Assembly: GCA_017552615.1 (NCBI GenBank) | Contig: JAFZPI010000020.1 | Location: 1-64,000, forward strand | Direction of reading: 5' to 3' | Source: Clostridia bacterium | GTDB taxonomy: Bacteria; Bacillota; Clostridia; Christensenellales; Aristaeellaceae | DNA length: 64,000 bases | Shown here: one piece after another, positions 1-64,000 of the stretch | Layout of the letters: each line of letters opens with the position of its first letter | Position numbering within the stretch: position 1 is the first letter of the stretch | Translations under genes and position numbers: made by a program | The notes under the pieces: generated by a model | Databases searched by the model: none | What the model was told of the DNA's origin: nothing | What the model saw: the letters and a program-made list of their open reading frames with translations, nothing else

Positions 1-777
1 CATCACGGAGTCGGCCGTCAGCTTGTTGCCGACCTGCAGGGTCTCGACAGCGATCTTGATCAAGTTCTTGACGACTTCCACGTCTTCGGAATAGCACTCC
101 TGGTTGCGGCCCCAGCGGGGATCCGTAATCAGGTCGGCATCCGGGGACAGTGCCATGCGCACGCCCATCGCCATGAGCTCTTCCTTGAGGACCTGATAGT
201 ACTTGGCGGTCACTTCTTCGTCATTTGCCGCGCCGAGGTTGATCTCATCCGGGAGGAAGGTGGCGTCCTTGACGAAGGCCGCACCCGCCTCGGTGTCCAT
301 GGAGAAGAGAATCGGAATACCCAGATCCGAGCTCTCGGAGAGTTCCTGGATCTCGTTGGTTTTCACAGCGGCGTTCATCGCGCTGCTGGTCACGACCACG
401 GCATCCTCGTCTTCTTCGTCTTCTTCATCCATCTCAAAGATGTACTCATACACCAGCGCGAAGCCCACGTTGTCACCGGTGAACCAGCTGTCCTTCTTGG
501 AGACCAGCGTCAGGTGCACCATCTGGGCTGCCATCTGGGAAGCATCCATCTTGGAGAGCAGATCGTCCGCCCGCTCTTCGGGAGACAGGCGCCAGTCCTC
601 ATAGGGATCCAGTTCGCCGTTGTCGTTGAGGTCCTTGAACTGCAGGCCGTCCACCTCGATGATGTCCTTGACCCGCGCCACGAGTTCCGGCTGTTCAGGC
701 GTTTCCGCAACAGCCGCGGGTGCGAGCGCCAGGACCATCAGGCAGGCCAGCAGCAGGGAAACAATACGTTTCTTCAT
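1..777 (-). CDS. Secreted glycoside hydrolase family 3 protein, N-terminal part (cut by window edge)
   Basis: This is the first 259 codons of a GH3-type glycosidase; the reading frame stays open to base 1, so the C-terminus lies outside the window. An N-terminal signal peptide (MKKRIVSLLLACLMVLALAP, cleavage near AVA) indicates export. Residues 49-60 (DLNDNGELDPYE) form an EF-hand-like loop, as in the other three GH3 proteins here. The segments LGIPILFSMD and LSPDADLITDPRWGR match the GH3 barrel, where the equivalent Asp and Arg shape the -1 sugar site. A very acidic stretch at residues 116-125 looks like a surface loop. It is the last gene of the sugar-transport operon, 18 bases after the MalG-type permease. 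The catalytic Asp would lie beyond the edge, so substrate cannot be assigned. Confidence 0.9.
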   Translation of the reverse strand, partial: MKKRIVSLLLACLMVLALAPAAVAETPEQPELVARVKDIIEVDGLQFKDLNDNGELDPYEDWRLSPEERADDLLSKMDASQMAAQMVHLTLVSKKDSWFTGDNVGFALVYEYIFEMDEEDEEDEDAVVVTSSAMNAAVKTNEIQELSESSDLGIPILFSMDTEAGAAFVKDATFLPDEINLGAANDEEVTAKYYQVLKEELMAMGVRMALSPDADLITDPRWGRNQECYSEDVEVVKNLIKIAVETLQVGNKLTADSVM

Positions 778-795
778 TCCTTATCTTCCTCCTCG

Positions 796-1695
796 TCAGG
801 ATGCTGTCACAGCGCCGCTCATCTGGCCGCTGATCAGGTACTTGCCCATGAAGATGTAGATGACCAGCATGGGCAGAGCCAGGATCATAGAACCGGCCAT
901 CAACTGGTTGATCTCCACGCCCGTGGATCCCACGAAGCCGTTCAGCACGATGGTGGCCAGCGGCGATTTGCCGTCCTTTTGGGCCAGAACCAGCGCGAAG
1001 AGCATCTCATTCCAAATGGACGTGCATTGGAACACGAAGGTGGTGATCGTCGCCAGTTTAGTGTTGGGCACCACGATCTTGCGGTAAATCTGCCACATAC
1101 CGTTTCCGTCGATCATGGCCTGTTTGATCAGTGCGTCCGGCACCTCGGAGTAGTAGCCCCGCATCATTGTGGTGCACATGGGCATACCGAAGACCGAGTG
1201 GGCAAGGACTACGCCCCAGATATTATCATACAGGCCAAAGTTGGACATCGTCGTCATCAATGGAATCAGGATGGCCTGGAAGGGCAGGTAGGTGGCCGCC
1301 ACCAGGGCGATGAAGAAAAGATTGTTGAACTTGAACCGCCATTTGCCCAGGGCGTAGGCGCAGATGGAACCCAGAAACACGGAGCCCGCCGCGCCGAAGA
1401 TTGTGACCACAAGGCTGTTGAGCAGGGATACCGTCAGCAGATCCATGGCGCCGCTGTAGCCTTCCATGGAGAAGTTTTGGGGGAGCGCAATGGGAGAGGT
1501 ACTGATCGCTTCCGTGTTGCTCTTGAAGGATGATACGAGGGCACCCCAGAAAGGAAGCATATAGAACACCAGGAAGAGGATCATGATCAGGTAGTAGACA
1601 ATATGCAGCACGGTCATGTGCCATTTGGGCTTGATCCGCACGGTTTGAGCCGCCTGGCCCGCCTTGCTGCGCTCCATGCTTATCTCATTTTGCAT
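796..1695 (-). CDS. Carbohydrate ABC transporter permease, MalG type (CUT1 family)
   Basis: An inner-membrane subunit of a binding-protein-dependent sugar importer, 299 residues, the usual length for MalG-like permeases. A cytoplasmic N-terminus precedes a first membrane helix near residues 29-49, and several more helices follow. The cytoplasmic EAA loop that docks on the ATPase lies at about residues 187-207 (core KQAMIDGNGMWQIYRKIVVP, with the invariant DG pair). The start is ATG, with AGGAGG about ten bases upstream inside the end of the MalF-type gene, one base away. It pairs with that permease and the binding protein in the same operon. No ATPase gene is seen; CUT1 systems in Firmicutes often share a general MsmX-type ATPase encoded elsewhere. 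Confidence 0.95.
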   Translation of the reverse strand: MQNEISMERSKAGQAAQTVRIKPKWHMTVLHIVYYLIMILFLVFYMLPFWGALVSSFKSNTEAISTSPIALPQNFSMEGYSGAMDLLTVSLLNSLVVTIFGAAGSVFLGSICAYALGKWRFKFNNLFFIALVAATYLPFQAILIPLMTTMSNFGLYDNIWGVVLAHSVFGMPMCTTMMRGYYSEVPDALIKQAMIDGNGMWQIYRKIVVPNTKLATITTFVFQCTSIWNEMLFALVLAQKDGKSPLATIVLNGFVGSTGVEINQLMAGSMILALPMLVIYIFMGKYLISGQMSGAVTAS

Positions 1696-1696
1696 A

Positions 1697-4342
1697 TTAC
1701 TTCTTCCTCCTGTTCATCGCATAAGTCAGCGGAAGAATCAGCACAAGCACCAACGCCAGCAGGAAGCAGCTGATTGCCGCAGCGTAAGCAAAATTGTTCT
1801 TCTGGAACGCTTCATTGTACATCATGATGGGCAGCGTAGTGGCGGCGTTGTTCGTATAGCCCACCAGAGACACAATGAGGTCAAAGGAACGAAGCGCATA
1901 CATGGCCAGGATCGTAATGCAGCTGCCCATGGCACCCTTCATCTGGGGAAGGATCATTTTCCAATAGATTCTTGGCATGTAAGAGCCGTCCAGTTTGGCG
2001 GCATTGATGATATTCGTGGGCACATTCTTGATGGCCGCCAGGAAAATCACCGCCACATAGCCGGAGAACTGCCACACCATCACCAGCATGATGGATACCA
2101 TCACAAGCTCGTTGCTTGTCCAGTTGATCCCCAGATTGACCCCAAAGAGTTTGAAGAATTCCGCTATGATGCCGCTGTTTCCGTTGAACATCTGCTGCCA
2201 GATCAGACCCGTGACCACGAATGAAAGGGCAAAGGGCAGCAGGATCAATGTGCGAAATGCCGGAGTTCCTTTCAGCCCCTGATCCATCACCATTGCCAGC
2301 GCCAGACCGAGCAACAGGCAGATGGGAATGATCAGGAACAGCAGAAGCGTGTTCTTCACAGCATTCCAGAATTCTTCGCCGGTCATGCCAGTGAACATCT
2401 TGGAGTACTGAGTAAAGCCGCTGGCGAACGACTTCCCGGCGGCTTCACCGCCTGTGGCATTCGCAACCGTCAGGTATTTGAATAACTCATAGTTATCTTT
2501 GCATACCTGGTATGTATACACGCCCGTTTCCGTATAACTATGCTCAGGGACTTCAAAGGTATAAGACTGATCCGTGTTGAAGGTAATCTTTGCATTATCC
2601 TCACTGGTGAACGTAGTCTCTTCCAGCACTTTTCCTTCATCAGAGTTGATTGGGCAGGAGAAGGTATCAGACTTAACCTCGAAGGTTGTCGAATAGGATG
2701 CTTGCCCGATTTGAGCATTGACCGGTTCCGCCTCAGGAGTCGTTCTTGTCAGGATCAGGCTTCCATTCTCACAGGTATAGGTACCCTCTTCCTCATATTC
2801 ACCCGACACCGTTTCGAAGGTGAAAGATCCGTCCTTTGCAAAAGCAATTTTAGCGCGGACGTTATCACTGTAATAGACACGATCAGCTCCGCTGCCTGCC
2901 GCTGCTTCGAAGGAAGAAACAGGAATGAAGAAGTAATCCGTTCTCGGCACTTCCTTCTTCAGAGTTTCAGCTGATTCTGTCCCTTGCTCCGCTTCTTCGG
3001 CTTCCGTCTCTTGCTGGATCAACGTATAGTTGATTTTGAACTCGTAAGTGTCAATCGCGAGATCCTCTGCCTTGTACAGCAGGATCAACACATTTTTGTC
3101 TTCATTCTCTCTTTCCGCAAGCTTGATGTTCTCAATGGATGCCTTCGATTTCCATGCGTCGCTGTTCCAGTTAAAGGAGGCAGTTTGACTGCCGTCCTGC
3201 CAGTCAGAGACAGACGTCCATACATTCCATCCGATTGCAACATACACGAAGTAAACCAACAGTGCAGCGGGGATCAGCAGCCAGATCTTGGGATGCCTCT
3301 TCAGGAAGGCCTTGATCTTTGTGCTGAACCCAAACACCAGCGTCAGTACCACCGCAAACACAACCGCAATGATGAACCAGCGAAGAGGTCCCTGGCCCGC
3401 ATTCTTCCAAAAAGCGCCTGACTCAGAAACATTTGCCAACGTCAGCCAGCCATCCCGGAAGATATACTTTCCTGTTTCTTCCGCCTGGCTTTCCTGCGCA
3501 AGGAAACGATAGGTTCCGTCAGGATAGAAAGTAAGCGTTGTGACTTCATCCGTGTAATATCCGTCATAGCTGGATGCCACATACTCCTGAGAAACATACT
3601 CCGTGGTTGCTGTGGCTACACACTCATCCTTGATCTTTTTGATCTCACTGGCTTTAAAAGCAAAACTAAAGCCGTCGCCAGTGTATTTCAATTGTCCCGT
3701 CGGTGTTTTTGCGCTGAATGTCTCGCCAGAGGCGCTTGTCACCAGCAACGTTTTTGTTTCCTCGCTGTAGCTGTACTGGCCTGTTTCCTCAACGCCGCTT
3801 CCCGGGGCAGAAAGCACATAGTTGCCGTCCGGATCAAAGACAATGGTTGCAGCTCCGTCCGAGCTTGTGATCGTGAAATCTTCAATCACATGCTCAGATT
3901 TTTGCTCGACGGAAAACTGTTCGTAGATTTCTTCAAAGTTAAACTTTTGGTCGTACGCATTCCCGTTGACGTCCTTCACGTCCGCCTTGTACCGAAGGTT
4001 TTCTTTCCTGTCTCGCGTCGTCTCCCAGGTGTAGGCTTCGGGATTGTAGTCTGCCAGATTGTTTCCTTCCGGATTTGAGGCGGTAACAGGATTCTCCGCC
4101 GAACGCTCTGTAAGAGGGACATACTGGCATGCATTGATGAAAAACAGCACCGCGCCAACCAGAATTGCCACAGGGATCAAAAGGAGAAGCTTTGTCTTCC
4201 CCTTCAGGATTCCCTTTATCCTTTCGGCAAAGATATAAACCAGAATCACGACCAAGATGGCAGCCAAAATAACCCAGAACGCAGCCTTGCCCTCAAAGGT
4301 CATTTTACAAAAGTTGTCCCAGAATTGCTGTAACTTATCCAT
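1697..4342 (-). CDS. Large MalF-type sugar ABC permease with duplicated N-terminal membrane hairpin and beta-repeat modules
   Basis: The C-terminal part (about residues 655-879) is an ordinary MalF-type permease with an EAA loop (NAAKLDGSYMPRIYWKMILP, about 780-799). The first 640 residues are unusual: a pair of membrane helices (about 20-38 and 51-70), an outside region with two beta-type repeats, a second helix pair (about 321-340 and 353-373), and another outside region with two more repeats. The helix pairs are copies of each other: compare IKGILKGKTKLLLLIPVA with IKAFLKRHPKIWLLIPAA. The repeats share a pattern of strand, DG or TD turn, aromatic, then ETG or EEG, Y-[ST]-[YC] (residues 160-205, 258-304, 495-535, 576-628). 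Start: ATG at 4342 has GGGAG eight bases upstream; an in-frame TTG two codons earlier is too close to it. Length is 881 residues, against about 300 for CUT1 MalF proteins and 514 for E. coli MalF. Confidence 0.9.
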   Translation of the reverse strand: MDKLQQFWDNFCKMTFEGKAAFWVILAAILVVILVYIFAERIKGILKGKTKLLLLIPVAILVGAVLFFINACQYVPLTERSAENPVTASNPEGNNLADYNPEAYTWETTRDRKENLRYKADVKDVNGNAYDQKFNFEEIYEQFSVEQKSEHVIEDFTITSSDGAATIVFDPDGNYVLSAPGSGVEETGQYSYSEETKTLLVTSASGETFSAKTPTGQLKYTGDGFSFAFKASEIKKIKDECVATATTEYVSQEYVASSYDGYYTDEVTTLTFYPDGTYRFLAQESQAEETGKYIFRDGWLTLANVSESGAFWKNAGQGPLRWFIIAVVFAVVLTLVFGFSTKIKAFLKRHPKIWLLIPAALLVYFVYVAIGWNVWTSVSDWQDGSQTASFNWNSDAWKSKASIENIKLAERENEDKNVLILLYKAEDLAIDTYEFKINYTLIQQETEAEEAEQGTESAETLKKEVPRTDYFFIPVSSFEAAAGSGADRVYYSDNVRAKIAFAKDGSFTFETVSGEYEEEGTYTCENGSLILTRTTPEAEPVNAQIGQASYSTTFEVKSDTFSCPINSDEGKVLEETTFTSEDNAKITFNTDQSYTFEVPEHSYTETGVYTYQVCKDNYELFKYLTVANATGGEAAGKSFASGFTQYSKMFTGMTGEEFWNAVKNTLLLFLIIPICLLLGLALAMVMDQGLKGTPAFRTLILLPFALSFVVTGLIWQQMFNGNSGIIAEFFKLFGVNLGINWTSNELVMVSIMLVMVWQFSGYVAVIFLAAIKNVPTNIINAAKLDGSYMPRIYWKMILPQMKGAMGSCITILAMYALRSFDLIVSLVGYTNNAATTLPIMMYNEAFQKNNFAYAAAISCFLLALVLVLILPLTYAMNRRKK

Positions 4343-4364
4343 GAGCAACGCTCCCTCTCAAGAA

Positions 4365-4402
4365 AGCCCGCGCAGGCGCAGCTTCCCGTGCCTGCGCGGG
4401 CT
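4365..4402 (-). terminator. Strong hairpin between GH3 gene and permease gene
   Basis: A perfect 13-base-pair GC-rich stem (AGCCCGCGCAGGC and its complement, loop of 12) lies between the GH3 stop codon and the permease start. On the minus strand it is followed by TTTCTTG, a weak T tract. It could be a partial terminator or an mRNA-stabilising structure that lets the binding protein and GH3 be made in excess over the permeases, as is common in sugar ABC operons. Confidence 0.7.
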
Positions 4403-4416
4403 CTTATTCGGTTTGA

Positions 4417-6393
4417 TTATTCGTCGTAGCTCAGGCCCCAGCCGTATTCATACAGCGGGTTCTCCAGGTCGAAGGACACGTCGCCGGACTGATCGTTGAC
4501 ACTGTCCATATCCCGGGGGAACTGCAGGGGGGTCTTGCCAGTGGGGTTGTTCAAGCCGAACAGGGTCTCCGCGATGGCGATGCCACCCTGCTGTCCCGGA
4601 TAGTACGCTTCGAGAATCGCGTTGGTGTTCTCGTCGCACCAGGTCAGGATGTAGGGACGGCCGCCGGTGACCACGGTGATGATCAGGCCATTGGTGTTGG
4701 CCTTCACGGCCTCGAGAATCTCCTGCTGAGAGGGCGTGATCTCGAGCGTCGCATAACCCCACGGCGGATCGTGCTGATAGCTGGGCTCGCCCACGGATAC
4801 GATCACAACGTCCGCAGTCTTCGCAGCCTCGGCAATCGCTGTCACATCATCAGAGATGTACGTCACCGTGTCGTTCTCACCCGCATATTCCGCAACAGCG
4901 GCCGCGATGGTCAGGCCTTCCTGAGAAGAAGACCAGCCGCCAACCAGGGAGTCCATATCACCGGCACGGGGGCCGCAGACCAGAATGGTCTGGCCGGCAT
5001 TCGCCGTCAGCGGCAGGGTGCCGTCGTTCTTGAGAAGGGTCATCGCCTTACGGGCGGCTTCGAGGTTCAGGGCTGTATGCTCTTCGTTGCCGACGAAGGA
5101 CACAGCATACTCCACGTCGCAATAGGGATTCTCGAACACGCCGAGCTCAAACTTGGCTTTCACGATGCGCTTGGCAGCAGCCGTGATGATTTCCTCGTCG
5201 ATCTTGCCCTCGCCGACCAGTTCTTCCATCTGGTCGATCAGGCGGATAGACTCGCCGCCGATGCCGTCCACGCGGCTCTGGGTGACACCGATGATGATGG
5301 CCTCTTCGTCAGAGACTTCTTCGCCGGTCATGGTGCCCAGGCCTTCCTGGATGGCCCAGATCATACCCCAGTCGGTCTGGATGATGCCTTCGAAGCCCAT
5401 CTGCTCACGCAGCAGGTCCTGCAGGGCAGCCTTGGAACCGATGGCGCTGTTTTCCATATCCAGTGCCAGAGGCACAGAATAGTAAGGCATCACGCTGCCA
5501 ACGTTCACTTCGATCGCGGCGTAGTATGGCTGCAGATGGATCTGCAGGGTCTCCTCGTCCGCCACAATGGGGGAAGTGTCCTTGCCGTCCATCTGAGGGC
5601 CGGCGCCGGGGAAGTGCTTGATGCAGGCCACGATGCCGTCCTTGTTGACGCCCTCGGTACCGTTCTGGAAAGCCACAATCTGGGCGCGAACCATCGACGT
5701 TACCAGCTCGGGATCCTCGCCGAATGTCTCCATGACGCGGCCCCAGCGGGGTTCGGAGGCAATGTCGGACTCAGGGCTCAGGGTCATGCGGACGCCGATG
5801 GCGATGTGTTCCTCGCGGGCCATTTCAGCCAGCTTGATGACCAGTTCCTCGTCGCGGGTCGCCGCCAAGGCCAGGTTGTGGCCGGTAACGGTCGCGCCGG
5901 AGACATAGGACAGGCCGTGGACAGAGTCCATGGAAACCAGTACCGGAACGCCCAGGCGGCTCGCCTCGGCATACTCCTGCACGGCGTTCATGGTCTCGGC
6001 AGCGGTCTGCACGCTGTTCAGCTCACGGATCAGCAGCATGCCGATGCCGTAATCGGTGCAGTACTTCTCCAGATAGGGAGCAATCTTGCCGTCTGCACGG
6101 GGCAGATAGGTCGGATGCTGCATCTGGGCAATCTTTTCACGGACTGTCATCTGGGCGACCAGGTCGTCGGCGCGGGTTTCCGCGTCCAGACGCCAGTCCT
6201 CATAGACATCCAGTTCGCCGTTGCTGTTCAGGTCAATGAACTGATATCCGTCAACTTCAATGATGGACTTCACATGGGGATTCAGTTCCGGCTGTTCCAG
6301 TTTTTCTTCCTCTGCAAGGCCCACCGTCAGGGTGGCCATCATGGCCAGAGAAAGCACAACAGCCAGCATGCGCTTCATATTCTTAGTCAACAA
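4417..6393 (-). CDS. Secreted glycoside hydrolase family 3 enzyme (beta-glucosidase type)
   Basis: A retaining exo-glycosidase of 658 residues, probably acting on oligosaccharides brought in or bound by the transporter encoded next to it. A signal peptide (KRMLAVVLSLAMMATLTVGLA) precedes an EF-hand-like loop at residues 54-65 (DLNSNGELDVYE). GH3 landmarks are clear: SPESDIASEPRWGR (206-219), KHFPGAG (259-265), and the nucleophile Asp341 in IIQTDWG. The second domain ends with GRPYILTWC and the usual YEYGWGLSY close. The start is TTG at 6393: AAAGGAG lies nine bases upstream, while the ATG at 6378 has no good ribosome binding site. The TTG start overlaps the end of the binding-protein gene by 11 bases, so translation is probably coupled. 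Confidence 0.95.
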   Translation of the reverse strand: MLTKNMKRMLAVVLSLAMMATLTVGLAEEEKLEQPELNPHVKSIIEVDGYQFIDLNSNGELDVYEDWRLDAETRADDLVAQMTVREKIAQMQHPTYLPRADGKIAPYLEKYCTDYGIGMLLIRELNSVQTAAETMNAVQEYAEASRLGVPVLVSMDSVHGLSYVSGATVTGHNLALAATRDEELVIKLAEMAREEHIAIGVRMTLSPESDIASEPRWGRVMETFGEDPELVTSMVRAQIVAFQNGTEGVNKDGIVACIKHFPGAGPQMDGKDTSPIVADEETLQIHLQPYYAAIEVNVGSVMPYYSVPLALDMENSAIGSKAALQDLLREQMGFEGIIQTDWGMIWAIQEGLGTMTGEEVSDEEAIIIGVTQSRVDGIGGESIRLIDQMEELVGEGKIDEEIITAAAKRIVKAKFELGVFENPYCDVEYAVSFVGNEEHTALNLEAARKAMTLLKNDGTLPLTANAGQTILVCGPRAGDMDSLVGGWSSSQEGLTIAAAVAEYAGENDTVTYISDDVTAIAEAAKTADVVIVSVGEPSYQHDPPWGYATLEITPSQQEILEAVKANTNGLIITVVTGGRPYILTWCDENTNAILEAYYPGQQGGIAIAETLFGLNNPTGKTPLQFPRDMDSVNDQSGDVSFDLENPLYEYGWGLSYDE

Positions 6394-7738
6394 GGTCCCA
6401 ATCTCCTTTCACACCGGCTTCCCGGAGAATATTCACGATGCGGTTTGCGTAGTAAGCCGCGTCATGATTGGTAGAAGTTGCGTACTCCTGGATCTGGGTC
6501 TGGAGGCTGGTGGAAGCGCTCCACGGCATGGCCGTGCCATGGGTGATGCTGGGATAAACCTTGGTGCCTTCGTCCATCAGCTGCTCCTTGAAGTGCAGGG
6601 TCAGCTCATTGTATACATCGTCCGGGGTATCCATGTAGGGGGAGATGGATTCTTTCAGGCCGGAGAAGTACTCCTGCACATCCTGGGTGCAGACGCTGAA
6701 CGCCCAGCGAATACCGCTGGCCACGTCGGCAGAGTCATTGCTGACCACGAAGCCGTCCACGCACATACCGAACCATCCGGCCGTGCCCGGGAAGGTGAAT
6801 ACGCCGTAGTCCTCGCCGTATACCTGATCCATGTTAGTCAGCAGAGGCTGAGCCCACGCGCCCATGATCTGCATGGCGCAGGTGCCGCTGACCATGGCGC
6901 CGGTGGTGTGATACCAGTCGCGGCTGTTATGGTCCGGAGCCACGTAGTCCATCAGGCGGGTGTAGGTCTCCAGCACCCTCGTCACATCGTCCACATTGTA
7001 ATTGCCGTTGATGAAGTCCTCATAGATCTGGGGATCGGTGCCCAGCATGATGTTCTCAAACACCTGGCAAGCCGGCCAGCCCTTCTGGTCACCCAGGTCC
7101 AGCGGATAGGTGCCCTCGGGCATCTTGGCGGCCAGCTCGTCGCAGATCGCCCAGAACTCGTCCCAGGTAATGTCCTCGTGATCCGGGATCTCCACGCCGA
7201 GTTCCTCAAACAGGTGAATGTTGTAAAGGATGATGTTGGTCTTGTGAATACCGATCGGCACCACATAATGGTTGCCGTCGGAAGCCGTGCACATTTCCAC
7301 CAGGCCGGGCAGGGCGCGTTCTTCCAGATCCGCGTACTCCCAGATGGCGTTCAGCTTGAGCAGCAGGTCAGACTGCAGGTAGGGCTCGATCTCCTGGCCG
7401 GGGTGTGCCTGGAAGGCTTCCGGGCTCTTGCCGGTCTGCTGCAGCACCTTGACCTTCATAACCATCGCGCCGCCCGCGCCGCCCGGGATGGCGTTGGACT
7501 TGGCTTCGATTCCGGTGTACAGATCGCCGAACTGAGCAACAACGCTCTCAATGGCATCCTTTTCACCGCCGGCTGTCCACCAGTGATACACATTCACCGT
7601 ACCCGTGGCGGAATCATCGTCGATGATAAACTCAAAGTTCATATCATCGGCGTTCTTCTTTTCGTTTTTGGCTGCAAAGGCCACCGTGCAGCTCATAACC
7701 AGCGCGAGGGCCAGCAGAATTGCTACAATTCTCTTCAT
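6383..7738 (-). CDS. Sugar ABC transporter substrate-binding protein (lipoprotein)
   Basis: A solute-binding protein of 451 residues from the family that serves CUT1 sugar importers. The N-terminus has a positively charged start, a hydrophobic core and a possible lipobox (LVMSC, Cys17), so it is probably tethered to the outer face of the membrane; cleavage after AFA (residues 20-22) is the alternative. Features of the family include the early AYHWW-like segment (NVYHWWTAGGEKDAIESV) and the repeated aromatic and DE-rich ligand regions. It lies between the CBM9-like gene (41 bases upstream) and the GH3 gene that overlaps it. The partners are the two permeases downstream. The sugar itself cannot be read from sequence. 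Confidence 0.93.
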   Translation of the reverse strand: MKRIVAILLALALVMSCTVAFAAKNEKKNADDMNFEFIIDDDSATGTVNVYHWWTAGGEKDAIESVVAQFGDLYTGIEAKSNAIPGGAGGAMVMKVKVLQQTGKSPEAFQAHPGQEIEPYLQSDLLLKLNAIWEYADLEERALPGLVEMCTASDGNHYVVPIGIHKTNIILYNIHLFEELGVEIPDHEDITWDEFWAICDELAAKMPEGTYPLDLGDQKGWPACQVFENIMLGTDPQIYEDFINGNYNVDDVTRVLETYTRLMDYVAPDHNSRDWYHTTGAMVSGTCAMQIMGAWAQPLLTNMDQVYGEDYGVFTFPGTAGWFGMCVDGFVVSNDSADVASGIRWAFSVCTQDVQEYFSGLKESISPYMDTPDDVYNELTLHFKEQLMDEGTKVYPSITHGTAMPWSASTSLQTQIQEYATSTNHDAAYYANRIVNILREAGVKGDWDLVD

Positions 7739-7779
7739 CCGTGATTACCTCCCATGATATGATATCATTTGTCCCGAGC

Positions 7780-8601
7780 TTATTCCACAAAGGTCAGGGT
7801 CGCCCACAGGGAAGGATTGGTGTCCACGGGATACGCCGCGGGCGTACGGTCGCGGCCCTCCTGCTCGGAGGAGAACTGGATCCGCAGGGAGTGGATGCCG
7901 GGACAGGGCAGGTCCACGTCGAGGATGGAAACGTCGAAACCAATGGTCACGCCCGGAGCGGGGATCAGCTGCGCGAGCTGGTCATTGCTCAGGTTGTGCA
8001 GGGGCAGTTTGCTCTCCCACACATAGCCGCCGTCGATGTCGGCGATGGCCGCTTCATAGTCGTCGAAAACCAGCTCGTCGCCGTACTCGCCCGCGGTCTC
8101 CCAGCCCTTGGGATCCGCGATCATTTCACGGTCGATGTAGTTGAAGAACTCGAACTCGCCCTTGTAGCCGTAGGTGGACTGCACGATGCGCCAGTCCGTC
8201 GCGGTGTACTCGGTGCGCTCGGGATCCGCCTCGGGATCGGTGCTCAGGAAGAAGATGACAGCGTCCAGCTCATCGAGCGGGAAGCCTTCACGATACACAT
8301 AGGGGGTATCGTCCAGGATCTTCATCGCGATGTAGAGATTCTCCTCATCCCACATCACATAGACTTCCATGGAGCAGTCTTCGACGCCGTCCCAGTGCTC
8401 GATCTGGTCAATGATCTGACCCTCATGGTCGATCTTGAAGCACTTGGTGGTGTCCCACTCGCTCAGATCGCCGTCGATGACGACCTCACCGGCTTTGGGG
8501 GCTTCCAGGTTCTTGTCGGTATAGGCCAGAGCGGAGCCCGCCAGGCTCAGGGCCATTACCAGAGCCAAAACAAGGCTCATCCACTTCACGGCGCGTTTCA
8601 T
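7780..8601 (-). CDS. Secreted protein with a CBM9-like sugar-binding domain
   Basis: A 273-residue exported protein, first gene of the sugar operon. The signal peptide (MKRAVKWMSLVLALVMALSL, cleavage after SALA) is followed by one domain. It opens with VVIDGDLSEWD, continues with VYVMWDEENLYIAMKILDD, and ends with a beta strand-rich half; this is the typical frame of the family 9 carbohydrate-binding module (DOMON-like fold), in which an IDG.L.EW start and a W....LY.A..V.D segment are conserved. It has no attached catalytic domain. The likely role is to hold sugar or glycan chains near the cell surface for the binding protein and GH3 enzymes encoded downstream. That role is inferred from context. 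Confidence 0.85.
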   Translation of the reverse strand: MKRAVKWMSLVLALVMALSLAGSALAYTDKNLEAPKAGEVVIDGDLSEWDTTKCFKIDHEGQIIDQIEHWDGVEDCSMEVYVMWDEENLYIAMKILDDTPYVYREGFPLDELDAVIFFLSTDPEADPERTEYTATDWRIVQSTYGYKGEFEFFNYIDREMIADPKGWETAGEYGDELVFDDYEAAIADIDGGYVWESKLPLHNLSNDQLAQLIPAPGVTIGFDVSILDVDLPCPGIHSLRIQFSSEQEGRDRTPAAYPVDTNPSLWATLTFVE

Positions 8602-8664
8602 AATGATCAGTCCTCCTTTTTTGTTTTACAGGGAAAGATCGCCCTCTTTCCCACGGTCAAGATC

Positions 8665-8670
8665 ATTATA
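8665..8670 (-). promoter_or_regulatory. Possible -10 box of the sugar operon
   Basis: A perfect TATAAT on the minus strand lies 63 bases upstream of the CBM9-like gene. No convincing -35 hexamer sits 17 bases upstream, so the promoter may need an activator, which would fit a substrate-induced sugar operon. Confidence 0.4.
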
Positions 8671-8827
8671 CCTTCTCATGGATTCCCGTGCGGTAAAAAT
8701 GCAATACGCCTTTTTGCAAAAATCCAACATCCACCCTCAAATCAGGAAAATCCGGCACAAATATCCCGACGATCCAACACACGGAAGAACGGAATCTCAA
8801 AACAGGCTTCCCGGTTTTCCGCGGATG

Positions 8828-8836
8828 TGGTATAAT
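8828..8836 (+). promoter_or_regulatory. Extended -10 promoter of the sensor kinase gene
   Basis: TGG-TATAAT is an extended -10 element 31 bases upstream of the kinase start. The -35 region (TTCCCG, 17 bases upstream) is weak, as is common with extended -10 promoters. Confidence 0.6.
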
Positions 8837-8867
8837 CGTTTCATCCCATCAGCAAGGCGGTGAAGCC

Positions 8868-10670
8868 ATGAAAACCAGCTATAAAATGATCCTGATTTTT
8901 ACAGCGGTGATGATCGCAGCCGTCACGTTTTTTGCCATCCTCGCCACACGCCTGTTCCGGGAAAGTTCCGACGCCTATGACACGGCCCTCGAAGAAAGCC
9001 GCATGGAAAGCCTGGGGTCCGCATCGCTGAAGGCCCTGGAACAGCAGACCAGAATGATGAAGCTGGCCATTGACGAAGTGCTGGAAAGCCCAACCCTGAT
9101 GGCCACCCTCAACCAGTTTGTCCGCGACCGGGATGAAAGCGGTGACAGCAAGATGGCCATCGCTGCCCGGAATTCGGTCCTGCAGTATCTCTACACCTCC
9201 CCGCTTGTGGAAAGTTTCTACAGGATGACTTTCTTCACCTCCGACGGACGCTTTATTACAAGTAACCAAGACAACAACACCATGACTAGCGGCAGCGAAG
9301 AAGCCATACAGGCGATCCGGTCCCTGAAACTACCGGAAGTATTGGAAACACAGCCGGAAGACCCGCTGCTGATGCCCCTGCACGACGACCTGCTGTCCGC
9401 CACACGGGACTCACAGGTCTTTGGCCTCGGCTGGGCCGTGTTCTTTCACGGAAACCACCTCGGATACATCGAGGTCAGCGAGAAGGCTGAAGAACTTGAT
9501 GGAATTTTCAGTATCCTGACCGACGATTATCGCTCCGTCCGAGTCGTCTTTGACGACGGGTCTCTCTACTATGCTTCCGATGATTTGGGAGCCGACTGCT
9601 CCCTGACCCTGCCGCTGAACGAGATCGCAGAATGGGCCCCGGACGGTTCTGACACAAAATATCATGTGATGCGTCTCCGCAGCGAAGAGCTGGGGCTTAA
9701 CCTGTTCCTGATCGACGAAATGCCATCAGTCAACGCACGAAACAGCGGGATTTTGGGCCGGTTTATCCGCATTGCGCTGATGATCGCCGTACCGGCTTTT
9801 GTACTGATCGTGCTGGTCACGCGCAGGCTGACGAGATCCGTTCGCCTGTTCACCAAAAAGGTGGAGCAAACCCCGATCGAGCAAGTCCTCGGCAACGATC
9901 CGGAAGCCATCCATTCCTTGAACGAAACCGTGACCCGCGCCGATGACGCCGAGATCCACAAACTGGAGCATGTTTACAATGATATGATGCTGCGCCTGCG
10001 CGACAGCGCCGCTAACGAGATGATGCTGCGCGAAGGTGCGCTGCAGGCCCGTCTGAGCGCCCTGCAATCTCAGATCAACCCGCATTTCGTTTATAATACA
10101 TTGAATATCATCAGCGCCAAGTCCATGGAAAGCGGGAACCTGGATGTCATCGAGATCTGCGACCAGTTCGCCTCCATGCTACGCTATGCCACCGACACCC
10201 GCTCCCGCACCGCCACCCTGCGGGAAGAGATCGCCAACGCCCGCAACTACCTGCTCCTGGCCAAAGCCCGCTACGAAGAAAACCTGGACTTCACCATCGA
10301 TATTCCCGAGGATCTCGCCGGTGTCACGATCCCGAAGCTGACTCTGCAGCCCATTGTCGAAAACGCCCTGATTCACGGCTACGACGGCCAGAACATGCAG
10401 CGCCGCCTTTCGATCACCGGGCGGAAGGAAGCGCACCAGCTGATCCTGGAGATCAGCGACAACGGGACCGGCTTCTCCCCCGATGCGCTGATCCGGCTGC
10501 GGACGGCGCTCCTGAGCATCGAAGAAGGCAACGCCCCGGTCATGGGCACCGACGGCCACATCGGCCTGGCCAACACCTACCAGCGTCTCTATTACTACAG
10601 CCAGGGTGCGATGCACATGCACATCGAAAACCGGGACGGCGCCGTGGTTCAGCTGATGTTCCCCTGCTGA
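8868..10670 (+). CDS. Membrane sensor histidine kinase, YesM/LytS-type
   Basis: A 600-residue kinase of the family that controls sugar and polysaccharide operons in Firmicutes. It has a membrane helix at about residues 7-29, an outside sensor region of roughly 265 residues, a second helix at about 298-320, a HAMP-like linker, and a His_kinase domain with the phospho-acceptor His406 in INPHFVYNTLN. The ATP-binding part shows the N box (VENALIHGY), the G1 box (DNGTGF) and GHIGLANTYQRL. It diverges from the sugar operon, which it probably senses for. The usual partner, an AraC-type YesN response regulator, is not beside it: the next gene downstream is a convergent GH3 gene. The start ATG has AAGGCGG seven bases upstream. 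Confidence 0.93.
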   Translation: MKTSYKMILIFTAVMIAAVTFFAILATRLFRESSDAYDTALEESRMESLGSASLKALEQQTRMMKLAIDEVLESPTLMATLNQFVRDRDESGDSKMAIAARNSVLQYLYTSPLVESFYRMTFFTSDGRFITSNQDNNTMTSGSEEAIQAIRSLKLPEVLETQPEDPLLMPLHDDLLSATRDSQVFGLGWAVFFHGNHLGYIEVSEKAEELDGIFSILTDDYRSVRVVFDDGSLYYASDDLGADCSLTLPLNEIAEWAPDGSDTKYHVMRLRSEELGLNLFLIDEMPSVNARNSGILGRFIRIALMIAVPAFVLIVLVTRRLTRSVRLFTKKVEQTPIEQVLGNDPEAIHSLNETVTRADDAEIHKLEHVYNDMMLRLRDSAANEMMLREGALQARLSALQSQINPHFVYNTLNIISAKSMESGNLDVIEICDQFASMLRYATDTRSRTATLREEIANARNYLLLAKARYEENLDFTIDIPEDLAGVTIPKLTLQPIVENALIHGYDGQNMQRRLSITGRKEAHQLILEISDNGTGFSPDALIRLRTALLSIEEGNAPVMGTDGHIGLANTYQRLYYYSQGAMHMHIENRDGAVVQLMFPC

Positions 10671-10703
10671 CTGCAGTCATCGCATAATCCCTCAAGCACA
10701 AAA

Positions 10704-10731
10704 CGCCGCCTCCTTGTGACAGGAGGCGGCG
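10704..10731. terminator. Bidirectional terminator between kinase and GH3 genes
   Basis: A perfect 11-base-pair stem, CGCCGCCTCCT and its complement with a six-base loop, lies between two convergent genes. On the minus strand it is followed by CGTTTTGTG and on the plus strand by CGTTTGGTTTGGG, so it can serve both. Confidence 0.8.
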
Positions 10732-10752
10732 CGTTTGGTTTGGGTTCAGGGA

Positions 10753-13206
10753 TTATTCGCCGACGGTGATGGTTCCGGTCAGGCCGCCGATTTCGATCTC
10801 GTGCTCACCGGCCTCGAGCGTCAGGTCGATCTGCACGACACGCCAGGTGCCACCGCATAGGGTGTAGAGCTTCTCGGCGACGACTTCGCCGTCCGCCTTC
10901 GCCTGCACCATGACCAGGTCATCCGCGCCCTTGTTGCGCAGCAGGCAGTACACGGTGAAGGGTTCGCCGGCCTTGGCCGTATTCTTCACGGTGGTGGTGA
11001 TCTGCGTGCTGCCGGAGCTGCCTTCGGTCTCCTCTTCGGTCACGCTCTGCGGCAGGATCAGGCAGCTGTACTTGAACTCGCCGGCCTGGCCGTACCGCAT
11101 GCTATACTTGTACATCACCAGCGGATCGCCGAAGTTGTTCGGGGAGGAATGATACTCGGTGTCGTCTTCCATCAGGCCCTGGACGAGCAGGCGCACATAG
11201 GGGGATGCGCCCTGGTCGCCCGCGAGATCCTTGAACTGGACAGCGTCCTCGGAAGCATTCCGGGCCTGCTCCTTCTGGATAATGCCTTCGGGTTCGCGCT
11301 CGCCGAACAGCAGGTCCGCATAGACCCAGGGCTCGGTGCCATAGATGAAGCCGTTCAGGGCAGAGCCGTGGTCAGGCTGCTGGCTGTAGGGCATGTAGAG
11401 CACGGCGTCGGCGTTTACCAGCGCATACTCCGTGGCCTTGCTGGTCAGGGTGAGGACAAGCGTCTTGCCTTCGTCCTGCGCGTCTTCGACCAGCAGCTCG
11501 GCCGCGTCGTCAATGCTGCCGAAGTAACCGATGACGACATCGGCTTCTTCAATGCTTCCCACAACCTCGCCGTACTTGGCGATGTATTCCTTATAGTGAT
11601 CCAGGGTGGAGGGGCTGCTGGATTCGATGTAGACCTTGGTGCCCTTGGCCAGCGGCAGGACACCGCCTTCATTCTTCATCAGGACCGCGGACTTGGCCTG
11701 CAGCTTCTCGGCCAGCTCGACTTCCTCGGGATTGCGGGCACGCCGCAGGTCTTCGTTGGTCAGGATCTCCCACTGCTCCGCCTGATACTCGGGGGAAGCA
11801 ATGATCTTCAGGGATTCTTCAACCACGCGGTAGGGGTTGTCGAACAGGCCCTTGTCGAACTTGAACCGCAGGATACGGAAGGTGGAATAGTGATACTCGT
11901 CCTCCGCGTCCAGCTCCGCGAACACGCCGTCGGTGTAAGCCTTGGCGATGACATCCGGGAAGTTGCCGAGCTGGCCGGCAAGGATCTTGTCGTGGTCGGT
12001 CTCATGGCTCATGTAGCCGTTGCCGAACACGTCGGTGCCCAGCTGGATGGCACGGGCATGCAGCCACTCGAAGGACTGGTCCTTCAGGACGTTGCCCTCG
12101 AGGTCGGTCACGCCGTCATACTGGGTCGCGCGCAGGGCCCACCAGTCGGTGACGACCACGCCGTCGAAGCCCAGCACGTTACGGAGATAACCCATGGTCT
12201 CGGAATCCCACTTGGGGTCGCACTGATGGGCAAAGCCCTTGCCGTCGCAGTTGGTCATGACCCACTCGGCGCCGGCGCCCAGGGCGGCCTTCCAGCCGAC
12301 CATCCAGTTTTCCCAGTTCTGGGCTACGCTGGCCGCCTTGTCGAAGCCGCCGTCATCGCCGCCGCGGCCGATCCAGTGCTTCGTGCAGCTGGCAAAACCG
12401 GCGTCTTCCAGACCCTTGATCTCCTGGGAGACGATCGCCGCGATGTGCTCGGGATTCTCGCCGTACTGTGCGCCGATCTCGTTGGCGTAGGGCTCAAAGG
12501 TCACATGGATGCCTGCGGCAACCATGGACTGGCCATAGATGTAAGCCAGCTGATAGGCCAGCTCGGGATCGTTGGCGGTGCCAAAGGCATCATGCGCCTT
12601 GTCCAGATAGCCGCCGAAGGAGTTGAACTCACGGTCGGAGCAGAAGGTCATCGGGATGCCCAGGCGCTCTGCCTCAGCCGCAGCCTGCATGTGGTTTACA
12701 TTGTTGATAACCGTCACGGGGTCGCCGTTCAGGTTGAACAGGATGCAGTTGTTCTTGAAGTCCTTGATGGTCTCGCGCGCGGTGCTCAGGCCGGGCTGAG
12801 AGCAGATGTGCAGGCCCGCTTCCTCCAGCGGCTCCAGCTGTGCAATCAGGTCCCAGGCGCGCTCTTCGGTCGTCTTGCGCCAGTCCTCATAGACGTCCAG
12901 GGTGCCGTTCTTGTTCAGATCCTTGAACTTTAGGCCGTCCACTTCGAGGATTTCGGTGATGGTCGGATCATAGGTCAGGCGGATCTGACCGGTCGCCTCG
13001 TCTGCCTCGATCAGGGCGAAATCACAGGGTGAATTGAGGAACGCAACCTCTTCTGCGTTCTCGGCAGGCTGTCCCGCGGAGCCGCCCGCGGACTCACCCG
13101 CTTCTTCTTCAGCCGGCGGTTCTCCTGCAGGTTCTTCCGCCATCGCGGGGATGAGGGTCGTCGTGGCCAGCATGATGAGGGCCAGCAACAGTGCCAGTTT
13201 CTTCAT
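10753..13206 (-). CDS. Secreted glycoside hydrolase family 3 enzyme, tandem paralog B
   Basis: An exported GH3-type enzyme of 817 residues. The start is ATG at 13206 (MKKLALLLALIMLATTTLIP), with AAAGGAG upstream; the reading frame continues further upstream but without a signal. After the signal peptide there is a low-complexity Glu/Gly/Pro/Ala linker (24-52), then an EF-hand-like loop (residues 96-107, DLNKNGTLDVYE), the barrel with TKHWIGRGG (275-283), and the probable nucleophile Asp354 in VVVTDWW. The C-terminus is a beta-sandwich (TVKNTAKAGEPFTVYCLLRN...) resembling CARDB or filamin-type domains, perhaps used for surface attachment. It is clearly a duplicate of the gene just upstream. 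The long KHW insertion region differs from typical beta-glucosidases, so the substrate is open. Confidence 0.93.
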   Translation of the reverse strand: MKKLALLLALIMLATTTLIPAMAEEPAGEPPAEEEAGESAGGSAGQPAENAEEVAFLNSPCDFALIEADEATGQIRLTYDPTITEILEVDGLKFKDLNKNGTLDVYEDWRKTTEERAWDLIAQLEPLEEAGLHICSQPGLSTARETIKDFKNNCILFNLNGDPVTVINNVNHMQAAAEAERLGIPMTFCSDREFNSFGGYLDKAHDAFGTANDPELAYQLAYIYGQSMVAAGIHVTFEPYANEIGAQYGENPEHIAAIVSQEIKGLEDAGFASCTKHWIGRGGDDGGFDKAASVAQNWENWMVGWKAALGAGAEWVMTNCDGKGFAHQCDPKWDSETMGYLRNVLGFDGVVVTDWWALRATQYDGVTDLEGNVLKDQSFEWLHARAIQLGTDVFGNGYMSHETDHDKILAGQLGNFPDVIAKAYTDGVFAELDAEDEYHYSTFRILRFKFDKGLFDNPYRVVEESLKIIASPEYQAEQWEILTNEDLRRARNPEEVELAEKLQAKSAVLMKNEGGVLPLAKGTKVYIESSSPSTLDHYKEYIAKYGEVVGSIEEADVVIGYFGSIDDAAELLVEDAQDEGKTLVLTLTSKATEYALVNADAVLYMPYSQQPDHGSALNGFIYGTEPWVYADLLFGEREPEGIIQKEQARNASEDAVQFKDLAGDQGASPYVRLLVQGLMEDDTEYHSSPNNFGDPLVMYKYSMRYGQAGEFKYSCLILPQSVTEEETEGSSGSTQITTTVKNTAKAGEPFTVYCLLRNKGADDLVMVQAKADGEVVAEKLYTLCGGTWRVVQIDLTLEAGEHEIEIGGLTGTITVGE

Positions 13207-13325
13207 ACCATGTTCTCCTTTCTTGTTTCGCTGCGCCAGGGGGCGGCAACTCTTGCCGTCTGGGACAGCGATTGTAAAACGGGCAAATTTCCCTGCCTTA
13301 ATGGTAACACATGTAAACAAAAATG
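13207..13325 (-). promoter_or_regulatory. Leader and promoter of GH3 paralog B
   Basis: Contains an extended -10 candidate (TGT-TACCAT, minus strand, box at 13306-13301) overlapping the block GTTTACATGTGTTAC, then an imperfect inverted repeat (GGCA...TGCC) and a conserved leader down to the AAAGGAG site. The same blocks in the same order precede paralog A, so they were duplicated with the gene and kept, which suggests joint regulation. Confidence 0.55.
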
Positions 13326-13393
13326 AATTAGGATTGTTCAGCACAAAGATTGGAAAATCATGTACATCATAAGAATTTCCTGTACAAGAAACA

Positions 13394-13415
13394 CCGCCTC
13401 CCTTTCGGGAGGCGG
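13394..13415 (-). terminator. Terminator of GH3 paralog A
   Basis: Nine-base-pair stem CCGCCTCCC / GGGAGGCGG with a four-base loop just after the stop codon, followed on the minus strand by TGTTTCTTG. It resembles the terminator after paralog B, as expected for a duplicated unit. Confidence 0.75.
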
Positions 13416-13435
13416 CGCACAGGTATGGTTTGGGA

Positions 13436-15865
13436 TTACTCGGCAACCGTGATCGTGCCGGTCAGGCCGCCGATCTCGATCTCGTGCTCGCCCGCCTCAA
13501 GGGTCAGGTCGATCTGCACAATGCGCCAGGATCCGCCCTGGACGGTGTAGAGCTTCTCAGCCACGACTTCGCCGTCCGCCTTGGCCTGGACCATGGTCAG
13601 GTCATCGGCGCCGTTGTTGCGCAGCAGGCAGTACACGGTGAAGGGCTCGCCGGCCTTAGCCGTGTTCTTCACAACAGTCGAAACCGACGTGCTGCCGGAG
13701 CTGTCTTCGGTCTCTTCTTCCGTCACGCTCTGCGGCAGGATCAGGCAGCTGTACTTGAAGTCGCCGGCTTGGCCGTACCGCATGCTGTACTTGTAGATCA
13801 CCAGCGGATCGCCGTAATTGTTCGGAGCCGCATGGGTCTCGGTATCGTCTTCCATCAGGGCCTGGACGAGCAGGCGCACATAGGGAGACGCACCCTGGTC
13901 ACCCGCGAGGTCCTTCCACTGGAGGGCTTCCTCAATGTTGTTACGGGCCTGTTCCTTCACGATGATGCCCTCGGGCTCGCGCTCACCGAACAGAATGTCC
14001 GCATAGACCCAGGGCTCGGTGCCGTAGATGAAGCCCGCTTCGCCGGAGCCGTGGTCGGGCTGCTGGCTGAAGGGCATGTAGATCAGCGCGGTGGCGTTGG
14101 TCAGGGCAAACTCGTTGGCCTTGGAGGTGAGGGTCAGGACCAGCGGCTTGCCTTCGTCGAGGGTATCCTCGATCAGCAGTTCGGCCGCGTCATCGATGCT
14201 GCCGTAGTAACCGATGACAACATCGGCATCTTCCATGGATTCCGCAATCTCGCCGTACTTCGCGAGATACTCCTTATAGTGGTCCAGGGTGGAGGGGCTG
14301 CTGGATTCGATGTAGACCTTGGTGCCCTTGGCCAGCGGCAGGATGCCGCCGTCGTTCTTCATCAGGACCGCGGACTTGGCCTGCAGCTGCTCAGCCAGCT
14401 CCACTTCCTCGGGCAGACGGGCGGCACGCAGGTCTTCATTGGTCACGATCTCCCACTGCTCGGCCTGGAATTCGGCGGAGGAAACAGTAGCGAGAGCTTC
14501 CTCGACAACACGATAGGGATTCTCGAACAAGTTCTTGTTGAACTTGAACCGCAGGATACGGGCGGTGGATTCATGATAGGCATCCACGTTGCCCATCTCT
14601 TCCATGGTGCCGCCGGTGAAAGCGTTGGCAATGATGAAGGGATGGTTCGCGCCCTTGTTCAGGCCGCGCGCGTTCATGTCGTCGGTGCTCTGCGCATCGT
14701 CGAAGCTGCGGGTGCCGAACACGTCGGTGCCCAGCTCGATGGCGCGGGCATACAGCCATTCAATGGTCTGATCCGCCAGCACAACACCTTCCAGGGTCGC
14801 TTCATTGGGATCGTTGGTTGCCGACAGGGGCCACCAGTCGGTCACGATCACGCCGTTGAAGCCCAGCTCGTTGCGCAGATAACCCATGGCCCAGGAGTCC
14901 CACTTGATGTCGGTGGTCTTGGAAGGGCCGTAGCCGGCACAGTTGGTCATGATCCATTCGTTGCCGCCGGACAGCGCGGCTTTCCAGCCGACCATCCAGT
15001 TGTCAAAGTTCGCGGCAGGGCTGGTGGCATTGGTGAAGGAAGAATCGCCGCCACGGCCGATCCAGTGCTTCACGCAGCTTGCAAAACCGCTGTCCTCAAG
15101 GCCCTTGACACACTGGCTGACGATTTTCGCGATGTGCTCGGGATTCTCGCCGTACTGGGCGCCGATCTCGTTGGCATAGGGCTCAAAGGTCACGTGGATG
15201 CCCACGGCCATCATGCTCTGACCATAGATGTAGGAAAGCTTGTAAACCAGCTCGGGATCATTGGCCGTGCCGAAGGCTACGTGTGCCATGTCAATGTAGC
15301 CGCCGAAGGAGTTGAAGGCACGGTCAGAGGCGAAGGTCATCGGGATGCCCAGGCGCTGCTCTTCGCTGACGGCCTGGGTCTGGTTCAGGTTGTTGACAAT
15401 CGTCACGGGAGAGCCGTTCAGGTTGAACAGGATGCAATAGAGATAATACTTCTCAATCTCTTCCCGGGCGTTATAGATGGGCTCGGGCTGGCCGCAGAAG
15501 TGCAGGCCGGCTTCCTCTTCGGGCGTCAGCTGGGCAATCAGGTCCCAGACGCGCTCTTCAGTGTCCTTGCGCCAGTCTTCATACACGTCCAGCGTGCCGT
15601 TCTTGTTCATGTCCTTGAACTTCAGGCCATCCACTTCGAGGATGGGGGTGACATTCTCCAGGTAGGTCAGGCGGACCTGGCCGGTGGCCTCATCCGCTTC
15701 GATCAGCTGGAAATCCAGGGGGGAGTTAAAGAGTTCTTCCGCGGCAGCACGCGCAGCGAGCTCTTCCTCGGACAGAGTCTGTTCGCCGCCGGATTCGGCA
15801 AGCGCGGCACCGGTGAGGGACAGAACCATTGCCAGTGCCAGGAACAGGGACAACAGCTTCTTCAT
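13436..15865 (-). CDS. Secreted glycoside hydrolase family 3 enzyme, tandem paralog A
   Basis: An exported GH3-type enzyme of 809 residues, very similar along its whole length to the gene downstream. The start is ATG at 15865 (MKKLLSLFLALAMVLSLTGA, cleavage after ALA), preceded by AAAGGAG. The EF-hand-like loop is at residues 85-96 (DMNKNGTLDVYE), VKHWIGRGG at 265-273, and the probable nucleophile Asp343 in VIVTDWW. The C-terminal beta-sandwich matches paralog B nearly residue for residue (DLTLEAGEHEIEIGGLTGT), while the N-terminal linker and the region around residues 274-320 differ most. Each gene has its own promoter-like leader and terminator, so they are separate transcripts. The divergence near the active-site insert may mean different substrates. 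Confidence 0.93.
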   Translation of the reverse strand: MKKLLSLFLALAMVLSLTGAALAESGGEQTLSEEELAARAAAEELFNSPLDFQLIEADEATGQVRLTYLENVTPILEVDGLKFKDMNKNGTLDVYEDWRKDTEERVWDLIAQLTPEEEAGLHFCGQPEPIYNAREEIEKYYLYCILFNLNGSPVTIVNNLNQTQAVSEEQRLGIPMTFASDRAFNSFGGYIDMAHVAFGTANDPELVYKLSYIYGQSMMAVGIHVTFEPYANEIGAQYGENPEHIAKIVSQCVKGLEDSGFASCVKHWIGRGGDSSFTNATSPAANFDNWMVGWKAALSGGNEWIMTNCAGYGPSKTTDIKWDSWAMGYLRNELGFNGVIVTDWWPLSATNDPNEATLEGVVLADQTIEWLYARAIELGTDVFGTRSFDDAQSTDDMNARGLNKGANHPFIIANAFTGGTMEEMGNVDAYHESTARILRFKFNKNLFENPYRVVEEALATVSSAEFQAEQWEIVTNEDLRAARLPEEVELAEQLQAKSAVLMKNDGGILPLAKGTKVYIESSSPSTLDHYKEYLAKYGEIAESMEDADVVIGYYGSIDDAAELLIEDTLDEGKPLVLTLTSKANEFALTNATALIYMPFSQQPDHGSGEAGFIYGTEPWVYADILFGEREPEGIIVKEQARNNIEEALQWKDLAGDQGASPYVRLLVQALMEDDTETHAAPNNYGDPLVIYKYSMRYGQAGDFKYSCLILPQSVTEEETEDSSGSTSVSTVVKNTAKAGEPFTVYCLLRNNGADDLTMVQAKADGEVVAEKLYTVQGGSWRIVQIDLTLEAGEHEIEIGGLTGTITVAE

Positions 15866-15985
15866 AGACAGGTCTCCTTTCTTGTTTTGCCGCACCGGGT
15901 TAAAGCAACTCTTGCCGTCCGGAGCAGCGACAGATAAAAACGGGCAGGTTTCCCTGCGCATATAGTAACACATGTAAACTGAGAT
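15866..15985 (-). promoter_or_regulatory. Leader and promoter of GH3 paralog A
   Basis: Holds the same elements as the leader of paralog B: GTTTACATGTGTTAC overlapping an extended -10 candidate (TGT-TACTAT, box 15967-15962), a GCAGG-4-CCTGC inverted repeat where B has a looser one, and a conserved stretch up to the ribosome binding site. Conservation between the two copies marks the functional parts. Confidence 0.55.
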
Positions 15986-16056
15986 TATTTTGGATTCTTC
16001 GGCACAACCTGCTGGAAAAAAACAAACTGTCGAAATTGCATTCCTGAAAGGTTTCT

Positions 16057-17463
16057 TTACCGGACCACACCCGGCGCCTCATAGCGGATGCGCATTTCCG
16101 GGGCTTTTTCGAGCACGGTTCGGTAATTCACCAGCCAGTCTGAACTTCCGTCATCCACATTGACTCCGTCCGCCGGAGGCGCAAAGACTTTCATCGTCAG
16201 TTCGGTCGGACCCGTAAGCGGCTTTTTGAAAAACGCGCTCATCAAATCAATGGTTTTCGTTCCCGGAGCTTTGTAAAACCAGCTCCCGTTCAGTTCCACC
16301 ATAAGCCCGACAGGCTGGTCGACGGTCATCTCGCAGAAGACCGGATTGCCCTCAAAACAGATCTGGATCGCCAACCCATCCGCGTCCTCGGAGCCGCCCC
16401 AACGGAGGTCGGCGGGGAATGATAGCTCCTCACCCTCCGTCATCTCCGGCATGAACCAGGGATCGTTCAGGACCTTGTCCCGGTACTCCGCGAGCATGGG
16501 CTGCTCAATGCCCACGGCACTGTTGTTGGGATCCTCGCACTCCAGGCCCAGGCGTCCCCGGTCGCGGAACTGGTAAAGGCTGATGGAACGGAACCAGTCC
16601 ACCTTGTGGTCGCGCCAATAATGAGCAAAGCGCACGACCGAATCCCCCTGCGCCCAGGGGCCGGTGACATCACCGTCGGTATTGAACTCGGCGGTGATCA
16701 TCGGTTTGTCCTCCCCGGCGATTTCCACGGCACGCCTGTGGGTGCTGATGAACTGGTCCACGATCATGGAAATGGGATTCGCTTTATACTGGCCGCCGCC
16801 AACCTCGGCCACGTCATAAGGCCAGCCATAGTGCAGGGCCGGGTAGCCGTCACAGCTCCAGAGGTCCGCCGCGGCGTAGCAGCCGCGGAAGGCTTCCTCC
16901 TGCTCCATGTGCCCGTCGGGCAGGCACCAGCCTCCGCAGAAGATGATCCGCACATTCGGCGCGGCATCCCGCAGAATCCCCGCGAAACGGACAAAGAAGG
17001 CTCCGACCTGCTCATAGGTATAGCGTTTATTGTGCTGGAACCAGTTTCCGCAACACTCGTGGTTGATGCGGATCATCGTCCGGCCGTAGGGGCGCAGCTG
17101 CTCCGCGACCGCCCGGAGTTCATCATCGCTCAGGGCGCAGTCCAGCGTCAGGGTCAGGAGCACGTCCTGGCCGTGACGGCGGATATCCTTCATCTGCTCA
17201 AAGGGCTGGCCATTCACACCAAAGGGTTCGTAATCATCATAGGGATAATCCCAGGCAAACGACACGTTCCGGTCTTTCCAGGCCTCGGAGATCCGGGCAG
17301 GCCACTCTTTGTCGTGCGGATAATTCGTGTACATGATGTTTACGGCCCGGTGAGGTCGGCCCATCTTGTGCAGGATGTAGTCCTGGTTCACGTACGCGGC
17401 GCGCTCGCTGCCGTCCCCGAGGTCCAGGGCACAGTGTGCGGGACCCATATGAAGCTTCTTCAT
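16057..17463 (-). CDS. TIM-barrel glycoside hydrolase, GH26-like (clan GH-A)
   Basis: A 468-residue enzyme without a signal peptide, so probably cytoplasmic. Residues 130-142 (MIRINHECCGNWF) match the beta-4 segment of GH26 enzymes, where R.xHE.NG.WF carries the acid/base Glu (here Glu136); MITAEFNTDG places the nucleophile at Glu259. The early region (NIMYTNYP, FAWDYP) and the late region (WFRSISLYQFRDRGRLGL) fit a barrel that ends in an aromatic substrate wall, followed by about 120 residues of beta-rich C-terminal domain. The acetyltransferase gene ends 21 bases upstream, so they probably share a transcript. The substrate could be mannan-derived oligosaccharides if the GH26 assignment holds; another clan GH-A family is possible. 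Confidence 0.75.
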   Translation of the reverse strand: MKKLHMGPAHCALDLGDGSERAAYVNQDYILHKMGRPHRAVNIMYTNYPHDKEWPARISEAWKDRNVSFAWDYPYDDYEPFGVNGQPFEQMKDIRRHGQDVLLTLTLDCALSDDELRAVAEQLRPYGRTMIRINHECCGNWFQHNKRYTYEQVGAFFVRFAGILRDAAPNVRIIFCGGWCLPDGHMEQEEAFRGCYAAADLWSCDGYPALHYGWPYDVAEVGGGQYKANPISMIVDQFISTHRRAVEIAGEDKPMITAEFNTDGDVTGPWAQGDSVVRFAHYWRDHKVDWFRSISLYQFRDRGRLGLECEDPNNSAVGIEQPMLAEYRDKVLNDPWFMPEMTEGEELSFPADLRWGGSEDADGLAIQICFEGNPVFCEMTVDQPVGLMVELNGSWFYKAPGTKTIDLMSAFFKKPLTGPTELTMKVFAPPADGVNVDDGSSDWLVNYRTVLEKAPEMRIRYEAPGVVR

Positions 17464-17484
17464 CGGCTTCTCCTCCCGGGTCAG

Positions 17485-18126
17485 TCACTCATCCATGAAA
17501 TCCAGTGTCGGCCGCTCGCTGTCGCGCGGCGGCTGGTCGTCGAAGCGGTGGCCCGGGAAGTAATACTCGTCGTCCTTCTCATTGATCTCCCGGAACACGC
17601 GGCACGGGACACCGAAAGCCACCACATTGGCCGGGATGTCCTTGGTCACGATGCTGCCCGCGCCAATCACACTGTTGTCCCCGATCGTCACTCCAGGCAA
17701 AATCACGACGTTCGCGCCGATCCAGCAGCCATTGCCGATCTTGATCGGGAAGGAATACATGCCGTCCCCGCGGTGCTTCGGGGAGATAGCGTGGCCTGTG
17801 GTGCAGACCGTCACGTTAGGCCCGAACATGGTGTGGCTGCCGATTTCGATCTTCCAGTCATCGATGAAGGTCGCGCCCTGGTTGAAGTAGCAACCCTCGC
17901 CGATGCTGATGTGCTTGCCGATGGTAAACTTCATCGGCGGCACGATCCAGACGTTCTTGCCGCATTCGCCGAACATCTCGGCGTTCATCTCCATCCGCTC
18001 CCGGTTGGCGTCCGCCGGCAGCGCGTTGAACCGCGCCACGAGTTCCCGTGCCCTGGCCTGCATGGCCATGTTCTCCGCGTCGTCGAGCCACATGTACCCG
18101 GCTTTCATTCTCTCCTGTTCTGTCAT
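17485..18126 (-). CDS. Sugar O-acetyltransferase, maltose/galactoside acetyltransferase type
   Basis: A 213-residue member of the LacA/Maa/NodL family, which moves an acetyl group from acetyl-CoA to the 6-hydroxyl of a sugar. The N-terminal helical segment (residues 1-60, MKAGYMWLDD... family opening) is followed by hexapeptide repeats of the left-handed beta-helix (IGKHISIGEG, IEIGSHTMFGPNV, IGNGCWIGANVVILPGVTIG). The catalytic His is in TTGHAIS. The C-terminal 25 residues (after FREINEKDD) extend past the usual end. It precedes the GH26-like gene on the same strand and may detoxify or mark sugars released by it. Confidence 0.93.
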   Translation of the reverse strand: MTEQERMKAGYMWLDDAENMAMQARARELVARFNALPADANRERMEMNAEMFGECGKNVWIVPPMKFTIGKHISIGEGCYFNQGATFIDDWKIEIGSHTMFGPNVTVCTTGHAISPKHRGDGMYSFPIKIGNGCWIGANVVILPGVTIGDNSVIGAGSIVTKDIPANVVAFGVPCRVFREINEKDDEYYFPGHRFDDQPPRDSERPTLDFMDE

Positions 18127-18213
18127 GGTGTTTCCTCCTTAATAAATCTCTATTGTTTTTGGGATCAATCCCGGTGTGAAGTGTCTGCGCCGTCACGGCG
18201 TTTGCCCTTCAGT

Positions 18214-18253
18214 CACCGCTTCGCGGTGCCAGCTCCCCAGCAAGCTGGGGAGC
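18214..18253. repeat. Two short hairpins in an intergenic region
   Basis: CACCGC-TTC-GCGGTG (18214-18228) and GCTCCCCAG-CAAG-CTGGGGAGC (18232-18253) lie next to each other between two minus-strand genes. They look like part of the same family of GC-rich intergenic repeats as the element at 18291, and they may end the transcript of the esterase-like gene's upstream neighbour or stabilise RNA. Confidence 0.5.
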
Positions 18254-18290
18254 CTATGGGGATACCATAACTTGCCGAGAATCCGCATAA

Positions 18291-18407
18291 AACCTCATCT
18301 CCCCTGAAATACACATCAATAGTACGAAGTACTATTGTTCACGATGAATGAAAATGCTTCGCATTTTCACAGTAAAGGGGAGATGTCGCCGCAGCGACAG
18401 AGAGGTT
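18291..18407. repeat. Palindromic intergenic element, copy C
   Basis: Starts AACCTCATCTCCCCT and ends AGGGGAGATG...GAGAGGTT, so the ends are inverted repeats. Inside are CAATAGTAC-GAA-GTACTATTG (18317-18337) and GAAAATGC-TTC-GCATTTTC hairpins and a GTCGCCGCAGCGAC hairpin. Its ends and the GCCGC hairpin resemble the two elements at 28979 and 35855, but the middle differs. No open reading frame is present. Confidence 0.6.
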
Positions 18408-18430
18408 CCCACCCGCAGGCGACAGAGAGG

Positions 18431-20029
18431 TCATCTCTTAAACTGGCTCATAAACCACCAGGCATACTCACAGGTGTGCTCCCGGCACTCGTGGCCCTGG
18501 CCGCTGACGCTGGCGAAGGCGGTCCGGGTGATGCCGTCACAGCTCTCGAAGAGCTGAACGGTCAGGACACTGCCCCGGGAAGGGTCTTCGTAGCGCTCCG
18601 TACGGTCGCCGTCGATGCCCCAAATCGGGTTCTCCCATTTCTCCCGATCCTCAAAGCGCACATCGTAGGACTTGCGGAGCTGGTTGACCTCCGCCACATA
18701 GCGCATGCGGTCCCAGCACTTCTCCGCCTGGAATGGCAGTTCCGGCAGGGGCGTGATCTCCCCGCCCGCGTAAAACAGCGGCACGGGAACCGTGCGGTTG
18801 ATGGGCTTCGGCGCGGGCTGGCCGTAAATGTTCAGCCCGACCTCAAAGGTCGCGTCCATCGGGGCCAGCGCGGCGAAGGTCTCCGGGTACTCCTGAAACA
18901 GATCCCACGACTTGCAGCCGCCCATCGAGAAGCCCGTCGCGTAGATCCGGTGCTCGTCGATCGGGTACTTCTCCTTCAGTTTTTCGATGAACTCCATCAT
19001 CTCGGTCGCCGTGCTGTTCAGGTGGTTCTCCACCGTCACCAGCAGGAAGCCGTGCCGCATGGCCACGCGCCACCAGCCGGAGACATGCGCGATATGCAGG
19101 GCCGAGTCCCCGCCGCCGTGGAACGCCAGCACCAGCGGCGCCGGACCCTTTTCAAACAAATCCATCTGATGCCAGGCAATGAATCCGATGCGGTGCTCCT
19201 CCGTACCCGCGTCATCCCCCCGGTTGTCCGGAGAAGTTTTCACCGTCACGCAGTCTCCTGCTCCGCCGACCATGCCGTACGCCCAAAGGTCCGGCTCTTC
19301 TTCAAGCACCCCGCACCAGCGCTTCCACTGCCCGATGAACTGTGCATAGTCGGCACAGAAATCGCCGTGGCTGATCCGGAAGTGATCGCAGGATTTTTCA
19401 AGCGCCGCATTGACCGCGTCTGAATTGTTCAGCGAAACGACAGGGATGTCCCGGCGCTCCGGCGCGGGAACGACCGACAGCCCTTCGAGAGTAACTGCCA
19501 GCGGAGTGATCTCCCCCGGCCCCCAGAGATACTGCCCGCGAAGGGTCTTCAAGAGGCAACGGGCGATGTAATCCGCGGATTTGCCGGTCCCGTACAGGCA
19601 GGTGCGGAAGATCGCGCCCCGGATAAAGAAATCCTTCCATTCCTTTGTAAACCGGTCCCAGCCAAGGATCACGCCGTCTTTGTAATACTGCGCAATGCGG
19701 GACTCGGCGATCAGGTCGATGAACAGCTGTTCGTCGGCTTCATCCCACCCGCCCGGTGCAGTCGGGTACACAAAAACCACGCTGGACGAATAGGCATATG
19801 CAAGCGTCAGGAATCCCCGTTCCTCCGCATAGTGCAGGGTTTCCTCCGCCGTCCGTTCGGTTTCGTCAAAAACCAGCAGGTACGGCGCTTTGAAGCCGTA
19901 GTTCACAAGGTCCGCCAACGGGTCTCCCTTGGGCACCAGCACCCGGACGCGGAAACGTTCAAAGGTGTGCGCCCAGGTCTTTACGTCTTCGCGCAAGCTG
20001 GTGACTTCGGGCATGGTTTGCATGGGCAT
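18431..20029 (-). CDS. Two-domain alpha/beta hydrolase, PHB-depolymerase/feruloyl-esterase-like
   Basis: A 532-residue protein without a signal peptide. The C-terminal half is an alpha/beta hydrolase: PLVLAFHGGG gives the oxyanion region, YATGFSMGGCKSW the nucleophile elbow (GFSMG), and SVSGQGHECRE the catalytic His near the end. The N-terminal 230 residues (LREDVKTWAHTFERFRVRVL...) are not recognised, but they contain a pattern of strands and helices and could be a lid or binding domain. The start is ATG at 20029, with GGAGGG five bases upstream; an in-frame extension upstream lacks a ribosome binding site. It resembles in plan the exported hydrolase at 49378. In this carbohydrate region it may remove acyl or feruloyl groups from glycans. 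Confidence 0.8.
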   Translation of the reverse strand: MPMQTMPEVTSLREDVKTWAHTFERFRVRVLVPKGDPLADLVNYGFKAPYLLVFDETERTAEETLHYAEERGFLTLAYAYSSSVVFVYPTAPGGWDEADEQLFIDLIAESRIAQYYKDGVILGWDRFTKEWKDFFIRGAIFRTCLYGTGKSADYIARCLLKTLRGQYLWGPGEITPLAVTLEGLSVVPAPERRDIPVVSLNNSDAVNAALEKSCDHFRISHGDFCADYAQFIGQWKRWCGVLEEEPDLWAYGMVGGAGDCVTVKTSPDNRGDDAGTEEHRIGFIAWHQMDLFEKGPAPLVLAFHGGGDSALHIAHVSGWWRVAMRHGFLLVTVENHLNSTATEMMEFIEKLKEKYPIDEHRIYATGFSMGGCKSWDLFQEYPETFAALAPMDATFEVGLNIYGQPAPKPINRTVPVPLFYAGGEITPLPELPFQAEKCWDRMRYVAEVNQLRKSYDVRFEDREKWENPIWGIDGDRTERYEDPSRGSVLTVQLFESCDGITRTAFASVSGQGHECREHTCEYAWWFMSQFKR

Positions 20030-20125
20030 AGAATCCCTCCGTTGCAGTTTTCTGTCTCTGGCTTGCAGTTTACATGAAATCGGGGGAATTTGCAAGGTGA
20101 GGAAAACAGGTTTATAAAAGGCTCA

Positions 20126-20154
20126 TTGACAAATACACAAAGATTGTGTATAAT
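20126..20154 (+). promoter_or_regulatory. Consensus promoter of hicAB
   Basis: TTGACA at 20126-20131 and TATAAT at 20149-20154 with a 17-base spacer: a perfect sigma-A consensus. Such strong promoters are typical of toxin-antitoxin operons that are held down by their own antitoxin. Confidence 0.9.
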
Positions 20155-20176
20155 GCAGCCGAAAGGGGAAATGAAA

Positions 20177-20377
20177 ATGAACCCAAGAGGCAACCTTCTA
20201 AAGAAATTGAAGGAACTCGGATTTGTGCTTCAAGAGGACGGCACCAGGCATGACAAATATCACAGCAAAGAGTTAAACTATACAGTCATGGTAAGTCGAA
20301 GCAGTAAGTTTGACGAAGATGACGCCAGGATGATCCTGCAGGAAATCAGGCGAGAAAAGCGTCGGCAAGGGAAATGA
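20177..20377 (+). CDS. hicA: HicA-family mRNA interferase toxin
   Basis: A 66-residue protein of the HicA type, a small double-stranded-RNA-binding-like fold that cuts mRNA and stops translation. Residues 1-30 (MNPRGNLLKKLKELGFVLQE) form the first helix and strand, and RHDKYHSKE gives the His-containing strand where the catalytic His of HicA sits. The ATG at 20177 has AGGGG eight bases upstream; a longer frame from 20090 would start before the promoter's -35 and is rejected. It lies 56 bases before hicB, in the usual toxin-first order. Confidence 0.88.
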   Translation: MNPRGNLLKKLKELGFVLQEDGTRHDKYHSKELNYTVMVSRSSKFDEDDARMILQEIRREKRRQGK

Positions 20378-20433
20378 GCTGCCCCATGTGATCTTGATTG
20401 CCGTCATCTTTCAAAAGAAGGAGGAGTATACCA

Positions 20434-20826
20434 ATGAAAGGAATGTACGTCGCCGTGATCCACCCGCGTGAAAACGGCAACGGTTATGAATGCCGCGTGC
20501 CGGATTTCCCCGGATGCATCACAAGTGGTGCAACACTTGAAGAAGCCTGCGATATGATCGAGGATGCTGCAAACTTTTGGGCGTGCGACATTGAGACGGA
20601 CGGAAGAGACATGCCCGGAAAAACCGCCTACGCAGATGTGGCACATGAACCCGGGGACATCGTTCAAATGATCCGCGTTGACACAGAAACCTACCGCCGG
20701 GTAAACGATAATCGCGCTGTCAGGAAAAATGTGTCGATTCCGGCATGGATGGCAGCCCAGGCTGATCGCAGAGGCATTAACTGCTCCCAGGTCCTTCAGG
20801 AAGCATTACGAGCACGGCTTGCATAA
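20434..20826 (+). CDS. hicB: HicB-family antitoxin
   Basis: A 130-residue antitoxin. Residues 1-60 form the partial RNase-H-like fold of HicB (YECRVPDFPGCITSGATLEEA, with the PDFPGC signature) that covers the toxin; the C-terminus (RKNVSIPAWMAAQADRRGIN) is a ribbon-helix-helix DNA-binding segment that would repress the operon promoter. AAGGAGGAG lies eight bases before the ATG. It follows hicA and is closed by a clear terminator. Confidence 0.92.
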   Translation: MKGMYVAVIHPRENGNGYECRVPDFPGCITSGATLEEACDMIEDAANFWACDIETDGRDMPGKTAYADVAHEPGDIVQMIRVDTETYRRVNDNRAVRKNVSIPAWMAAQADRRGINCSQVLQEALRARLA

Positions 20827-20848
20827 ACGGAATCACATCAACGATTTT

Positions 20849-20875
20849 GCCCTGCCTTGCCAGGCAGGGTTTTTT
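20849..20875 (+). terminator. Terminator of hicAB
   Basis: CCCTGCCT-TGCC-AGGCAGGG, an eight-base-pair stem from 20850 to 20869, followed by six T. The position directly after hicB and the long T run make it a clear factor-independent terminator. Confidence 0.92.
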
Positions 20876-20890
20876 CGTCCCAAACACAGC

Positions 20891-21319
20891 TCAGAAATAA
20901 TCTTCATATGCTGCGGATAAAGCCTCCATGACCTCTATAACGACATTTAGATCATCATCAACAAAAAACTCGATGCCAAGGCAAAGGAACAAGCCACCAT
21001 CCCGGTCATAGCCCAGATGTATATAGGCACTGCCAGGTGTTTGGCCGATAAAACCAAAAGAAAAGATTCGTTCAGTATACTCTTCAGATTCATAAAGGAC
21101 GAAACTCTTTTGTTGGATCAGAAGAATACCTTCTGCTTCTTCTGCATCAAGTATCTTCCATTCACCCGAACCCATATTTGACAGAACCAGAGCAGGAGAA
21201 ACACGACTTTCAGATACCCAAGAATCGAATCCAGTTCCATCATTATTCTCGGCAAAACAATGGATACTCATAAAAAGCAAGGCGATGGACAAGATTAGGC
21301 AAAACAGTCTTCTCACCAC
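20891..21319 (-). CDS. Small exported protein of unknown function
   Basis: Not recognised. The protein has 142 residues: a signal peptide (MVRRLFCLILSIALLFMS, cleavage near CFA) and a mixed alpha/beta domain with many acidic residues, including GFIGQTPGSAYIHLGYDRDGG and a C-terminal helix. A GTG at 21319 has AGGAAGG seven bases upstream. The frame is also open to a TTG at 21346, but that has no ribosome binding site. It follows the M20 gene closely and may be the last gene of that transcript. Confidence 0.65.
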   Translation of the reverse strand: MVRRLFCLILSIALLFMSIHCFAENNDGTGFDSWVSESRVSPALVLSNMGSGEWKILDAEEAEGILLIQQKSFVLYESEEYTERIFSFGFIGQTPGSAYIHLGYDRDGGLFLCLGIEFFVDDDLNVVIEVMEALSAAYEDYF

Positions 21320-21342
21320 AGTCACACCTTCCTGCAGTATTC

Positions 21343-22464
21343 TCAAATCCCCGCTCTCCGCAAGGCCAGTTCCGCAAAGAACCGGGCAGCGGGCCAGAGG
21401 GCTTTTTCGTTCACGGTGAACTTCGGGTGGTGGTTGGTGTACCCGCCGCCGGTGCCGACGCGGACGAAGAGGCCGGGGACATCCCGCAGGTACTCACTGA
21501 AATCCTCGCCGCCCATCGTGTTGGCCTGGGGCGCAACATCGAAGCCCATCTCCCGCGCGAGGCTCTGCGCGTACCGGCAAAGCTCGGGGTCGTTCATCAC
21601 GGGTCCCGGGCCGATATCCCAGCGGATCTCCGATGTGCAATTGTGTGCCTTGGCAATCATCTCCGCCATCTCGCCCAGTCGCCGGCGAAGCGTTTTGCGC
21701 AGGTCTTCGTCAAGGGTGCGGAGGGTGCCCTCCAGCAGGACTTCCTCCGGGATGATGTTCCAGGTGTTGCCCGCCTGCAGGTGCGCGAAAGACAGCACCG
21801 CGGGCTCGAAGGCGTCCTTCCCGCGGGTAATGAGCGTTTGCGCGGAAAGAATCAGGGCAGCCGCCGCGGGAATGGAGTCCACGCCGAAATGTGGGTTCCC
21901 CGCGTGCGTGCCCTTCCCGCGGATCGTGATCGTAAAGGCGTCCGGCGCAGCCATCACCGGGCCTGTCTTCAGGCCGAGCATCCCCGCCGGGAAAGCCGGA
22001 TAGGTGTGGCAGGCGTAATACTCTTCGACATCCTGCAAGGCCGGCTCCCGCGCCATGATATGCCCGCCCTCGGAGGTTTCTTCCCCGGGCTGGAAGACGA
22101 TCTTCACCGTGCCTGCCAGTTCATTCCGCCGCTCCGCCAGCAGGAGGGCGGCGCCAAGTACAGCGGACGTGTGGAAATCGTGACCGCAGGCGTGCATCAC
22201 CCCGGGGACTTCGGACGCATAGGGCAGGCCGCTCTCTTCGGTGATCGGCAGGGCGTCCATGTCCGCGCGCAGGCCGATCGTACGGCCAGGCTTTGCGCCG
22301 CGGATCACCGCGATGCTCCCCGTAGGCAGGCTGCACGGCAAGAACTCAACACCCGTCGCCGCGAGCGCTTCCCGGACTTTGCCGGATGTGCGCGTCTCTT
22401 GGAGGGCTAGTTCCGGGTGGCGGTGAATATCTTCAAAGAATGCAATCAGCTGCTGTTCGTTCAT
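21343..22464 (-). CDS. M20-family amidohydrolase (hippurate/N-acetylated amino acid deacylase type)
   Basis: A 373-residue zinc amidohydrolase that removes an acyl group from an N-acylated amino acid. Metal and active-site motifs are in place: LRADMDALPI, VMHACGHDFHTS, FQPGEETSEGGH and a C-terminal HH in TNHHPKF. The dimerisation domain is in the middle (TIRGKGTHAGNPHFGVD). Members of this subfamily include N-acetyl-diaminopimelate deacetylase (DapL-type route), which would fit the decarboxylase two genes upstream; hippurate or indole-acyl hydrolases are alternatives. The Cas6e-like gene ends four bases upstream. Confidence 0.92.
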   Translation of the reverse strand: MNEQQLIAFFEDIHRHPELALQETRTSGKVREALAATGVEFLPCSLPTGSIAVIRGAKPGRTIGLRADMDALPITEESGLPYASEVPGVMHACGHDFHTSAVLGAALLLAERRNELAGTVKIVFQPGEETSEGGHIMAREPALQDVEEYYACHTYPAFPAGMLGLKTGPVMAAPDAFTITIRGKGTHAGNPHFGVDSIPAAAALILSAQTLITRGKDAFEPAVLSFAHLQAGNTWNIIPEEVLLEGTLRTLDEDLRKTLRRRLGEMAEMIAKAHNCTSEIRWDIGPGPVMNDPELCRYAQSLAREMGFDVAPQANTMGGEDFSEYLRDVPGLFVRVGTGGGYTNHHPKFTVNEKALWPAARFFAELALRRAGI

Positions 22465-22468
22465 GACC

Positions 22469-23077
22469 CTAATCCTCCCAGAAGGTATGGTTCCGCGCGA
22501 TGGTCATCAGGCCGGCGCCTTCCTCCCGGGCGCTCCCGATGCCCGTAGAGACCGCCCAGACGAACGTATCCTGATCCGTCACGGTCAGGACGCCATCCCA
22601 GTGGCACGCGTGGATAAATACGTCGTCCAGCGGCAGCCACTCGCAGCGCGTGACAACGGCCTTCTCAACCTTGAATCCGCAGAGCGAAGACTGCAGTTCC
22701 AGCCACTGGTTCAGTCGATAGGGTTCCAGCCAGGCCGGATCCGGGTCCGGCCAGATTCCGCGCGGCGAAGCCGAGAGGGAGAAGTTCCAGGTCGTACCGG
22801 TCTCTGCCCGCTCCAGGGTCTCGTCAAAATCAAAGGTCTCCCAGCTTGGAAAGACGCCGGGATAGCCGTAACGCTCATGGGCGGAATACAGGGTGGGGCG
22901 CAGGCGGGAGAGCACCACCAGCCACTGGCGGCTGCCGATCATCTCCAAGCGGAAAAGGGGCTGCATGTTGCCCCCGGAAAACGCCGCGCGGACTTCTTTC
23001 AGGATCTGGACAGGGTTGGCCAGCAGTTCCGCGGTCTCGGGACGGTTCACGTCCAGCGCCATCCTGGTCAGAAACAC
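22469..23077 (-). CDS. Isolated Cas6e (CasE/Cse3)-like protein with altered catalytic site
   Basis: A 202-residue protein that reads like the type I-E CRISPR RNA endonuclease. It opens with MFLTRMALDVNRPETAELLA, continues with LFRLEMIGSRQWLVVLS, YGYPG..PSWETFDFDETLERA, FSLSASPRGI, and ends with WDGVLTVTDQDTF...GIGSAREEGAGLMTIAR, which matches the glycine-rich C-terminal loop and GVLTV strand of Cas6e. The alpha-1 position that holds the catalytic His in E. coli CasE (His20) and T. thermophilus Cse3 (His26) is here VQILKE, with Leu26 in the equivalent place by eye, and the RNA-contact RLRANP is SLSASP. The start is GTG with AAGGGGG nine bases upstream. It sits between a decarboxylase gene (36 bases) and the M20 gene (4 bases); no cas gene or array is nearby. 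It might bind RNA without cutting, or be a relic. Confidence 0.75.
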   Translation of the reverse strand: MFLTRMALDVNRPETAELLANPVQILKEVRAAFSGGNMQPLFRLEMIGSRQWLVVLSRLRPTLYSAHERYGYPGVFPSWETFDFDETLERAETGTTWNFSLSASPRGIWPDPDPAWLEPYRLNQWLELQSSLCGFKVEKAVVTRCEWLPLDDVFIHACHWDGVLTVTDQDTFVWAVSTGIGSAREEGAGLMTIARNHTFWED

Positions 23078-23113
23078 ACTGTCCGCCCCCTTCCCGCCGT
23101 TTTCTTCCGTCTC

Positions 23114-24376
23114 TTACCGCTTTACGCCCAATGCTTCCGCTGCCGGATCCAGGTCCAGCGTCGCGAAGTAGTCCGCCGGGGTCTCCGCGCGGCGGATCAG
23201 TCGATAGGTTCCGTCCTTGGTATACAGCACTTCTGCCGAGCGAAGCCGCCCGTTATAGTTGTAGCCCATTGAGAATCCGTGGGCACCGGTGTCGTGAATG
23301 ACCAGCAGGTCACCCTCTTTGATCTCAGGCAGGGGGCGCTGAATTGCGAACTTGTCGTTGTTCTCACAGAGACAGCCGGTGATATCGTAGATATGATCGC
23401 ACGGGTCATCCCGCTTGCCGCAGACGGTGATGTGGTGGTACGCGCCGTACATGGCCGGGCGCATCAGATTCACCGCGCAGGCATCCACGCCGACATAATG
23501 CCGGTAAGTATCCTTGTGCCGAACGGCCCGTGTGACCAGCCAGCCCTCGGGACCCGTCATCCAGCGGCCGAGTTCGGTCTTAACTGCAACCCCGCCGTCG
23601 GGGAACGCCTTCTCATACACCTGCCAGACGCCCTCTCCCACTGCCAGGATGTCTGTCTCCGCCTGGTCCGGACGGTAGGGGATGCCGACGCCGCCTGAAA
23701 GGTTCACAAAGGCCACCGGCATCCTGGTCGCCTCCGAGAGTTCGCGGGCTGCCTTGAAAAGAACACCCGCCAACGTCGGGTAATAGGCGGTATCGGTATT
23801 GTTGCTGGACAGGAAGGCGTGAAGGCCAAAGCGCTTCGCTCCAAGGCCTTTCAGTTTCAGCAAGCCTTCCTGTAGCTGGTCATACATAAAGCCATACTTG
23901 GCCTCGCCGGGGTTGCCCATGATTTCGGTGCCAATGCGGAAATCGCCGCCGGGGTTGTACCGACAGCAGACGGTCTCCGGGATGCCCGCCGTGCGCTCAA
24001 GGATCTCAATGTGACTGATATCATCCAGGTTGATGATCGCCCCCAGCCGCCCGGCATGCGCAAACTCCGCGTCCGGCATGGCATTCGCGGAGAACATGAT
24101 GTCCCGCCCGCGGAAGCCGAGCGCCTCCGCCAGCATCAGCTCCGTTTCGCTGGAGCAGTCCAGCCCGCAGCCCTCTTCCTTCATGATGCGCAGGATCGCA
24201 GGGTTCGGCAGCGCCTTGACCGCGAAATACTCCTCGAAATCCGGGCACCAGGCAAACGCTTTTTGAATAAGCTTCGCGCGCCGACGGATCCCCTCCTCCG
24301 AATACAGGTGGAACGGTGTCTGAAATTGTTCTGCAGCAGCTTCAAATACAGAATCCGGCAAAGACAGATTGGGCAT
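23114..24376 (-). CDS. PLP-dependent fold III decarboxylase, diaminopimelate decarboxylase type
   Basis: A 420-residue enzyme of the alanine-racemase-like barrel decarboxylases. The PLP lysine is in YFAVKALPNP (about residue 50), and the family segments are present: GLDCSSETEL, FSANAM, LGAIINLDD, HAFLSSNN, NLSGGVGIPYR, and TELGRWMTGP. The partner-subunit motif is CENNDKFA where CESGD is usual. It most probably makes lysine from meso-diaminopimelate, but related enzymes act on ornithine, arginine or carboxynorspermidine. The start is ATG at 24376, with GGAGGGGA upstream. The amidotransferase-like hydrolase gene ends 50 bases upstream, and the Cas6e-like gene follows. Confidence 0.85.
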   Translation of the reverse strand: MPNLSLPDSVFEAAAEQFQTPFHLYSEEGIRRRAKLIQKAFAWCPDFEEYFAVKALPNPAILRIMKEEGCGLDCSSETELMLAEALGFRGRDIMFSANAMPDAEFAHAGRLGAIINLDDISHIEILERTAGIPETVCCRYNPGGDFRIGTEIMGNPGEAKYGFMYDQLQEGLLKLKGLGAKRFGLHAFLSSNNTDTAYYPTLAGVLFKAARELSEATRMPVAFVNLSGGVGIPYRPDQAETDILAVGEGVWQVYEKAFPDGGVAVKTELGRWMTGPEGWLVTRAVRHKDTYRHYVGVDACAVNLMRPAMYGAYHHITVCGKRDDPCDHIYDITGCLCENNDKFAIQRPLPEIKEGDLLVIHDTGAHGFSMGYNYNGRLRSAEVLYTKDGTYRLIRRAETPADYFATLDLDPAAEALGVKR

Positions 24377-24426
24377 GGATCTCCCCTCCGATACGGTGAA
24401 AACTTCGCGTGTTATGATACCACGCC

Positions 24427-25164
24427 CTATACGGCCTGACAAGTTTTTCCGCTGTACGCGCGGCAGGCCTCGACAAAGCTCCGGAAAATCGCTCGGCTGG
24501 CTTCGTCGTGCGCGCTGAGCAGTTCCGGGTGCCACTGAACACCCAGTGCAAACCGTTTTCCCGGCAACCACGCAGCCTCCGCCAGCCCGTCATCCGCCTC
24601 AGCCATGAGCTTCAACCTCGGCGCAAGGGTGCGGATCGCCTGATGGTGCAAACTGTTAACCTGAAGGTTCTCCCCGCAGATTTCCCACAGCAGTGTGCCC
24701 GGAAAAACGTGCACACTGTGCATTGCCTTATCGCCGATTCCTTCCTGTCTGTGCGCGATCGCTGACGGCCTCTGGGACGGCAGGTCCAGCCACAGGTCGC
24801 CGCCCAGTGCCACGTTCAGCACCTGCAGGCCTCTACAAATGGCTAATAGCGGCTTGTCCGCCGCCAGCGTCTTCCGAGCCAGCCACAGTTCCACCTCGTC
24901 ACGGAACGGACAAGTCACCACCGTCCCCGTGGTGTCGGTTTGCCCGAAGCGCTCAGGTTCCACATCCGGCCCGCCGGTCAGCAGGATCCCGTCGCAGCGG
25001 TCCAGCACTTCCCGCAGTGTGTCCTCTCCCTCCGCCAGTGGCAGCAGCACCGGGAGGCCTCCGGCGGCCAGCACACTCTCCATATAGGCCGGGCGGACCC
25101 ACACCCTGCGCTCAGCGATATCCAGCGAAGGGGTTAACCCGATCAAAGGTCTTGCGTTCTTCAT
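24427..25164 (-). CDS. Class I glutamine-amidotransferase-like hydrolase (peptidase C26, gamma-Glu-GABA hydrolase type)
   Basis: A 245-residue Cys hydrolase like PuuD, which cuts gamma-glutamyl amides. The catalytic triad is visible: Cys in LLAICRGLQ, His and Glu in GVQWHPEL. LLTGGPDVEPERF is the usual GG.D.P motif of this family. The start at MKNARPLIGL (25164) is chosen because it matches family N-termini; the open frame goes 14 codons further. Together with the fold III decarboxylase and M20 enzyme downstream it may process gamma-glutamyl or N-acyl amino acids or polyamine precursors. Confidence 0.9.
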   Translation of the reverse strand: MKNARPLIGLTPSLDIAERRVWVRPAYMESVLAAGGLPVLLPLAEGEDTLREVLDRCDGILLTGGPDVEPERFGQTDTTGTVVTCPFRDEVELWLARKTLAADKPLLAICRGLQVLNVALGGDLWLDLPSQRPSAIAHRQEGIGDKAMHSVHVFPGTLLWEICGENLQVNSLHHQAIRTLAPRLKLMAEADDGLAEAAWLPGKRFALGVQWHPELLSAHDEASRAIFRSFVEACRAYSGKTCQAV

Positions 25165-25323
25165 GTCGTTTCTCTTTCCCCCGTTCCGGCTTTCTTCTGA
25201 CAGCATTTTACTTTCTTCTGCATTTTTGTCAAATCCCTTGTTAAAGAAAGAAATAACCCACAGCTTATGCCATGGGTTTACTAAACGGGTTGCAAGCAGA
25301 GCCGTTCCAGTCTGTCTTTTATT

Positions 25324-26769
25324 TCAACTATCGGAGTTCGCCGTCATCTGTTCTTCCCTGCCCCGCATGAAGCGCCGGAACAGGATCACATAAAGGGTGA
25401 ACAACGTCGCCGCAAACACACCGCCGACAGGGTACGCGACAGCCGAAGGCAGTCCGAAGCCCTCATCGGCCATCAGGATATAGGTCAGACTGACCGCAGA
25501 CATGAAAGATGCAGGCAGCGCTGTCATCAGAGACCCGAAACGGCTCTTCCCTTCCCGGACAAGATACGCGGTCGCCACCCACAATGTGATCATGGCCAGC
25601 GTCTGATTCGCCCAGGAGAAGTAGCGCCACAATGTGTTGAAGTCGCACTGTGTCAGCAGGGCCGCGACACCGAGCAGCGGCAGCGTGATGATCAGCCGGT
25701 TCACGATCTTTTTCTGGTCCAGTTTGAAAATCTCCGCCAGGATCAGCCTGGCGCTGCGGAACGCCGTATCGCCCGAAGTGATGGGGCACACCACCACGCC
25801 GATGATGGCCAGGATACCGCCCACATCGCCGAGCATCGTATTCGCGATCTCATAGACGGTTCCAGACTGCCCGGACGCTGTCAAAGCCTCGTCCAGCAGC
25901 TGCGTCGTCCCGTAAAAGGCCACACCGGCGGCCGCCCAGATCAGGGCAATCACCGCCTCAGCGATCATGGCGCCGAAGAAGATCTTCCTTCCCTGCCGTT
26001 CACTGGTGATGCACTTGGCGATCATCGGCGACTGCGTCGCGTGGAAGCCCGAGATGGCGCCGCATGCAACCGTGATGAACATGAAAGGCCAGACCGGCAG
26101 TTCCTTCGGGTGCAGGTTCTTCAGGGTGATCTCCGGAATGCCATACCCACCGAAAACCGTGCCGCCGAGCACGCTCACCGCCATGATGATCAGAATGATG
26201 CCGAAAACCGGATACAGCTTTCCGATCAGCTTGTCGATCGGCAGCAGGGTTGCCAATACATAGTACAGCAGGATCACCACAACCCAGAACGTCTGGGTCA
26301 GGGAAGCCGGTGTCAGGCTTACGATCAGCGCGGCCGGGCTGTTGACGAACACCGTGCCCGTCAGCAACAGCAGCAGCACAGCGAAGATCCGCATGGTCCA
26401 CTTTGCGGCTTTCCCCAGGTAGATCCCCGACAGTTCCGCGATGGAACTGCCGCCGTGACGGCAGGAGATCATGCCACTCATATAGTCATGCACCGCGCCG
26501 CCCAAGATGGACCCGAACACGATCCACAGGAAGACGACCGGTCCGAAGCAGGCCCCCATCAGCGCGCCGAAGATCGGCCCCGTGCCCGCGATGTTCAGCA
26601 GCTGCACCAGAAACGCTTTCGCGGGCTTCATCGGTACGCAGTCTACACCGTCATGGATCGCCACGGCAGGCGTCTGGCGGTCATCGGGAGAGAACACTTT
26701 TTCCGTAAACCTGCCCCAGATCAGGTAGCCGGCCAGCAGGACGGCCAGCGACAGCACAAGCGATATCAT
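25324..26769 (-). CDS. cstA: CstA-family peptide/pyruvate transporter
   Basis: A 481-residue membrane protein of the carbon starvation protein A family with about 12 to 13 helices. Family marks are IHDGVDCVPMKP, NIAGTGPIFGALMGA, GSILGGAVHDYMSGM and RHGGSSIAEL. CstA proteins import peptides or pyruvate when the main carbon source runs out. It belongs to the short form of about 480 residues that lacks the C-terminal extension of E. coli CstA. The start at 26769 has AGGG seven bases upstream; the ATG five codons earlier (26784) is possible. It diverges from the beta-helix gene. Confidence 0.92.
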   Translation of the reverse strand: MISLVLSLAVLLAGYLIWGRFTEKVFSPDDRQTPAVAIHDGVDCVPMKPAKAFLVQLLNIAGTGPIFGALMGACFGPVVFLWIVFGSILGGAVHDYMSGMISCRHGGSSIAELSGIYLGKAAKWTMRIFAVLLLLLTGTVFVNSPAALIVSLTPASLTQTFWVVVILLYYVLATLLPIDKLIGKLYPVFGIILIIMAVSVLGGTVFGGYGIPEITLKNLHPKELPVWPFMFITVACGAISGFHATQSPMIAKCITSERQGRKIFFGAMIAEAVIALIWAAAGVAFYGTTQLLDEALTASGQSGTVYEIANTMLGDVGGILAIIGVVVCPITSGDTAFRSARLILAEIFKLDQKKIVNRLIITLPLLGVAALLTQCDFNTLWRYFSWANQTLAMITLWVATAYLVREGKSRFGSLMTALPASFMSAVSLTYILMADEGFGLPSAVAYPVGGVFAATLFTLYVILFRRFMRGREEQMTANSDS

Positions 26770-26905
26770 ACTTACACCCTGCATTCTCTGTATTTGCGGT
26801 GCGCCATGCGGATTGTCAACGGCGCACCCGCATCATACTACAATGAAAAGCAGAACGCAAGAAATCACTCATCCCGTTTTTGCATACAATTCTACAGCAT
26901 TTGCC

Positions 26906-26934
26906 TTGATAATTCGAAAAATGTGCTTTATAAT
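26906..26934 (+). promoter_or_regulatory. Promoter of the beta-helix protein gene
   Basis: TTGATA (26906-26911) and TATAAT (26929-26934) with a 17-base spacer, 49 bases before the start codon. A near-consensus sigma-A promoter. Confidence 0.82.
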
Positions 26935-26983
26935 CGCCTTGGAACTCACAAGCAGACCCTTAATTCAGGAAGGAGAAGCCAAC

Positions 26984-28966
26984 ATGATCTATTATGTGAA
27001 TGCCTCCGCCTCCCGTGACGGCAACGGCAGCAAGGAAATGCCCTTCCGCCACATTGACGATGCAGCCCGCGTGGCCGTGGCCGGGGACGAGGTTATCGTC
27101 GCGCCAGGTATTTATCGCGAATACGTGAATCCCCGCAATGCCGGAACGGAAGAACAGCGCATCACCTACCGCTCCGAGAAGCCCCTTGGCGCGGTCATCA
27201 CCGGCGCAGAACCGCTCTCCGGCTGGAAGAAATACAAGGGGAACGTGTGGACCCGCCGCGTGAATAACGGTGTGTTCGGCACGTACAACCCCTACACGAC
27301 AAAAGTCTGCGGCGACTGGTATTTCGCGCCGACCGTGCGTCACACCGGCTCTGTCTTCCTGAACGACAAGATGATGTATGAGACCTCGAGCATCGAGGAT
27401 TGCCAGAAGGGCGAGCCCGATCCCTGTGCCTGGAACCAGGAGGAAGCCAAATACCTCTGGTACACCGAGCAGGACGGCGACGAGACTGTCCTCTACGCCA
27501 ACTTCCAGGGCCTGGACCCCAACGCCGAAAAAGTCGAGCTCGTCGTCCGCCGCAACTGCTTCATGCCGGACAAAACCGGCGTGGGCTATATCACCGTGTC
27601 CGGCTTTGACATCAACAAGGCCGCCACGACCTGGGCACCGCCCGCCGCCTACCAGGACGGCATGATCGGCCCGCACTGGTCCAAGGGCTGGATCATTGAG
27701 GACTGCGAGATCTGGGGTAGCCGCTGCTGCGGTATCTCCCTCGGCAAATATCTCGATCCGGAAAACGATATGTATTTCTTCCACAAGCGCGTCAAGTCCC
27801 CGACCCAGATGGAGCGCGACGCGGTGTGCCGCGGCCAGTACCACGGCTGGCTGAAGGAGAAGGTCGGCAGCCACATCATCCGCCGCTGCCACATCCACCA
27901 CTGCGAGCAAACCGGCATCGTCGGCCGCATGGGCGGCGTCTTCTCCACGATCGAGGACTGCCACATCCACCACGTCTGCAACTCCCAGCAGCTGGGCGGC
28001 GCGGAGACCGCGGGCATCAAGCTCCACGCGGCCATCGACGTGACGATCCGCCGGAACCACATCCACCACTGCATCATGGGTGTCTGGTGCGACTGGCAGG
28101 CCCAGGGCGCGCGCATCACCCAGAACCTGATGCACGACAACTGGCCGCCGCAGGGCCGTCCCCATGCCATGGGCGCAATGTTCTCAACCGACGTCTTCAT
28201 CGAGGTCGGTCATGGCCCGACCCTGATCGACAACAACCTCCTGCTTTCCCCGGTGTCCGTCACGATCCCGAGCCAGGGCATCGCGGTGGTGCACAACCTG
28301 ATGCTCGGCTCCTTCAGCCTGATCAATTCCGGCGTGGACAGCATCGTCAACGGCCAGCGCGAGCCCCGTTACACGCCCTACCACATCCGCCATCGGACGG
28401 AAGTCGCGGGCTTCATGACGATCCTTCACGGCGACGACCGGGTGTATAACAACATCTTCGTCCAGCAGCACCCAATCGACCACCCGGAGCGTACGCCCGA
28501 GAACAGCGACTATGAAGTCGTCGGCACGTCGCCCTTCGACATCTTCCCGAGCTACGACGAGTGGTACGCTCCCTTCAAAGAAGGCGAGGAACCCAACATG
28601 GGCGGCCTGGGCAAGGCCCACTTCGGCCACCTGCCGGCCTGGGTGGGCGGCAACGCCTACTTCAACGGCGCGACCGTCAGCAAGCACGACACCACCGGCA
28701 AGGTTTGCAAGCGGAAAGTCTCCGTTACCTGGGAAGAGAAAGACGGCAAGACCGTTGTGAAGACCAAGCTGTACAGCCAGCTGAAGGATTTCCGCGACGG
28801 CCTGATCCACTCCGACCTCCTCGGCTATGCCTTCGAGCCCGAACAGCGCTTCGAGAATCCCGACGGCTCCGCCATCCTCTTGGACCGGGACATCTTCGGC
28901 AACCACCGCGGCACGGAAGCCCTGCCGGGCCCGTTTGCGGAAGCAATGGAAGAGGTTGTGTTCTGA
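26984..28966 (+). CDS. Right-handed parallel beta-helix protein, probable polysaccharide-active enzyme
   Basis: A 660-residue protein without a signal peptide. It opens with IYYVNASASRDGNGSKEMPF and GDEVIVAPGIYREYV, the usual entry of pectate-lyase-like beta-helices (DUF1565 type). The middle has repeated histidine-rich coils (RRCHIHHCEQTGI, IEDCHIHHVCN, RRNHIHHCIMGVWCD), which are ladder turns and may line a groove. The C-terminal region (FEPEQRFENPDGSAILLDRD) is not typical for lyases. GH families with this fold (for example GH141-like) and lyases are both possible; without a signal peptide it would act on imported oligosaccharides. AGGAAGGAGA lies seven bases before the ATG; a longer in-frame reading from 26813 would begin upstream of the promoter. 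Confidence 0.8.
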   Translation: MIYYVNASASRDGNGSKEMPFRHIDDAARVAVAGDEVIVAPGIYREYVNPRNAGTEEQRITYRSEKPLGAVITGAEPLSGWKKYKGNVWTRRVNNGVFGTYNPYTTKVCGDWYFAPTVRHTGSVFLNDKMMYETSSIEDCQKGEPDPCAWNQEEAKYLWYTEQDGDETVLYANFQGLDPNAEKVELVVRRNCFMPDKTGVGYITVSGFDINKAATTWAPPAAYQDGMIGPHWSKGWIIEDCEIWGSRCCGISLGKYLDPENDMYFFHKRVKSPTQMERDAVCRGQYHGWLKEKVGSHIIRRCHIHHCEQTGIVGRMGGVFSTIEDCHIHHVCNSQQLGGAETAGIKLHAAIDVTIRRNHIHHCIMGVWCDWQAQGARITQNLMHDNWPPQGRPHAMGAMFSTDVFIEVGHGPTLIDNNLLLSPVSVTIPSQGIAVVHNLMLGSFSLINSGVDSIVNGQREPRYTPYHIRHRTEVAGFMTILHGDDRVYNNIFVQQHPIDHPERTPENSDYEVVGTSPFDIFPSYDEWYAPFKEGEEPNMGGLGKAHFGHLPAWVGGNAYFNGATVSKHDTTGKVCKRKVSVTWEEKDGKTVVKTKLYSQLKDFRDGLIHSDLLGYAFEPEQRFENPDGSAILLDRDIFGNHRGTEALPGPFAEAMEEVVF

Positions 28967-28978
28967 AGCCTCTCTTAA

Positions 28979-29091
28979 AACCTCACCCCCAACCCCTCTC
29001 CTTTCAGGAGAGGGGAGTTTTTTACCCAAACAAAAGCCTTCCCCTGAAAGGGGAAGGGGGACCGCCGCCGCAGGCGGTGGTGGATGAGGTT
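28979..29091. repeat. Palindromic intergenic element, copy A
   Basis: Begins AACCTCACCCCCAACCCCTC and ends GGTGGATGAGGTT, which are inverted ends. Inside are CCCCTCTCCT-TTC-AGGAGAGGGG, CCTTCCCCT-GAA-AGGGGAAGG and ACCGCCGCCGCAGGCGGT hairpins. It is nearly the same as copy B at 35855. It lies between two convergent genes and its hairpins, one followed by six T, may end transcription in both directions. Confidence 0.8.
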
Positions 29092-29096
29092 CCCTT

Positions 29097-29738
29097 TTAC
29101 GCCAATCTCAGCCGATATCCTGTCTTGTAGACCGTCTCGATCGCCGTGGGGCCAAGTTTTCTGCGCAGGCGCTGCACGTGGACGTCCACCGTGCGCGTGA
29201 TGCCCATGCCCTGGTAGCCCCATGCCGTGCGCAGCAGTTCCTCCCGGGTGACGGGAGCGTCCGGCGAGCGCATCAGCGCCTGGAGCAGTTCAAACTCCTG
29301 GGCCGTGAGCACCAGCGGTTCTCCGTCCTTGGTCACGCAATGGGCGTTGACATCCAGGCGCAGGCCGCCGCAACGGAGCGTGCTGAGGCCGTTCTCAAGC
29401 AGCTGGTCCACCGCATTCAGGAAAGTCTCGTTGTCGAAAGGGCTCTGCAGCACATCGCAGTCCCCGTGGTACATAGCCCGCAGGTGGTCGGCGTTTGCCG
29501 CGTCCGACGTGATAAAGAGCACCGGAAGTCCGCGGTCCATCAGCATGCGCAGGAAGTGACATCCCTGGCTGAAGGATACCTGCGCGTCCAGCACGGTCAT
29601 CCTCCGTCCGGCGGCCAGGGCGCGCTCGGCTTCACGCACAGAGTGCGCAGGGGTCACGCCGTGACCGCTCCGGGAGAGCAGTTCCGCCATTCTCCGGCAT
29701 TCCTGACGGTTGGGTTCAAGGATCAGTACTTCTGCCAT
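29097..29738 (-). CDS. OmpR-type response regulator with an atypical receiver
   Basis: A 213-residue DNA-binding regulator. The N-terminal receiver has the phospho-acceptor position at Asp51 (TVLDAQ) and Thr77, but the metal-binding acidic pair is Glu8-Pro9 and the conserved Lys before Pro is Ser99 (QSPFDNETF), so normal phosphorylation is doubtful. The C-terminal winged helix is standard (LTAQEFELLQALM, TRTVDVHVQRLRRKL, VYKTGYRL). The start is ATG at 29738, with GAGGTGAT upstream; a GTG at 29756 is the alternative. It follows the PP2C phosphatase gene by 79 bases; no histidine kinase is adjacent. Confidence 0.9.
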   Translation of the reverse strand: MAEVLILEPNRQECRRMAELLSRSGHGVTPAHSVREAERALAAGRRMTVLDAQVSFSQGCHFLRMLMDRGLPVLFITSDAANADHLRAMYHGDCDVLQSPFDNETFLNAVDQLLENGLSTLRCGGLRLDVNAHCVTKDGEPLVLTAQEFELLQALMRSPDAPVTREELLRTAWGYQGMGITRTVDVHVQRLRRKLGPTAIETVYKTGYRLRLA

Positions 29739-29817
29739 TCGTATCACCTCTTTCACCTATCAGACGATTGGGAAAGAGGTTTTGTTGCATCGGAGTGAAA
29801 TTTTCTTTCCGGCACAC

Positions 29818-31989
29818 TCAGTTGCCGTTGTACCGAAGCGCCAGCATGGTGATGTCATCAAACTGTTCCGCCCCGTCCACAAAGCGGTCAATGGCCGCTT
29901 TCACATTGTGCAGCAGGGTCTGCGGATCGGCATCCGGGTTCTCGTTCAGGGCATCCAGCACCCTCTCTTCGCCCATGAGTTCATCCGTCTTGCTGGTGGC
30001 CTCCATGACACCATCGGTGTAGACAAACAGGGTGTCCCCGGGACAGAGCTCAAAGCGGTGATCCCTGAAGCAGGCATCTTCCAGCACAGCCATGGACAGG
30101 CTGTGGCGGTACTTGACCATTTCAAACTTGCCGCCCGCTCGGCGGATGATCGGGTGCTCGTGGCCCGCATTGACCGCGACACCTTCCCCGGTGGAAATTG
30201 TCAGGACGCCCACCCAGGCTGTGACGAACATACCCGCGGCGTTGCCCTCCATCAGCTGGTTGTTGACGTTGGCCAGCACGTTCGCCAGGCCCTCGCCGCT
30301 CTGCAGGCGGTTCTTGATCAGGGTCTTGGCGATCATCATGAACAGCGCGGCGGGAACACCCTTGCCGGAGACATCCGCCATCACCATGGCCAGGTGGTCG
30401 TCATCCACCAGGAAGAAGTCATAGAAATCGCCGCCGACCTCCCGCGCCGGGGTCATGGAGGCATAGAGGTCAAAGTGCGGATTGTTGGGATACGGCGGGA
30501 AGATTCGCGGCAGCTGGCTGCCCTGGATCTCCTTGGCCATGGTGAGCTCCGAATTGATGCGCTCCTTCTCCGCCGTGACCCGCTTCACTTCCTGCACATA
30601 CTCGACAGTCCGGTGGGAAAGTGCGGCAAAGGATTCCGACAGAGCCTCCACCTCGTCGCCGGTGCGGTAGGCGTCTTCCATCCTGAACTCCGGGTTTTCC
30701 TCGCTGATCGACGCGATGCGCCGGGTTATGGTATTCAAGGGCTTCACGATCCGCTTTCCGATCACGACCGCGTTGACGATCAACAGCGCTGACAGGACCA
30801 GCAGAACCCCGAGCAGAATCCACTGTGCATGCCGGATGCTGCTGCGATAGACTTCCGTGCCCTCATCGCGGATACTTTCATAGCGTGCAGACAGTTCCTC
30901 TGCCGGCATCAGGGCGGTCGCTTCACTGAAGGCTGCGATCATCGTCCAGCCCACAGTTTTCATTGGGATGCCCATCATGTACCAGACACCGTCTTCCAAC
31001 TCAACAAGCTGTACGTCGGTCTTCTTCTCCAGGGCCTCCGTCACAAGAGCGGCAAGGGCGTTGTTCCCGGAGATCCGCAGGTCCTCCTCTGCCGCTCCTG
31101 TCTCTACCTTGAATTCTCCTTCCGTCCTCGGCGAACAGATGACATGTCCGTCTTTGTTGATAACCGCGAGAAAACCGCCGTTCTGGTCAGATTCCTGTAC
31201 AGCCTTTTGCATCGAGGTCAGATACAGATCCGCGCCGACCACGCCTAGTAATTCTCCGTCTGCGTTATAAACGGGCATGGCACACTCGATCGTGAGCTGA
31301 TCGGATTCTTTCCCGTCCGCCTCCAGCTCCGTAAAGACCAGTTCGCCTGCTTCCACCGCCTGCTGATACCAGTCGCGCGTGGTGGGGTCGTAAGAGATCG
31401 GCTGCCCGTCCCCGTCGAGCCAGCCGGAGGCTTTGTCGCTCACCGAGAGGAACGTTCCCTCGGGAAAACCAATGTAAAGATGGTCCATGCCATAAACACT
31501 GCACAGATCGACCATCATATCGGAGAGATTAGCCGCCAGGTCCAGCCGACTTCTGACGGCTTCATCTCCCAGATCCACCCCTTCCGCGGGAATCACAACA
31601 GCTTCGGTTTGTCCGTCGAGAGAGGGATCCGGCTGAACCCAGGAGTGGGCCGGAAAGGCTTCAGGAGAGGAGAGAACCGTAGCAGCATATTGCCCCAGGA
31701 GGATGACCTGGTTCCGGACATCGCTAAAGAGGCTGTCCGTAATCTCGGCTTCCTTTTGCATTAGCTGGTCCATGCTCGACCGGACCACCGTGTCCATCAC
31801 ACTGCCGACTTCCGTCGTCACAGCGGCCCGCTGCTTCTCGCTGGTTTCTTCCACCTGCGCGGTCAGTCGGTTGCTCTGGAGGATGGTCGCAATCGTCAGA
31901 ACAGCCAAAATCAGCAGGATCGTAACCAGAACAAGATTAAAGACCTTGCTCTCAATCCCGCCGATGGTGATGTTCTTGAATTTCTTCAT
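29818..31989 (-). CDS. Membrane PP2C/SpoIIE-type Ser/Thr phosphatase with Cache sensor and HAMP
   Basis: A 723-residue signalling protein. It has a membrane helix at about residues 18-38, a large outside double-Cache sensor region (DPTTRDWYQQAVEAGELVFTE and AMPVYNADGELLGVVGADL are diagnostic), a second helix at about 390-412, a HAMP linker (IVKPLNTITRRI), a coiled helix, and a SpoIIE-type phosphatase domain. Metal-binding motifs are visible: GGDFYDFF, MADVSGKGVPAALFM (Asp near 539), NAGHEHP, YTDGVMEA and DDITMLAL. Proteins of this plan (RsbU/RsbP-like) dephosphorylate anti-anti-sigma factors in response to an outside ligand. No such partner is next to it. GGAGGG lies ten bases before the ATG. 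Confidence 0.95.
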   Translation of the reverse strand: MKKFKNITIGGIESKVFNLVLVTILLILAVLTIATILQSNRLTAQVEETSEKQRAAVTTEVGSVMDTVVRSSMDQLMQKEAEITDSLFSDVRNQVILLGQYAATVLSSPEAFPAHSWVQPDPSLDGQTEAVVIPAEGVDLGDEAVRSRLDLAANLSDMMVDLCSVYGMDHLYIGFPEGTFLSVSDKASGWLDGDGQPISYDPTTRDWYQQAVEAGELVFTELEADGKESDQLTIECAMPVYNADGELLGVVGADLYLTSMQKAVQESDQNGGFLAVINKDGHVICSPRTEGEFKVETGAAEEDLRISGNNALAALVTEALEKKTDVQLVELEDGVWYMMGIPMKTVGWTMIAAFSEATALMPAEELSARYESIRDEGTEVYRSSIRHAQWILLGVLLVLSALLIVNAVVIGKRIVKPLNTITRRIASISEENPEFRMEDAYRTGDEVEALSESFAALSHRTVEYVQEVKRVTAEKERINSELTMAKEIQGSQLPRIFPPYPNNPHFDLYASMTPAREVGGDFYDFFLVDDDHLAMVMADVSGKGVPAALFMMIAKTLIKNRLQSGEGLANVLANVNNQLMEGNAAGMFVTAWVGVLTISTGEGVAVNAGHEHPIIRRAGGKFEMVKYRHSLSMAVLEDACFRDHRFELCPGDTLFVYTDGVMEATSKTDELMGEERVLDALNENPDADPQTLLHNVKAAIDRFVDGAEQFDDITMLALRYNGN

Positions 31990-32033
31990 TGCGGTTCATC
32001 CCTCCAGAGGCTGCGTTTGGAATCAACAGAGAA

Positions 32034-32062
32034 AGTATATCACTTGTCTGTACCGATATCCA
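32034..32062 (-). promoter_or_regulatory. Promoter of the PP2C phosphatase gene
   Basis: TGGATA and TATACT on the minus strand with a 17-base spacer, the -10 box lying 44 bases before the start codon. Four and five matches to consensus. Confidence 0.6.
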
Positions 32063-32104
32063 GTCTTTTCTTCCCGAAACGGACGAATTTGGTCGAAAAG
32101 TGGT

Positions 32105-32133
32105 TTGAAATGTATTGCCGGGCGTGCTATACT
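32105..32133 (+). promoter_or_regulatory. Promoter of the phosphoesterase-AEC-queH operon
   Basis: TTGAAA (32105-32110) and TATACT (32128-32133) with a 17-base spacer, 24 bases before the start codon of the phosphoesterase. Confidence 0.78.
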
Positions 32134-32157
32134 GTCCCCTGTAAGGAGGCGAGGGAG

Positions 32158-32835
32158 ATGCGGATTGTGCTCCTGGGGGACCTGCACGGCAACCGACCGG
32201 CCACGCTGGCTATGGAAGCGGCGCTGCGGGACATCCCGGCAGACGAGACCTGGTTCCTGGGCGACGCAGTCGGCAAGGGGCCTTCTTCCGCGTTCACCTG
32301 CGACTGGGTGCGCGAGCACTGCGATCGCTTCATCGGCGGGAATTGGGACTACGGCATCGGCGGAAAGGAATTCCCGCAGGACGGCTACTACTGGAACCAG
32401 CTGGGTCCGGAACGCATGCAGTGGCTGCGCAACCTACCTTCGGAGGCGGAGCTTTCTTTCGCGGGCCTGAGGTTCCGGCTCTTCCACGGGCGTCCAGTCA
32501 CGCCGCTGCTGACGGCGAGCTCGGACCGCGAAATGCTGGAAGCCACGATGGCGACGGAGCAAGGTGTTTATGATGCCGCCATTTTCGCCGACAGCCACCG
32601 GCCCTTTATCCGGACGCTGAACACCGGCTACATCTGCAATACCGGTTCGATCGGCAACAGCCTGGGCGTGCCCAAGGCGCACTGCATGCTCCTTGAGGAT
32701 TGTCCCCTGCGAATGACCATTCTCTCCGTCCCCTATGACAACGAGGCTGCCGCGGAAGACGCCCGCATGGACCCGGACCTCCCTCACCGGGATGCCTGGA
32801 TCCGCGAAGTGCTCACCGGCGAATATTCTCGCTGA
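32158..32835 (+). CDS. Metallophosphoesterase, YfcE-like
   Basis: A 225-residue cytoplasmic calcineurin-type phosphoesterase. Metal-site motifs are LLGDLHGN (first Asp and His), WFLGDAVGKGP, GGNWDYG (the GNxD/E position), and ADSHRPFI with NTGSIGN for the C-terminal His cluster. The family hydrolyses phosphodiesters or phosphomonoesters of small molecules; the true substrate is unknown. The start at 32158 has AGGAGG eight bases upstream and lies behind a good promoter; a longer in-frame reading begins before that promoter. It starts a four-gene plus-strand run (AEC transporter 11 bases later). Confidence 0.9.
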   Translation: MRIVLLGDLHGNRPATLAMEAALRDIPADETWFLGDAVGKGPSSAFTCDWVREHCDRFIGGNWDYGIGGKEFPQDGYYWNQLGPERMQWLRNLPSEAELSFAGLRFRLFHGRPVTPLLTASSDREMLEATMATEQGVYDAAIFADSHRPFIRTLNTGYICNTGSIGNSLGVPKAHCMLLEDCPLRMTILSVPYDNEAAAEDARMDPDLPHRDAWIREVLTGEYSR

Positions 32836-32846
32836 GGAGGCGTCCG

Positions 32847-33800
32847 ATGGATCCCCTTCAAAGTTTCCTCGTGGCCGTGAAGGCTGTGCTGCCCTTCCTC
32901 GTCTATCTGGGACTGGGCTATCTCGCGGTGGCTGTGCACATTGCCGACCGCGCGTTTATGAACCGGATGAACAAGTTCATCTTCACGCTGATCTTCCCCT
33001 TTATGACTTTCAACAGCGTCTATGGTGCCTCCCGGGAGGGCATGCCCTCCGCCACTTTGCTGATCTTCTCGGCCGTCGGCATTCTGGCATTGGAAGCCCT
33101 TCTCCTGCTGATCGTTCCGCGGATCATCAAAGAAAATCCCCGCCGCGGCGTGGTCATTCAGGCCATCTTCCGCTCGAATTTCGCACTCTACGGCATCCCC
33201 ATGACCCTCAGCCTTTTCCCGGACGGCGGTTCCGTAGCGGGGATCCTGCTGCTGGAGGTCGTGTCCATTTTCAACATCACCTCCGTCATCATCCAGGAAC
33301 TGTTCAACAGCGAGAACGGCGGCCGCGTGAACATCAGGGCACTCCCCGGCAAGCTTGTCAGGAATCCGCTTCTGCAGGGCTGTGTGGTGGGCCTGCTGTT
33401 CTTCGCCTTCGGCTGGCAGCTTCCGGAACACCTTGAGAAGCCGGTCGCCGCGCTGGGCAACAGCGCCACGCCTCTGGCCATGATCACCCTCGGCGGAACG
33501 CTCAGCTTCAGCGCTTTGCGAAAGAACCGCCGGCTACTCTCCGGCGTTCTGGGGGTCCGACTGGTGCTGCTCCCCATCGTTTCCTTGCTGCTCGCTTACG
33601 CCATAGGATTGCGGGGCGTGGAACTCTTCCTGGTCCTGATGATCGCCGGAACGCCCATCGCGACTTCTTCCTACCCCATGGCCGCCAACATGGGCGGCGA
33701 CGGTGAACTGGCGGGGCAGTTGGTATTTGTTTCGACGGTGGTCTCGCTGGCGACCATCTTCGGCTTTGTGTTCGCACTGTCCCAGATGGGATTGATCTGA
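32847..33800 (+). CDS. AEC-family transporter (auxin efflux carrier/malate permease-like)
   Basis: A 317-residue membrane protein of ten predicted helices from the AEC family, which exports or exchanges organic acids such as malate. The N-terminal half (RAFMNRMNKFIFTLIFPFMTF) and C-terminal half (ATPLAMITLGGTLSF, GTPIATSSYPMA) show the two inverted five-helix repeats with their broken helices. GAGGAGG precedes the ATG. It is second in the operon before queH. Confidence 0.92.
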   Translation: MDPLQSFLVAVKAVLPFLVYLGLGYLAVAVHIADRAFMNRMNKFIFTLIFPFMTFNSVYGASREGMPSATLLIFSAVGILALEALLLLIVPRIIKENPRRGVVIQAIFRSNFALYGIPMTLSLFPDGGSVAGILLLEVVSIFNITSVIIQELFNSENGGRVNIRALPGKLVRNPLLQGCVVGLLFFAFGWQLPEHLEKPVAALGNSATPLAMITLGGTLSFSALRKNRRLLSGVLGVRLVLLPIVSLLLAYAIGLRGVELFLVLMIAGTPIATSSYPMAANMGGDGELAGQLVFVSTVVSLATIFGFVFALSQMGLI

Positions 33801-33821
33801 TTCAGGAAAGGAGGCGCGGCA

Positions 33822-34439
33822 ATGATCGATCCGGAGAAAGTTTTTTCCGATAGCAACCGTTTGAAAATTCTGCTTCATATCTGCTGCGCTCCTTGCTCCT
33901 CCGCTACATTGGAGCGCCTGCAGGAACACTTTGAGGTGGACTTTTACTTCTATAACCCCAACATCGAACCTTACGAAGAGTTCTGCAAACGCGCCGGTGA
34001 AGCTGAGCGATTCATCCGGGAATTCCGGCCGGACGGCGGGGTGAAAGTGATTGTCGCGGATTATGACCACGAAGCTTTTGAGGCCATCGCCTGCGGACGC
34101 GAAAACATCCCCGAGCGCGGGGAACGCTGCCGGCTATGCTATGAACTGCGGATGAGAGCCGCCGCCGAATACGCCAAAACGCATGGCTATGACGCCTTCA
34201 CCACATCACTCTCCATCAGCCCGCACAAGTCCTCCGCCTGGATCAACGAGATCGGTCTCGCTCTGGAGAAAGAGCTTGGAATTGCTTTCGTCTGGAGCGA
34301 TTTCAAGAAGAAGGACGGCTATCACCGTTCCATTCAGTTATCCAAAGAATACGGCCTGTACCGGCAGGACTGGTGCGGCTGCGTCTACTCCCGCCGGGAG
34401 CGGGAAGCCCAGAAACGCGCACGGGGAGAGGAGGCATAA
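33822..34439 (+). CDS. queH: Epoxyqueuosine reductase QueH
   Basis: A 205-residue enzyme that reduces epoxyqueuosine to queuosine in tRNA, the last step of the queuosine route; it replaces the unrelated cobalamin-dependent QueG. The pattern LLHICCAPCSS near residue 20 and GERCRLCYELRM near residue 107 supply the four Cys and the neighbouring Cys pair that hold the iron-sulfur cluster and second metal of QueH. QDWCGCVYS provides the C-terminal Cys pair. It lies 21 bases after the AEC gene and its stop is two bases before the zinc-ribbon gene. Confidence 0.95.
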   Translation: MIDPEKVFSDSNRLKILLHICCAPCSSATLERLQEHFEVDFYFYNPNIEPYEEFCKRAGEAERFIREFRPDGGVKVIVADYDHEAFEAIACGRENIPERGERCRLCYELRMRAAAEYAKTHGYDAFTTSLSISPHKSSAWINEIGLALEKELGIAFVWSDFKKKDGYHRSIQLSKEYGLYRQDWCGCVYSRREREAQKRARGEEA

Positions 34440-34441
34440 GC

Positions 34442-35248
34442 ATGGCAGTCACAGCGTTCTGCCGCAAGTGCGGCAAGGAGATCCGTCCGGGCGCCACCTG
34501 CCCCACCTGCGGCAGCAAGCTCAGCGCGCCTCATACCCTCTGGCGGATCAGCCGGCGTCCCGTGCTGAGCTGGACTTGCTGGAACGCACCTCTGCGGCTT
34601 GCGCTTCCGGCCCTGTTCCTGGTCGGCCTGGCGCTGCTGGGAGCGGAACTCACAGCGGGGCCCGGAGGCCTGCAGCGTTTCCTGGACGGCTCCATGCCCG
34701 CCCTGCTTGGATGGATGCTTGCCGGTTTGCTGTTTGCTGTCGGACTGACCCTGTTTTTACAGGGGAAAGAAACCCTTGAGATCGCGGCAGACAAAACCGG
34801 CGTAACAATGCGTGTGCTGCTGCCCAAACCCAGCGCTGTGCAGCTGCTGGCGCACTTCCGTTCGCCCCGTCTTCTCCGGGATGAGAGTCAGCGCATGGAA
34901 TACGGCCTGCAGGCGGATGAACGCCGCGTGGCCTGGAAGGACGTCCGCCGCGTGCAGCTCTGGCCCGAGAAGGGCATGTTCCTCCTCTACGGCCCCCGGT
35001 GGTGGCTACGCATGGCCGTGCCCTGCGACGAGGAGGGCTGGCGCGAGATGAGCGCCCTTGTCACCGAAAAGCTCGGGCATAAAAAGGGAGCAAATGTCCC
35101 CGCTTCCATGCGTGCAGTGCCGAAAGCGAAGCCTTCCGGGAAACGTTCAAAACCGCCTGCCCCTGTCCACGACGGTTACCAGGAAGATTTCATGGCTGAT
35201 ATCGCCCGGATGAACGCGGAGATGAACGGCGAAAACAGCGATTTGTAA
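34442..35248 (+). CDS. Zinc-ribbon membrane protein of unknown function
   Basis: A 268-residue protein that I do not recognise as a whole. The first 25 residues are a zinc ribbon (CRKCGKEIRPGATCPTCGSK). Two membrane helices follow (about 45-67 and 82-103), then a cytoplasmic beta-rich domain similar in layout to bacterial PH-like domains (RRVAWKDVRRVQLWPEKGMF, FLLYGPRWWLRMAVP), and a charged, Lys/Pro-rich tail. AGGAGG is seven bases upstream, inside queH. It is probably translated together with queH, but a functional link is not evident. Confidence 0.75.
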   Translation: MAVTAFCRKCGKEIRPGATCPTCGSKLSAPHTLWRISRRPVLSWTCWNAPLRLALPALFLVGLALLGAELTAGPGGLQRFLDGSMPALLGWMLAGLLFAVGLTLFLQGKETLEIAADKTGVTMRVLLPKPSAVQLLAHFRSPRLLRDESQRMEYGLQADERRVAWKDVRRVQLWPEKGMFLLYGPRWWLRMAVPCDEEGWREMSALVTEKLGHKKGANVPASMRAVPKAKPSGKRSKPPAPVHDGYQEDFMADIARMNAEMNGENSDL

Positions 35249-35263
35249 ATTTCCCGAAACGCA

Positions 35264-35292
35264 TTGACAGACAGGCTTGCGGATTGTAGAAT
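35264..35292 (+). promoter_or_regulatory. Promoter of the small exported protein gene
   Basis: TTGACA (35264-35269) and TAGAAT (35287-35292), 17-base spacer, 33 bases before the start codon. Confidence 0.82.
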
Positions 35293-35325
35293 CAGCATAC
35301 AAACACAGGTTTGGGAGGGATTCTC

Positions 35326-35820
35326 ATGCGAAAGACAGGACACAGGATCTGGATCCTGGGGGTTTTACTCGCCCTGGCGCTGGTCCTGACACCGCTCAGC
35401 GGATTGGCTGAATCCTGGGCGGGCCTTTACGGGACCCTGTCTTCCTCTTCCGGTGTCCGGCTGACGGCCCTCTCCCTGCGGGAAAGCGGCGGTAACGGCT
35501 GGAGCAGCCCCTATGGAGGCAACGTGTTTGTGCTCGTCCGCTTCCGTGCGGAGAACGGCACCGGTCGCGAACTGACGATTTCCACCGTGGTGGACTTCGA
35601 GCTCCGGGCAGACGGCGTTTCGATTCCCTGGAGCCAAAGCGCGACACTCGCGACGGAACCCACTCTGGACGGCTCCATTGCACCGGGCCGCAGCGCCGAA
35701 GGCGAGGTCGGCTGGGAGGTTCCCTCGGGCTGGCAGAGCATTGAACTCCGCTATTTCCCGGACGGCCGCAGTTCCGCCCCGCTGGTCTTCGGATTCACGC
35801 GGAACGATCTCGGCTGGTGA
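35326..35820 (+). CDS. Small exported beta-sandwich protein (DUF4352-like)
   Basis: A 164-residue protein with a signal peptide (RIWILGVLLALALVLTPLSG, cleavage after GLAE region) and one beta-rich domain. The pattern GGNVFVLVRFRAENGTGRELTI, DFELRADGVSIP and SAEGEVGWEVPSGWQSIELRY resembles the DUF4352/telobox immunoglobulin-like family of exported Firmicute proteins. ATG at 35326 has GGGAGGGA six bases upstream. It has its own promoter and is followed by repeat copy B, which may end its transcript. Function unknown. Confidence 0.75.
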   Translation: MRKTGHRIWILGVLLALALVLTPLSGLAESWAGLYGTLSSSSGVRLTALSLRESGGNGWSSPYGGNVFVLVRFRAENGTGRELTISTVVDFELRADGVSIPWSQSATLATEPTLDGSIAPGRSAEGEVGWEVPSGWQSIELRYFPDGRSSAPLVFGFTRNDLGW

Positions 35821-35854
35821 TTCTACTCAGATTCCAGTTCAGTCCTATGTGCGA

Positions 35855-35962
35855 AACCTCACCCCCGACCCCTCTCCTTTCAGGAGAGGGGAGTGTAAAG
35901 CGGTGCAAATCCAGCCTTCCCCTGAAAGGGGAAGGGGGACCGCCGCAGCGGTGGATGAGGTT
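35855..35962. repeat. Palindromic intergenic element, copy B
   Basis: Nearly the same as copy A at 28979: AACCTCACCCCC at the left end, GGTGGATGAGGTT at the right, with the same CCCCTCTCCT-TTC-AGGAGAGGGG and CCTTCCCCT-GAA-AGGGGAAGG hairpins. The middle spacer differs (GTGTAAAGCGGTGCAAATCC against GTTTTTTACCCAAACAAAAG), and the GCCGC hairpin is shorter. The rest of the 35821-36144 gap holds AT-rich sequence before the XRE gene with a TATGAT box at 36110 but no good -35. Confidence 0.8.
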
Positions 35963-36144
35963 TTATCTTGGCGAACTTTACCGTTGCAATCATAGGTGGC
36001 ATAGGATTGTTCTTCCTGAAGAAAAGAAAACTCCAATTTTTCAGTCTGACTCAACCAACACGGGAGTTATCTCTCCGAATCATCGCTGGTTTTTGAGATT
36101 CTGTTCTGTTATGATGAGGCCATCACCTGAAGGAGGACACCACC

Positions 36145-37161
36145 ATGGAAATGGGAAAGGAAATCCGCCGTCTGCGGAATGAACGCGGCCTCACGCAGGA
36201 GGCCCTTGCCAACGCGCTGAATGTGACGGCGCAGACCGTCAGCAAATGGGAGTGCGGCAACAGCGTGCCGGATGTGCAGCTTCTGCCGGAAATCGCCGTG
36301 TACTTCGGCGTCACCATCGACCAGCTCTTCGCGATGACCCCTGAACAGCAGCTGGACCGCCTGGAGAACCACATCGAAGACCGCGGCCTGTTCAACGAAG
36401 CCGAAGTCCGGCAGATCGAGCAGCAGCTCCGCGCAATCGCGGAGAAGCCGGAGTATGCCGGGCGATCCGAGCTGGTCCTGACCAAACTTTACAACAACCA
36501 GGCCGAACAATATCGCCTCCTTGCGGTGGAGCACGGCAAAGAAGCCGTGGAAAAGACCGGCGGCGACCGCGATGCCGTCAGCGAGCTGGCCAACGCCTGG
36601 AACAGCTATATGCCCGACTGGAACGTCCGCAACCACCACGCCCTCATCGAATGGTACAGTGATTACTGCCGCAAGAATCCGGAAAACCGGGCTGCCCTCA
36701 TGTGGCTGCTGGACAACCTGATCGATGACCGCCGCCTCGATGAAGCCAAAAAGTGGCTGGAGAAGCTTGCAGCCATCGACAGCACCTTCCGGACGCCCAT
36801 GTACCGCTATCTGATCGCTCAGGCCGGAGGCGAAAATGAAGAGGCCAGGAAAGCCCTTCAGGAGCTGGAGTCCATGGCGGATCAGGAATGGTGCTGCGCC
36901 CTGGTTCTCGGGGACATCTGCACACAGCGTCAGGAATATGACAAAGCAATCGAACTGTATCGCAAAGGCCAGGAGATGCAGCCCTCCCCCAAGTTCACCG
37001 ACGCCGCCACCAGCATCGCCCACATCTGTGAAATCCGCGGAGACAAAAAAGGCGCCCTCGAGGCCTACCGGGAAGTCCTCCGCCTGATGCGCGAGGACTG
37101 GGGCATCGTCAGCGGTGAAATGCACGAGGAAGTGGAGCGCGCGATGCGGAAACTGCAATAA
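36145..37161 (+). CDS. XRE-family transcription regulator with TPR-like C-terminal domain
   Basis: A 338-residue regulator. Residues 3-60 are a Cro/C1-type helix-turn-helix (IRRLRNERGLTQEALANALN, TAQTVSKWECGNSVPDVQLL). The rest is all-helical; repeats such as RLDEAKKWLEKLAAID, EARKALQELE, YDKAIELYRKGQEMQPSP and KKGALEAYREVLRLM are TPR-like, as in regulators that bind peptides or partner proteins. GAAGGAGG lies upstream of the ATG. It stands alone, with a terminator behind it; its targets are unknown. Confidence 0.92.
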   Translation: MEMGKEIRRLRNERGLTQEALANALNVTAQTVSKWECGNSVPDVQLLPEIAVYFGVTIDQLFAMTPEQQLDRLENHIEDRGLFNEAEVRQIEQQLRAIAEKPEYAGRSELVLTKLYNNQAEQYRLLAVEHGKEAVEKTGGDRDAVSELANAWNSYMPDWNVRNHHALIEWYSDYCRKNPENRAALMWLLDNLIDDRRLDEAKKWLEKLAAIDSTFRTPMYRYLIAQAGGENEEARKALQELESMADQEWCCALVLGDICTQRQEYDKAIELYRKGQEMQPSPKFTDAATSIAHICEIRGDKKGALEAYREVLRLMREDWGIVSGEMHEEVERAMRKLQ

Positions 37162-37177
37162 ATCACCGACTGAAAAT

Positions 37178-37203
37178 GCGTGACCGGATCGGCCACGCTT
37201 TTT
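37178..37203 (+). terminator. Terminator after the XRE gene
   Basis: GCGTGACC and GGCCACGC form a stem with one mismatch, followed by TTTTT. It separates the XRE gene from the convergent MATE gene. Confidence 0.75.
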
Positions 37204-37208
37204 CATGT

Positions 37209-38621
37209 TCATTCTGCTTCCTGTGCCAGTTGAATCTCCCGCTTCTTGAAAAGCTTCGGGCTGATCACATACCATGAGACCAGGTGGGCCGCAAACGTGA
37301 TCACCCAGGTGACCGGGTAAGACCAGTAGAGGATCTCCGGGGTTTTGTTGGCCTGAAATACCGTGGCGATCCAGATGATGCGGAAGAGGCATACGCCCGT
37401 CAGGCTCACGATCATCGGCGGCAGGGAACAGCCGACGCCGCGGAGCTGGCCCACCATTGTGTCCATGATGCCGCAGAGCCAGTAGGTCGGCAGAATGATG
37501 GACATGCGGACCAACCCGGCTTCGATAATATCTTCAAAACCGGCGCTGTCCGCGCGGACATAGACCGACAGAAGCGTCCTCCCCAGCAAAAGGACCAGCA
37601 GGCCCAGGACCAGGCCGATAACCGTTACCGCGCCGAGGCAGTTCCACATGACCTTCTTCACGCGGTCCAGCCTGCCCGCACCCCAGTTCTGGCTCGCAAA
37701 GGTCAGGGCCGCCTGGTACAGCGCGTTCATGGAGACATAGACAAAACCCTCGAGGCTGGAAGCCGCGCCGCTCCCCGCCATCACCGCGGAGCCGAAATAG
37801 TTGATCGAAGACTGGATCAGCACGTTGGAAATCGAGAAAAGGCTTCCCTGCAGTCCGGCAGGCAGGCCCACCCGAAGGATGTCCAGCATCTGGCGGCGGT
37901 CGATGCCCAGCTTGTGAAGGTCCAGATGAATCGGCCCGTGGGAGCGGTGCAGGCACAGGAGCACCAGCACGCAGCTGACCACCTGGCTCGCCACGGTCGC
38001 AACCGCCACGCCGTCGGCGCTCATCCCGAAAGCTCTGACCAGAAGCAGGTTCAGCAGGACATTCACGACGCCCGCTACTGTCAGGTAATACAGCGGGCGC
38101 TTCGTATCGCCGGTCGCCCGGAGGACCGCTGCGCCGAAGTTGTAGAGCATGTTCGCGGGCATGCCGAGGAAATAAATGCGCAGGTAAACCGCTGCGAGCG
38201 GACGGGTGTCATCCGGGTTGCCCATCAGTTTGAGCAACGGCTCCGCAAGCGTGAAACCAATCACGCCGACCAGCAGGCCTGAGAAGGCCGCCACGGTAAC
38301 GGCGGTGTGCACCGCCCGGGAAACCGCCTTGTGGTCACGGGCGCCCCAGGCCTTCGCCACGACGACACTCGCGCCAACGCTCAGGCCCATGAAGACATTG
38401 ACGAGCAGGTTGATCAGCGAGGTGGTGGAGCTCACCGCTGCCAAGGCTTTATCCCCGTCCGCGGCAAAATTGCCCACCACGATTATGTCCGCCGCATTGA
38501 AGAGCAGCTGCAGGACGCCTGTGAGCATCAGTGGCCCGGAAAAGGCAAGGATCTTCGGCAGGAGCGGACCCGAGATCATGTCGATCTCACGCCGGGTGTT
38601 CCTGCGGTGCAATAAAGCCAT
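37209..38621 (-). CDS. MATE-family efflux transporter
   Basis: A 470-residue membrane protein with 12 predicted helices, from the DinF/NorM-like branch of the multidrug and toxic compound extrusion family (cation-coupled export). Marks include KILAFSGPLMLTGVLQLLFNAADIIVVGNF near the start and the internal twofold repeat beginning at LPAGLQGSLFSISNVLIQSS. AGGAGG lies five bases before the ATG. It is the last gene of the DUF512-der-plsY run and follows the phosphoesterase by 46 bases; it may export a metabolite or drug. Confidence 0.94.
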   Translation of the reverse strand: MALLHRRNTRREIDMISGPLLPKILAFSGPLMLTGVLQLLFNAADIIVVGNFAADGDKALAAVSSTTSLINLLVNVFMGLSVGASVVVAKAWGARDHKAVSRAVHTAVTVAAFSGLLVGVIGFTLAEPLLKLMGNPDDTRPLAAVYLRIYFLGMPANMLYNFGAAVLRATGDTKRPLYYLTVAGVVNVLLNLLLVRAFGMSADGVAVATVASQVVSCVLVLLCLHRSHGPIHLDLHKLGIDRRQMLDILRVGLPAGLQGSLFSISNVLIQSSINYFGSAVMAGSGAASSLEGFVYVSMNALYQAALTFASQNWGAGRLDRVKKVMWNCLGAVTVIGLVLGLLVLLLGRTLLSVYVRADSAGFEDIIEAGLVRMSIILPTYWLCGIMDTMVGQLRGVGCSLPPMIVSLTGVCLFRIIWIATVFQANKTPEILYWSYPVTWVITFAAHLVSWYVISPKLFKKREIQLAQEAE

Positions 38622-38667
38622 GGTGCCTCCTGAAAATGGGGCAAATCAGCGCATCGTATCGGTACAG

Positions 38668-39741
38668 TCACATGCTGTTGGTCAGGACCAGCTTGGTGAT
38701 GACGGGGGGATTGAAAAAGCGGTTTGAAGCCCACCAGGGATAGATCGACGAAGCCCCGAGCCCGGGAGAGATGTGCTGCGGTACGCCAGATGCCCAGGTC
38801 AAGCCCATGATCTCGTCGTCCTCCGGGAAATTGCCCAGCCCGGGGACCCAGACCGCGCCGAGGAACGGCAGCCGGAACTGCCCGCCGCACAGGTGGCCGG
38901 AGAGTACAAGAGAGGCCTTCCGCGTTGCAAAAATGTCCGAGCGGGTGCTGTTTTCATTGCGGAGATTGACCGTATCCTCGGTCAGGGGCACATGTGTCAC
39001 AAGCACAAGAATATCCGTTTCAAGGATCTGTTTCCCCTCAATGACTTTACGGATGGCCTGGATGCGCTCCAGCTGGTAATTCGCCACGCGGATGCCTGCG
39101 TCCGATCCGCCCGACCGCACCATGGAGTTCATCCGTCCCTGCCAGGTGGCTTCTTCACTCGCGCAGTCCATGGTCAGGATGCTGTCCGGGATCAGCCACA
39201 AGCGCGCCGCGTCATTCCGGCCGCGGGTGAAAAGAACAGGGCGGTCCAGGATCGTCACGCCGCGGGACGCCAGCAGTTCCGCCCAGGCGGCAAACGGAGT
39301 GGCCGTTCCGTGACCTACGCTGTCGAGATAATCCGGATCCTCATCCCCGGGGAGATAGTAGATCGGCGCAGAATCGGGCAATGCGGAGATCAGGTCCAGC
39401 AGCGGCTGGTACTCGCCGTTGGGGCCCAGCATGTCGCCCGTGATCACCGCGCAGCTGTAGCCGACGTTCCCGACAGCCGAGGCGATGGCCGCCTGCCGCT
39501 GACCGTAGGTCTCCCCGTGGAGATCGCTCACGTGCAGGATGCTGAACCCCCGGAGATCCTCCGGCAGGTCCGGCACGACCACATTGGTTTTTTCATATTG
39601 TACCGAGCGGGACGCCACGCGTCCGCCCACATAGAAAAGCCCCAGCAGAACCAGCAGAATGAGCAGTGCCGCGAGGAAAAACCGGCGGCCCCGGTGGGGC
39701 CTGCAGTCCACGGCAAAGACATAGCGGTTCCGCGGGGCCAT
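38668..39741 (-). CDS. Membrane-anchored metallophosphoesterase, YkuE/YaeI-like
   Basis: A 357-residue protein with one N-terminal membrane helix (about residues 21-42) and an outside calcineurin-type domain. The first metal motif is standard (ILHVSDLHGE) and so is VITGDMLG and VLVTHVP, but the GNHE/D position reads LPGDEDPDY and the last motif is SGHLCGGQ where GHTHGGQ is usual in this branch. Activity is therefore uncertain, or the metals differ. Relatives act on cell-envelope phosphodiesters or lipid A precursors. It sits 46 bases after plsY, which makes membrane phospholipid precursors. Confidence 0.85.
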   Translation of the reverse strand: MAPRNRYVFAVDCRPHRGRRFFLAALLILLVLLGLFYVGGRVASRSVQYEKTNVVVPDLPEDLRGFSILHVSDLHGETYGQRQAAIASAVGNVGYSCAVITGDMLGPNGEYQPLLDLISALPDSAPIYYLPGDEDPDYLDSVGHGTATPFAAWAELLASRGVTILDRPVLFTRGRNDAARLWLIPDSILTMDCASEEATWQGRMNSMVRSGGSDAGIRVANYQLERIQAIRKVIEGKQILETDILVLVTHVPLTEDTVNLRNENSTRSDIFATRKASLVLSGHLCGGQFRLPFLGAVWVPGLGNFPEDDEIMGLTWASGVPQHISPGLGASSIYPWWASNRFFNPPVITKLVLTNSM

Positions 39742-39787
39742 GCGTTTCCCTTCTTCCCTGGTTGCGTTGGTTACAGCGGAAACGGGT

Positions 39788-40408
39788 TCAAGCTTTCGGT
39801 GTCAGTTTTTCCCCGATCTTGCGCTCGTTGCCCTGTAACAGGCGCTTGATGTTCTCGCGATGCCGGACAAAGCACATGATGGCCAGCACCCACACCCAGG
39901 CGATGATCAGCCAGTTACCTCCCGAGGCCAGGAAAGTGACGATCAGGGCGTATCCCAGGAGCACCGACAGGGAGCCGAGCGAGATGAACTTCCAGATTCC
40001 GATCAGCGCAAAGCCCAGCGCATAGCACAGGAGCGCCGGCACAGGGAAGCACACAAGCATCACGGCGACGGAAGAGGCCACACCTTTCCCGCCCCGGAAC
40101 TGGAAGAACACCGGCCAGTTATGCCCGATGACCGCGCAAAGGCCCGCCAGCATGGCACCCTCCAGTTTCCCGGAGATCCACCAGCCGATGCCGCAGGCAA
40201 GCGCTGCCTTGGCATAATCGCCGAGAAAGACGATCAGGCCGTCCTTCGTCCCCATGGCACGGAGCGCGTTGCTCGCGCCGGTGTTTTTGCTGCCCACCTC
40301 GCGCAGGTCCGGGCCCCCGGTCACTTTCGCGACAATCAGGCCGGTCGAGATCGAACCGAGCAGGTAAGCAATGATTCCGATAAGGATGTATTTCACGGGT
40401 TCACTCAT
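39788..40408 (-). CDS. plsY: Acyl-phosphate:glycerol-3-phosphate acyltransferase PlsY
   Basis: A 206-residue membrane enzyme that transfers the acyl group from acyl-phosphate to glycerol-3-phosphate, the first step of phospholipid synthesis in Firmicutes. It has the three conserved cytoplasmic motifs: AYLLGSISTGLIVAK with GSKNTGASN, IGHNWPVFFQFRGGKGVASS, and RHRENIKRLLQGNERKIG. The start has AAAGGAG eight bases upstream inside the der stop region, five bases away. The order der-plsY is common in Clostridia. Confidence 0.97.
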   Translation of the reverse strand: MSEPVKYILIGIIAYLLGSISTGLIVAKVTGGPDLREVGSKNTGASNALRAMGTKDGLIVFLGDYAKAALACGIGWWISGKLEGAMLAGLCAVIGHNWPVFFQFRGGKGVASSVAVMLVCFPVPALLCYALGFALIGIWKFISLGSLSVLLGYALIVTFLASGGNWLIIAWVWVLAIMCFVRHRENIKRLLQGNERKIGEKLTPKA

Positions 40409-40413
40409 GGCTG

Positions 40414-41742
40414 TTACTCCTTTGTGCGCTCACGGATCACAAAGCGCAGCGGTGTCCCACTGAAGTCAAAAGTCTTTCTGAAATAGTTTTCAAGATAACG
40501 CTTATAAGCAAAATGCATCAGCTTCTCGTCGTTGACGAAGAAGACGAACGTGGGAGGGCAGACACTCTGCTGCGTGACATAGAAGATCTTCAGCCGTCTG
40601 CCGTTCTGCGCCGGAGGCTGGACATCTGCGGTAGCATCGGCCAGCACGTCGTTCAGCACGCCCGTGGGGATGCGTTTGCTCCACTGCGCCCAGACCTGGT
40701 CACATGTCGAGAGCACGGTATTCACCCGCTGGCCGGTCTTGGCCGAGAGGAAGATCACCGGAACATAATCCATGAACTTCAGGGCATCATAGACCTCTTT
40801 TCGAAAGGTCTCCATGGTATTGGTCTCTTTCTCGATCGCGTCCCACTTGTTGACGACGATCACAGCGGCGCGGCCTTCATCGTGGATGATCCCCGCGATC
40901 TTGGTGTCCTGCTCGGTGACGCCATCCCGGGCATCGATGAGCAGCAGGGCTACATCACAGCGCTGGATCGCCGCGATCGCCCGCAGGACGCTGTACTTCT
41001 CGAGGCTCTCGTCCTCCACCTGGCTCTTGCGGCGGATACCCGCGGTATCGATGATGTTGTACCGGTTGCCGTCCGGTCCGACCAGCAGGGTATCAATGGC
41101 GTCCCGGGTCGTGCCTGCGATATCGGAGACCATAGAGCGCTCCTGGCCCAGCAGTCGGTTGGTCAGGGAACTCTTGCCCACATTCGGCCGACCCACGACC
41201 GCCAGTTGCATCACATGGTTCTCTTCTTCGGAATCCTCATCCTGCGGGGGAAGCAGGTCACACACGGCCTGCAGCAGATCCCCCAGGCCCATCATGTTGG
41301 CCGCGCTGATGGCCATCGGCTCGCCCAGGCCCAGCTCATAGAACTCATACATCTGGTCATTCTGGGAGATATGGTCGATCTTGTTGACCACGAGGATCAC
41401 GGGCTTCTTGCTTCGCCGCAGGAGGTTAGCCACGTCGCGGTCCTCGTCCGTGAGCCCCGTCCGCCCGTCGGTGAAGAAGCAGATCACATCCGCTGTCTCG
41501 ATGGCGATCTGCGCCTGCTGGCGCATCTGCCGGAGGAAAACATCGTCAGAGTGAATATCAATACCGCCGGTATCGATCAGGGTCAGCTTCCGGCCCTGCC
41601 ACTCGACATCGGTATAGATGCGATCGCGGGTAACGCCGGGTGTATCCTCCACGATGGAGATCCGGCGGCCCGCTACCTTATTGAAGAACGTGGACTTGCC
41701 CACATTGGGCCGGCCCACGATGGCGATCAAAGGATTTGCCAC
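40414..41742 (-). CDS. der: Ribosome biogenesis GTPase Der (EngA)
   Basis: A 442-residue essential GTPase with two G domains in a row, needed for 50S subunit assembly. G1 motifs are GRPNVGKSTFFNK (first domain) and GRPNVGKSSLTNR (second), G3 are DTGGI and DTAGI, and G4 are NKID and NKWD. The C-terminal KH-like domain ends with YLENYFRKTFDFSGTPLRF. The start is GTG at 41742, four bases after the DUF512 gene stop, with AAGGA ten bases upstream. Full family length. Confidence 0.98.
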   Translation of the reverse strand: MANPLIAIVGRPNVGKSTFFNKVAGRRISIVEDTPGVTRDRIYTDVEWQGRKLTLIDTGGIDIHSDDVFLRQMRQQAQIAIETADVICFFTDGRTGLTDEDRDVANLLRRSKKPVILVVNKIDHISQNDQMYEFYELGLGEPMAISAANMMGLGDLLQAVCDLLPPQDEDSEEENHVMQLAVVGRPNVGKSSLTNRLLGQERSMVSDIAGTTRDAIDTLLVGPDGNRYNIIDTAGIRRKSQVEDESLEKYSVLRAIAAIQRCDVALLLIDARDGVTEQDTKIAGIIHDEGRAAVIVVNKWDAIEKETNTMETFRKEVYDALKFMDYVPVIFLSAKTGQRVNTVLSTCDQVWAQWSKRIPTGVLNDVLADATADVQPPAQNGRRLKIFYVTQQSVCPPTFVFFVNDEKLMHFAYKRYLENYFRKTFDFSGTPLRFVIRERTKE

Positions 41743-41746
41743 AGTC

Positions 41747-43051
41747 TTACCATCCTTCCAGTCCGCTGATAGCCCGCCACAAGGCCTCGCCGGTATTGTC
41801 CACCACCCGCAGCGGGGAACGCAGTGCAGCCCGGGCCTCCGCCAGGGTCATGTCATCGAGGAACAAATCGCCCTCTGCCCGGAGCATGTTCCGAGCAATC
41901 AGTATCGCGTCCGCCTCGATATCCCGGGTCTGTTCGACCAGGTCTCCGCCGGTAATCAGCCCCGTGACCGTAATGCTCTCCCCAAAGTAATGATTGAGGA
42001 TCGGCAACACCCGGACCTTGGTCCCCTTCGGGGCCAGTTCATCGCACCACCCCTGCATGATCAGGGCAACGGAGGTCCCGCAGGCGATGACCAGATTCCT
42101 CGGCTTTGTCTCCGCAACCGGCTCGTCTTCCGCCGCGAATCGCAAATCCGTCTCGAACATCCGGAGCATCCCCACACCGTTTTCGATCTGCGGGTAGTCT
42201 TCATAGGCCTCGTCCGGTGGCAGAGGTCTCCCCGCGAGACAATACATTTCGTCTGATGGGAAAGCAAACCGGGTTCCGTACTCTTTCAGGAATTCCTCCC
42301 GGATGGGTTCCACCAGGTCAAGAAGCGCTGAAGCACTCTCCCGGTCATAACCCTGCAGAGGTTCCAACCCCTCCCTGAATTTTGTCAGGCCAACGGGTAC
42401 CAGAGCCGCGGAACAGGCCGCAGGCCGCAGGCTGATGAGATCTTCCAGCGTTCGCACCAGGACATCCCCGTCATTCCAGCCGGGACAAAGTACGATCTGG
42501 CAGTGGAAGCTGATGTCGTTTTCCTTCAGCTTTTGAAGGCGGGGCATCAGCTGCGCGGCGCGGGGATTCTTCAGCATCCGCACCCGGACTTCCGGGTCCG
42601 TGGCATGGACAGAAATATACAGGGGGCTTACCCGGCGCCGCAGGACACGGTCAAACTCCGCGTCCGTCATGTTGGTCATCGTGATGTAGTTGCCCATCAT
42701 CAGGGAGAGCCGCCAGTCGTCATCCTTGACATACAGGGTTTCGCGCATGCCCGGCGGCATCTGGTCGATAAAGCAGAACACACACCGGTTCGCACAGGGA
42801 CGCGGTTTGGCCATCACGTTCTGATCCAGGGTGATGCCCAGGGGCTCCCAGTCTGCCTTGCGCACCCGAACAAGGAGAGGTTCCCCTCCCCTGGTCAGTT
42901 CGAGGTCAAAGGTCTCCCCCGCCGTCAGTGCCTGGTAATCGATCTGGTCGATCACCGGCTCCCCGGCAATTCGGACCAGCTGGTCCCCGGCCTTCAGACC
43001 CAGCCTGTCGGCGATGGAGCCCAGTGTGACATGCGTGATTCTCGTGGGCAT
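41747..43051 (-). CDS. DUF512 radical SAM-like protein with PDZ domain
   Basis: A 434-residue protein of a family that is widespread in Clostridia and nearly always next to der. The N-terminal 70 residues are a PDZ-like domain (GSIADRLGLKAGDQLVRIAG); then comes CANRCVFCFIDQMPPGMRETLY, with a CxxxCxxC cluster motif of a radical SAM domain, and the DUF512 region follows (YISVHATDPEVRVRMLKNP, CPGWNDGDVLVRTLEDL, VPVGLTKFREGL). Its reaction is unknown. The start is ATG at 43051 with AAGGAG eight bases upstream. It heads the minus-strand operon to der, plsY, the phosphoesterase and MATE genes. Confidence 0.93.
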   Translation of the reverse strand: MPTRITHVTLGSIADRLGLKAGDQLVRIAGEPVIDQIDYQALTAGETFDLELTRGGEPLLVRVRKADWEPLGITLDQNVMAKPRPCANRCVFCFIDQMPPGMRETLYVKDDDWRLSLMMGNYITMTNMTDAEFDRVLRRRVSPLYISVHATDPEVRVRMLKNPRAAQLMPRLQKLKENDISFHCQIVLCPGWNDGDVLVRTLEDLISLRPAACSAALVPVGLTKFREGLEPLQGYDRESASALLDLVEPIREEFLKEYGTRFAFPSDEMYCLAGRPLPPDEAYEDYPQIENGVGMLRMFETDLRFAAEDEPVAETKPRNLVIACGTSVALIMQGWCDELAPKGTKVRVLPILNHYFGESITVTGLITGGDLVEQTRDIEADAILIARNMLRAEGDLFLDDMTLAEARAALRSPLRVVDNTGEALWRAISGLEGW

Positions 43052-43159
43052 ACCGTGCGCTCCTTGCTCTTGGTACGGGTGTATGATGACACGATTTGCG
43101 GCGAATGTCAAGGCGTCCGGGCAAAGCTTTACAAGCCGCAAACCATGTTCCCACCCTCA

Positions 43160-43188
43160 TTGTCAAAGCGCGGAAAGTCTGTTATACT
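43160..43188 (+). promoter_or_regulatory. Promoter of the Orn/Lys/Arg decarboxylase gene
   Basis: TTGTCA (43160-43165) and TATACT (43183-43188) with a 17-base spacer, 32 bases before the start codon. Confidence 0.78.
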
Positions 43189-43220
43189 GTCCATGCATAA
43201 GCAGTGAGGAGGGACGCGTC

Positions 43221-44579
43221 TTGATCGAAAGGCCGGTGGATGCGATGCTGCGCGCAGCGGCAGGACGCCGGAGCGCGCACATGCCCGGGCACAAAGGCCG
43301 GGCGCCTTTCCCGTGCCCGGACCTCTATGCCCTTGACACCACCGAACTTCCAATCACAGACAACCTCTGGAAACCGGAAGGCGCAGTCCGGAAAGCAGAA
43401 GAACTGTACGCAAAAGCCGCCGGTGCCGCCTGCACCCTCTTCCTTACCGGCGGGTCCACCGCCGGCATCCACGCCATGCTGCAGCTCGATGCCCGTGAGG
43501 GTGACACAGTCCTCCTGCCCCGCACCTCCCACCTGAGCGCGATCAACGGCTGTATCCTCGGCGGGCTCAACCCTGTCTGGATTCCCGCAAAGCAAACCCC
43601 GGATGGTATGCTATACACCGCAGAAGCAGATGTTCTTTCTGCCCTGGACGATCACCCCGAAGCCAAAGCCATCCTGTTGACACGCCCGGACTATTTCGGC
43701 GGCTGCATCCCCCTGAGCCGGATCGCAGAATCCACCCGTGCCCGCGGCATCCGCCTCCTGGTGGATGAAGCCCACGGGGCCCACTTCCCCTGGATGGAGT
43801 TTCTTCAATCCGCGAGCCAATTCGACGCAGACGCCTGGGTCCAGTCCGCTCACAAAACTCTCCCCGCCCTGACCGGCTGCGCGGTCCTCCACCTGAAAGA
43901 CGAAAGAGACCGCTCCCGGGCTTTGACGACACTCACACGCGAGCAGTCCTCCTCCCCCAATTACCTGCTGGTCCGCGCCATCGACGACGCCCGGGCCTGG
44001 ATGGAAGCCTACGGCCGGCAACGACTGGCTGAAACGGTTCAAGCCGTTCATGATCTTCGCATACGCCTCCCCGAAATGGGGCTGACGGATGCCCATATCC
44101 TTTGGGGCGAAACTGGCTATGATTTTGATCCCACGCGCCTTGTGATCGGTGCCCCGGAGGGCGGATTCGCCCTGGCAGAAGCGTTGCAGGCATCCGGCAT
44201 AGACGTGGAAATGGCGGACGAGCGGCGGGTAGTGATGATCTTCACCGCGATGGATACACCACAGGATCTTACCGCGATCGGGGACATATTGGAGGCCCTT
44301 CCTCACAGACCGATTCCCCCGCCCGAATCCATCCCTCTCTGTACACTCCCGGAAAAAGTAATGTCGCCCCGGGCCGCGGTCATGGCACAGACAGAATTTG
44401 TGCCGCTGGCAGAAGCAGAGGGGCGGATCAGCGCGGCATCGGTGGGAATTTATCCGCCGGGGATCCCGCTGTTCGTGCCGGGGGAAATCCTTGGCGGAGA
44501 AGGATTCCGGCAGTTGATGGCAGCCGGTACAGATCGACTGTTCGGGACAGACGGAAACCGGGTTGAATGCGTCCAATGA
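43221..44579 (+). CDS. Orn/Lys/Arg decarboxylase family protein (fold I PLP enzyme)
   Basis: A 452-residue PLP enzyme of the short Firmicute branch (YaaO/SpeA type), which makes polyamine precursors such as agmatine or cadaverine from arginine or lysine. HMPGHKGRAPF is the family opening; LFLTGGSTAGIHAML binds PLP phosphate; DEAHGAHFPW holds the ring-binding Asp; the PLP lysine is in WVQSAHKTLPALTG. The start is TTG at 43221: GAGGAGGGA lies seven bases upstream, behind a good promoter. It is about 30 residues shorter than B. subtilis SpeA. In many Firmicutes this gene stands before tmk, as it nearly does here (the HAD-Tmk fusion follows after the toxin-antitoxin pair). Confidence 0.92.
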   Translation: MIERPVDAMLRAAAGRRSAHMPGHKGRAPFPCPDLYALDTTELPITDNLWKPEGAVRKAEELYAKAAGAACTLFLTGGSTAGIHAMLQLDAREGDTVLLPRTSHLSAINGCILGGLNPVWIPAKQTPDGMLYTAEADVLSALDDHPEAKAILLTRPDYFGGCIPLSRIAESTRARGIRLLVDEAHGAHFPWMEFLQSASQFDADAWVQSAHKTLPALTGCAVLHLKDERDRSRALTTLTREQSSSPNYLLVRAIDDARAWMEAYGRQRLAETVQAVHDLRIRLPEMGLTDAHILWGETGYDFDPTRLVIGAPEGGFALAEALQASGIDVEMADERRVVMIFTAMDTPQDLTAIGDILEALPHRPIPPPESIPLCTLPEKVMSPRAAVMAQTEFVPLAEAEGRISAASVGIYPPGIPLFVPGEILGGEGFRQLMAAGTDRLFGTDGNRVECVQ

Positions 44580-44600
44580 TTCCTGCTCTTAACGTTTTGC

Positions 44601-44629
44601 TTGACATTATATATACATTGTATATAATG
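44601..44629 (+). promoter_or_regulatory. Promoter and probable operator of relB-yoeB
   Basis: TTGACA (44601-44606) and TATAAT (44623-44628) with a 16-base spacer. CATTATAT (44605-44612) and ATATAATG (44622-44629) form an inverted repeat covering the spacer and -10 box, the expected place for self-repression by the antitoxin. Confidence 0.8.
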
Positions 44630-44652
44630 CAAGTCGTAAGGAGATGATTTCT

Positions 44653-44913
44653 GTGTCACAGGTTATGGTCAATTTCAGGATGGATTCAGCACTCAAGCAT
44701 GAGATGGAGGCCGTCTGCGCCGATCTCGGCATGAGCATGACCACAGCGTTCACGATTTATGCCCGCAAGATGACGCGGGAACGCCGGGTACCCTTTGATG
44801 TTTCGGTAGATCCCTTCTATGATCCGGCCAATCTCGCCCACATCCGCCGTGGTCTGGCACAGCTCGATCGGGGCGAAGGCCAGGAACATGAGTTGCTGGA
44901 GGACGAACCGTGA
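44653..44913 (+). CDS. RelB/DinJ-family antitoxin
   Basis: An 86-residue antitoxin. The N-terminal ribbon-helix-helix (QVMVNFRMDSALKHEMEAVC, then DLGMSMTTAFTIYARKM) binds DNA and is typical of RelB/DinJ; the C-terminal half (PFYDPANLAHIRRGLAQLD) is the part that wraps the toxin. The GTG at 44653 has AAGGAG nine bases upstream; the ATG at 44644 follows the AAGGAG directly and cannot use it. The gene overlaps the toxin gene by four bases. Confidence 0.9.
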   Translation: MSQVMVNFRMDSALKHEMEAVCADLGMSMTTAFTIYARKMTRERRVPFDVSVDPFYDPANLAHIRRGLAQLDRGEGQEHELLEDEP

Positions 44914-45167
44914 GGAAAATCTGGACCGATGAGGCATGGGACGATTATCTGTACTGGCAGCAGGAAGATCGCAAGACGCTGAAGCGCATCAATGCCCTGA
45001 TCCGGGATGCGGAGCGCAGCCCCTATGAAGGCATCGGCAAGCCGGAACCGCTGCAATATGAAATGGCCGGATTGTGGTCCCGCCGTATCGATGAAGCCAA
45101 TCGTCTGGTGTACCGGATCCGTGAAAACTGCCTTGAAATCGTGTCATGCCGCGGGCATTACAATTGA
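44910..45167 (+). CDS. yoeB: YoeB/Txe-family mRNA interferase toxin
   Basis: An 85-residue ribosome-dependent RNase that cuts mRNA in the A site. All catalytic residues known from E. coli YoeB are at the same positions: Glu46, Arg65, His83 and Tyr84 (CRGHYN end). The start is GTG overlapping the antitoxin stop (GTGA), which couples their translation. The usual partner of YoeB is a YefM-type antitoxin; here it is a RelB/DinJ-type protein. Confidence 0.95.
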   Translation: MRKIWTDEAWDDYLYWQQEDRKTLKRINALIRDAERSPYEGIGKPEPLQYEMAGLWSRRIDEANRLVYRIRENCLEIVSCRGHYN

Positions 45168-45221
45168 CCTGAACCAACCTTTTTCTTATTCTCAAATCAA
45201 CCCTAAAAGGATGGATGACCA

Positions 45222-47575
<2,354 letters not shown>

Positions 47576-47614
47576 GCGCCTCCCGGGTTAGCAATTCTGC
47601 CGTGAAAAATAGAC

Positions 47615-47643
47615 TTGCATTTTCTCCGGTCCTTTGCTATAAT
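47615..47643 (+). promoter_or_regulatory. Promoter of the tRNA-Ala gene
   Basis: TTGCAT (47615-47620) and TATAAT (47638-47643) with a 17-base spacer, 33 bases before the tRNA. Confidence 0.8.
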
Positions 47644-47676
47644 AGCCACCGTCGGGTCGAAGCCCGATGGTTTCTT

Positions 47677-47749
47677 GGGGCATTAGCACAGTTGGTAGCG
47701 CGCTACATTCGCATTGTAGAGGTCACCGGTTCGAATCCGGTATGCTCCA
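47677..47749 (+). tRNA. tRNA-Ala(CGC)
   Basis: A 73-base cloverleaf. The acceptor stem GGGGCAT pairs with ATGCTCC and includes the G3-U70 wobble pair that marks alanine tRNAs. The anticodon stem CTACA/TGTAG holds the loop TTCGCAT, anticodon CGC (codon GCG). The T arm is CCGGTTCGAATCCGG. CCA is not encoded. Its 3' two-thirds recur at 51951 and 52321. Confidence 0.96.
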
Positions 47750-47757
47750 CTCCAAAT

Positions 47758-47784
47758 CCTCAGTCGAAAGGCTGAGGGTTATTT
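47758..47784 (+). terminator. Terminator after tRNA-Ala
   Basis: CCTCAGTC-GAAA-GGCTGAGG, an eight-base-pair stem, followed by GTTATTTC. A related hairpin follows the tRNA fragment at 51951. Confidence 0.7.
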
Positions 47785-47830
47785 CTGTGCGTCCAAATCT
47801 TAGGTTCTCAAAGAGACAAAAGCAAAATTG

Positions 47831-47842
47831 AGACATGTGTCT
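47831..47842. promoter_or_regulatory. Upstream operator of the esterase promoter
   Basis: AGACA-TG-TGTCT, a perfect inverted repeat 11 bases before the -35 box. The same half sites recur after the -10 box. Probably bound by the TetR-type regulator encoded at 51304. Confidence 0.65.
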
Positions 47843-47852
47843 AAATTTTCTA

Positions 47853-47881
47853 TTGACAACTATGTAAGCCAGTGATATAAT
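47853..47881 (+). promoter_or_regulatory. Consensus promoter of the secreted hydrolase genes
   Basis: TTGACA (47853-47858) and TATAAT (47876-47881) with a 17-base spacer: a perfect consensus, lying between two matching inverted repeats. The remaining 120 bases up to the first gene hold an untranslated leader without clear structure. Confidence 0.88.
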
Positions 47882-47890
47882 GCGATTGAT

Positions 47891-47904
47891 GGGACACGTG
47901 TCTC
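47891..47904. promoter_or_regulatory. Downstream operator of the esterase promoter
   Basis: GGGACACGTGTCTC, a 14-base palindrome with one mismatch, just after the -10 box, where a bound repressor would block initiation. It shares GACA-2-TGTC with the upstream site. Confidence 0.68.
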
Positions 47905-48003
47905 GATTGGCCAACGGATACGCCGGCATCCGAACTCATTCAAGACATCGTTCACCACGCTCCACTACCACCATCGACACGCTAATCTGAAAGGAAGGTA
48001 TCT

Positions 48004-49176
48004 ATGAAGAAATGCTGCCTGTGCCTGCTTACACTGGCGCTCCTGATCTACTGTATACCTGCATTGGCTGAGACCGGTGAAGAAATGGACGACTTGGCTC
48101 TGTATGATGCGGCGCGTGAAGCCTGTATTTATCAGGCGGCTTATGAACATGATTCCATCTGGAATTTAACGGAAATCCTGTGCTTCAAGTTTGAGTTGTC
48201 CCAGCCTGTTTCGGCAGTCCGTAATCTGATTCGCAATCCTGATGAAGAGATGCAGAATAATCTGACCGAACTGCGCGCCGCATATAATTCACTGATCCAA
48301 ACTGCCGCTTATGAGGATGTGACCTTTGATATTTGGGAAGGCCACGATATTCCCCCAGTACCCGGGACTGAAATCCTGGAATCGGACTCAATGCAGGTTG
48401 GCTGCCTGACCGATCAGGTTGGTTATCGCCCTGTGATCAATGATTTCCGTCTGGAAGATCCGGCCTCGGCGAAGGCGACGATCCTGTGCGTACCGTCTGT
48501 CCGTGCATACCGTTCCGAAATGCTTGATTTCGCCGTCATCTTTAATGATTTGGGTTACAACGTGCTGACGCTGGAGCCTCGTTTCAACAAAATCGAGGAG
48601 GCCAATAGCTTCACCCTGCTCGCTCTGGACGCGCAGCGCGCTGTACGCTACATCCGCTATCACGCTGTCGATCTTGGCATTGACCCGGACAAAATTGTCA
48701 TTATCGGTGGCAGTAAAGGCAATGTGGCTCATGTGATGTCCATCTACTATTATGACCTTGATCCTGTCACGTACTGCGAAACTATCGGGTTGACACTGGA
48801 TAACTACACAGCGGACGAGATTGATCAGGTTCCCGCCAATGTGCAGGTGGACATCTTCAACTACGGTCCGATGAATATTATCAATTCGGATACAGGGGAG
48901 CTTGCGCTGACGGTGTCGAGTCTGTATGAGGCAGAGAACCTGCCCGCCATTTGCTTCCTGGCTGGTAACAATGACCGCGGCGTGTGCGGCCAGTTGCCCG
49001 GTATTATCGCAGCCCTGAACGCCCACAACCAGAATCCGGACAAGCTGCAACGTGTCAACTGGGAAGTGCATATCATGGACGGGGTTCCGCACGGTATGGG
49101 TGCAGCAATTGAGTTCAGCAACTATGTTCAGATCTGGACTGAAGTGGACCAGTTCATCATGCAGAACATCCAGTAA
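48004..49176 (+). CDS. Exported alpha/beta hydrolase
   Basis: A 390-residue protein with a signal peptide (MKKCCLCLLTLALLIYCIPA, cleavage after ALA). The alpha/beta hydrolase core starts near residue 155: ATILCVPSVRAYR, then a nucleophile elbow in IVIIGGSKGNVAHVM (GGSKG), an acid candidate in LAGNNDRGVC and the His in DGVPHGMGA. This layout resembles exported acetyl-xylan or carboxyl esterases (BD-FAE-like). The first 150 residues are not recognised and are mostly helical. It lies behind the operator-flanked promoter, on the tRNA-bounded segment, and precedes a second exported hydrolase by 201 bases. Confidence 0.8.
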   Translation: MKKCCLCLLTLALLIYCIPALAETGEEMDDLALYDAAREACIYQAAYEHDSIWNLTEILCFKFELSQPVSAVRNLIRNPDEEMQNNLTELRAAYNSLIQTAAYEDVTFDIWEGHDIPPVPGTEILESDSMQVGCLTDQVGYRPVINDFRLEDPASAKATILCVPSVRAYRSEMLDFAVIFNDLGYNVLTLEPRFNKIEEANSFTLLALDAQRAVRYIRYHAVDLGIDPDKIVIIGGSKGNVAHVMSIYYYDLDPVTYCETIGLTLDNYTADEIDQVPANVQVDIFNYGPMNIINSDTGELALTVSSLYEAENLPAICFLAGNNDRGVCGQLPGIIAALNAHNQNPDKLQRVNWEVHIMDGVPHGMGAAIEFSNYVQIWTEVDQFIMQNIQ

Positions 49177-49377
49177 TCTGGTCCGGTCACTGGACGATAT
49201 CTTCCGGAACATAACTCCCGCGTGGACGGTGCCTCACAATGGTTCTACCCATACAAAACCCTTAACGTGCGTCCTGTATAAATGGCGAATACACCATCAT
49301 CGTCTGAGCTTATTCATGATACCTTCACCATGCTGTATAACAGTCTATCGACCATTCATTTGAAAGGAGACATCCCT

Positions 49378-51168
49378 ATGAAGCGCCTGTTCTGGGTCGT
49401 ACTGACTTCTATACTGTTGGTTTCCGTTGCTGTTTCCGCTTGGGGTGAATCCGCCGGTCTTCCCGAAGGTGCAACCTTTGAACGCGTGGATCTGCACCAG
49501 GGCTACCCCGCCGACGCTGAGAAGAGCGCCGAGAACCGCGGTGACGTCTGGTACCTGAGCGCTGAACTCGAGGCCGAAAACGTCTGGTACTACAAATCCT
49601 CCAACCCGACCGACAACATCATGTATGCTCCGGTTTACATCCTGTTCGCTGACGTCACTGCCGACGAGGACGCCCTGGCGGCTCTCGACAATGCCGGCCT
49701 CCTGCAGCTGGCCGAGGAGAACGGAGGCCATGCCTTCGTGATCGGCAAAAACAACGGCGAAACCTGGAACGAGGCTGATGTCGAAGTCTTCCGTTCCGTG
49801 GAAGTCTACATTCTCGGTGAAGGCGTCCCGCTGGCCTGGGGAGGCGGTTACATTCCGTGGGGTATGAGCTTCGGCCAAAGGACTTTCCTCTTTGCTGAGG
49901 GCGAAGCCGCTGATTATGTGACCGAATACCTTTCCCAAAACGCCCAGCGCATTGCCGGTGTGTGCCTTGTGAATGCCACTGCCGTTCCCGCCGAGGCAGG
50001 CACGCTTCCCATTCCCGCCTATCTGGTGAACGCAGACGAAGCAGTCGTTGATTACTACAAGGCCCTCAACGGCACTGATACCGAGGAAGCCGCAGCGAAC
50101 GGCGTCCGCTATGTCAACGCGGCCGAGACGATCATGCAGATGATCGTGGCGAACGAAGGCAAGCTGGACGCTGCTCTGACCGCTGACTTCTGGAGTGAAA
50201 TCGGACAGAACACCGCCCGTATGTGTCTCGGCATCAGCATCTATTATCCGCCGGAAAACTTCCGGACCTCCCAGGAGTTCATTCTGACCCGTCTGCCCAA
50301 TCTGGAACTGCTGGACATGACCGAGATCCGTCATCCTGAGGGCGTGCTGGAAGGAGCTGCCGAGATCTCTGAATGGTACGTCTATATCCCCAACAGCGTC
50401 CTCAACGATGAATCCGGCGCGACGTATCCTCTGTTTGTTGTGGCGCACGGTTCCGGCGACCATCCCGAGTTCGAGGCTGAAAGCCAGGGTTACGTCGAGC
50501 TTGCCGGTTATGAAAAGTGCATCGTGCTGAGTTTCCGTCACCAGAACCTGAGCGGTGAGACGGTCGTGTCCGACATCAACAAACTGATCGATGCCGTGAT
50601 CGCCGAGTATCCTGTGGATGTGTCCCGCATCTATATGGGCGGCTTCTCCATGGGCGGCATGCGTACCGGCGCAGTGATGTTCGCTGATCCCACCCGCTTC
50701 GCCGGTGTTGTTGTCCTGCACAGTGCCAATACCGGCTTTGTGGATGCCGATGAAAACGGCCTGTGTGACAACTGGGAAGAGCTGGCTGCGAGCTTCGACA
50801 TCCCGCTCTACTACCAGCTGGGTGAGCGCGACTCTCTGTTCGATGGTGACAGTCAGCGCACCACTATCACCCAGTATGCGCTGTTGGATGAAGTCAATGT
50901 TTCCTTCACGGATCTGTCGGAAGACAATCCCTTCGGTGTGGTTGTCGAAGGCCAGGAACTCGTATCCTGGAATGACTCCTACAGCGGCATGACCTATACG
51001 AAGACCCTTCTGCCGAACGCCGACGGCATCCCGATGATCGAACTGTCCTTCCTGCGTGAGGCTGCCCACGTCCATTTCTGCGGCAACATGTTCCAGGCCT
51101 GGGATTTCCTCAGCCAGTTCAGCCGCGCCGAAGACGGTTCCCTCGTCTATACGCCGGCGGCCGAGTAA
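49378..51168 (+). CDS. Exported two-domain esterase, PHB-depolymerase-like
   Basis: A 596-residue exported protein. The signal peptide is MKRLFWVVLTSILLVSVAVS. The N-terminal 300 residues are an unrecognised domain with beta-rich parts (VWYLSAELEAENVWYYKSS). The C-terminal half is an alpha/beta hydrolase of the poly-hydroxybutyrate depolymerase/feruloyl esterase group: LFVVAHGSGDH, nucleophile elbow IYMGGFSMGGMRTG, acid region LGERDSLFDGD and His in EAAHVHFCGN. ATG at 49378 has GAAAGGAGA seven bases upstream; a longer in-frame reading from 49282 lacks a signal peptide start. The plan resembles the cytoplasmic hydrolase at 18431. Substrate probably an ester-linked group on plant fibre; this is inference. 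Confidence 0.85.
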   Translation: MKRLFWVVLTSILLVSVAVSAWGESAGLPEGATFERVDLHQGYPADAEKSAENRGDVWYLSAELEAENVWYYKSSNPTDNIMYAPVYILFADVTADEDALAALDNAGLLQLAEENGGHAFVIGKNNGETWNEADVEVFRSVEVYILGEGVPLAWGGGYIPWGMSFGQRTFLFAEGEAADYVTEYLSQNAQRIAGVCLVNATAVPAEAGTLPIPAYLVNADEAVVDYYKALNGTDTEEAAANGVRYVNAAETIMQMIVANEGKLDAALTADFWSEIGQNTARMCLGISIYYPPENFRTSQEFILTRLPNLELLDMTEIRHPEGVLEGAAEISEWYVYIPNSVLNDESGATYPLFVVAHGSGDHPEFEAESQGYVELAGYEKCIVLSFRHQNLSGETVVSDINKLIDAVIAEYPVDVSRIYMGGFSMGGMRTGAVMFADPTRFAGVVVLHSANTGFVDADENGLCDNWEELAASFDIPLYYQLGERDSLFDGDSQRTTITQYALLDEVNVSFTDLSEDNPFGVVVEGQELVSWNDSYSGMTYTKTLLPNADGIPMIELSFLREAAHVHFCGNMFQAWDFLSQFSRAEDGSLVYTPAAE

Positions 51169-51303
51169 AAGGGCATTCAAAACCTGCAGAATCGCAGCCA
51201 AAGAGATCCCGCCATCGGCAACGGTGGCGGGATTTACAGTGCTTGACAAGCGAAGAGCCGGTATGTTATCTTTTGTTCGAAATCACTGCGAGGATGGTCC
51301 GCG

Positions 51304-51921
51304 ATGAAGTATACAAGTTTGTCAGCCGATGAGATCCGGAAAGCCGTCTACGAGGAAGCGAAGAGGCAATTCTTCGAATATGGCATTGCGGGAACCGAAA
51401 TGCGGCGCATCGCCATCAATGTGGGCATCGGCAGAGCCACGCTCTACCGCTATTTCACCAGTGTCGATCAGCTGGCCTTTATGGCAGTAACGGAATTTCT
51501 GCACGAGATCAACGCCGAGACTTATGAGTATCAGGAAGATCCCACGCTGAACGGCATTGAAAATGTTCACCGCTATTATGACCTGTTTATCTCGGTCACG
51601 TTACAGCACGCAGACTATCTGGCATTCTTCCAGCAGTTTGACCAGCGGTATCCGTCCCGTCATACCGAAATTCCGGAATCGGAAGAATTCAGCCGGGAAG
51701 CGCACGAACGCATGCAATACATGCTGGCTATGTTTAACAAGGGACAGTCGGATGGCTCCATTCGGAAGGACATCGACACCGAAGCAATCATCATAACGCT
51801 TGAGAACACACTCTTTGGCCTGGCTCAGCGCATAATCTCCGCTGCAGAGCGTACGCCGGATACCGTGGAACGGTCCATGAAATGGGTCGCCCACGCGCTC
51901 ATCGATTCACTGAAACCATGA
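51304..51921 (+). CDS. TetR/AcrR-family transcription regulator
   Basis: A 205-residue regulator. The N-terminal helix-turn-helix is typical (AKRQFFEYGIAGTEMRRIAI, GIGRATLYRYFTSVDQLAFM); the helical C-terminal domain binds a ligand. It stands after the two exported hydrolases, inside the segment bounded by tRNA-Ala copies, and is the best candidate to bind the paired AGACA/TGTCT operators at 47831 and 47891. A promoter-like TTGACA (51243) with TTATCT 17 bases later precedes it. Confidence 0.93.
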   Translation: MKYTSLSADEIRKAVYEEAKRQFFEYGIAGTEMRRIAINVGIGRATLYRYFTSVDQLAFMAVTEFLHEINAETYEYQEDPTLNGIENVHRYYDLFISVTLQHADYLAFFQQFDQRYPSRHTEIPESEEFSREAHERMQYMLAMFNKGQSDGSIRKDIDTEAIIITLENTLFGLAQRIISAAERTPDTVERSMKWVAHALIDSLKP

Positions 51922-51950
51922 CATGACCGCATGAAACTCACTGACTCCAT

Positions 51951-51998
51951 CTACATTCGCATTGTAGAGGTCACCGGTTCGAATCCGGTATGCTCCAC
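51951..51998 (+). repeat. tRNA-Ala 3' fragment, copy 2 (probable attachment-site scar)
   Basis: Forty-eight bases identical to 47703-47750, from the anticodon stem to the end of the tRNA. The D arm and 5' acceptor strand are missing, so it cannot make a tRNA. Such partial copies are left when an element inserts at the 3' end of a tRNA gene. Confidence 0.9.
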
Positions 51999-52000
51999 GC

Positions 52001-52030
52001 AAATCCCTCAGCCGAAAGACTGGGGGATTT
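52001..52030 (+). terminator. Hairpin terminator after tRNA fragment copy 2
   Basis: AAATCCCTCAG / CTGGGGGATTT, an 11-base-pair stem with one T-G pair, ending in TTT. It matches in position and partly in sequence the terminator behind the intact tRNA, so it was copied with the fragment. Confidence 0.7.
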
Positions 52031-52056
52031 CTCATAATCAATCAGGAGGAAACAGT

Positions 52057-52314
52057 TTGAAATCATTTATGTATATCATTAAAACACCGACCGGAATGCA
52101 TGCCAGGCATGCCGGACTCCTCGCAAAAGAGGCTAGCAGATTTCAATCTGAAATCATGCTGACCAAAGGTGACCGCAGTGCCAATGCAAAGGGAATTTTT
52201 GCACTGATGGGACTGGGAATCAAGCAAGGGGACTTGGTTCAGATAAACATTGAAGGTGAAGATGAAGATGTTGCCGTTATGGAGCTCAAGAACTACATTT
52301 GGACTCAATTCTGA
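52057..52314 (+). CDS. HPr-like phosphocarrier protein without Ser46
   Basis: An 85-residue HPr-family protein. His15 and Arg17, which carry the phosphate from enzyme I, are in place (TGMHARHAG), with His18 where Pro18 is usual. The second regulatory site Ser46 is Gly (NAKGIFALMGLGIKQGD), so HPr kinase could not act on it. The start is TTG at 52057, with AGGAGGA six bases upstream; it gives the exact HPr numbering. No enzyme I or PTS permease is nearby. It lies alone between two tRNA-Ala fragments, so it may be cargo of a small element. Confidence 0.9.
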   Translation: MKSFMYIIKTPTGMHARHAGLLAKEASRFQSEIMLTKGDRSANAKGIFALMGLGIKQGDLVQINIEGEDEDVAVMELKNYIWTQF

Positions 52315-52320
52315 TCTGGA

Positions 52321-52372
52321 GCGTGCTGTACCCACATTGTAGAGGTCACCGATTCGAATCCGGTATGCTCCA
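52321..52372 (+). repeat. tRNA-Ala 3' fragment, copy 3 (diverged)
   Basis: From CATTGTAG (52335) to the discriminator base it matches the tRNA with one change in the T stem (CCGATTCGAATCCGG). The part before it (GCGTGCTGTACCCA) is a diverged D-arm and anticodon region, so this copy has been decaying longer than copy 2. Confidence 0.85.
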
Positions 52373-52376
52373 CGCA

Positions 52377-52415
52377 GAACCCTTGCAAACACTACGTTTG
52401 CAAGGGTTCCTTTAT
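52377..52415 (+). terminator. Strong terminator after tRNA fragment copy 3
   Basis: GAACCCTTGCAAAC / GTTTGCAAGGGTTC, a perfect 14-base-pair stem with a five-base loop, followed by CTTTATACTT. Confidence 0.85.
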
Positions 52416-52437
52416 ACTTGAAAAGACGAAAAGGCAG

Positions 52438-52464
52438 AGGGCATTAGCACAATTGCCGGTCGAA
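52438..52464 (+). pseudogene. Degraded tRNA-Ala 5' fragment
   Basis: GGGCATTAGCACAATTG copies the 5' end of the tRNA gene at 47677 with one change, and is directly followed by CCGGTCGAATC, which looks like the T arm. The anticodon arm is lost. The rest of the gap up to 52630 holds TTACTA (52474) and TATAAT (52497) with a 17-base spacer, a possible promoter for the next gene. Confidence 0.65.
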
Positions 52465-52630
52465 TCACATGCATTACTACGAGAAGAATACCTTGATATA
52501 ATAATGAATATCTTGCTCAAAATACCCTGTCTAATCATGTATAAGCCGCTTTTATGTGCTTCCACTGCAATTGACATGCTGTCGTTTTTCAGATAAAATC
52601 CTATCCAGAATGCAAAACCAGGAGGCGTCC

Positions 52631-54850
52631 GTGTTGAAGAAGTTGTTTTTCGTGATCATGATCCTATTATTGGCACTGCCATGTTCCGCGTTGAGTGAAA
52701 GCACTGATAAAGCAAATGATATAACGGGAGTATGGTACCTTGAGTTATTGCAGGCAGACGAATATGATTTCAAACCCGTTCTGCTTACAGAGGGAGACAT
52801 GGCGCTGTCAAGTCTCCAAATCCTGACTTTCAATGAAGACGGCAGCGGCACAATCGCGGATATGTTCAACGTCGCCGAATGCACATGGAGTGAAAAAGGC
52901 AGCGGATATGAGCTGGTGATCAACGGACAGGCATACGATGTCCGGCTTGAAAACAGCAGACTGTATCTTCATGGAATGGCGGACCCTTCCTGCCCGGTCA
53001 GGAGTATGAAATATACTTTTGTGTTCAGCCGCCAGTTGAGCTATGCCGTTGTTCCGCCGGTACAAGGTGCCGTAAGCCAGGAGGAACTGTCCGGAACATA
53101 TACGGGCACCTATCTGCTGCAGGGCGGCAAGGTAAGGGAACTGACAGAAAACGTCGGGATCGAACTGGACGATGGCAGAATCACGATCTCGCTCGAAGAT
53201 GAAATCATTGAACTCAACACTGCCTTCAACGGCGAAGAGATAACAGTTCAGCTAAGCGACGCGGAAGGTTCCTATGCGGCGTGGCTTCTTGCCGGTTATA
53301 CGGATATCAGGATCAGGCCCTGTGAAAAACGCAGCGGGATCATTGCCGCGGACGCAGTCGGTGAAAGCGGTGAATTGGGTTTCAGACTGTATTTTATAGA
53401 TGATGAACTGAACAAACCCGTGCGTGAAGTATCTCAAGCAGCCGAAACATCCGTCACCGCACTTGACACGGCATTTGAAGCAGATGCGCTGAAGCTTGTA
53501 AAGGTTGAACAGCCCGCTCCGACAATAGACGATGTCGTTCTCGAAATCCCGGACGGTTCTTTTGAGCGGATTGGGGAGAACACGCAGGAAATCCGCGAAC
53601 GGCTCGGCAGAATCAGCGATGCCAGTGAAATGTTGATCGGTTCGATTGCGCCAGGTGGGAAATCAGGTTTTGCGATCCTGAATCGTAACTATTTCGCATT
53701 CTATGATGGCAAATATCGATTGATCCACCCCTCTCCCGACAAAGGTGCGGATGATGTTTATCGCAACCTTGCCAGTCTCCTGTTGAGAATACGGGGAATT
53801 ATCCCGTACGAAGGCATCGTGTATTCGCCCGATGGCTGTTTGGCTGTTATTCCAAACGTTGAAACTGCCATAGCCCAGAGAAAGTATAGTATCGACCCTG
53901 CTCTGATCGACCTGAGAACCGGAGAAATCAGGCTGATCGAAACCTTCAGCAATAATCTGTTTGATGAGAACTCCGGCACCATGATTGCCGCACGTTTCGG
54001 CCGCGACAGCGAAACGCTTTATTATACCGTTTTCAGCATGAGTGCAGTGGAATTATACCGTTACAGCATTCAGGAAGAGCAAACAGAGCTGATTCTTCGT
54101 ACACCCGAGTACCTGTATAATTCGCAGTTCGGTACATACTGGGAGTTTTCAGGACTGGCGCTGACACCGGATGGCAATTTTGCACTGATCAGCGATAATT
54201 CGCCAAACAGCGGCAATCCGCAGCAGCTGGTCCTGCTGAAAACAAAGGATGAAATTGTCTTCACAGTAGAGCCGCACAATATACCGGATTTCAGGGAGCA
54301 AGGTGCAGTTCTGAAGACTTTCAGTTCCAGCCCGGAGTCGGACAATGCGCTTCTGTATTTCAGGAATGATGCTGCGAGATCGGCAAGATGGGCAAAGACG
54401 ATTGACGGCGAAACCATGCAATCAGGAAAGATTTTGAATCTGCCGGATCTTCTGATCGTTGCCAGACCGGACAAAGACCTTGAAGGTCTTGATAACCTTT
54501 GGGCAATCCAGGCAGAATCACTTCAGGCAGTACAGATGACCGAAGATGACATACGGAATTATCCCCAAGAAGATGACAGCAAACTTGATCTGAACAGTCT
54601 TTGCAGGATCATGGAAGTCGAGCAATCGCCGGATGGCAGGTATGCGCTTCTCCTCGTATCGTATCAGTCGGAATACAAGCTCCTGATGCTTAGACTCAGT
54701 GATATGTGTTTACGGCTGGTTGAGGGGATCGATGCATCTGAAATCAGGGTTGAATCAGCTGCGAAAGACTTCCCGCCGGTGATCGACTGGAATGCTGATA
54801 CGCTGACCATATTCACAATGGATGCTCTCGAGCAGTACAGATTTGAATGA
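52631..54850 (+). CDS. Exported protein with lipocalin-like and beta-propeller-like parts
   Basis: A 739-residue protein of unknown function. The start is GTG at 52631 or TTG at 52634, behind AGGAGG. The signal peptide is KKLFFVIMILLLALPCSALS. Residues 25-140 read like a lipocalin-type strand series (DITGVWYLELLQ, ILTFNEDGSGTIAD, CTWSEKGSGYELVING). A second similar block follows near residues 155-260. From about 330 on, repeated strands with YSPDGCLAVIP, LTPDGNFALISDN and QSPDGRYALLLVSYQ fit a WD40/TolB-like propeller. The region is clearly poorer in GC than most of the window. It could be a surface sensor or binding protein. Confidence 0.75.
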   Translation: MLKKLFFVIMILLLALPCSALSESTDKANDITGVWYLELLQADEYDFKPVLLTEGDMALSSLQILTFNEDGSGTIADMFNVAECTWSEKGSGYELVINGQAYDVRLENSRLYLHGMADPSCPVRSMKYTFVFSRQLSYAVVPPVQGAVSQEELSGTYTGTYLLQGGKVRELTENVGIELDDGRITISLEDEIIELNTAFNGEEITVQLSDAEGSYAAWLLAGYTDIRIRPCEKRSGIIAADAVGESGELGFRLYFIDDELNKPVREVSQAAETSVTALDTAFEADALKLVKVEQPAPTIDDVVLEIPDGSFERIGENTQEIRERLGRISDASEMLIGSIAPGGKSGFAILNRNYFAFYDGKYRLIHPSPDKGADDVYRNLASLLLRIRGIIPYEGIVYSPDGCLAVIPNVETAIAQRKYSIDPALIDLRTGEIRLIETFSNNLFDENSGTMIAARFGRDSETLYYTVFSMSAVELYRYSIQEEQTELILRTPEYLYNSQFGTYWEFSGLALTPDGNFALISDNSPNSGNPQQLVLLKTKDEIVFTVEPHNIPDFREQGAVLKTFSSSPESDNALLYFRNDAARSARWAKTIDGETMQSGKILNLPDLLIVARPDKDLEGLDNLWAIQAESLQAVQMTEDDIRNYPQEDDSKLDLNSLCRIMEVEQSPDGRYALLLVSYQSEYKLLMLRLSDMCLRLVEGIDASEIRVESAAKDFPPVIDWNADTLTIFTMDALEQYRFE

Positions 54851-54910
54851 AGTCCGCTTTGGGCAGATCTCGCTTGGGTGGTCGAAAAATCAAATAACAT
54901 TAATTCTTTT

Positions 54911-54942
54911 ATGGCGGTTGACTTTGGATGACCGCCATTTTC
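54911..54942 (+). terminator. Terminator after the propeller-like gene
   Basis: ATGGCGGT / ACCGCCAT, an eight-base-pair stem with a 12-base loop, followed by TTTCCC. Confidence 0.65.
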
Positions 54943-54947
54943 CCATC

Positions 54948-54976
54948 TTGCCAATATATAGCGGGAATGGTATAAT
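54948..54976 (+). promoter_or_regulatory. Promoter of the dicarboxylate symporter gene
   Basis: TTGCCA (54948-54953) and TATAAT (54971-54976), 17-base spacer, with TGG before the -10 box (extended -10). It lies 51 bases before the start codon. Confidence 0.82.
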
Positions 54977-55027
54977 CTGCTGCATCAGATGATCCGTCTG
55001 ATACGACTGGACAACGGGAGGCTGAAA

Positions 55028-56638
55028 ATGAAGATCAGAAAAGAATGTACCCTCATGGGCGACAACTCTTCCAGCGCCTTTGCGGATTACAGCCGCGAAG
55101 CCCTTCTGAAAGCAGGGTTCCCGGAGTCAGACACAGATTTCTTCGTCGGAAAGATCGTCAATCTCCTGGACGATTACACCGCCTGTGCCGGGGAAGGCGC
55201 AACAGTTAAATACTGGGTCTGGAAGGGCCTCGTCAACATGGAATTCAGGATCCTGATTCCAGGGGTCCCCTTTGATCCCTTTGCTGACGGGAAAGGCGCC
55301 CAAAACCGGGCCATTGATGAAATGGTCAGCGTTAACCTGGACAACGGAACTCCCCGGATGTCTTATAAGTATGCAAATAAATGCAATATCATCTCCATCA
55401 GCATTCCCCTGGCTGCAAAGCCCAAAATGCGAATCAAGGATCCGGTGGTATGGGGTGTGATCCTTGGCTTGGCCTTCGGACTGCTCCTCCGTCTCCTGCC
55501 GCAGGAAGTCAACAGCTTTATCACCCACGATGTGGCTTCCCCGCTGCTGAACATCCTCCTCAAAGTGATTTCCGGTGTCATGGGACCGGTGATTTTTATC
55601 TCGCTGGTCTCGTCTACCATCGCACTGTCCAGTATCAACGACCTGACCGGACTCGGCTTTATGATCATCCGGCGTTTCCTGCTGATCATCCTGTTCCTGA
55701 TCGTCATCTCTGTCCTGGTATGCGGGCTGATTTTCCAGAACTTCGGCGCCGCGGACACATCCTTCTCTCTGGGACAGCTGTTTACCATGATCCTTGATAT
55801 CATTCCGACCAACCTGATCGATCCGTTCCAGAAGAACAATACGGCCCAGCTCGTCATTATGGGCCTGCTGACTGGTTCAGGGTTGCTTCTCCTGGGCAAC
55901 AGCGGCGACGAACTCAAACGGATCATTGAGCAGCTCAACAAATGGGTCATGAGCGTCATGAAGATCGTTCTTCTGACCGTGCCCGCCATCCCGTTTCTGA
56001 GCATCATGACCACACTGGCCGACGGAAAAGGCGCAGAACTCCTGGAAGGATGGAAGTTCGTTGTCGCTTCCTATGTGATCTTTGCCCTCTGCACCGCGAT
56101 TAAGGCGATCAAGACATCGGTCCGGACCGGCATCCGGATTTCAGATCTTTGGCGGATGATCAAGCCGATCGCAAAGGTTTCCTTCACAACCGGTTCCACC
56201 ACGGCAGCGCTCCGGAGTATGTACGCGGCTTCGGACGGGGAGCTTAAGGTCACGCCGTCGTTCTCTTCCTTTTGGATTCCAATGAGCACCGCCATGCTGA
56301 GTCCGAAAACGGCGGTCAACGTCATCATTTCCGCGTTCATGGCCGCGCAGCTGGAAAGTGTCCCGATCTCCGTCTCGTTCCTGTCCGTGATGATGCTCGT
56401 GGCCATGGAATTGTCCCTGGCTTCGCCCGGCGTTGCCGCAGCAAGCACGGCAATGTTGACAGCCCTTGGATTGCCCGTCAACTATGTGGGCCTTTATGCC
56501 ACTTACCGTCTGTTGACAGACAACTTCGGCGCGGCATGCTGCATTTCCTATAATGTGCTGGAAGAGCTCGAGATTTCACGCAAACTGGGAGAGGTCCAGG
56601 AAACAACGGACGAAACCGTGGCCGAGCCAGCTCCCTGA
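55028..56638 (+). CDS. Dicarboxylate/amino acid:cation symporter with a fused N-terminal domain
   Basis: A 536-residue protein. From about residue 138 it is a DAACS-family (GltP/DctA-like) symporter: FITHDVASPLLNILLKVISG, the Ser-rich reentrant loop FTTGSTTAALRSM, and the second loop LASPGVAAASTAMLT. The first 135 residues are extra and cytoplasmic: YSREALLKAGFPESD...VNLLDDYTACAGEGATV...FRILIPGVPFDPF recalls a GHKL/HATPase fold of the RsbW type, but the catalytic Glu and Asn of the N box are not visible, so it may only bind a ligand. GGGAGG lies six bases before the ATG. It has its own promoter and terminator. Confidence 0.9.
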   Translation: MKIRKECTLMGDNSSSAFADYSREALLKAGFPESDTDFFVGKIVNLLDDYTACAGEGATVKYWVWKGLVNMEFRILIPGVPFDPFADGKGAQNRAIDEMVSVNLDNGTPRMSYKYANKCNIISISIPLAAKPKMRIKDPVVWGVILGLAFGLLLRLLPQEVNSFITHDVASPLLNILLKVISGVMGPVIFISLVSSTIALSSINDLTGLGFMIIRRFLLIILFLIVISVLVCGLIFQNFGAADTSFSLGQLFTMILDIIPTNLIDPFQKNNTAQLVIMGLLTGSGLLLLGNSGDELKRIIEQLNKWVMSVMKIVLLTVPAIPFLSIMTTLADGKGAELLEGWKFVVASYVIFALCTAIKAIKTSVRTGIRISDLWRMIKPIAKVSFTTGSTTAALRSMYAASDGELKVTPSFSSFWIPMSTAMLSPKTAVNVIISAFMAAQLESVPISVSFLSVMMLVAMELSLASPGVAAASTAMLTALGLPVNYVGLYATYRLLTDNFGAACCISYNVLEELEISRKLGEVQETTDETVAEPAP

Positions 56639-56704
56639 TCTCGCTTAGGCTACAGAAGAGTATTCACCGAACTATATTGCCAAGAACGCTGGTTGTAATA
56701 TGAA

Positions 56705-56744
56705 AACACGCTGCTCAGGGATCAAACGTCCTGAGCAGCGTGTT
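56705..56744. terminator. Bidirectional terminator
   Basis: AACACGCTGCTCAGG and its exact complement form a 15-base-pair stem with a 10-base loop, between the convergent symporter and DRE-TIM genes. Flanking TTTTCA on the minus side and TTCTGT on the plus side give weak T tracts. Confidence 0.85.
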
Positions 56745-56806
56745 CTGTATGATCTGAAAGTACGATTATGCATAAACGAGAATATCGTTGACCTGTGCCG
56801 TGAATC

Positions 56807-58201
56807 TCAATGACTGCGGTGGAAGAGCAGCTGTTCGTAACGCGTTTTGTCGGCGTCGCGGACCATGATCTCCAGTTCCTCGTCGCCCATGACGGTGTTG
56901 CGGCCGGCCGCGTAGAGGCTGTCCACGCGCTCCCGGACCTTTGCCACCAGGGGATCGGTCTTGTCCACCGCCTGGTCATCCTTCAGGCCGAAATACCCGT
57001 TGAGCCAGTGGGCTACCGCCGCGAGACCGCCGTGCGCGTCGACCGCCACGGACGCGGGTCGGTTGAGGAGCTTTGCCGTGTCAAAGATATTGTAAATCTC
57101 TTCGTTCTTGAGCATACCGTCCGCGTGGATGCCAGCACGCGTCACGTTGAAATGACGGCCGACGAAGGGCTGGCGCGGGCTGATCTCGATGCCGATCTCG
57201 CGCTCCATAAAGTCCGCGATCTCCGTGATCGCCGTCAGGTCCATGCCGCCGGTCTCGCCGCGCAGGCCCTGGTATTCGATCGCCATGGCTTCCAGCGGGC
57301 AGTTGCCGGTGCGTTCACCGATGCCGAGCATCGAGCAGTTCACCGACGCGCAGCCGTACATCCAGGCCGCGCCGGCGTTGCTGACAACTTTGTAAAAGTC
57401 GTTGTGACCGTGCCACTCGAGCATGGCGCTCGGCACTTCGGCGTAGTGGCGGAGACCGTAGATGATGCCCGGGACGGACCGGGGCAGGGCCGCGCCGTAG
57501 TAGGTGACGCCATAGCCCATGGTGTCGCAGGCGCGGATCTTCACCGGGATTCCGCTCTCCTTTGAGAGTTCCATCAGCTCGTTGGCAAACGGCACAACAA
57601 AACCATAGAAATCCGCGCGCGTGATGTCCTCAAAGTGGCAGCGCGGCCGGATACCCATGCTCAGCGCGTCCTTGACGATGCCGAGGTACTTGTCCATGGC
57701 CTGCGCACGGGTCAGGTGCATTTTGTTGAAGATGTGGTAGTCGGAGCAGGACACGAGAATGCCGGTCTCCGCGACGCCCGCCTGCTTGACGAGCTCAAAG
57801 TCCTTCTGGTTCGCGCGGATCCAGGTTGTGATCTCCGGGAAGGGCAGGCCCAGGTCCTGGCACATGTGGAGTGCCTTTTTGTCATTCTCCGTGTAGAGGA
57901 AGAACTCGCTCTGGCGCACTAGGCCGCGGGGTCCGCCCAGACGGGCCAGGAGTTTGAACAGATACACGATCTGTTCCGGGGTGAAGGGGCTGACGGACTG
58001 CTGACCGTCGCGGAAGGTCGTATCGGTCATCCAGATCTCATCCGGCATGTCTTCCGGCACATGGCGCATGTTGAAGGTGATCTTCGGTACACTGTCATAA
58101 GAGAAGATCTCGCGATAAAGGTTGGGTTCGGGAACGTCCTGGAGGCTGTAGTGGTACTTGTGCTGCATCAGGACGTTGGTCTTGCGGCTGAATTCGGACA
58201 T
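56807..58201 (-). CDS. DRE-TIM acyltransferase/lyase (isopropylmalate, homocitrate or Re-citrate synthase type)
   Basis: A 464-residue member of the DRE-TIM metallolyase family, enzymes that join acetyl-CoA to a 2-oxoacid. Motifs: EIWMTDTTFRDGQQS (metal and substrate site), EWHGHNDFYKVV (the HxH metal ligands), and LGIGERTGNCPLEAM. The C-terminal part is shorter than the regulatory domain of LeuA, so feedback control of the LeuA kind is unlikely. Re-citrate synthase or a homocitrate/isopropylmalate-like synthase are all possible. The start is ATG at 58201 with AGGAG nine bases upstream. It follows the aminotransferase by 28 bases; together they could feed glutamate or branched amino acid synthesis. 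Confidence 0.85.
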   Translation of the reverse strand: MSEFSRKTNVLMQHKYHYSLQDVPEPNLYREIFSYDSVPKITFNMRHVPEDMPDEIWMTDTTFRDGQQSVSPFTPEQIVYLFKLLARLGGPRGLVRQSEFFLYTENDKKALHMCQDLGLPFPEITTWIRANQKDFELVKQAGVAETGILVSCSDYHIFNKMHLTRAQAMDKYLGIVKDALSMGIRPRCHFEDITRADFYGFVVPFANELMELSKESGIPVKIRACDTMGYGVTYYGAALPRSVPGIIYGLRHYAEVPSAMLEWHGHNDFYKVVSNAGAAWMYGCASVNCSMLGIGERTGNCPLEAMAIEYQGLRGETGGMDLTAITEIADFMEREIGIEISPRQPFVGRHFNVTRAGIHADGMLKNEEIYNIFDTAKLLNRPASVAVDAHGGLAAVAHWLNGYFGLKDDQAVDKTDPLVAKVRERVDSLYAAGRNTVMGDEELEIMVRDADKTRYEQLLFHRSH

Positions 58202-58229
58202 TCGTGTCTGCTCCTCTCTTCTTTTCTGT

Positions 58230-59429
58230 TCACCGCAGTTCGCCGACAAATTCCGCGATGCGGTCCAGACCCCGCTGGATGTTGTCCATTGACGTGGCAT
58301 AGCTCAGGCGGCAGTATCCCTCTGCCTCAAATGCCGCGCCGGGAACGACGGCCACTTTTTTGTTCTTGAGCAGCACGTCCGCAAAGGTCATGGAGTCCGT
58401 GATCGGCTTGCGGTCATAGCGGCGGCCCAGGATATGATGGATATTCATCATGACGTAGAAAGCGCCTTCGGGCTTGCGGCAGGAGAGGCCGGGGATCGCG
58501 TTGATGCGGCTGCAGATAGCGTCGCGGCGGCGTTCAAACTCCTGCACCATCGCACAGATACAGTTCTGGTCGCTGTTCAGGGCCACGGCCGCGGCGTGCT
58601 GCGCCATGGCGTTGGCGTTGCTTGTCGCCTGGGACTGGAAGGCGCCCATCGCGCTGATGACTTCCTTGGGCCCCGCGGCATAGCCGATGCGCCAGCCCGT
58701 CATGGCAAAGGCCTTGCTGACGCCGTTGACCACGATGGTCTGCTTCTTGATCTGGTCCCCGAGCTGGGCAATAGACACGTGCACACGCCCGTCATAGAGC
58801 AGCTTTTCATAAATCTCATCGGAAACGACGAAGAGTTTCTTCGCCACACACAGGTCCGCGAGGGCCTGGAGCTGGCCGCGGCTCCACACGCAGCCGCAGG
58901 GATTCGAGGGGCTGGTAAGGACAAAGGCCTTGGTGCGGCGCGTGATATGGGCGGCGATCTCCTCATAAGCCGGGACGAACGCCTCTTCCTCATACGCCGG
59001 GACAAACACCGGCACGCCGCCCGCCATCCGGACCATCTCCGGATAGCTGACCCAGCAGGGTGTGGGGATCAGTACCTCGTCCCCCGGATCCAGAATGGCC
59101 TGGAAAATGTTGAACAGGCTGTGCTTGGCACCGCTGGAAACAATGACCTCCGAAGGATCATAGGTCAGGTTGTTGTCCCGCTCGAGCTTCCCGCAGATCG
59201 CTTTGCGGAGCTCCATGGTGCCCGAGGAGGGCGTATAGCGCGTCATGCCGAGGTCCAGAGCTTCCTTGCCCGCATCCACAATATGCTGTGGCGTGGCAAA
59301 ATCCGGCTCCCCCGCGCCGAATCCGATCACATCTTCGCCCGCGGCCTTCATGGCCTTGGCGGTCGCGTCGATGGAAAGGGTCAGGGACGGGGCGATGTGC
59401 TGGCAGCGATTGGACACGGTGAGCAGCAT
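58230..59429 (-). CDS. Class I PLP aminotransferase, aspartate transaminase type
   Basis: A 399-residue fold I aminotransferase of subgroup I-gamma, the common aspartate aminotransferase of Firmicutes. Features are FGAGEPDFATPQHI, the PLP lysine in NGVSKAFAMTGWRIGYAAG, SPSNPCG (Asn contact), and the C-terminal Arg in YCRLSYATS. The start ATG at 59429 has GGAGG eight bases upstream. It is first in a two-gene operon with the DRE-TIM synthase, consistent with amino acid synthesis from oxaloacetate or 2-oxoglutarate. Confidence 0.93.
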   Translation of the reverse strand: MLLTVSNRCQHIAPSLTLSIDATAKAMKAAGEDVIGFGAGEPDFATPQHIVDAGKEALDLGMTRYTPSSGTMELRKAICGKLERDNNLTYDPSEVIVSSGAKHSLFNIFQAILDPGDEVLIPTPCWVSYPEMVRMAGGVPVFVPAYEEEAFVPAYEEIAAHITRRTKAFVLTSPSNPCGCVWSRGQLQALADLCVAKKLFVVSDEIYEKLLYDGRVHVSIAQLGDQIKKQTIVVNGVSKAFAMTGWRIGYAAGPKEVISAMGAFQSQATSNANAMAQHAAAVALNSDQNCICAMVQEFERRRDAICSRINAIPGLSCRKPEGAFYVMMNIHHILGRRYDRKPITDSMTFADVLLKNKKVAVVPGAAFEAEGYCRLSYATSMDNIQRGLDRIAEFVGELR

Positions 59430-59604
59430 AGGTTCATCCTCCAAGAGCAAAATTGGGGCAAGCGAAGTTTATTATAGTCAATTTGCAGGTAAAAGCAAGG
59501 GCAAAAACGATAAAAATGCATTTTTTATAAAAGAAACTTGCAAAACAGAAAATATTACGGATTTCTTTCGTTCAAAGGGAATCCAAACGCCCTGCTGATT
59601 CGTA

Positions 59605-59610
59605 TATAAT
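59605..59610 (+). promoter_or_regulatory. Possible -10 box of the small exported protein gene
   Basis: TATAAT at 59605-59610, 55 bases before the start codon; no good -35 hexamer is seen 17 bases upstream. Confidence 0.4.
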
Positions 59611-59665
59611 GATGAGCCCCTGTAAGGGGCAACCTATCAAATCACAAGAAAGGAATCAGACAAAA

Positions 59666-60436
59666 ATGAAGAAAGCATTGTTGAAAAAGGCGTTTGCTCT
59701 GGCCCTTACCCTGGCTCTGGCCCTGGGCCTCGCAAGTTCGGCCTTTGCCGAGGCGGAGAGCGCCGAAATCCCCGTGACAGAAGAGACCTCCTTTGATCCT
59801 CAGGTCATCTTTGATCAGGCGACGGAAGGACTGCTCGGTTCGGATATCGAGATGCTCACGCTGACCGGCAAAGACGATACGCTCGGCATCATGATCTACA
59901 GCTTCCTGTGCCGTATCACCGCCGTAGTACCGGACGCCGAGCCGACGCTTGGCATGCTGCTCGCGTCCGTCTCACCGGAAGGGGATGCCGAGCTGCTGAT
60001 GGTTTTTGCCTGCCCGGCGACCGAAGACGGCGCACCTGCCGTGTTGGATGCGGGGATGATGAGTGAAGGCATCCTGCTGCCCATCGCGCAGTTTCCGACC
60101 GGTACAGCCGGAGCCTCCCTTCAGGCAGCCCAGACCGTCTGCGACATCTGGCTGATCTGCACCGTGTACGACCTCAGCGCCATGGAGCCGGATGCCGCGG
60201 TCGCAAACGCCGAAGAAGCGCTGGCTCTCCTGACGGATGAAGAGCGCACCCTATTTGATGAAAACGCTCCGGCGATCCTCGCCGAGGTTCAGCGCCTCTG
60301 CGACCCGGCAGAAGAACTGGGCGGTGAGTATGCCGACGCCGGCGTCGAGGAACTTCTCACCGTTCTTCGCGGAGAGGACGCCGTGCGCGCTTCTGTCGCG
60401 GCTCTTGCCTCCTGCCTGACCGCTGCCATGAAATAA
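59666..60436 (+). CDS. Exported protein of unknown function
   Basis: Not recognised. The 256-residue protein has a clear signal peptide (KKAFALALTLALALGLASSA, cleavage after AFA) and one domain with DPQVIFDQATEGLLGSDIEM, TLGMLLASVSPEGDAELLMVF and a helical C-terminus. Acidic overall. AAGGA lies 12 bases before the ATG. It has its own -10 box and terminator. The domain has no Cys pairs or catalytic motif that I can identify. Confidence 0.7.
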   Translation: MKKALLKKAFALALTLALALGLASSAFAEAESAEIPVTEETSFDPQVIFDQATEGLLGSDIEMLTLTGKDDTLGIMIYSFLCRITAVVPDAEPTLGMLLASVSPEGDAELLMVFACPATEDGAPAVLDAGMMSEGILLPIAQFPTGTAGASLQAAQTVCDIWLICTVYDLSAMEPDAAVANAEEALALLTDEERTLFDENAPAILAEVQRLCDPAEELGGEYADAGVEELLTVLRGEDAVRASVAALASCLTAAMK

Positions 60437-60454
60437 GCCTCTGTTTTCAACCGG

Positions 60455-60484
60455 GACTGCTGCAGAAAATGCGGCAGTCTTTTT
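60455..60484 (+). terminator. Terminator after the exported protein gene
   Basis: GACTGCTGC / GCGGCAGTC, a nine-base-pair stem with one T-G pair, followed by five T. Confidence 0.85.
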
Positions 60485-60616
60485 CTTGCAACCGAAACCG
60501 TGATTTGATATAATGCCGGTGAGATCGGGATGATGAGAAGAATTTGGGTCAACAAGGCATATCGAGACGGTTGTCCGGCTTTCCAGATGAATTCGGGGTG
60601 ATTTGGGAGAAGCCAT

Positions 60617-63028
60617 ATGAAACAGAATGTGGAAATCAAAGGGGCAAAAATCCATAACCTGCGGCACATCGATGTAAAGATTCCCAAATACAAATTAACG
60701 GTCATCACTGGAGTTTCCGGAAGCGGAAAGTCCAGCCTGGCTTTTGATACCCTTTACGAAGAAGGCCGGAAACGATATCTGATGTTCTCCGGCACTCAGC
60801 TGACGGTTGAAAACGAAATCACGGCAGATGATATTACAGGTTTGTCCCCGACGGTCGCCGTGGAACAGAGGATCATCCGTCAGAGCAATCCGCGAAGCAC
60901 CGTTTCCACCAGAACGCAGATCGAAGCTCTTCTTTCGACCATGTACGCGAATTTCGGCATACCGGATGAAGGCTATGAAACGGAAGAACCTCTTGAAGCG
61001 GTGATGTTTCATAAGAATTCCCCTAAGGGAATGTGTCCCCGCTGCATGGGAAAAGGGTATTACTACCGGCTGGATGAAGAAAAGATGCTTCCGGACAAAA
61101 ACATCCGTATCGATTCTCTGTTCAGCGATATCTGCAATAACGGATTCATGTGGAGAATCTTTGAAAGGTATCGCCGGACTTTTCACAAGCCGACGGATAT
61201 ATCTTTTGCCGAACTTTCCGAGGAAGATTACGAGGAACTGATGTACGGGGAAGGGAAGCATTATAAAGGGCTTGCCCAGGAGATCCTCGACATGTATGCC
61301 TGGAGCAGCCTAAATCACGGCGGTTCTTCCTGGCAAGCCAAAATCAATTGTTGTTTCCGCGAAGAATGCAAGCGCTGCGAAGGCACAGGTCTGGGTCAGC
61401 TTGTTGCCCATACGAGAATCGGTGGGAAAACCATCACGGAATTGGAAAGCATGTACCTGGACGATCTGCTGATCTTCCTGAAGAATCTGCCGTTTGAAAA
61501 AACCTCGCTCCACAAGGAATTGGAAAAGAAGCTGAAGTGCCTGTGCGATATTGGGCTTTCTTATCTTTCGCTGAATCGGACTGTTCCGAGCCTATCCGGC
61601 GGGGAAATCCAGCGGTTGTTTCTTGCATCCTACATCATTGCCGAAATGGATTCCATTATATTCGTTTTTGATGAGCCCACCATCGGGCTGCACGAAAACG
61701 AGAAGCAGAATTTATTGAACATCATCAGGAAGCTCATTGGGGAAGGGAACACCGTGGTCTGCGTGGAACATGACGAGACCTTTATCCGTACGGCAGACTA
61801 CATCATCGATATCGGCCCCGACGCGGGCGTTCTGGGCGGCAAAAAGATGTTTGAAGGTTCCTATGAGGGGTTTCTCGCTTGCAAGGATTCCAGAACGTCC
61901 CCATACTTTTCCGAAAAACCTTTTCCGGTTCCAGGCCAATACCGGTTATCCGGCGGGCGAACACTGTCCATTCAAAATGCGCATATTCATAACCTGAAGA
62001 ATTTGGATGTTGATATTCCTCTTGGCATAATGGTGGGAATCGCCGGGGTTTCTGGATCCGGGAAATCCAGTCTTATCGCCAATACGCTGGTTCCGGGGCT
62101 GAAAGAACAGATGCGTTCCAGATGTATTACCGGGGATGAAAAACTGTCGGATGCTCCGGAAGAGGAAGATGAAGAAACAAACTTTGAAAAAGAGGAAGCG
62201 CTTCCGGAAGAAACCAAAATCCTCGGGACTGAGAACATCAGAAAATGCTATGTGATCGATCAGCGCCCGATCGGCCGTTCCAGAACCTCATGCCCTGCCA
62301 CGTACACAGGTATCATGGACAGGATGCGCAAACTGTTCAGTGAATGTCCGGAAGCGAAAGCCAGGAATCTTGGAATCGGATATTTTTCTTTAAACAGCAA
62401 GGGCGGCTGTCCATACTGTCATGGGGATGGCGTGGTCAGGCGGTATATCGGGTTTGGCAATTTCATTGATCTGAAATGCGATCAATGTAGCGGGTACGGT
62501 TTTGTGGAAGAGACCATGTCCGTTCACCTGAATGGCAAAACGATCAGAGACTGCCTTGAAATGACAGTCTCTGAGGCATATGAGTTTTTCAAGAACCTCG
62601 ATGACGTGATCACCAATATACTGAGCGTTCTGATCCGTGTCGGCATGGGATATATCAAGCTGGGACAGAAAACCCCGACGATCTCCGGCGGCGAAAGCCA
62701 GAGGATCAAGCTCGCAAAAGAACTATCGAAAGGAAAAGCAGGCAAAGACGTATTATATATCCTGGATGAGCCTTCCACGGGTTTGTCATTCCATGATTGC
62801 GAAAAACTCCTACAGCTTTTGAATGAACTGATCGATATGGGAAATTCTGTCATCCTCACAGAACACGATACCAGTATCCTTTCCAACTGCGACTGGATCA
62901 TCGAAATGGGGCCTTCCGGCGGGAAAAGCGGCGGATATCTTATCGCGCAGGGAACCCCTGCGGATCTGAAAAAGAATCCGAATTCCACGATCGGAAAATA
63001 CCTGAAAACGGGCAAGACGTATGAATGA
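60617..63028 (+). CDS. Short UvrA paralog (ABC ATPase without the UvrB-binding domain)
   Basis: An 803-residue double ABC ATPase. Both Walker A motifs are GVSGSGKSS (about residues 34-42 and 475-483), the signatures are LSGGEIQRL and ISGGESQRI, and the Walker B parts FDEPTIGL and LDEPSTGL. Zinc-finger pairs occur as CPRCMGKG, CKRCEGTG, CPYCHGDG and CDQCSGYG. After RTQIEALLSTMYANFG it passes straight to the next module, so the UvrB-binding domain of normal UvrA (about 940 residues) is missing. An acidic insert (PEEEDEETNFEKEEALPEE) is unusual. Such paralogs (UvrA2, DrrC) are linked to resistance against DNA-binding drugs. It overlaps the next gene by eight bases. Confidence 0.93.
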   Translation: MKQNVEIKGAKIHNLRHIDVKIPKYKLTVITGVSGSGKSSLAFDTLYEEGRKRYLMFSGTQLTVENEITADDITGLSPTVAVEQRIIRQSNPRSTVSTRTQIEALLSTMYANFGIPDEGYETEEPLEAVMFHKNSPKGMCPRCMGKGYYYRLDEEKMLPDKNIRIDSLFSDICNNGFMWRIFERYRRTFHKPTDISFAELSEEDYEELMYGEGKHYKGLAQEILDMYAWSSLNHGGSSWQAKINCCFREECKRCEGTGLGQLVAHTRIGGKTITELESMYLDDLLIFLKNLPFEKTSLHKELEKKLKCLCDIGLSYLSLNRTVPSLSGGEIQRLFLASYIIAEMDSIIFVFDEPTIGLHENEKQNLLNIIRKLIGEGNTVVCVEHDETFIRTADYIIDIGPDAGVLGGKKMFEGSYEGFLACKDSRTSPYFSEKPFPVPGQYRLSGGRTLSIQNAHIHNLKNLDVDIPLGIMVGIAGVSGSGKSSLIANTLVPGLKEQMRSRCITGDEKLSDAPEEEDEETNFEKEEALPEETKILGTENIRKCYVIDQRPIGRSRTSCPATYTGIMDRMRKLFSECPEAKARNLGIGYFSLNSKGGCPYCHGDGVVRRYIGFGNFIDLKCDQCSGYGFVEETMSVHLNGKTIRDCLEMTVSEAYEFFKNLDDVITNILSVLIRVGMGYIKLGQKTPTISGGESQRIKLAKELSKGKAGKDVLYILDEPSTGLSFHDCEKLLQLLNELIDMGNSVILTEHDTSILSNCDWIIEMGPSGGKSGGYLIAQGTPADLKKNPNSTIGKYLKTGKTYE

Positions 63029-63923
63029 AAGAGAAAAACACATTCATGAAATCATGGCGTCTGCTCATCACCCGCAGGTGAACAGTATCGTCATCTGGGA
63101 AAACGGGGAAATACGGGCAGAATGCTATTTCAATGGGCATCACGGATCGTCCCGTCATAATATCAAGTCTGTGGTCAAGAGCATTCTTTCCGTCGGCATC
63201 GGGATCGCCCAGGATGAAGGGCTGCTCCGTGCAGATGACAGAATATCGGAATACCTTCCTGAATTTGCTCAGCAGCGTGATATGCGGCACAGAATGATCC
63301 GAATCAGGCACCTCCTGACCATGAGCTCCGGGATCTTCTGGCAGGGCGGGGTTCATTATCACTGCCCAATGATGGACGCAATGCTCCGCAGCGGCGACTG
63401 GATCGATTATATAGCGGACTGCAAGGTAAAAGATGTTCCCGGGACACACTACCTTTACAAGGAATTCGATGTCATTCTGCTTTCTGCGATCCTGACCAAA
63501 GTGACCGGAGATGCCTTTGATTATATCAGCACAAAGCTCTTTCAGCCTTTGGAGATCCATAATGACCGCTGGTGGCACCCTGCCGGCGTGTATTACAGCC
63601 CGGCGCCGGATCGGGAATCCGAATCGGTATCCGCTTTAACGGCGAAGGAAATGATCAGGATCGGACAGTTGTTTCTGCAGAACGGGATATGGAACGGAAA
63701 CCGGATCCTCTCCGGCGAATATATCCGATCCGCTACAGGCCCGTCTCCTGCAAATCCCGGTTACGGATTCTTATGGTGGCTGGGGAAAGGCTGGTACGGC
63801 TGCCGCGGATTCGGAGGCCAGTCAATTACGGTATTCCCGGATCAAAACAAGATCGTAGTAATGCAGGCCTCCGTTACCGACAGGCCTCTTTCCTATGAAG
63901 ATATTGTTTTTGCAGAGTTATAG
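63021..63923 (+). CDS. Serine hydrolase of the beta-lactamase/esterase fold (class C-like)
   Basis: A 300-residue cytoplasmic protein of the penicillin-binding-protein fold. The nucleophile motif is S50-V-V-K53 (IKSVVKSILS). IRIRHLLTMSSGI is the typical helix after it, and YKEFDVILLSAIL stands where the Tyr-x-Asn motif is usual, with a Glu-Phe in place of Asn. GFGGQSITVFPDQNKIVV covers the KTG-like strand (here GGQ). No signal peptide is seen, so it is more likely an esterase or amidase on a small molecule than a secreted beta-lactamase. It is translated with the UvrA-like ATPase, and both may form a drug-protection pair. The remaining 77 bases to the window end hold nothing I can identify. 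Confidence 0.88.
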   Translation: MNEREKHIHEIMASAHHPQVNSIVIWENGEIRAECYFNGHHGSSRHNIKSVVKSILSVGIGIAQDEGLLRADDRISEYLPEFAQQRDMRHRMIRIRHLLTMSSGIFWQGGVHYHCPMMDAMLRSGDWIDYIADCKVKDVPGTHYLYKEFDVILLSAILTKVTGDAFDYISTKLFQPLEIHNDRWWHPAGVYYSPAPDRESESVSALTAKEMIRIGQLFLQNGIWNGNRILSGEYIRSATGPSPANPGYGFLWWLGKGWYGCRGFGGQSITVFPDQNKIVVMQASVTDRPLSYEDIVFAEL

Positions 63924-64000
63924 ATAGCTGAAACACGATTTCCTAGTTTTTGATTCTTATCGGGAATCGACGTCCTGCTGAAAAAGGCTCCCGATTCTTG

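What the first reader, a model, noticed from the sequence alone, without database searches (positions are those of the whole stretch)
22469..23077. Isolated Cas6e-like protein with its catalytic His replaced, inside a metabolic operon
The 202-residue product follows Cas6e from the MFLTR start to the GVLTV strand and the final GIGSAREEGAGL loop. Cas6e normally cuts CRISPR repeat RNA and travels with cas3-cse1-cse2-cas7-cas5. Here it lies 36 bases after a diaminopimelate-decarboxylase-like gene and four bases before an M20 gene, with no array or other cas gene in 64 kb. The position of the catalytic His in the first helix (E. coli His20, T. thermophilus His26) reads as Leu26 in VQILKE, and RLRANP is SLSASP. 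It may have become a non-cutting RNA-binding protein with a new target, or it may be a relic kept by operon structure.
Basis: partly seen in the sequence, partly recalled or inferred. Interest (0 to 1): 0.85.

Follow-up and report, generated by a model that had tools for sequence, protein, structure and literature searches.

The report
CRISPR protein repurposed beside lysine gene
In two related genera of Clostridia a CRISPR RNA-cutting protein, Cas6e, appears to have lost its cutting residue and its RNA-gripping charge and to live on as the neighbour of a lysine-making enzyme's gene, with no CRISPR locus around it, which suggests a CRISPR part turned to an unknown metabolic job.

Summary
The 202-residue gene (window 22469-23077, minus strand) is a true Cas6e homologue whose catalytic His26 reads Leu26. 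It is not a one-off: I found 16 members of one clade, in 10 of 12 genomes of the same genus, 5 of the 9 that I identified in a second genus, and one possibly contaminated bin. Fourteen of 16 lie directly behind the same diaminopimelate decarboxylase gene, lysA (gap 18-112 nt). In the stretches held, 0 of 16 have another I-E cas gene, an array or an I-E repeat hairpin. The 17 other Cas6e genes examined in the family and order all lie in I-E cas operons and keep His26. His26 is missing in 15 of 16 clade members, charge has flipped (pI 4.6-6.1 against 9.1-10.2), basic segments are shortened, and a new invariant set appears (R50, W52, R60, H67, GVFPSW). dN/dS is 0.09-0.29 in seven closer pairs, so it is a working gene. 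The M20 neighbour is incidental. I read it as an exapted, non-cutting Cas6e tied to lysA. Partner or regulator of LysA is my best guess for its job; RNA binding in the old way is less likely. The mechanism is not shown.

The parts
22469..23077 (-). Cas6e-like gene (202 aa, GTG start), catalytic His absent, acidic
   Evidence: PF08798 E 2.2e-25; position 26 is Leu; profile comparison with 15 I-E Cas6e E 7.4e-45
22841..22879 (-). codons 67 to 79, HERYGYPGVFPSW: H67, G71 and G74-V75-F76-P77-S78-W79 are invariant in the clade
   Evidence: 16 of 16 clade members; H67 in 0 of 17 I-E Cas6e (alignment); G71 is also G in 11 of 17 and W79 also W in 8 of 17 I-E proteins; coordinates computed from the start at 23077
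23000..23002 (-). codon 26 (Leu), place of the catalytic His of Cas6e
   Evidence: coordinate computed from the start at 23077
23114..24376 (-). lysA-like diaminopimelate decarboxylase (420 aa from the ATG that relatives share; the ORF is open to 24571)
   Evidence: TIGR01048 E 2.8e-81, 273.2 bits, below its cut-off 297.9; best solved structure 2yxx, DAP decarboxylase, E 9.9e-50; a match at E 1e-90 in 264 of 308 family genomes
24414..24442 (-). sigma-70-like promoter site just upstream of lysA (TTGTCA, 17 nt, TATCAT)
   Evidence: 10 of 12 matches, TG before the second hexamer; 4 such sites in the region against 1.4 in shuffles, so a consensus match only
21343..22464 (-). M20 amidohydrolase gene: neighbour, not a conserved partner
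   Evidence: PF01546 E 6.6e-38; found in the window only, among 15 regions (11 clade loci and 4 I-E loci)

Best explanation
A Cas6e gene was captured behind lysA in an ancestor of two related genera of Clostridia and exapted. It no longer belongs to a CRISPR locus, its catalytic His is gone and its basic segments are trimmed (shown by sequence); so it probably no longer processes CRISPR RNA (inferred). It is the gene downstream of lysA, probably on the same transcript, and is kept by selection (inferred from gene order and dN/dS). Most likely it works as a protein or ligand-binding partner of the lysine pathway, for example a regulatory or stabilising partner of LysA, using a new conserved site in its first half (R50, W52, R60, H67, GVFPSW). 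This last step is inference.
For: Homology: 16 of 16 members match PF08798; clade profile against a profile of 15 I-E Cas6e 100% probability, E 7.4e-45; Foldseek ranks 1-25 are all Cse3/Cas6e or Cascade entries, though from a weak model. One clade: the 16 are one side of a branch, support 100/99. Catalytic site: position 26 is Q6, R3, C2, K2, L1, Y1, H1 in the clade and H in 17 of 17 I-E proteins. Charge: net -4 to -15, pI 4.6-6.1, against +4 to +10, pI 9.1-10.2. Context: I-E cas genes 0 of 16 against 17 of 17; array-like repeats 0 of 16 against 15 of 17; I-E repeat hairpin 0 of 16 against 17 of 17. lysA directly upstream in 14 of 16, gap 18-112 nt, while behind lysA of 17 genomes without the clade gene other sequence lies, which varies. 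Selection: NG86 dN/dS 0.085-0.29 in seven of the 11 pairs tested.
Against: There is no direct evidence of any interaction with LysA. No LysA position separates 16 bearers from 14 near non-bearers better than shuffled labels (best 0.68; shuffles' median 0.62, 95% point 0.73). In G008 the gene lies away from lysA. One member (L056, in G300) has His at position 26, and three second-genus bearers have Cas1 elsewhere in the genome, one of them a full I-E operon (G300, G296, G297). Joint presence or absence with lysA (15 both, 6 neither, 0 single in the two genera) is weak evidence: the genes are adjacent, the six genomes are 66-89% complete, and the four of the second genus also lack the neighbouring ROK gene. 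dN/dS was 0.57 for one pair.
Confidence: 0.42

Rival explanations
1. A non-cutting RNA-binding regulator: it keeps the Cas6e hairpin-binding mode and acts on the lysA messenger or on another structured RNA.
For: The glycine-rich loop (G179, G181, G187, G189) is kept in 16 of 16, R43 in 15 of 16, R50 and R60 in 16 of 16. The genome bin holds a dispersed multi-hairpin element: 10 of 13 hairpin-pattern places in G000; it could be a target. Hairpin-pattern counts also exceed the reversed-pattern control in some other bearers (for example G005 12 against 0, G008 7 against 0), which I did not look into.
Against: Net charge -4 to -15; the segment between P105 and W125 is 16-19 residues with 0-4 Lys/Arg against 21-28 with 3-7, and five columns near residue 152 are deleted; the loop Lys (K15, R2 of 17) is R9, Q3, K2, L1, H1; no I-E-like hairpin in any of the 16 loci; no regulatory Rfam family in 16 loci (which held at most about 200 nt upstream of lysA).
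Confidence: 0.22
2. A protein with a separate function, unrelated to lysine, whose place behind lysA is inherited from one insertion and kept by a shared promoter.
For: It diverges fast (30-74% identity to the window protein) beside a slow LysA (70-81% to the window's, bearers); it survives away from lysA in G008 behind other genes; no LysA signature.
Against: Adjacency kept in 14 of 16 across two genera while the genes further out differ between loci.
Confidence: 0.24
3. A nuclease with a new active site: the invariant His67 (with Arg50 and Arg60) replaces His26.
For: His67 in 16 of 16 and in 0 of 17 I-E Cas6e; Arg50 and Arg60 in 16 of 16 against 4 and 2 of 17. A paper describes a Cas6 with an atypical active site (PMC3652601, search listing and start of abstract only).
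Against: Acidic protein with basic segments trimmed; where His67 would lie relative to an RNA is unknown because the model is poor (pLDDT 48).
Confidence: 0.07
4. A decaying relic kept by operon structure, or a gene-calling artefact.
For: Loss of the catalytic residue and of all partner cas genes at the locus.
Against: Open frame in 16 of 16 (the stop flagged for G300 is that gene's own end, 194 aa), 32 invariant columns, dN/dS 0.085-0.29 in seven closer pairs.
Confidence: 0.04

Closest known systems
Cas6e / Cse3 / CasE of type I-E CRISPR-Cas (PF08798, TIGR01907)
   Same: Full-length homology and, by a weak model, the same fold
   Different: No His26, acidic, basic segments trimmed, below the TIGR01907 cut-off (0 of 11 members scored are over it; 10 of 10 I-E controls are), no cas operon or array at the locus
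Derived I-E module with a STAND NTPase in Streptomyces, and other CRISPR exaptations in PMC8730458 (section 6 read; passages)
   Same: A Cas6-bearing I-E derivative without array or adaptation genes put to another use
   Different: The cases in that section keep several cas genes together; here a single Cas protein stands alone with a biosynthesis gene
Cas6 enzyme with an atypical active site (PMC3652601; search listing and start of abstract only)
   Same: Catalytic residues can differ within the Cas6 superfamily
   Different: By its abstract that is a CRISPR RNA processing enzyme; this one has no CRISPR locus

Membership tests
Cas6e (type I-E) | homology to PF08798 / Cse3 | tested here: met
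   16 of 16 members match PF08798; profile comparison E 7.4e-45; 1wj9 E 1.9e-9
Cas6e (type I-E) | score over the NCBIfam equivalog cut-off (45.2 bits) | tested here: not met
   0 of 11 members with printed scores (best 32.5 bits); best E among all 16 is 8.6e-8; 10 of 10 I-E controls over it
Cas6e (type I-E) | catalytic His in helix 1 | tested here: not met
   absent in the window protein and in 15 of 16 members; present in L056; present in 17 of 17 I-E proteins
Cas6e (type I-E) | I-E cas operon with array | tested here: not met
   I-E cas genes 0 of 16 against 17 of 17 (some of the 17 cut by region or contig ends); arrays 0 of 16 against 15 of 17
Cas6e (type I-E) | binds and cuts repeat RNA | not testable with these tools
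   needs biochemistry
Diaminopimelate decarboxylase (partner gene) | homology to lysA / solved DAP decarboxylases | tested here: met
   TIGR01048 E 2.8e-81, 2yxx E 9.9e-50
Diaminopimelate decarboxylase (partner gene) | score over the TIGR01048 equivalog cut-off | tested here: not met
   273.2 against 297.9 bits, scored on the 485-aa ORF
LysA with a Cas6e-like partner | physical or functional interaction | not testable with these tools
   no LysA site signature, which neither shows nor excludes it

The most novel reading that the evidence does not exclude
A single Cas protein has been domesticated into core metabolism: a former CRISPR RNA nuclease became a dedicated, non-nucleolytic partner or regulator of diaminopimelate decarboxylase, with a new binding site (R50, W52, R60, H67, GVFPSW) built on the Cas6e scaffold.
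Probability: 0.38. Interest if true: 0.87.

Novelty: new variant of a known kind. Interest (0 to 1): 0.73.

Why it matters
The CRISPR exaptations in the review section that I read (PMC8730458, section 6) keep several cas genes together. A solitary Cas6e-derived protein that is conserved, has lost its nuclease residue and basic surface, and sits behind a lysine-synthesis gene would show that a Cas part can enter housekeeping metabolism, and gives a small, testable two-gene system. Six library searches listed no paper on it; four of the six listings were capped (20 of 47, 20 of 180, 10 of 1,733, 12 of 16 papers shown), and subscription papers and preprints are not held.

Tried and rejected
Its Foldseek hits agree with Cas6e, but I placed no residue in space from it.

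Autoregulation through a known RNA: no regulatory Rfam family in 16 loci of 2.3-3.6 kb (one tRNA and two matches below gathering); these loci hold at most about 200 nt upstream of lysA.

CRISPR repeat hairpins elsewhere in the genome: the pattern gave 13 places in G000 (reversed-pattern control 2); ten are one dispersed multi-hairpin element, not an array. G010, which has a real array, gave 64. Counts above control in some other genomes were not examined.

Phage or plasmid origin: the one phage-collection hit, MT835722.1, is an unannotated contig with a full I-E operon. The IMG/VR scan found no relative. Plasmid hits are 23 records, 19 Streptomyces and 4 Bifidobacterium; the five listed are annotated cas6e.

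Co-loss with lysA: looked striking, then weakened when the ROK neighbour proved absent too in the four second-genus genomes.

LysA interface signature: none above shuffles. dN/dS by YN00 failed for all 11 pairs; NG86 gave 0.57 for L025/L027, 0.19 and 0.20 for two saturated pairs, and no value for L057/L058.

Wrong steps: one search translated minus-strand loci in the wrong orientation; redone. The frame picking took antisense frames in some loci and missed lysA in L026; corrected with tblastn. G424's match is a canonical Cas6e with His26 and, by eye, cas neighbours.

Full report
What is there. Window 22469-23077, minus strand, codes for a 202-residue protein. It is a real Cas6e homologue: PF08798 E 2.2e-25 over its full length, and weak similarity to TIGR01907, below cut-off.

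It is a conserved clade. A search of 100 relatives found 15 genomes with a match, the own genome included; a search of 308 genomes of the family found 38 genomes with 43 places. I fetched 32 regions around matches besides the window: 30 of the other 42 places and two of the order. The 12 places not fetched (9 genomes) all score 69.2 bits or less, against 193.4 or more for the clade. By neighbourhood the 33 proteins fall into 16 and 17. Sixteen have no other I-E cas gene in the stretches held (64 kb for the window, 7-20 kb for the rest): the window, nine more of the same genus (L019-L027), L028 and L056-L059 of a second genus, and L060 from a bin of a third genus with 8% contamination that also holds a lysA of its own kind. 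The other 17 (1 of the same genus, 14 elsewhere in the family, 2 of the order) lie in I-E cas operons, some cut by contig or region ends. The 16 form one side of a branch with support 100/99. Samples of 396 genomes of the order and 391 of the class gave, besides the own genome, no further member at E 1e-35 and 1e-40; the single other hit, G424, is canonical.

How it differs from Cas6e. Position 26 is His in 17 of 17 I-E proteins; in the clade it is Q6, R3, C2, K2, L1, Y1 and H1 (L056). A column this free is what one expects if cutting is no longer selected, but the single His is a real exception. Net charge is -4 to -15 (pI 4.6-6.1) against +4 to +10 (pI 9.1-10.2). The segment between P105 and W125 has 16-19 residues with 0-4 Lys/Arg, against 21-28 with 3-7; five columns near residue 152 are deleted. 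The loop Lys (K15, R2 of 17) is R9, Q3, K2, L1, H1. Conversely R50, W52, R60, H67 and G74-W79 are invariant in 16 of 16; in the 17 I-E proteins H67 never occurs (alignment), R50 in 4, R60 in 2, W79 in 8. That the trimmed segments touch RNA in solved Cas6e structures is recalled, not measured here. The NCBIfam Cas6e model separates the sets: 10 of 10 I-E proteins tested are over its cut-off, 0 of 11 clade members with printed scores are.

No CRISPR locus. Array-like repeats are in 15 of 17 I-E stretches and 0 of 16 clade stretches; the I-E repeat hairpin is in 17 of 17 and 0 of 16. By genome, of 18 tested, Cas7e is in G010 and G300 and Cas1 in G010, G300, G296 and G297. So none of the ten same-genus bearers has either, within the limits of incomplete bins; G300, G296 and G297 of the second genus carry CRISPR genes elsewhere besides the clade gene.

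The partner. The gene directly upstream is the same lysA-like gene in 14 of 16, 18-112 nt away. In L019 the contig begins 167 nt upstream, and lysA of that genome ends 19 nt from the end of another contig. In G008 the two genes lie apart. The partner is a diaminopimelate decarboxylase by similarity, below the TIGR01048 cut-off. At E 1e-90 it is found in 264 of 308 family genomes, once in each row listed except G260, G325 and G347. In 17 genomes without the clade gene the sequence behind lysA varies; by eye it includes phosphoesterase-, pseudouridine-synthase- and methyltransferase-like frames. M20 is found only in the window among 15 regions. A promoter-like site precedes lysA, in second-genus loci a ROK-like gene lies upstream of lysA, and by eye terminator-like hairpins follow the Cas6e-like gene in some relatives. 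I read a lysA operon with this gene at or near its end.

Selection. NG86 dN/dS is 0.085, 0.168, 0.290, 0.265, 0.214, 0.217 and 0.237 for seven closer pairs, 0.572 for L025/L027, 0.19-0.20 for two saturated pairs and undefined for one, 11 in all. The relic reading is therefore unlikely.

Presence and absence. In the first genus 10 of 12 genomes have both genes and 2 neither; of nine second-genus genomes that I identified 5 have both and 4 neither. This looks like joint loss, but the six are 66-89% complete, the genes are adjacent, and the ROK neighbour is missing too in the four second-genus genomes. I count it as weak.

Origin. The LysA tree does not resolve whether bearers form one group (4 changes on the best tree, 1 forced by well-supported branches). 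One capture behind lysA in a common ancestor with later losses is the simplest reading; it is inference. The two named relatives, both of the same genus, are titled Clostridia, one from goat omasum.

How it most likely works. Shown: homology, absence of His26 in the window protein, charge change, neighbourhood, selection. Inferred: no cutting of CRISPR RNA, co-expression with lysA. Guessed with moderate confidence: a protein or ligand-binding role with LysA or lysine. Against this guess, no LysA position marks the bearers better than shuffled labels. RNA binding is kept as a rival because the glycine-rich loop and some Arg are conserved.

What is known. A review of CRISPR exaptations (PMC8730458; passages, and section 6 read) describes in that section multi-gene derivatives, including a Streptomyces I-E module, and no solitary Cas6 in a metabolic operon. 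PMC5571608 (passages only) treats Cas6-like variants of pathogenic E. coli, compared there with K-12 Cas6. Searches, some with capped listings, showed nothing on Cas6 with lysA.

Noticed in passing
G000 contigs C1, C4, C7, C14, C19, C21, C29, C32, C37, C38 (L096-L105): Dispersed multi-hairpin intergenic element, ten copies with the same GC-rich hairpin core; the 14-base inner core is not in the window. Might be a REP- or MITE-like repeat, or an RNA target.
   Followed up: partly
window 20090-20377 and 20398-20826, + strand: By eye a HicA-like and HicB-like pair (toxin-antitoxin type); not searched.
   Followed up: no
window 26813-28966, + strand: 717-aa right-handed beta-helix protein with a glycoside hydrolase 120 insertion domain (PF21258 E 4.5e-39, PF13229 E 1.9e-10).
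   Followed up: no
MT835722.1 (L109): Record filed as a bacteriophage holds a full type I-E cas operon and looks like a bacterial contig.
   Followed up: partly
G347 contigs C90 (L060) and C23: Two lysA genes in one bin: C90 groups with second-genus LysA and has the Cas6e-like gene behind it, C23 is 62% identical to the window's; transfer or contamination.
   Followed up: partly
L032, L071, L072, L073: A second I-E lineage in the family with a distinct Cas6e branch (length 1.95) and mostly CCCCAC-type repeats; no cse2 match there.
   Followed up: no
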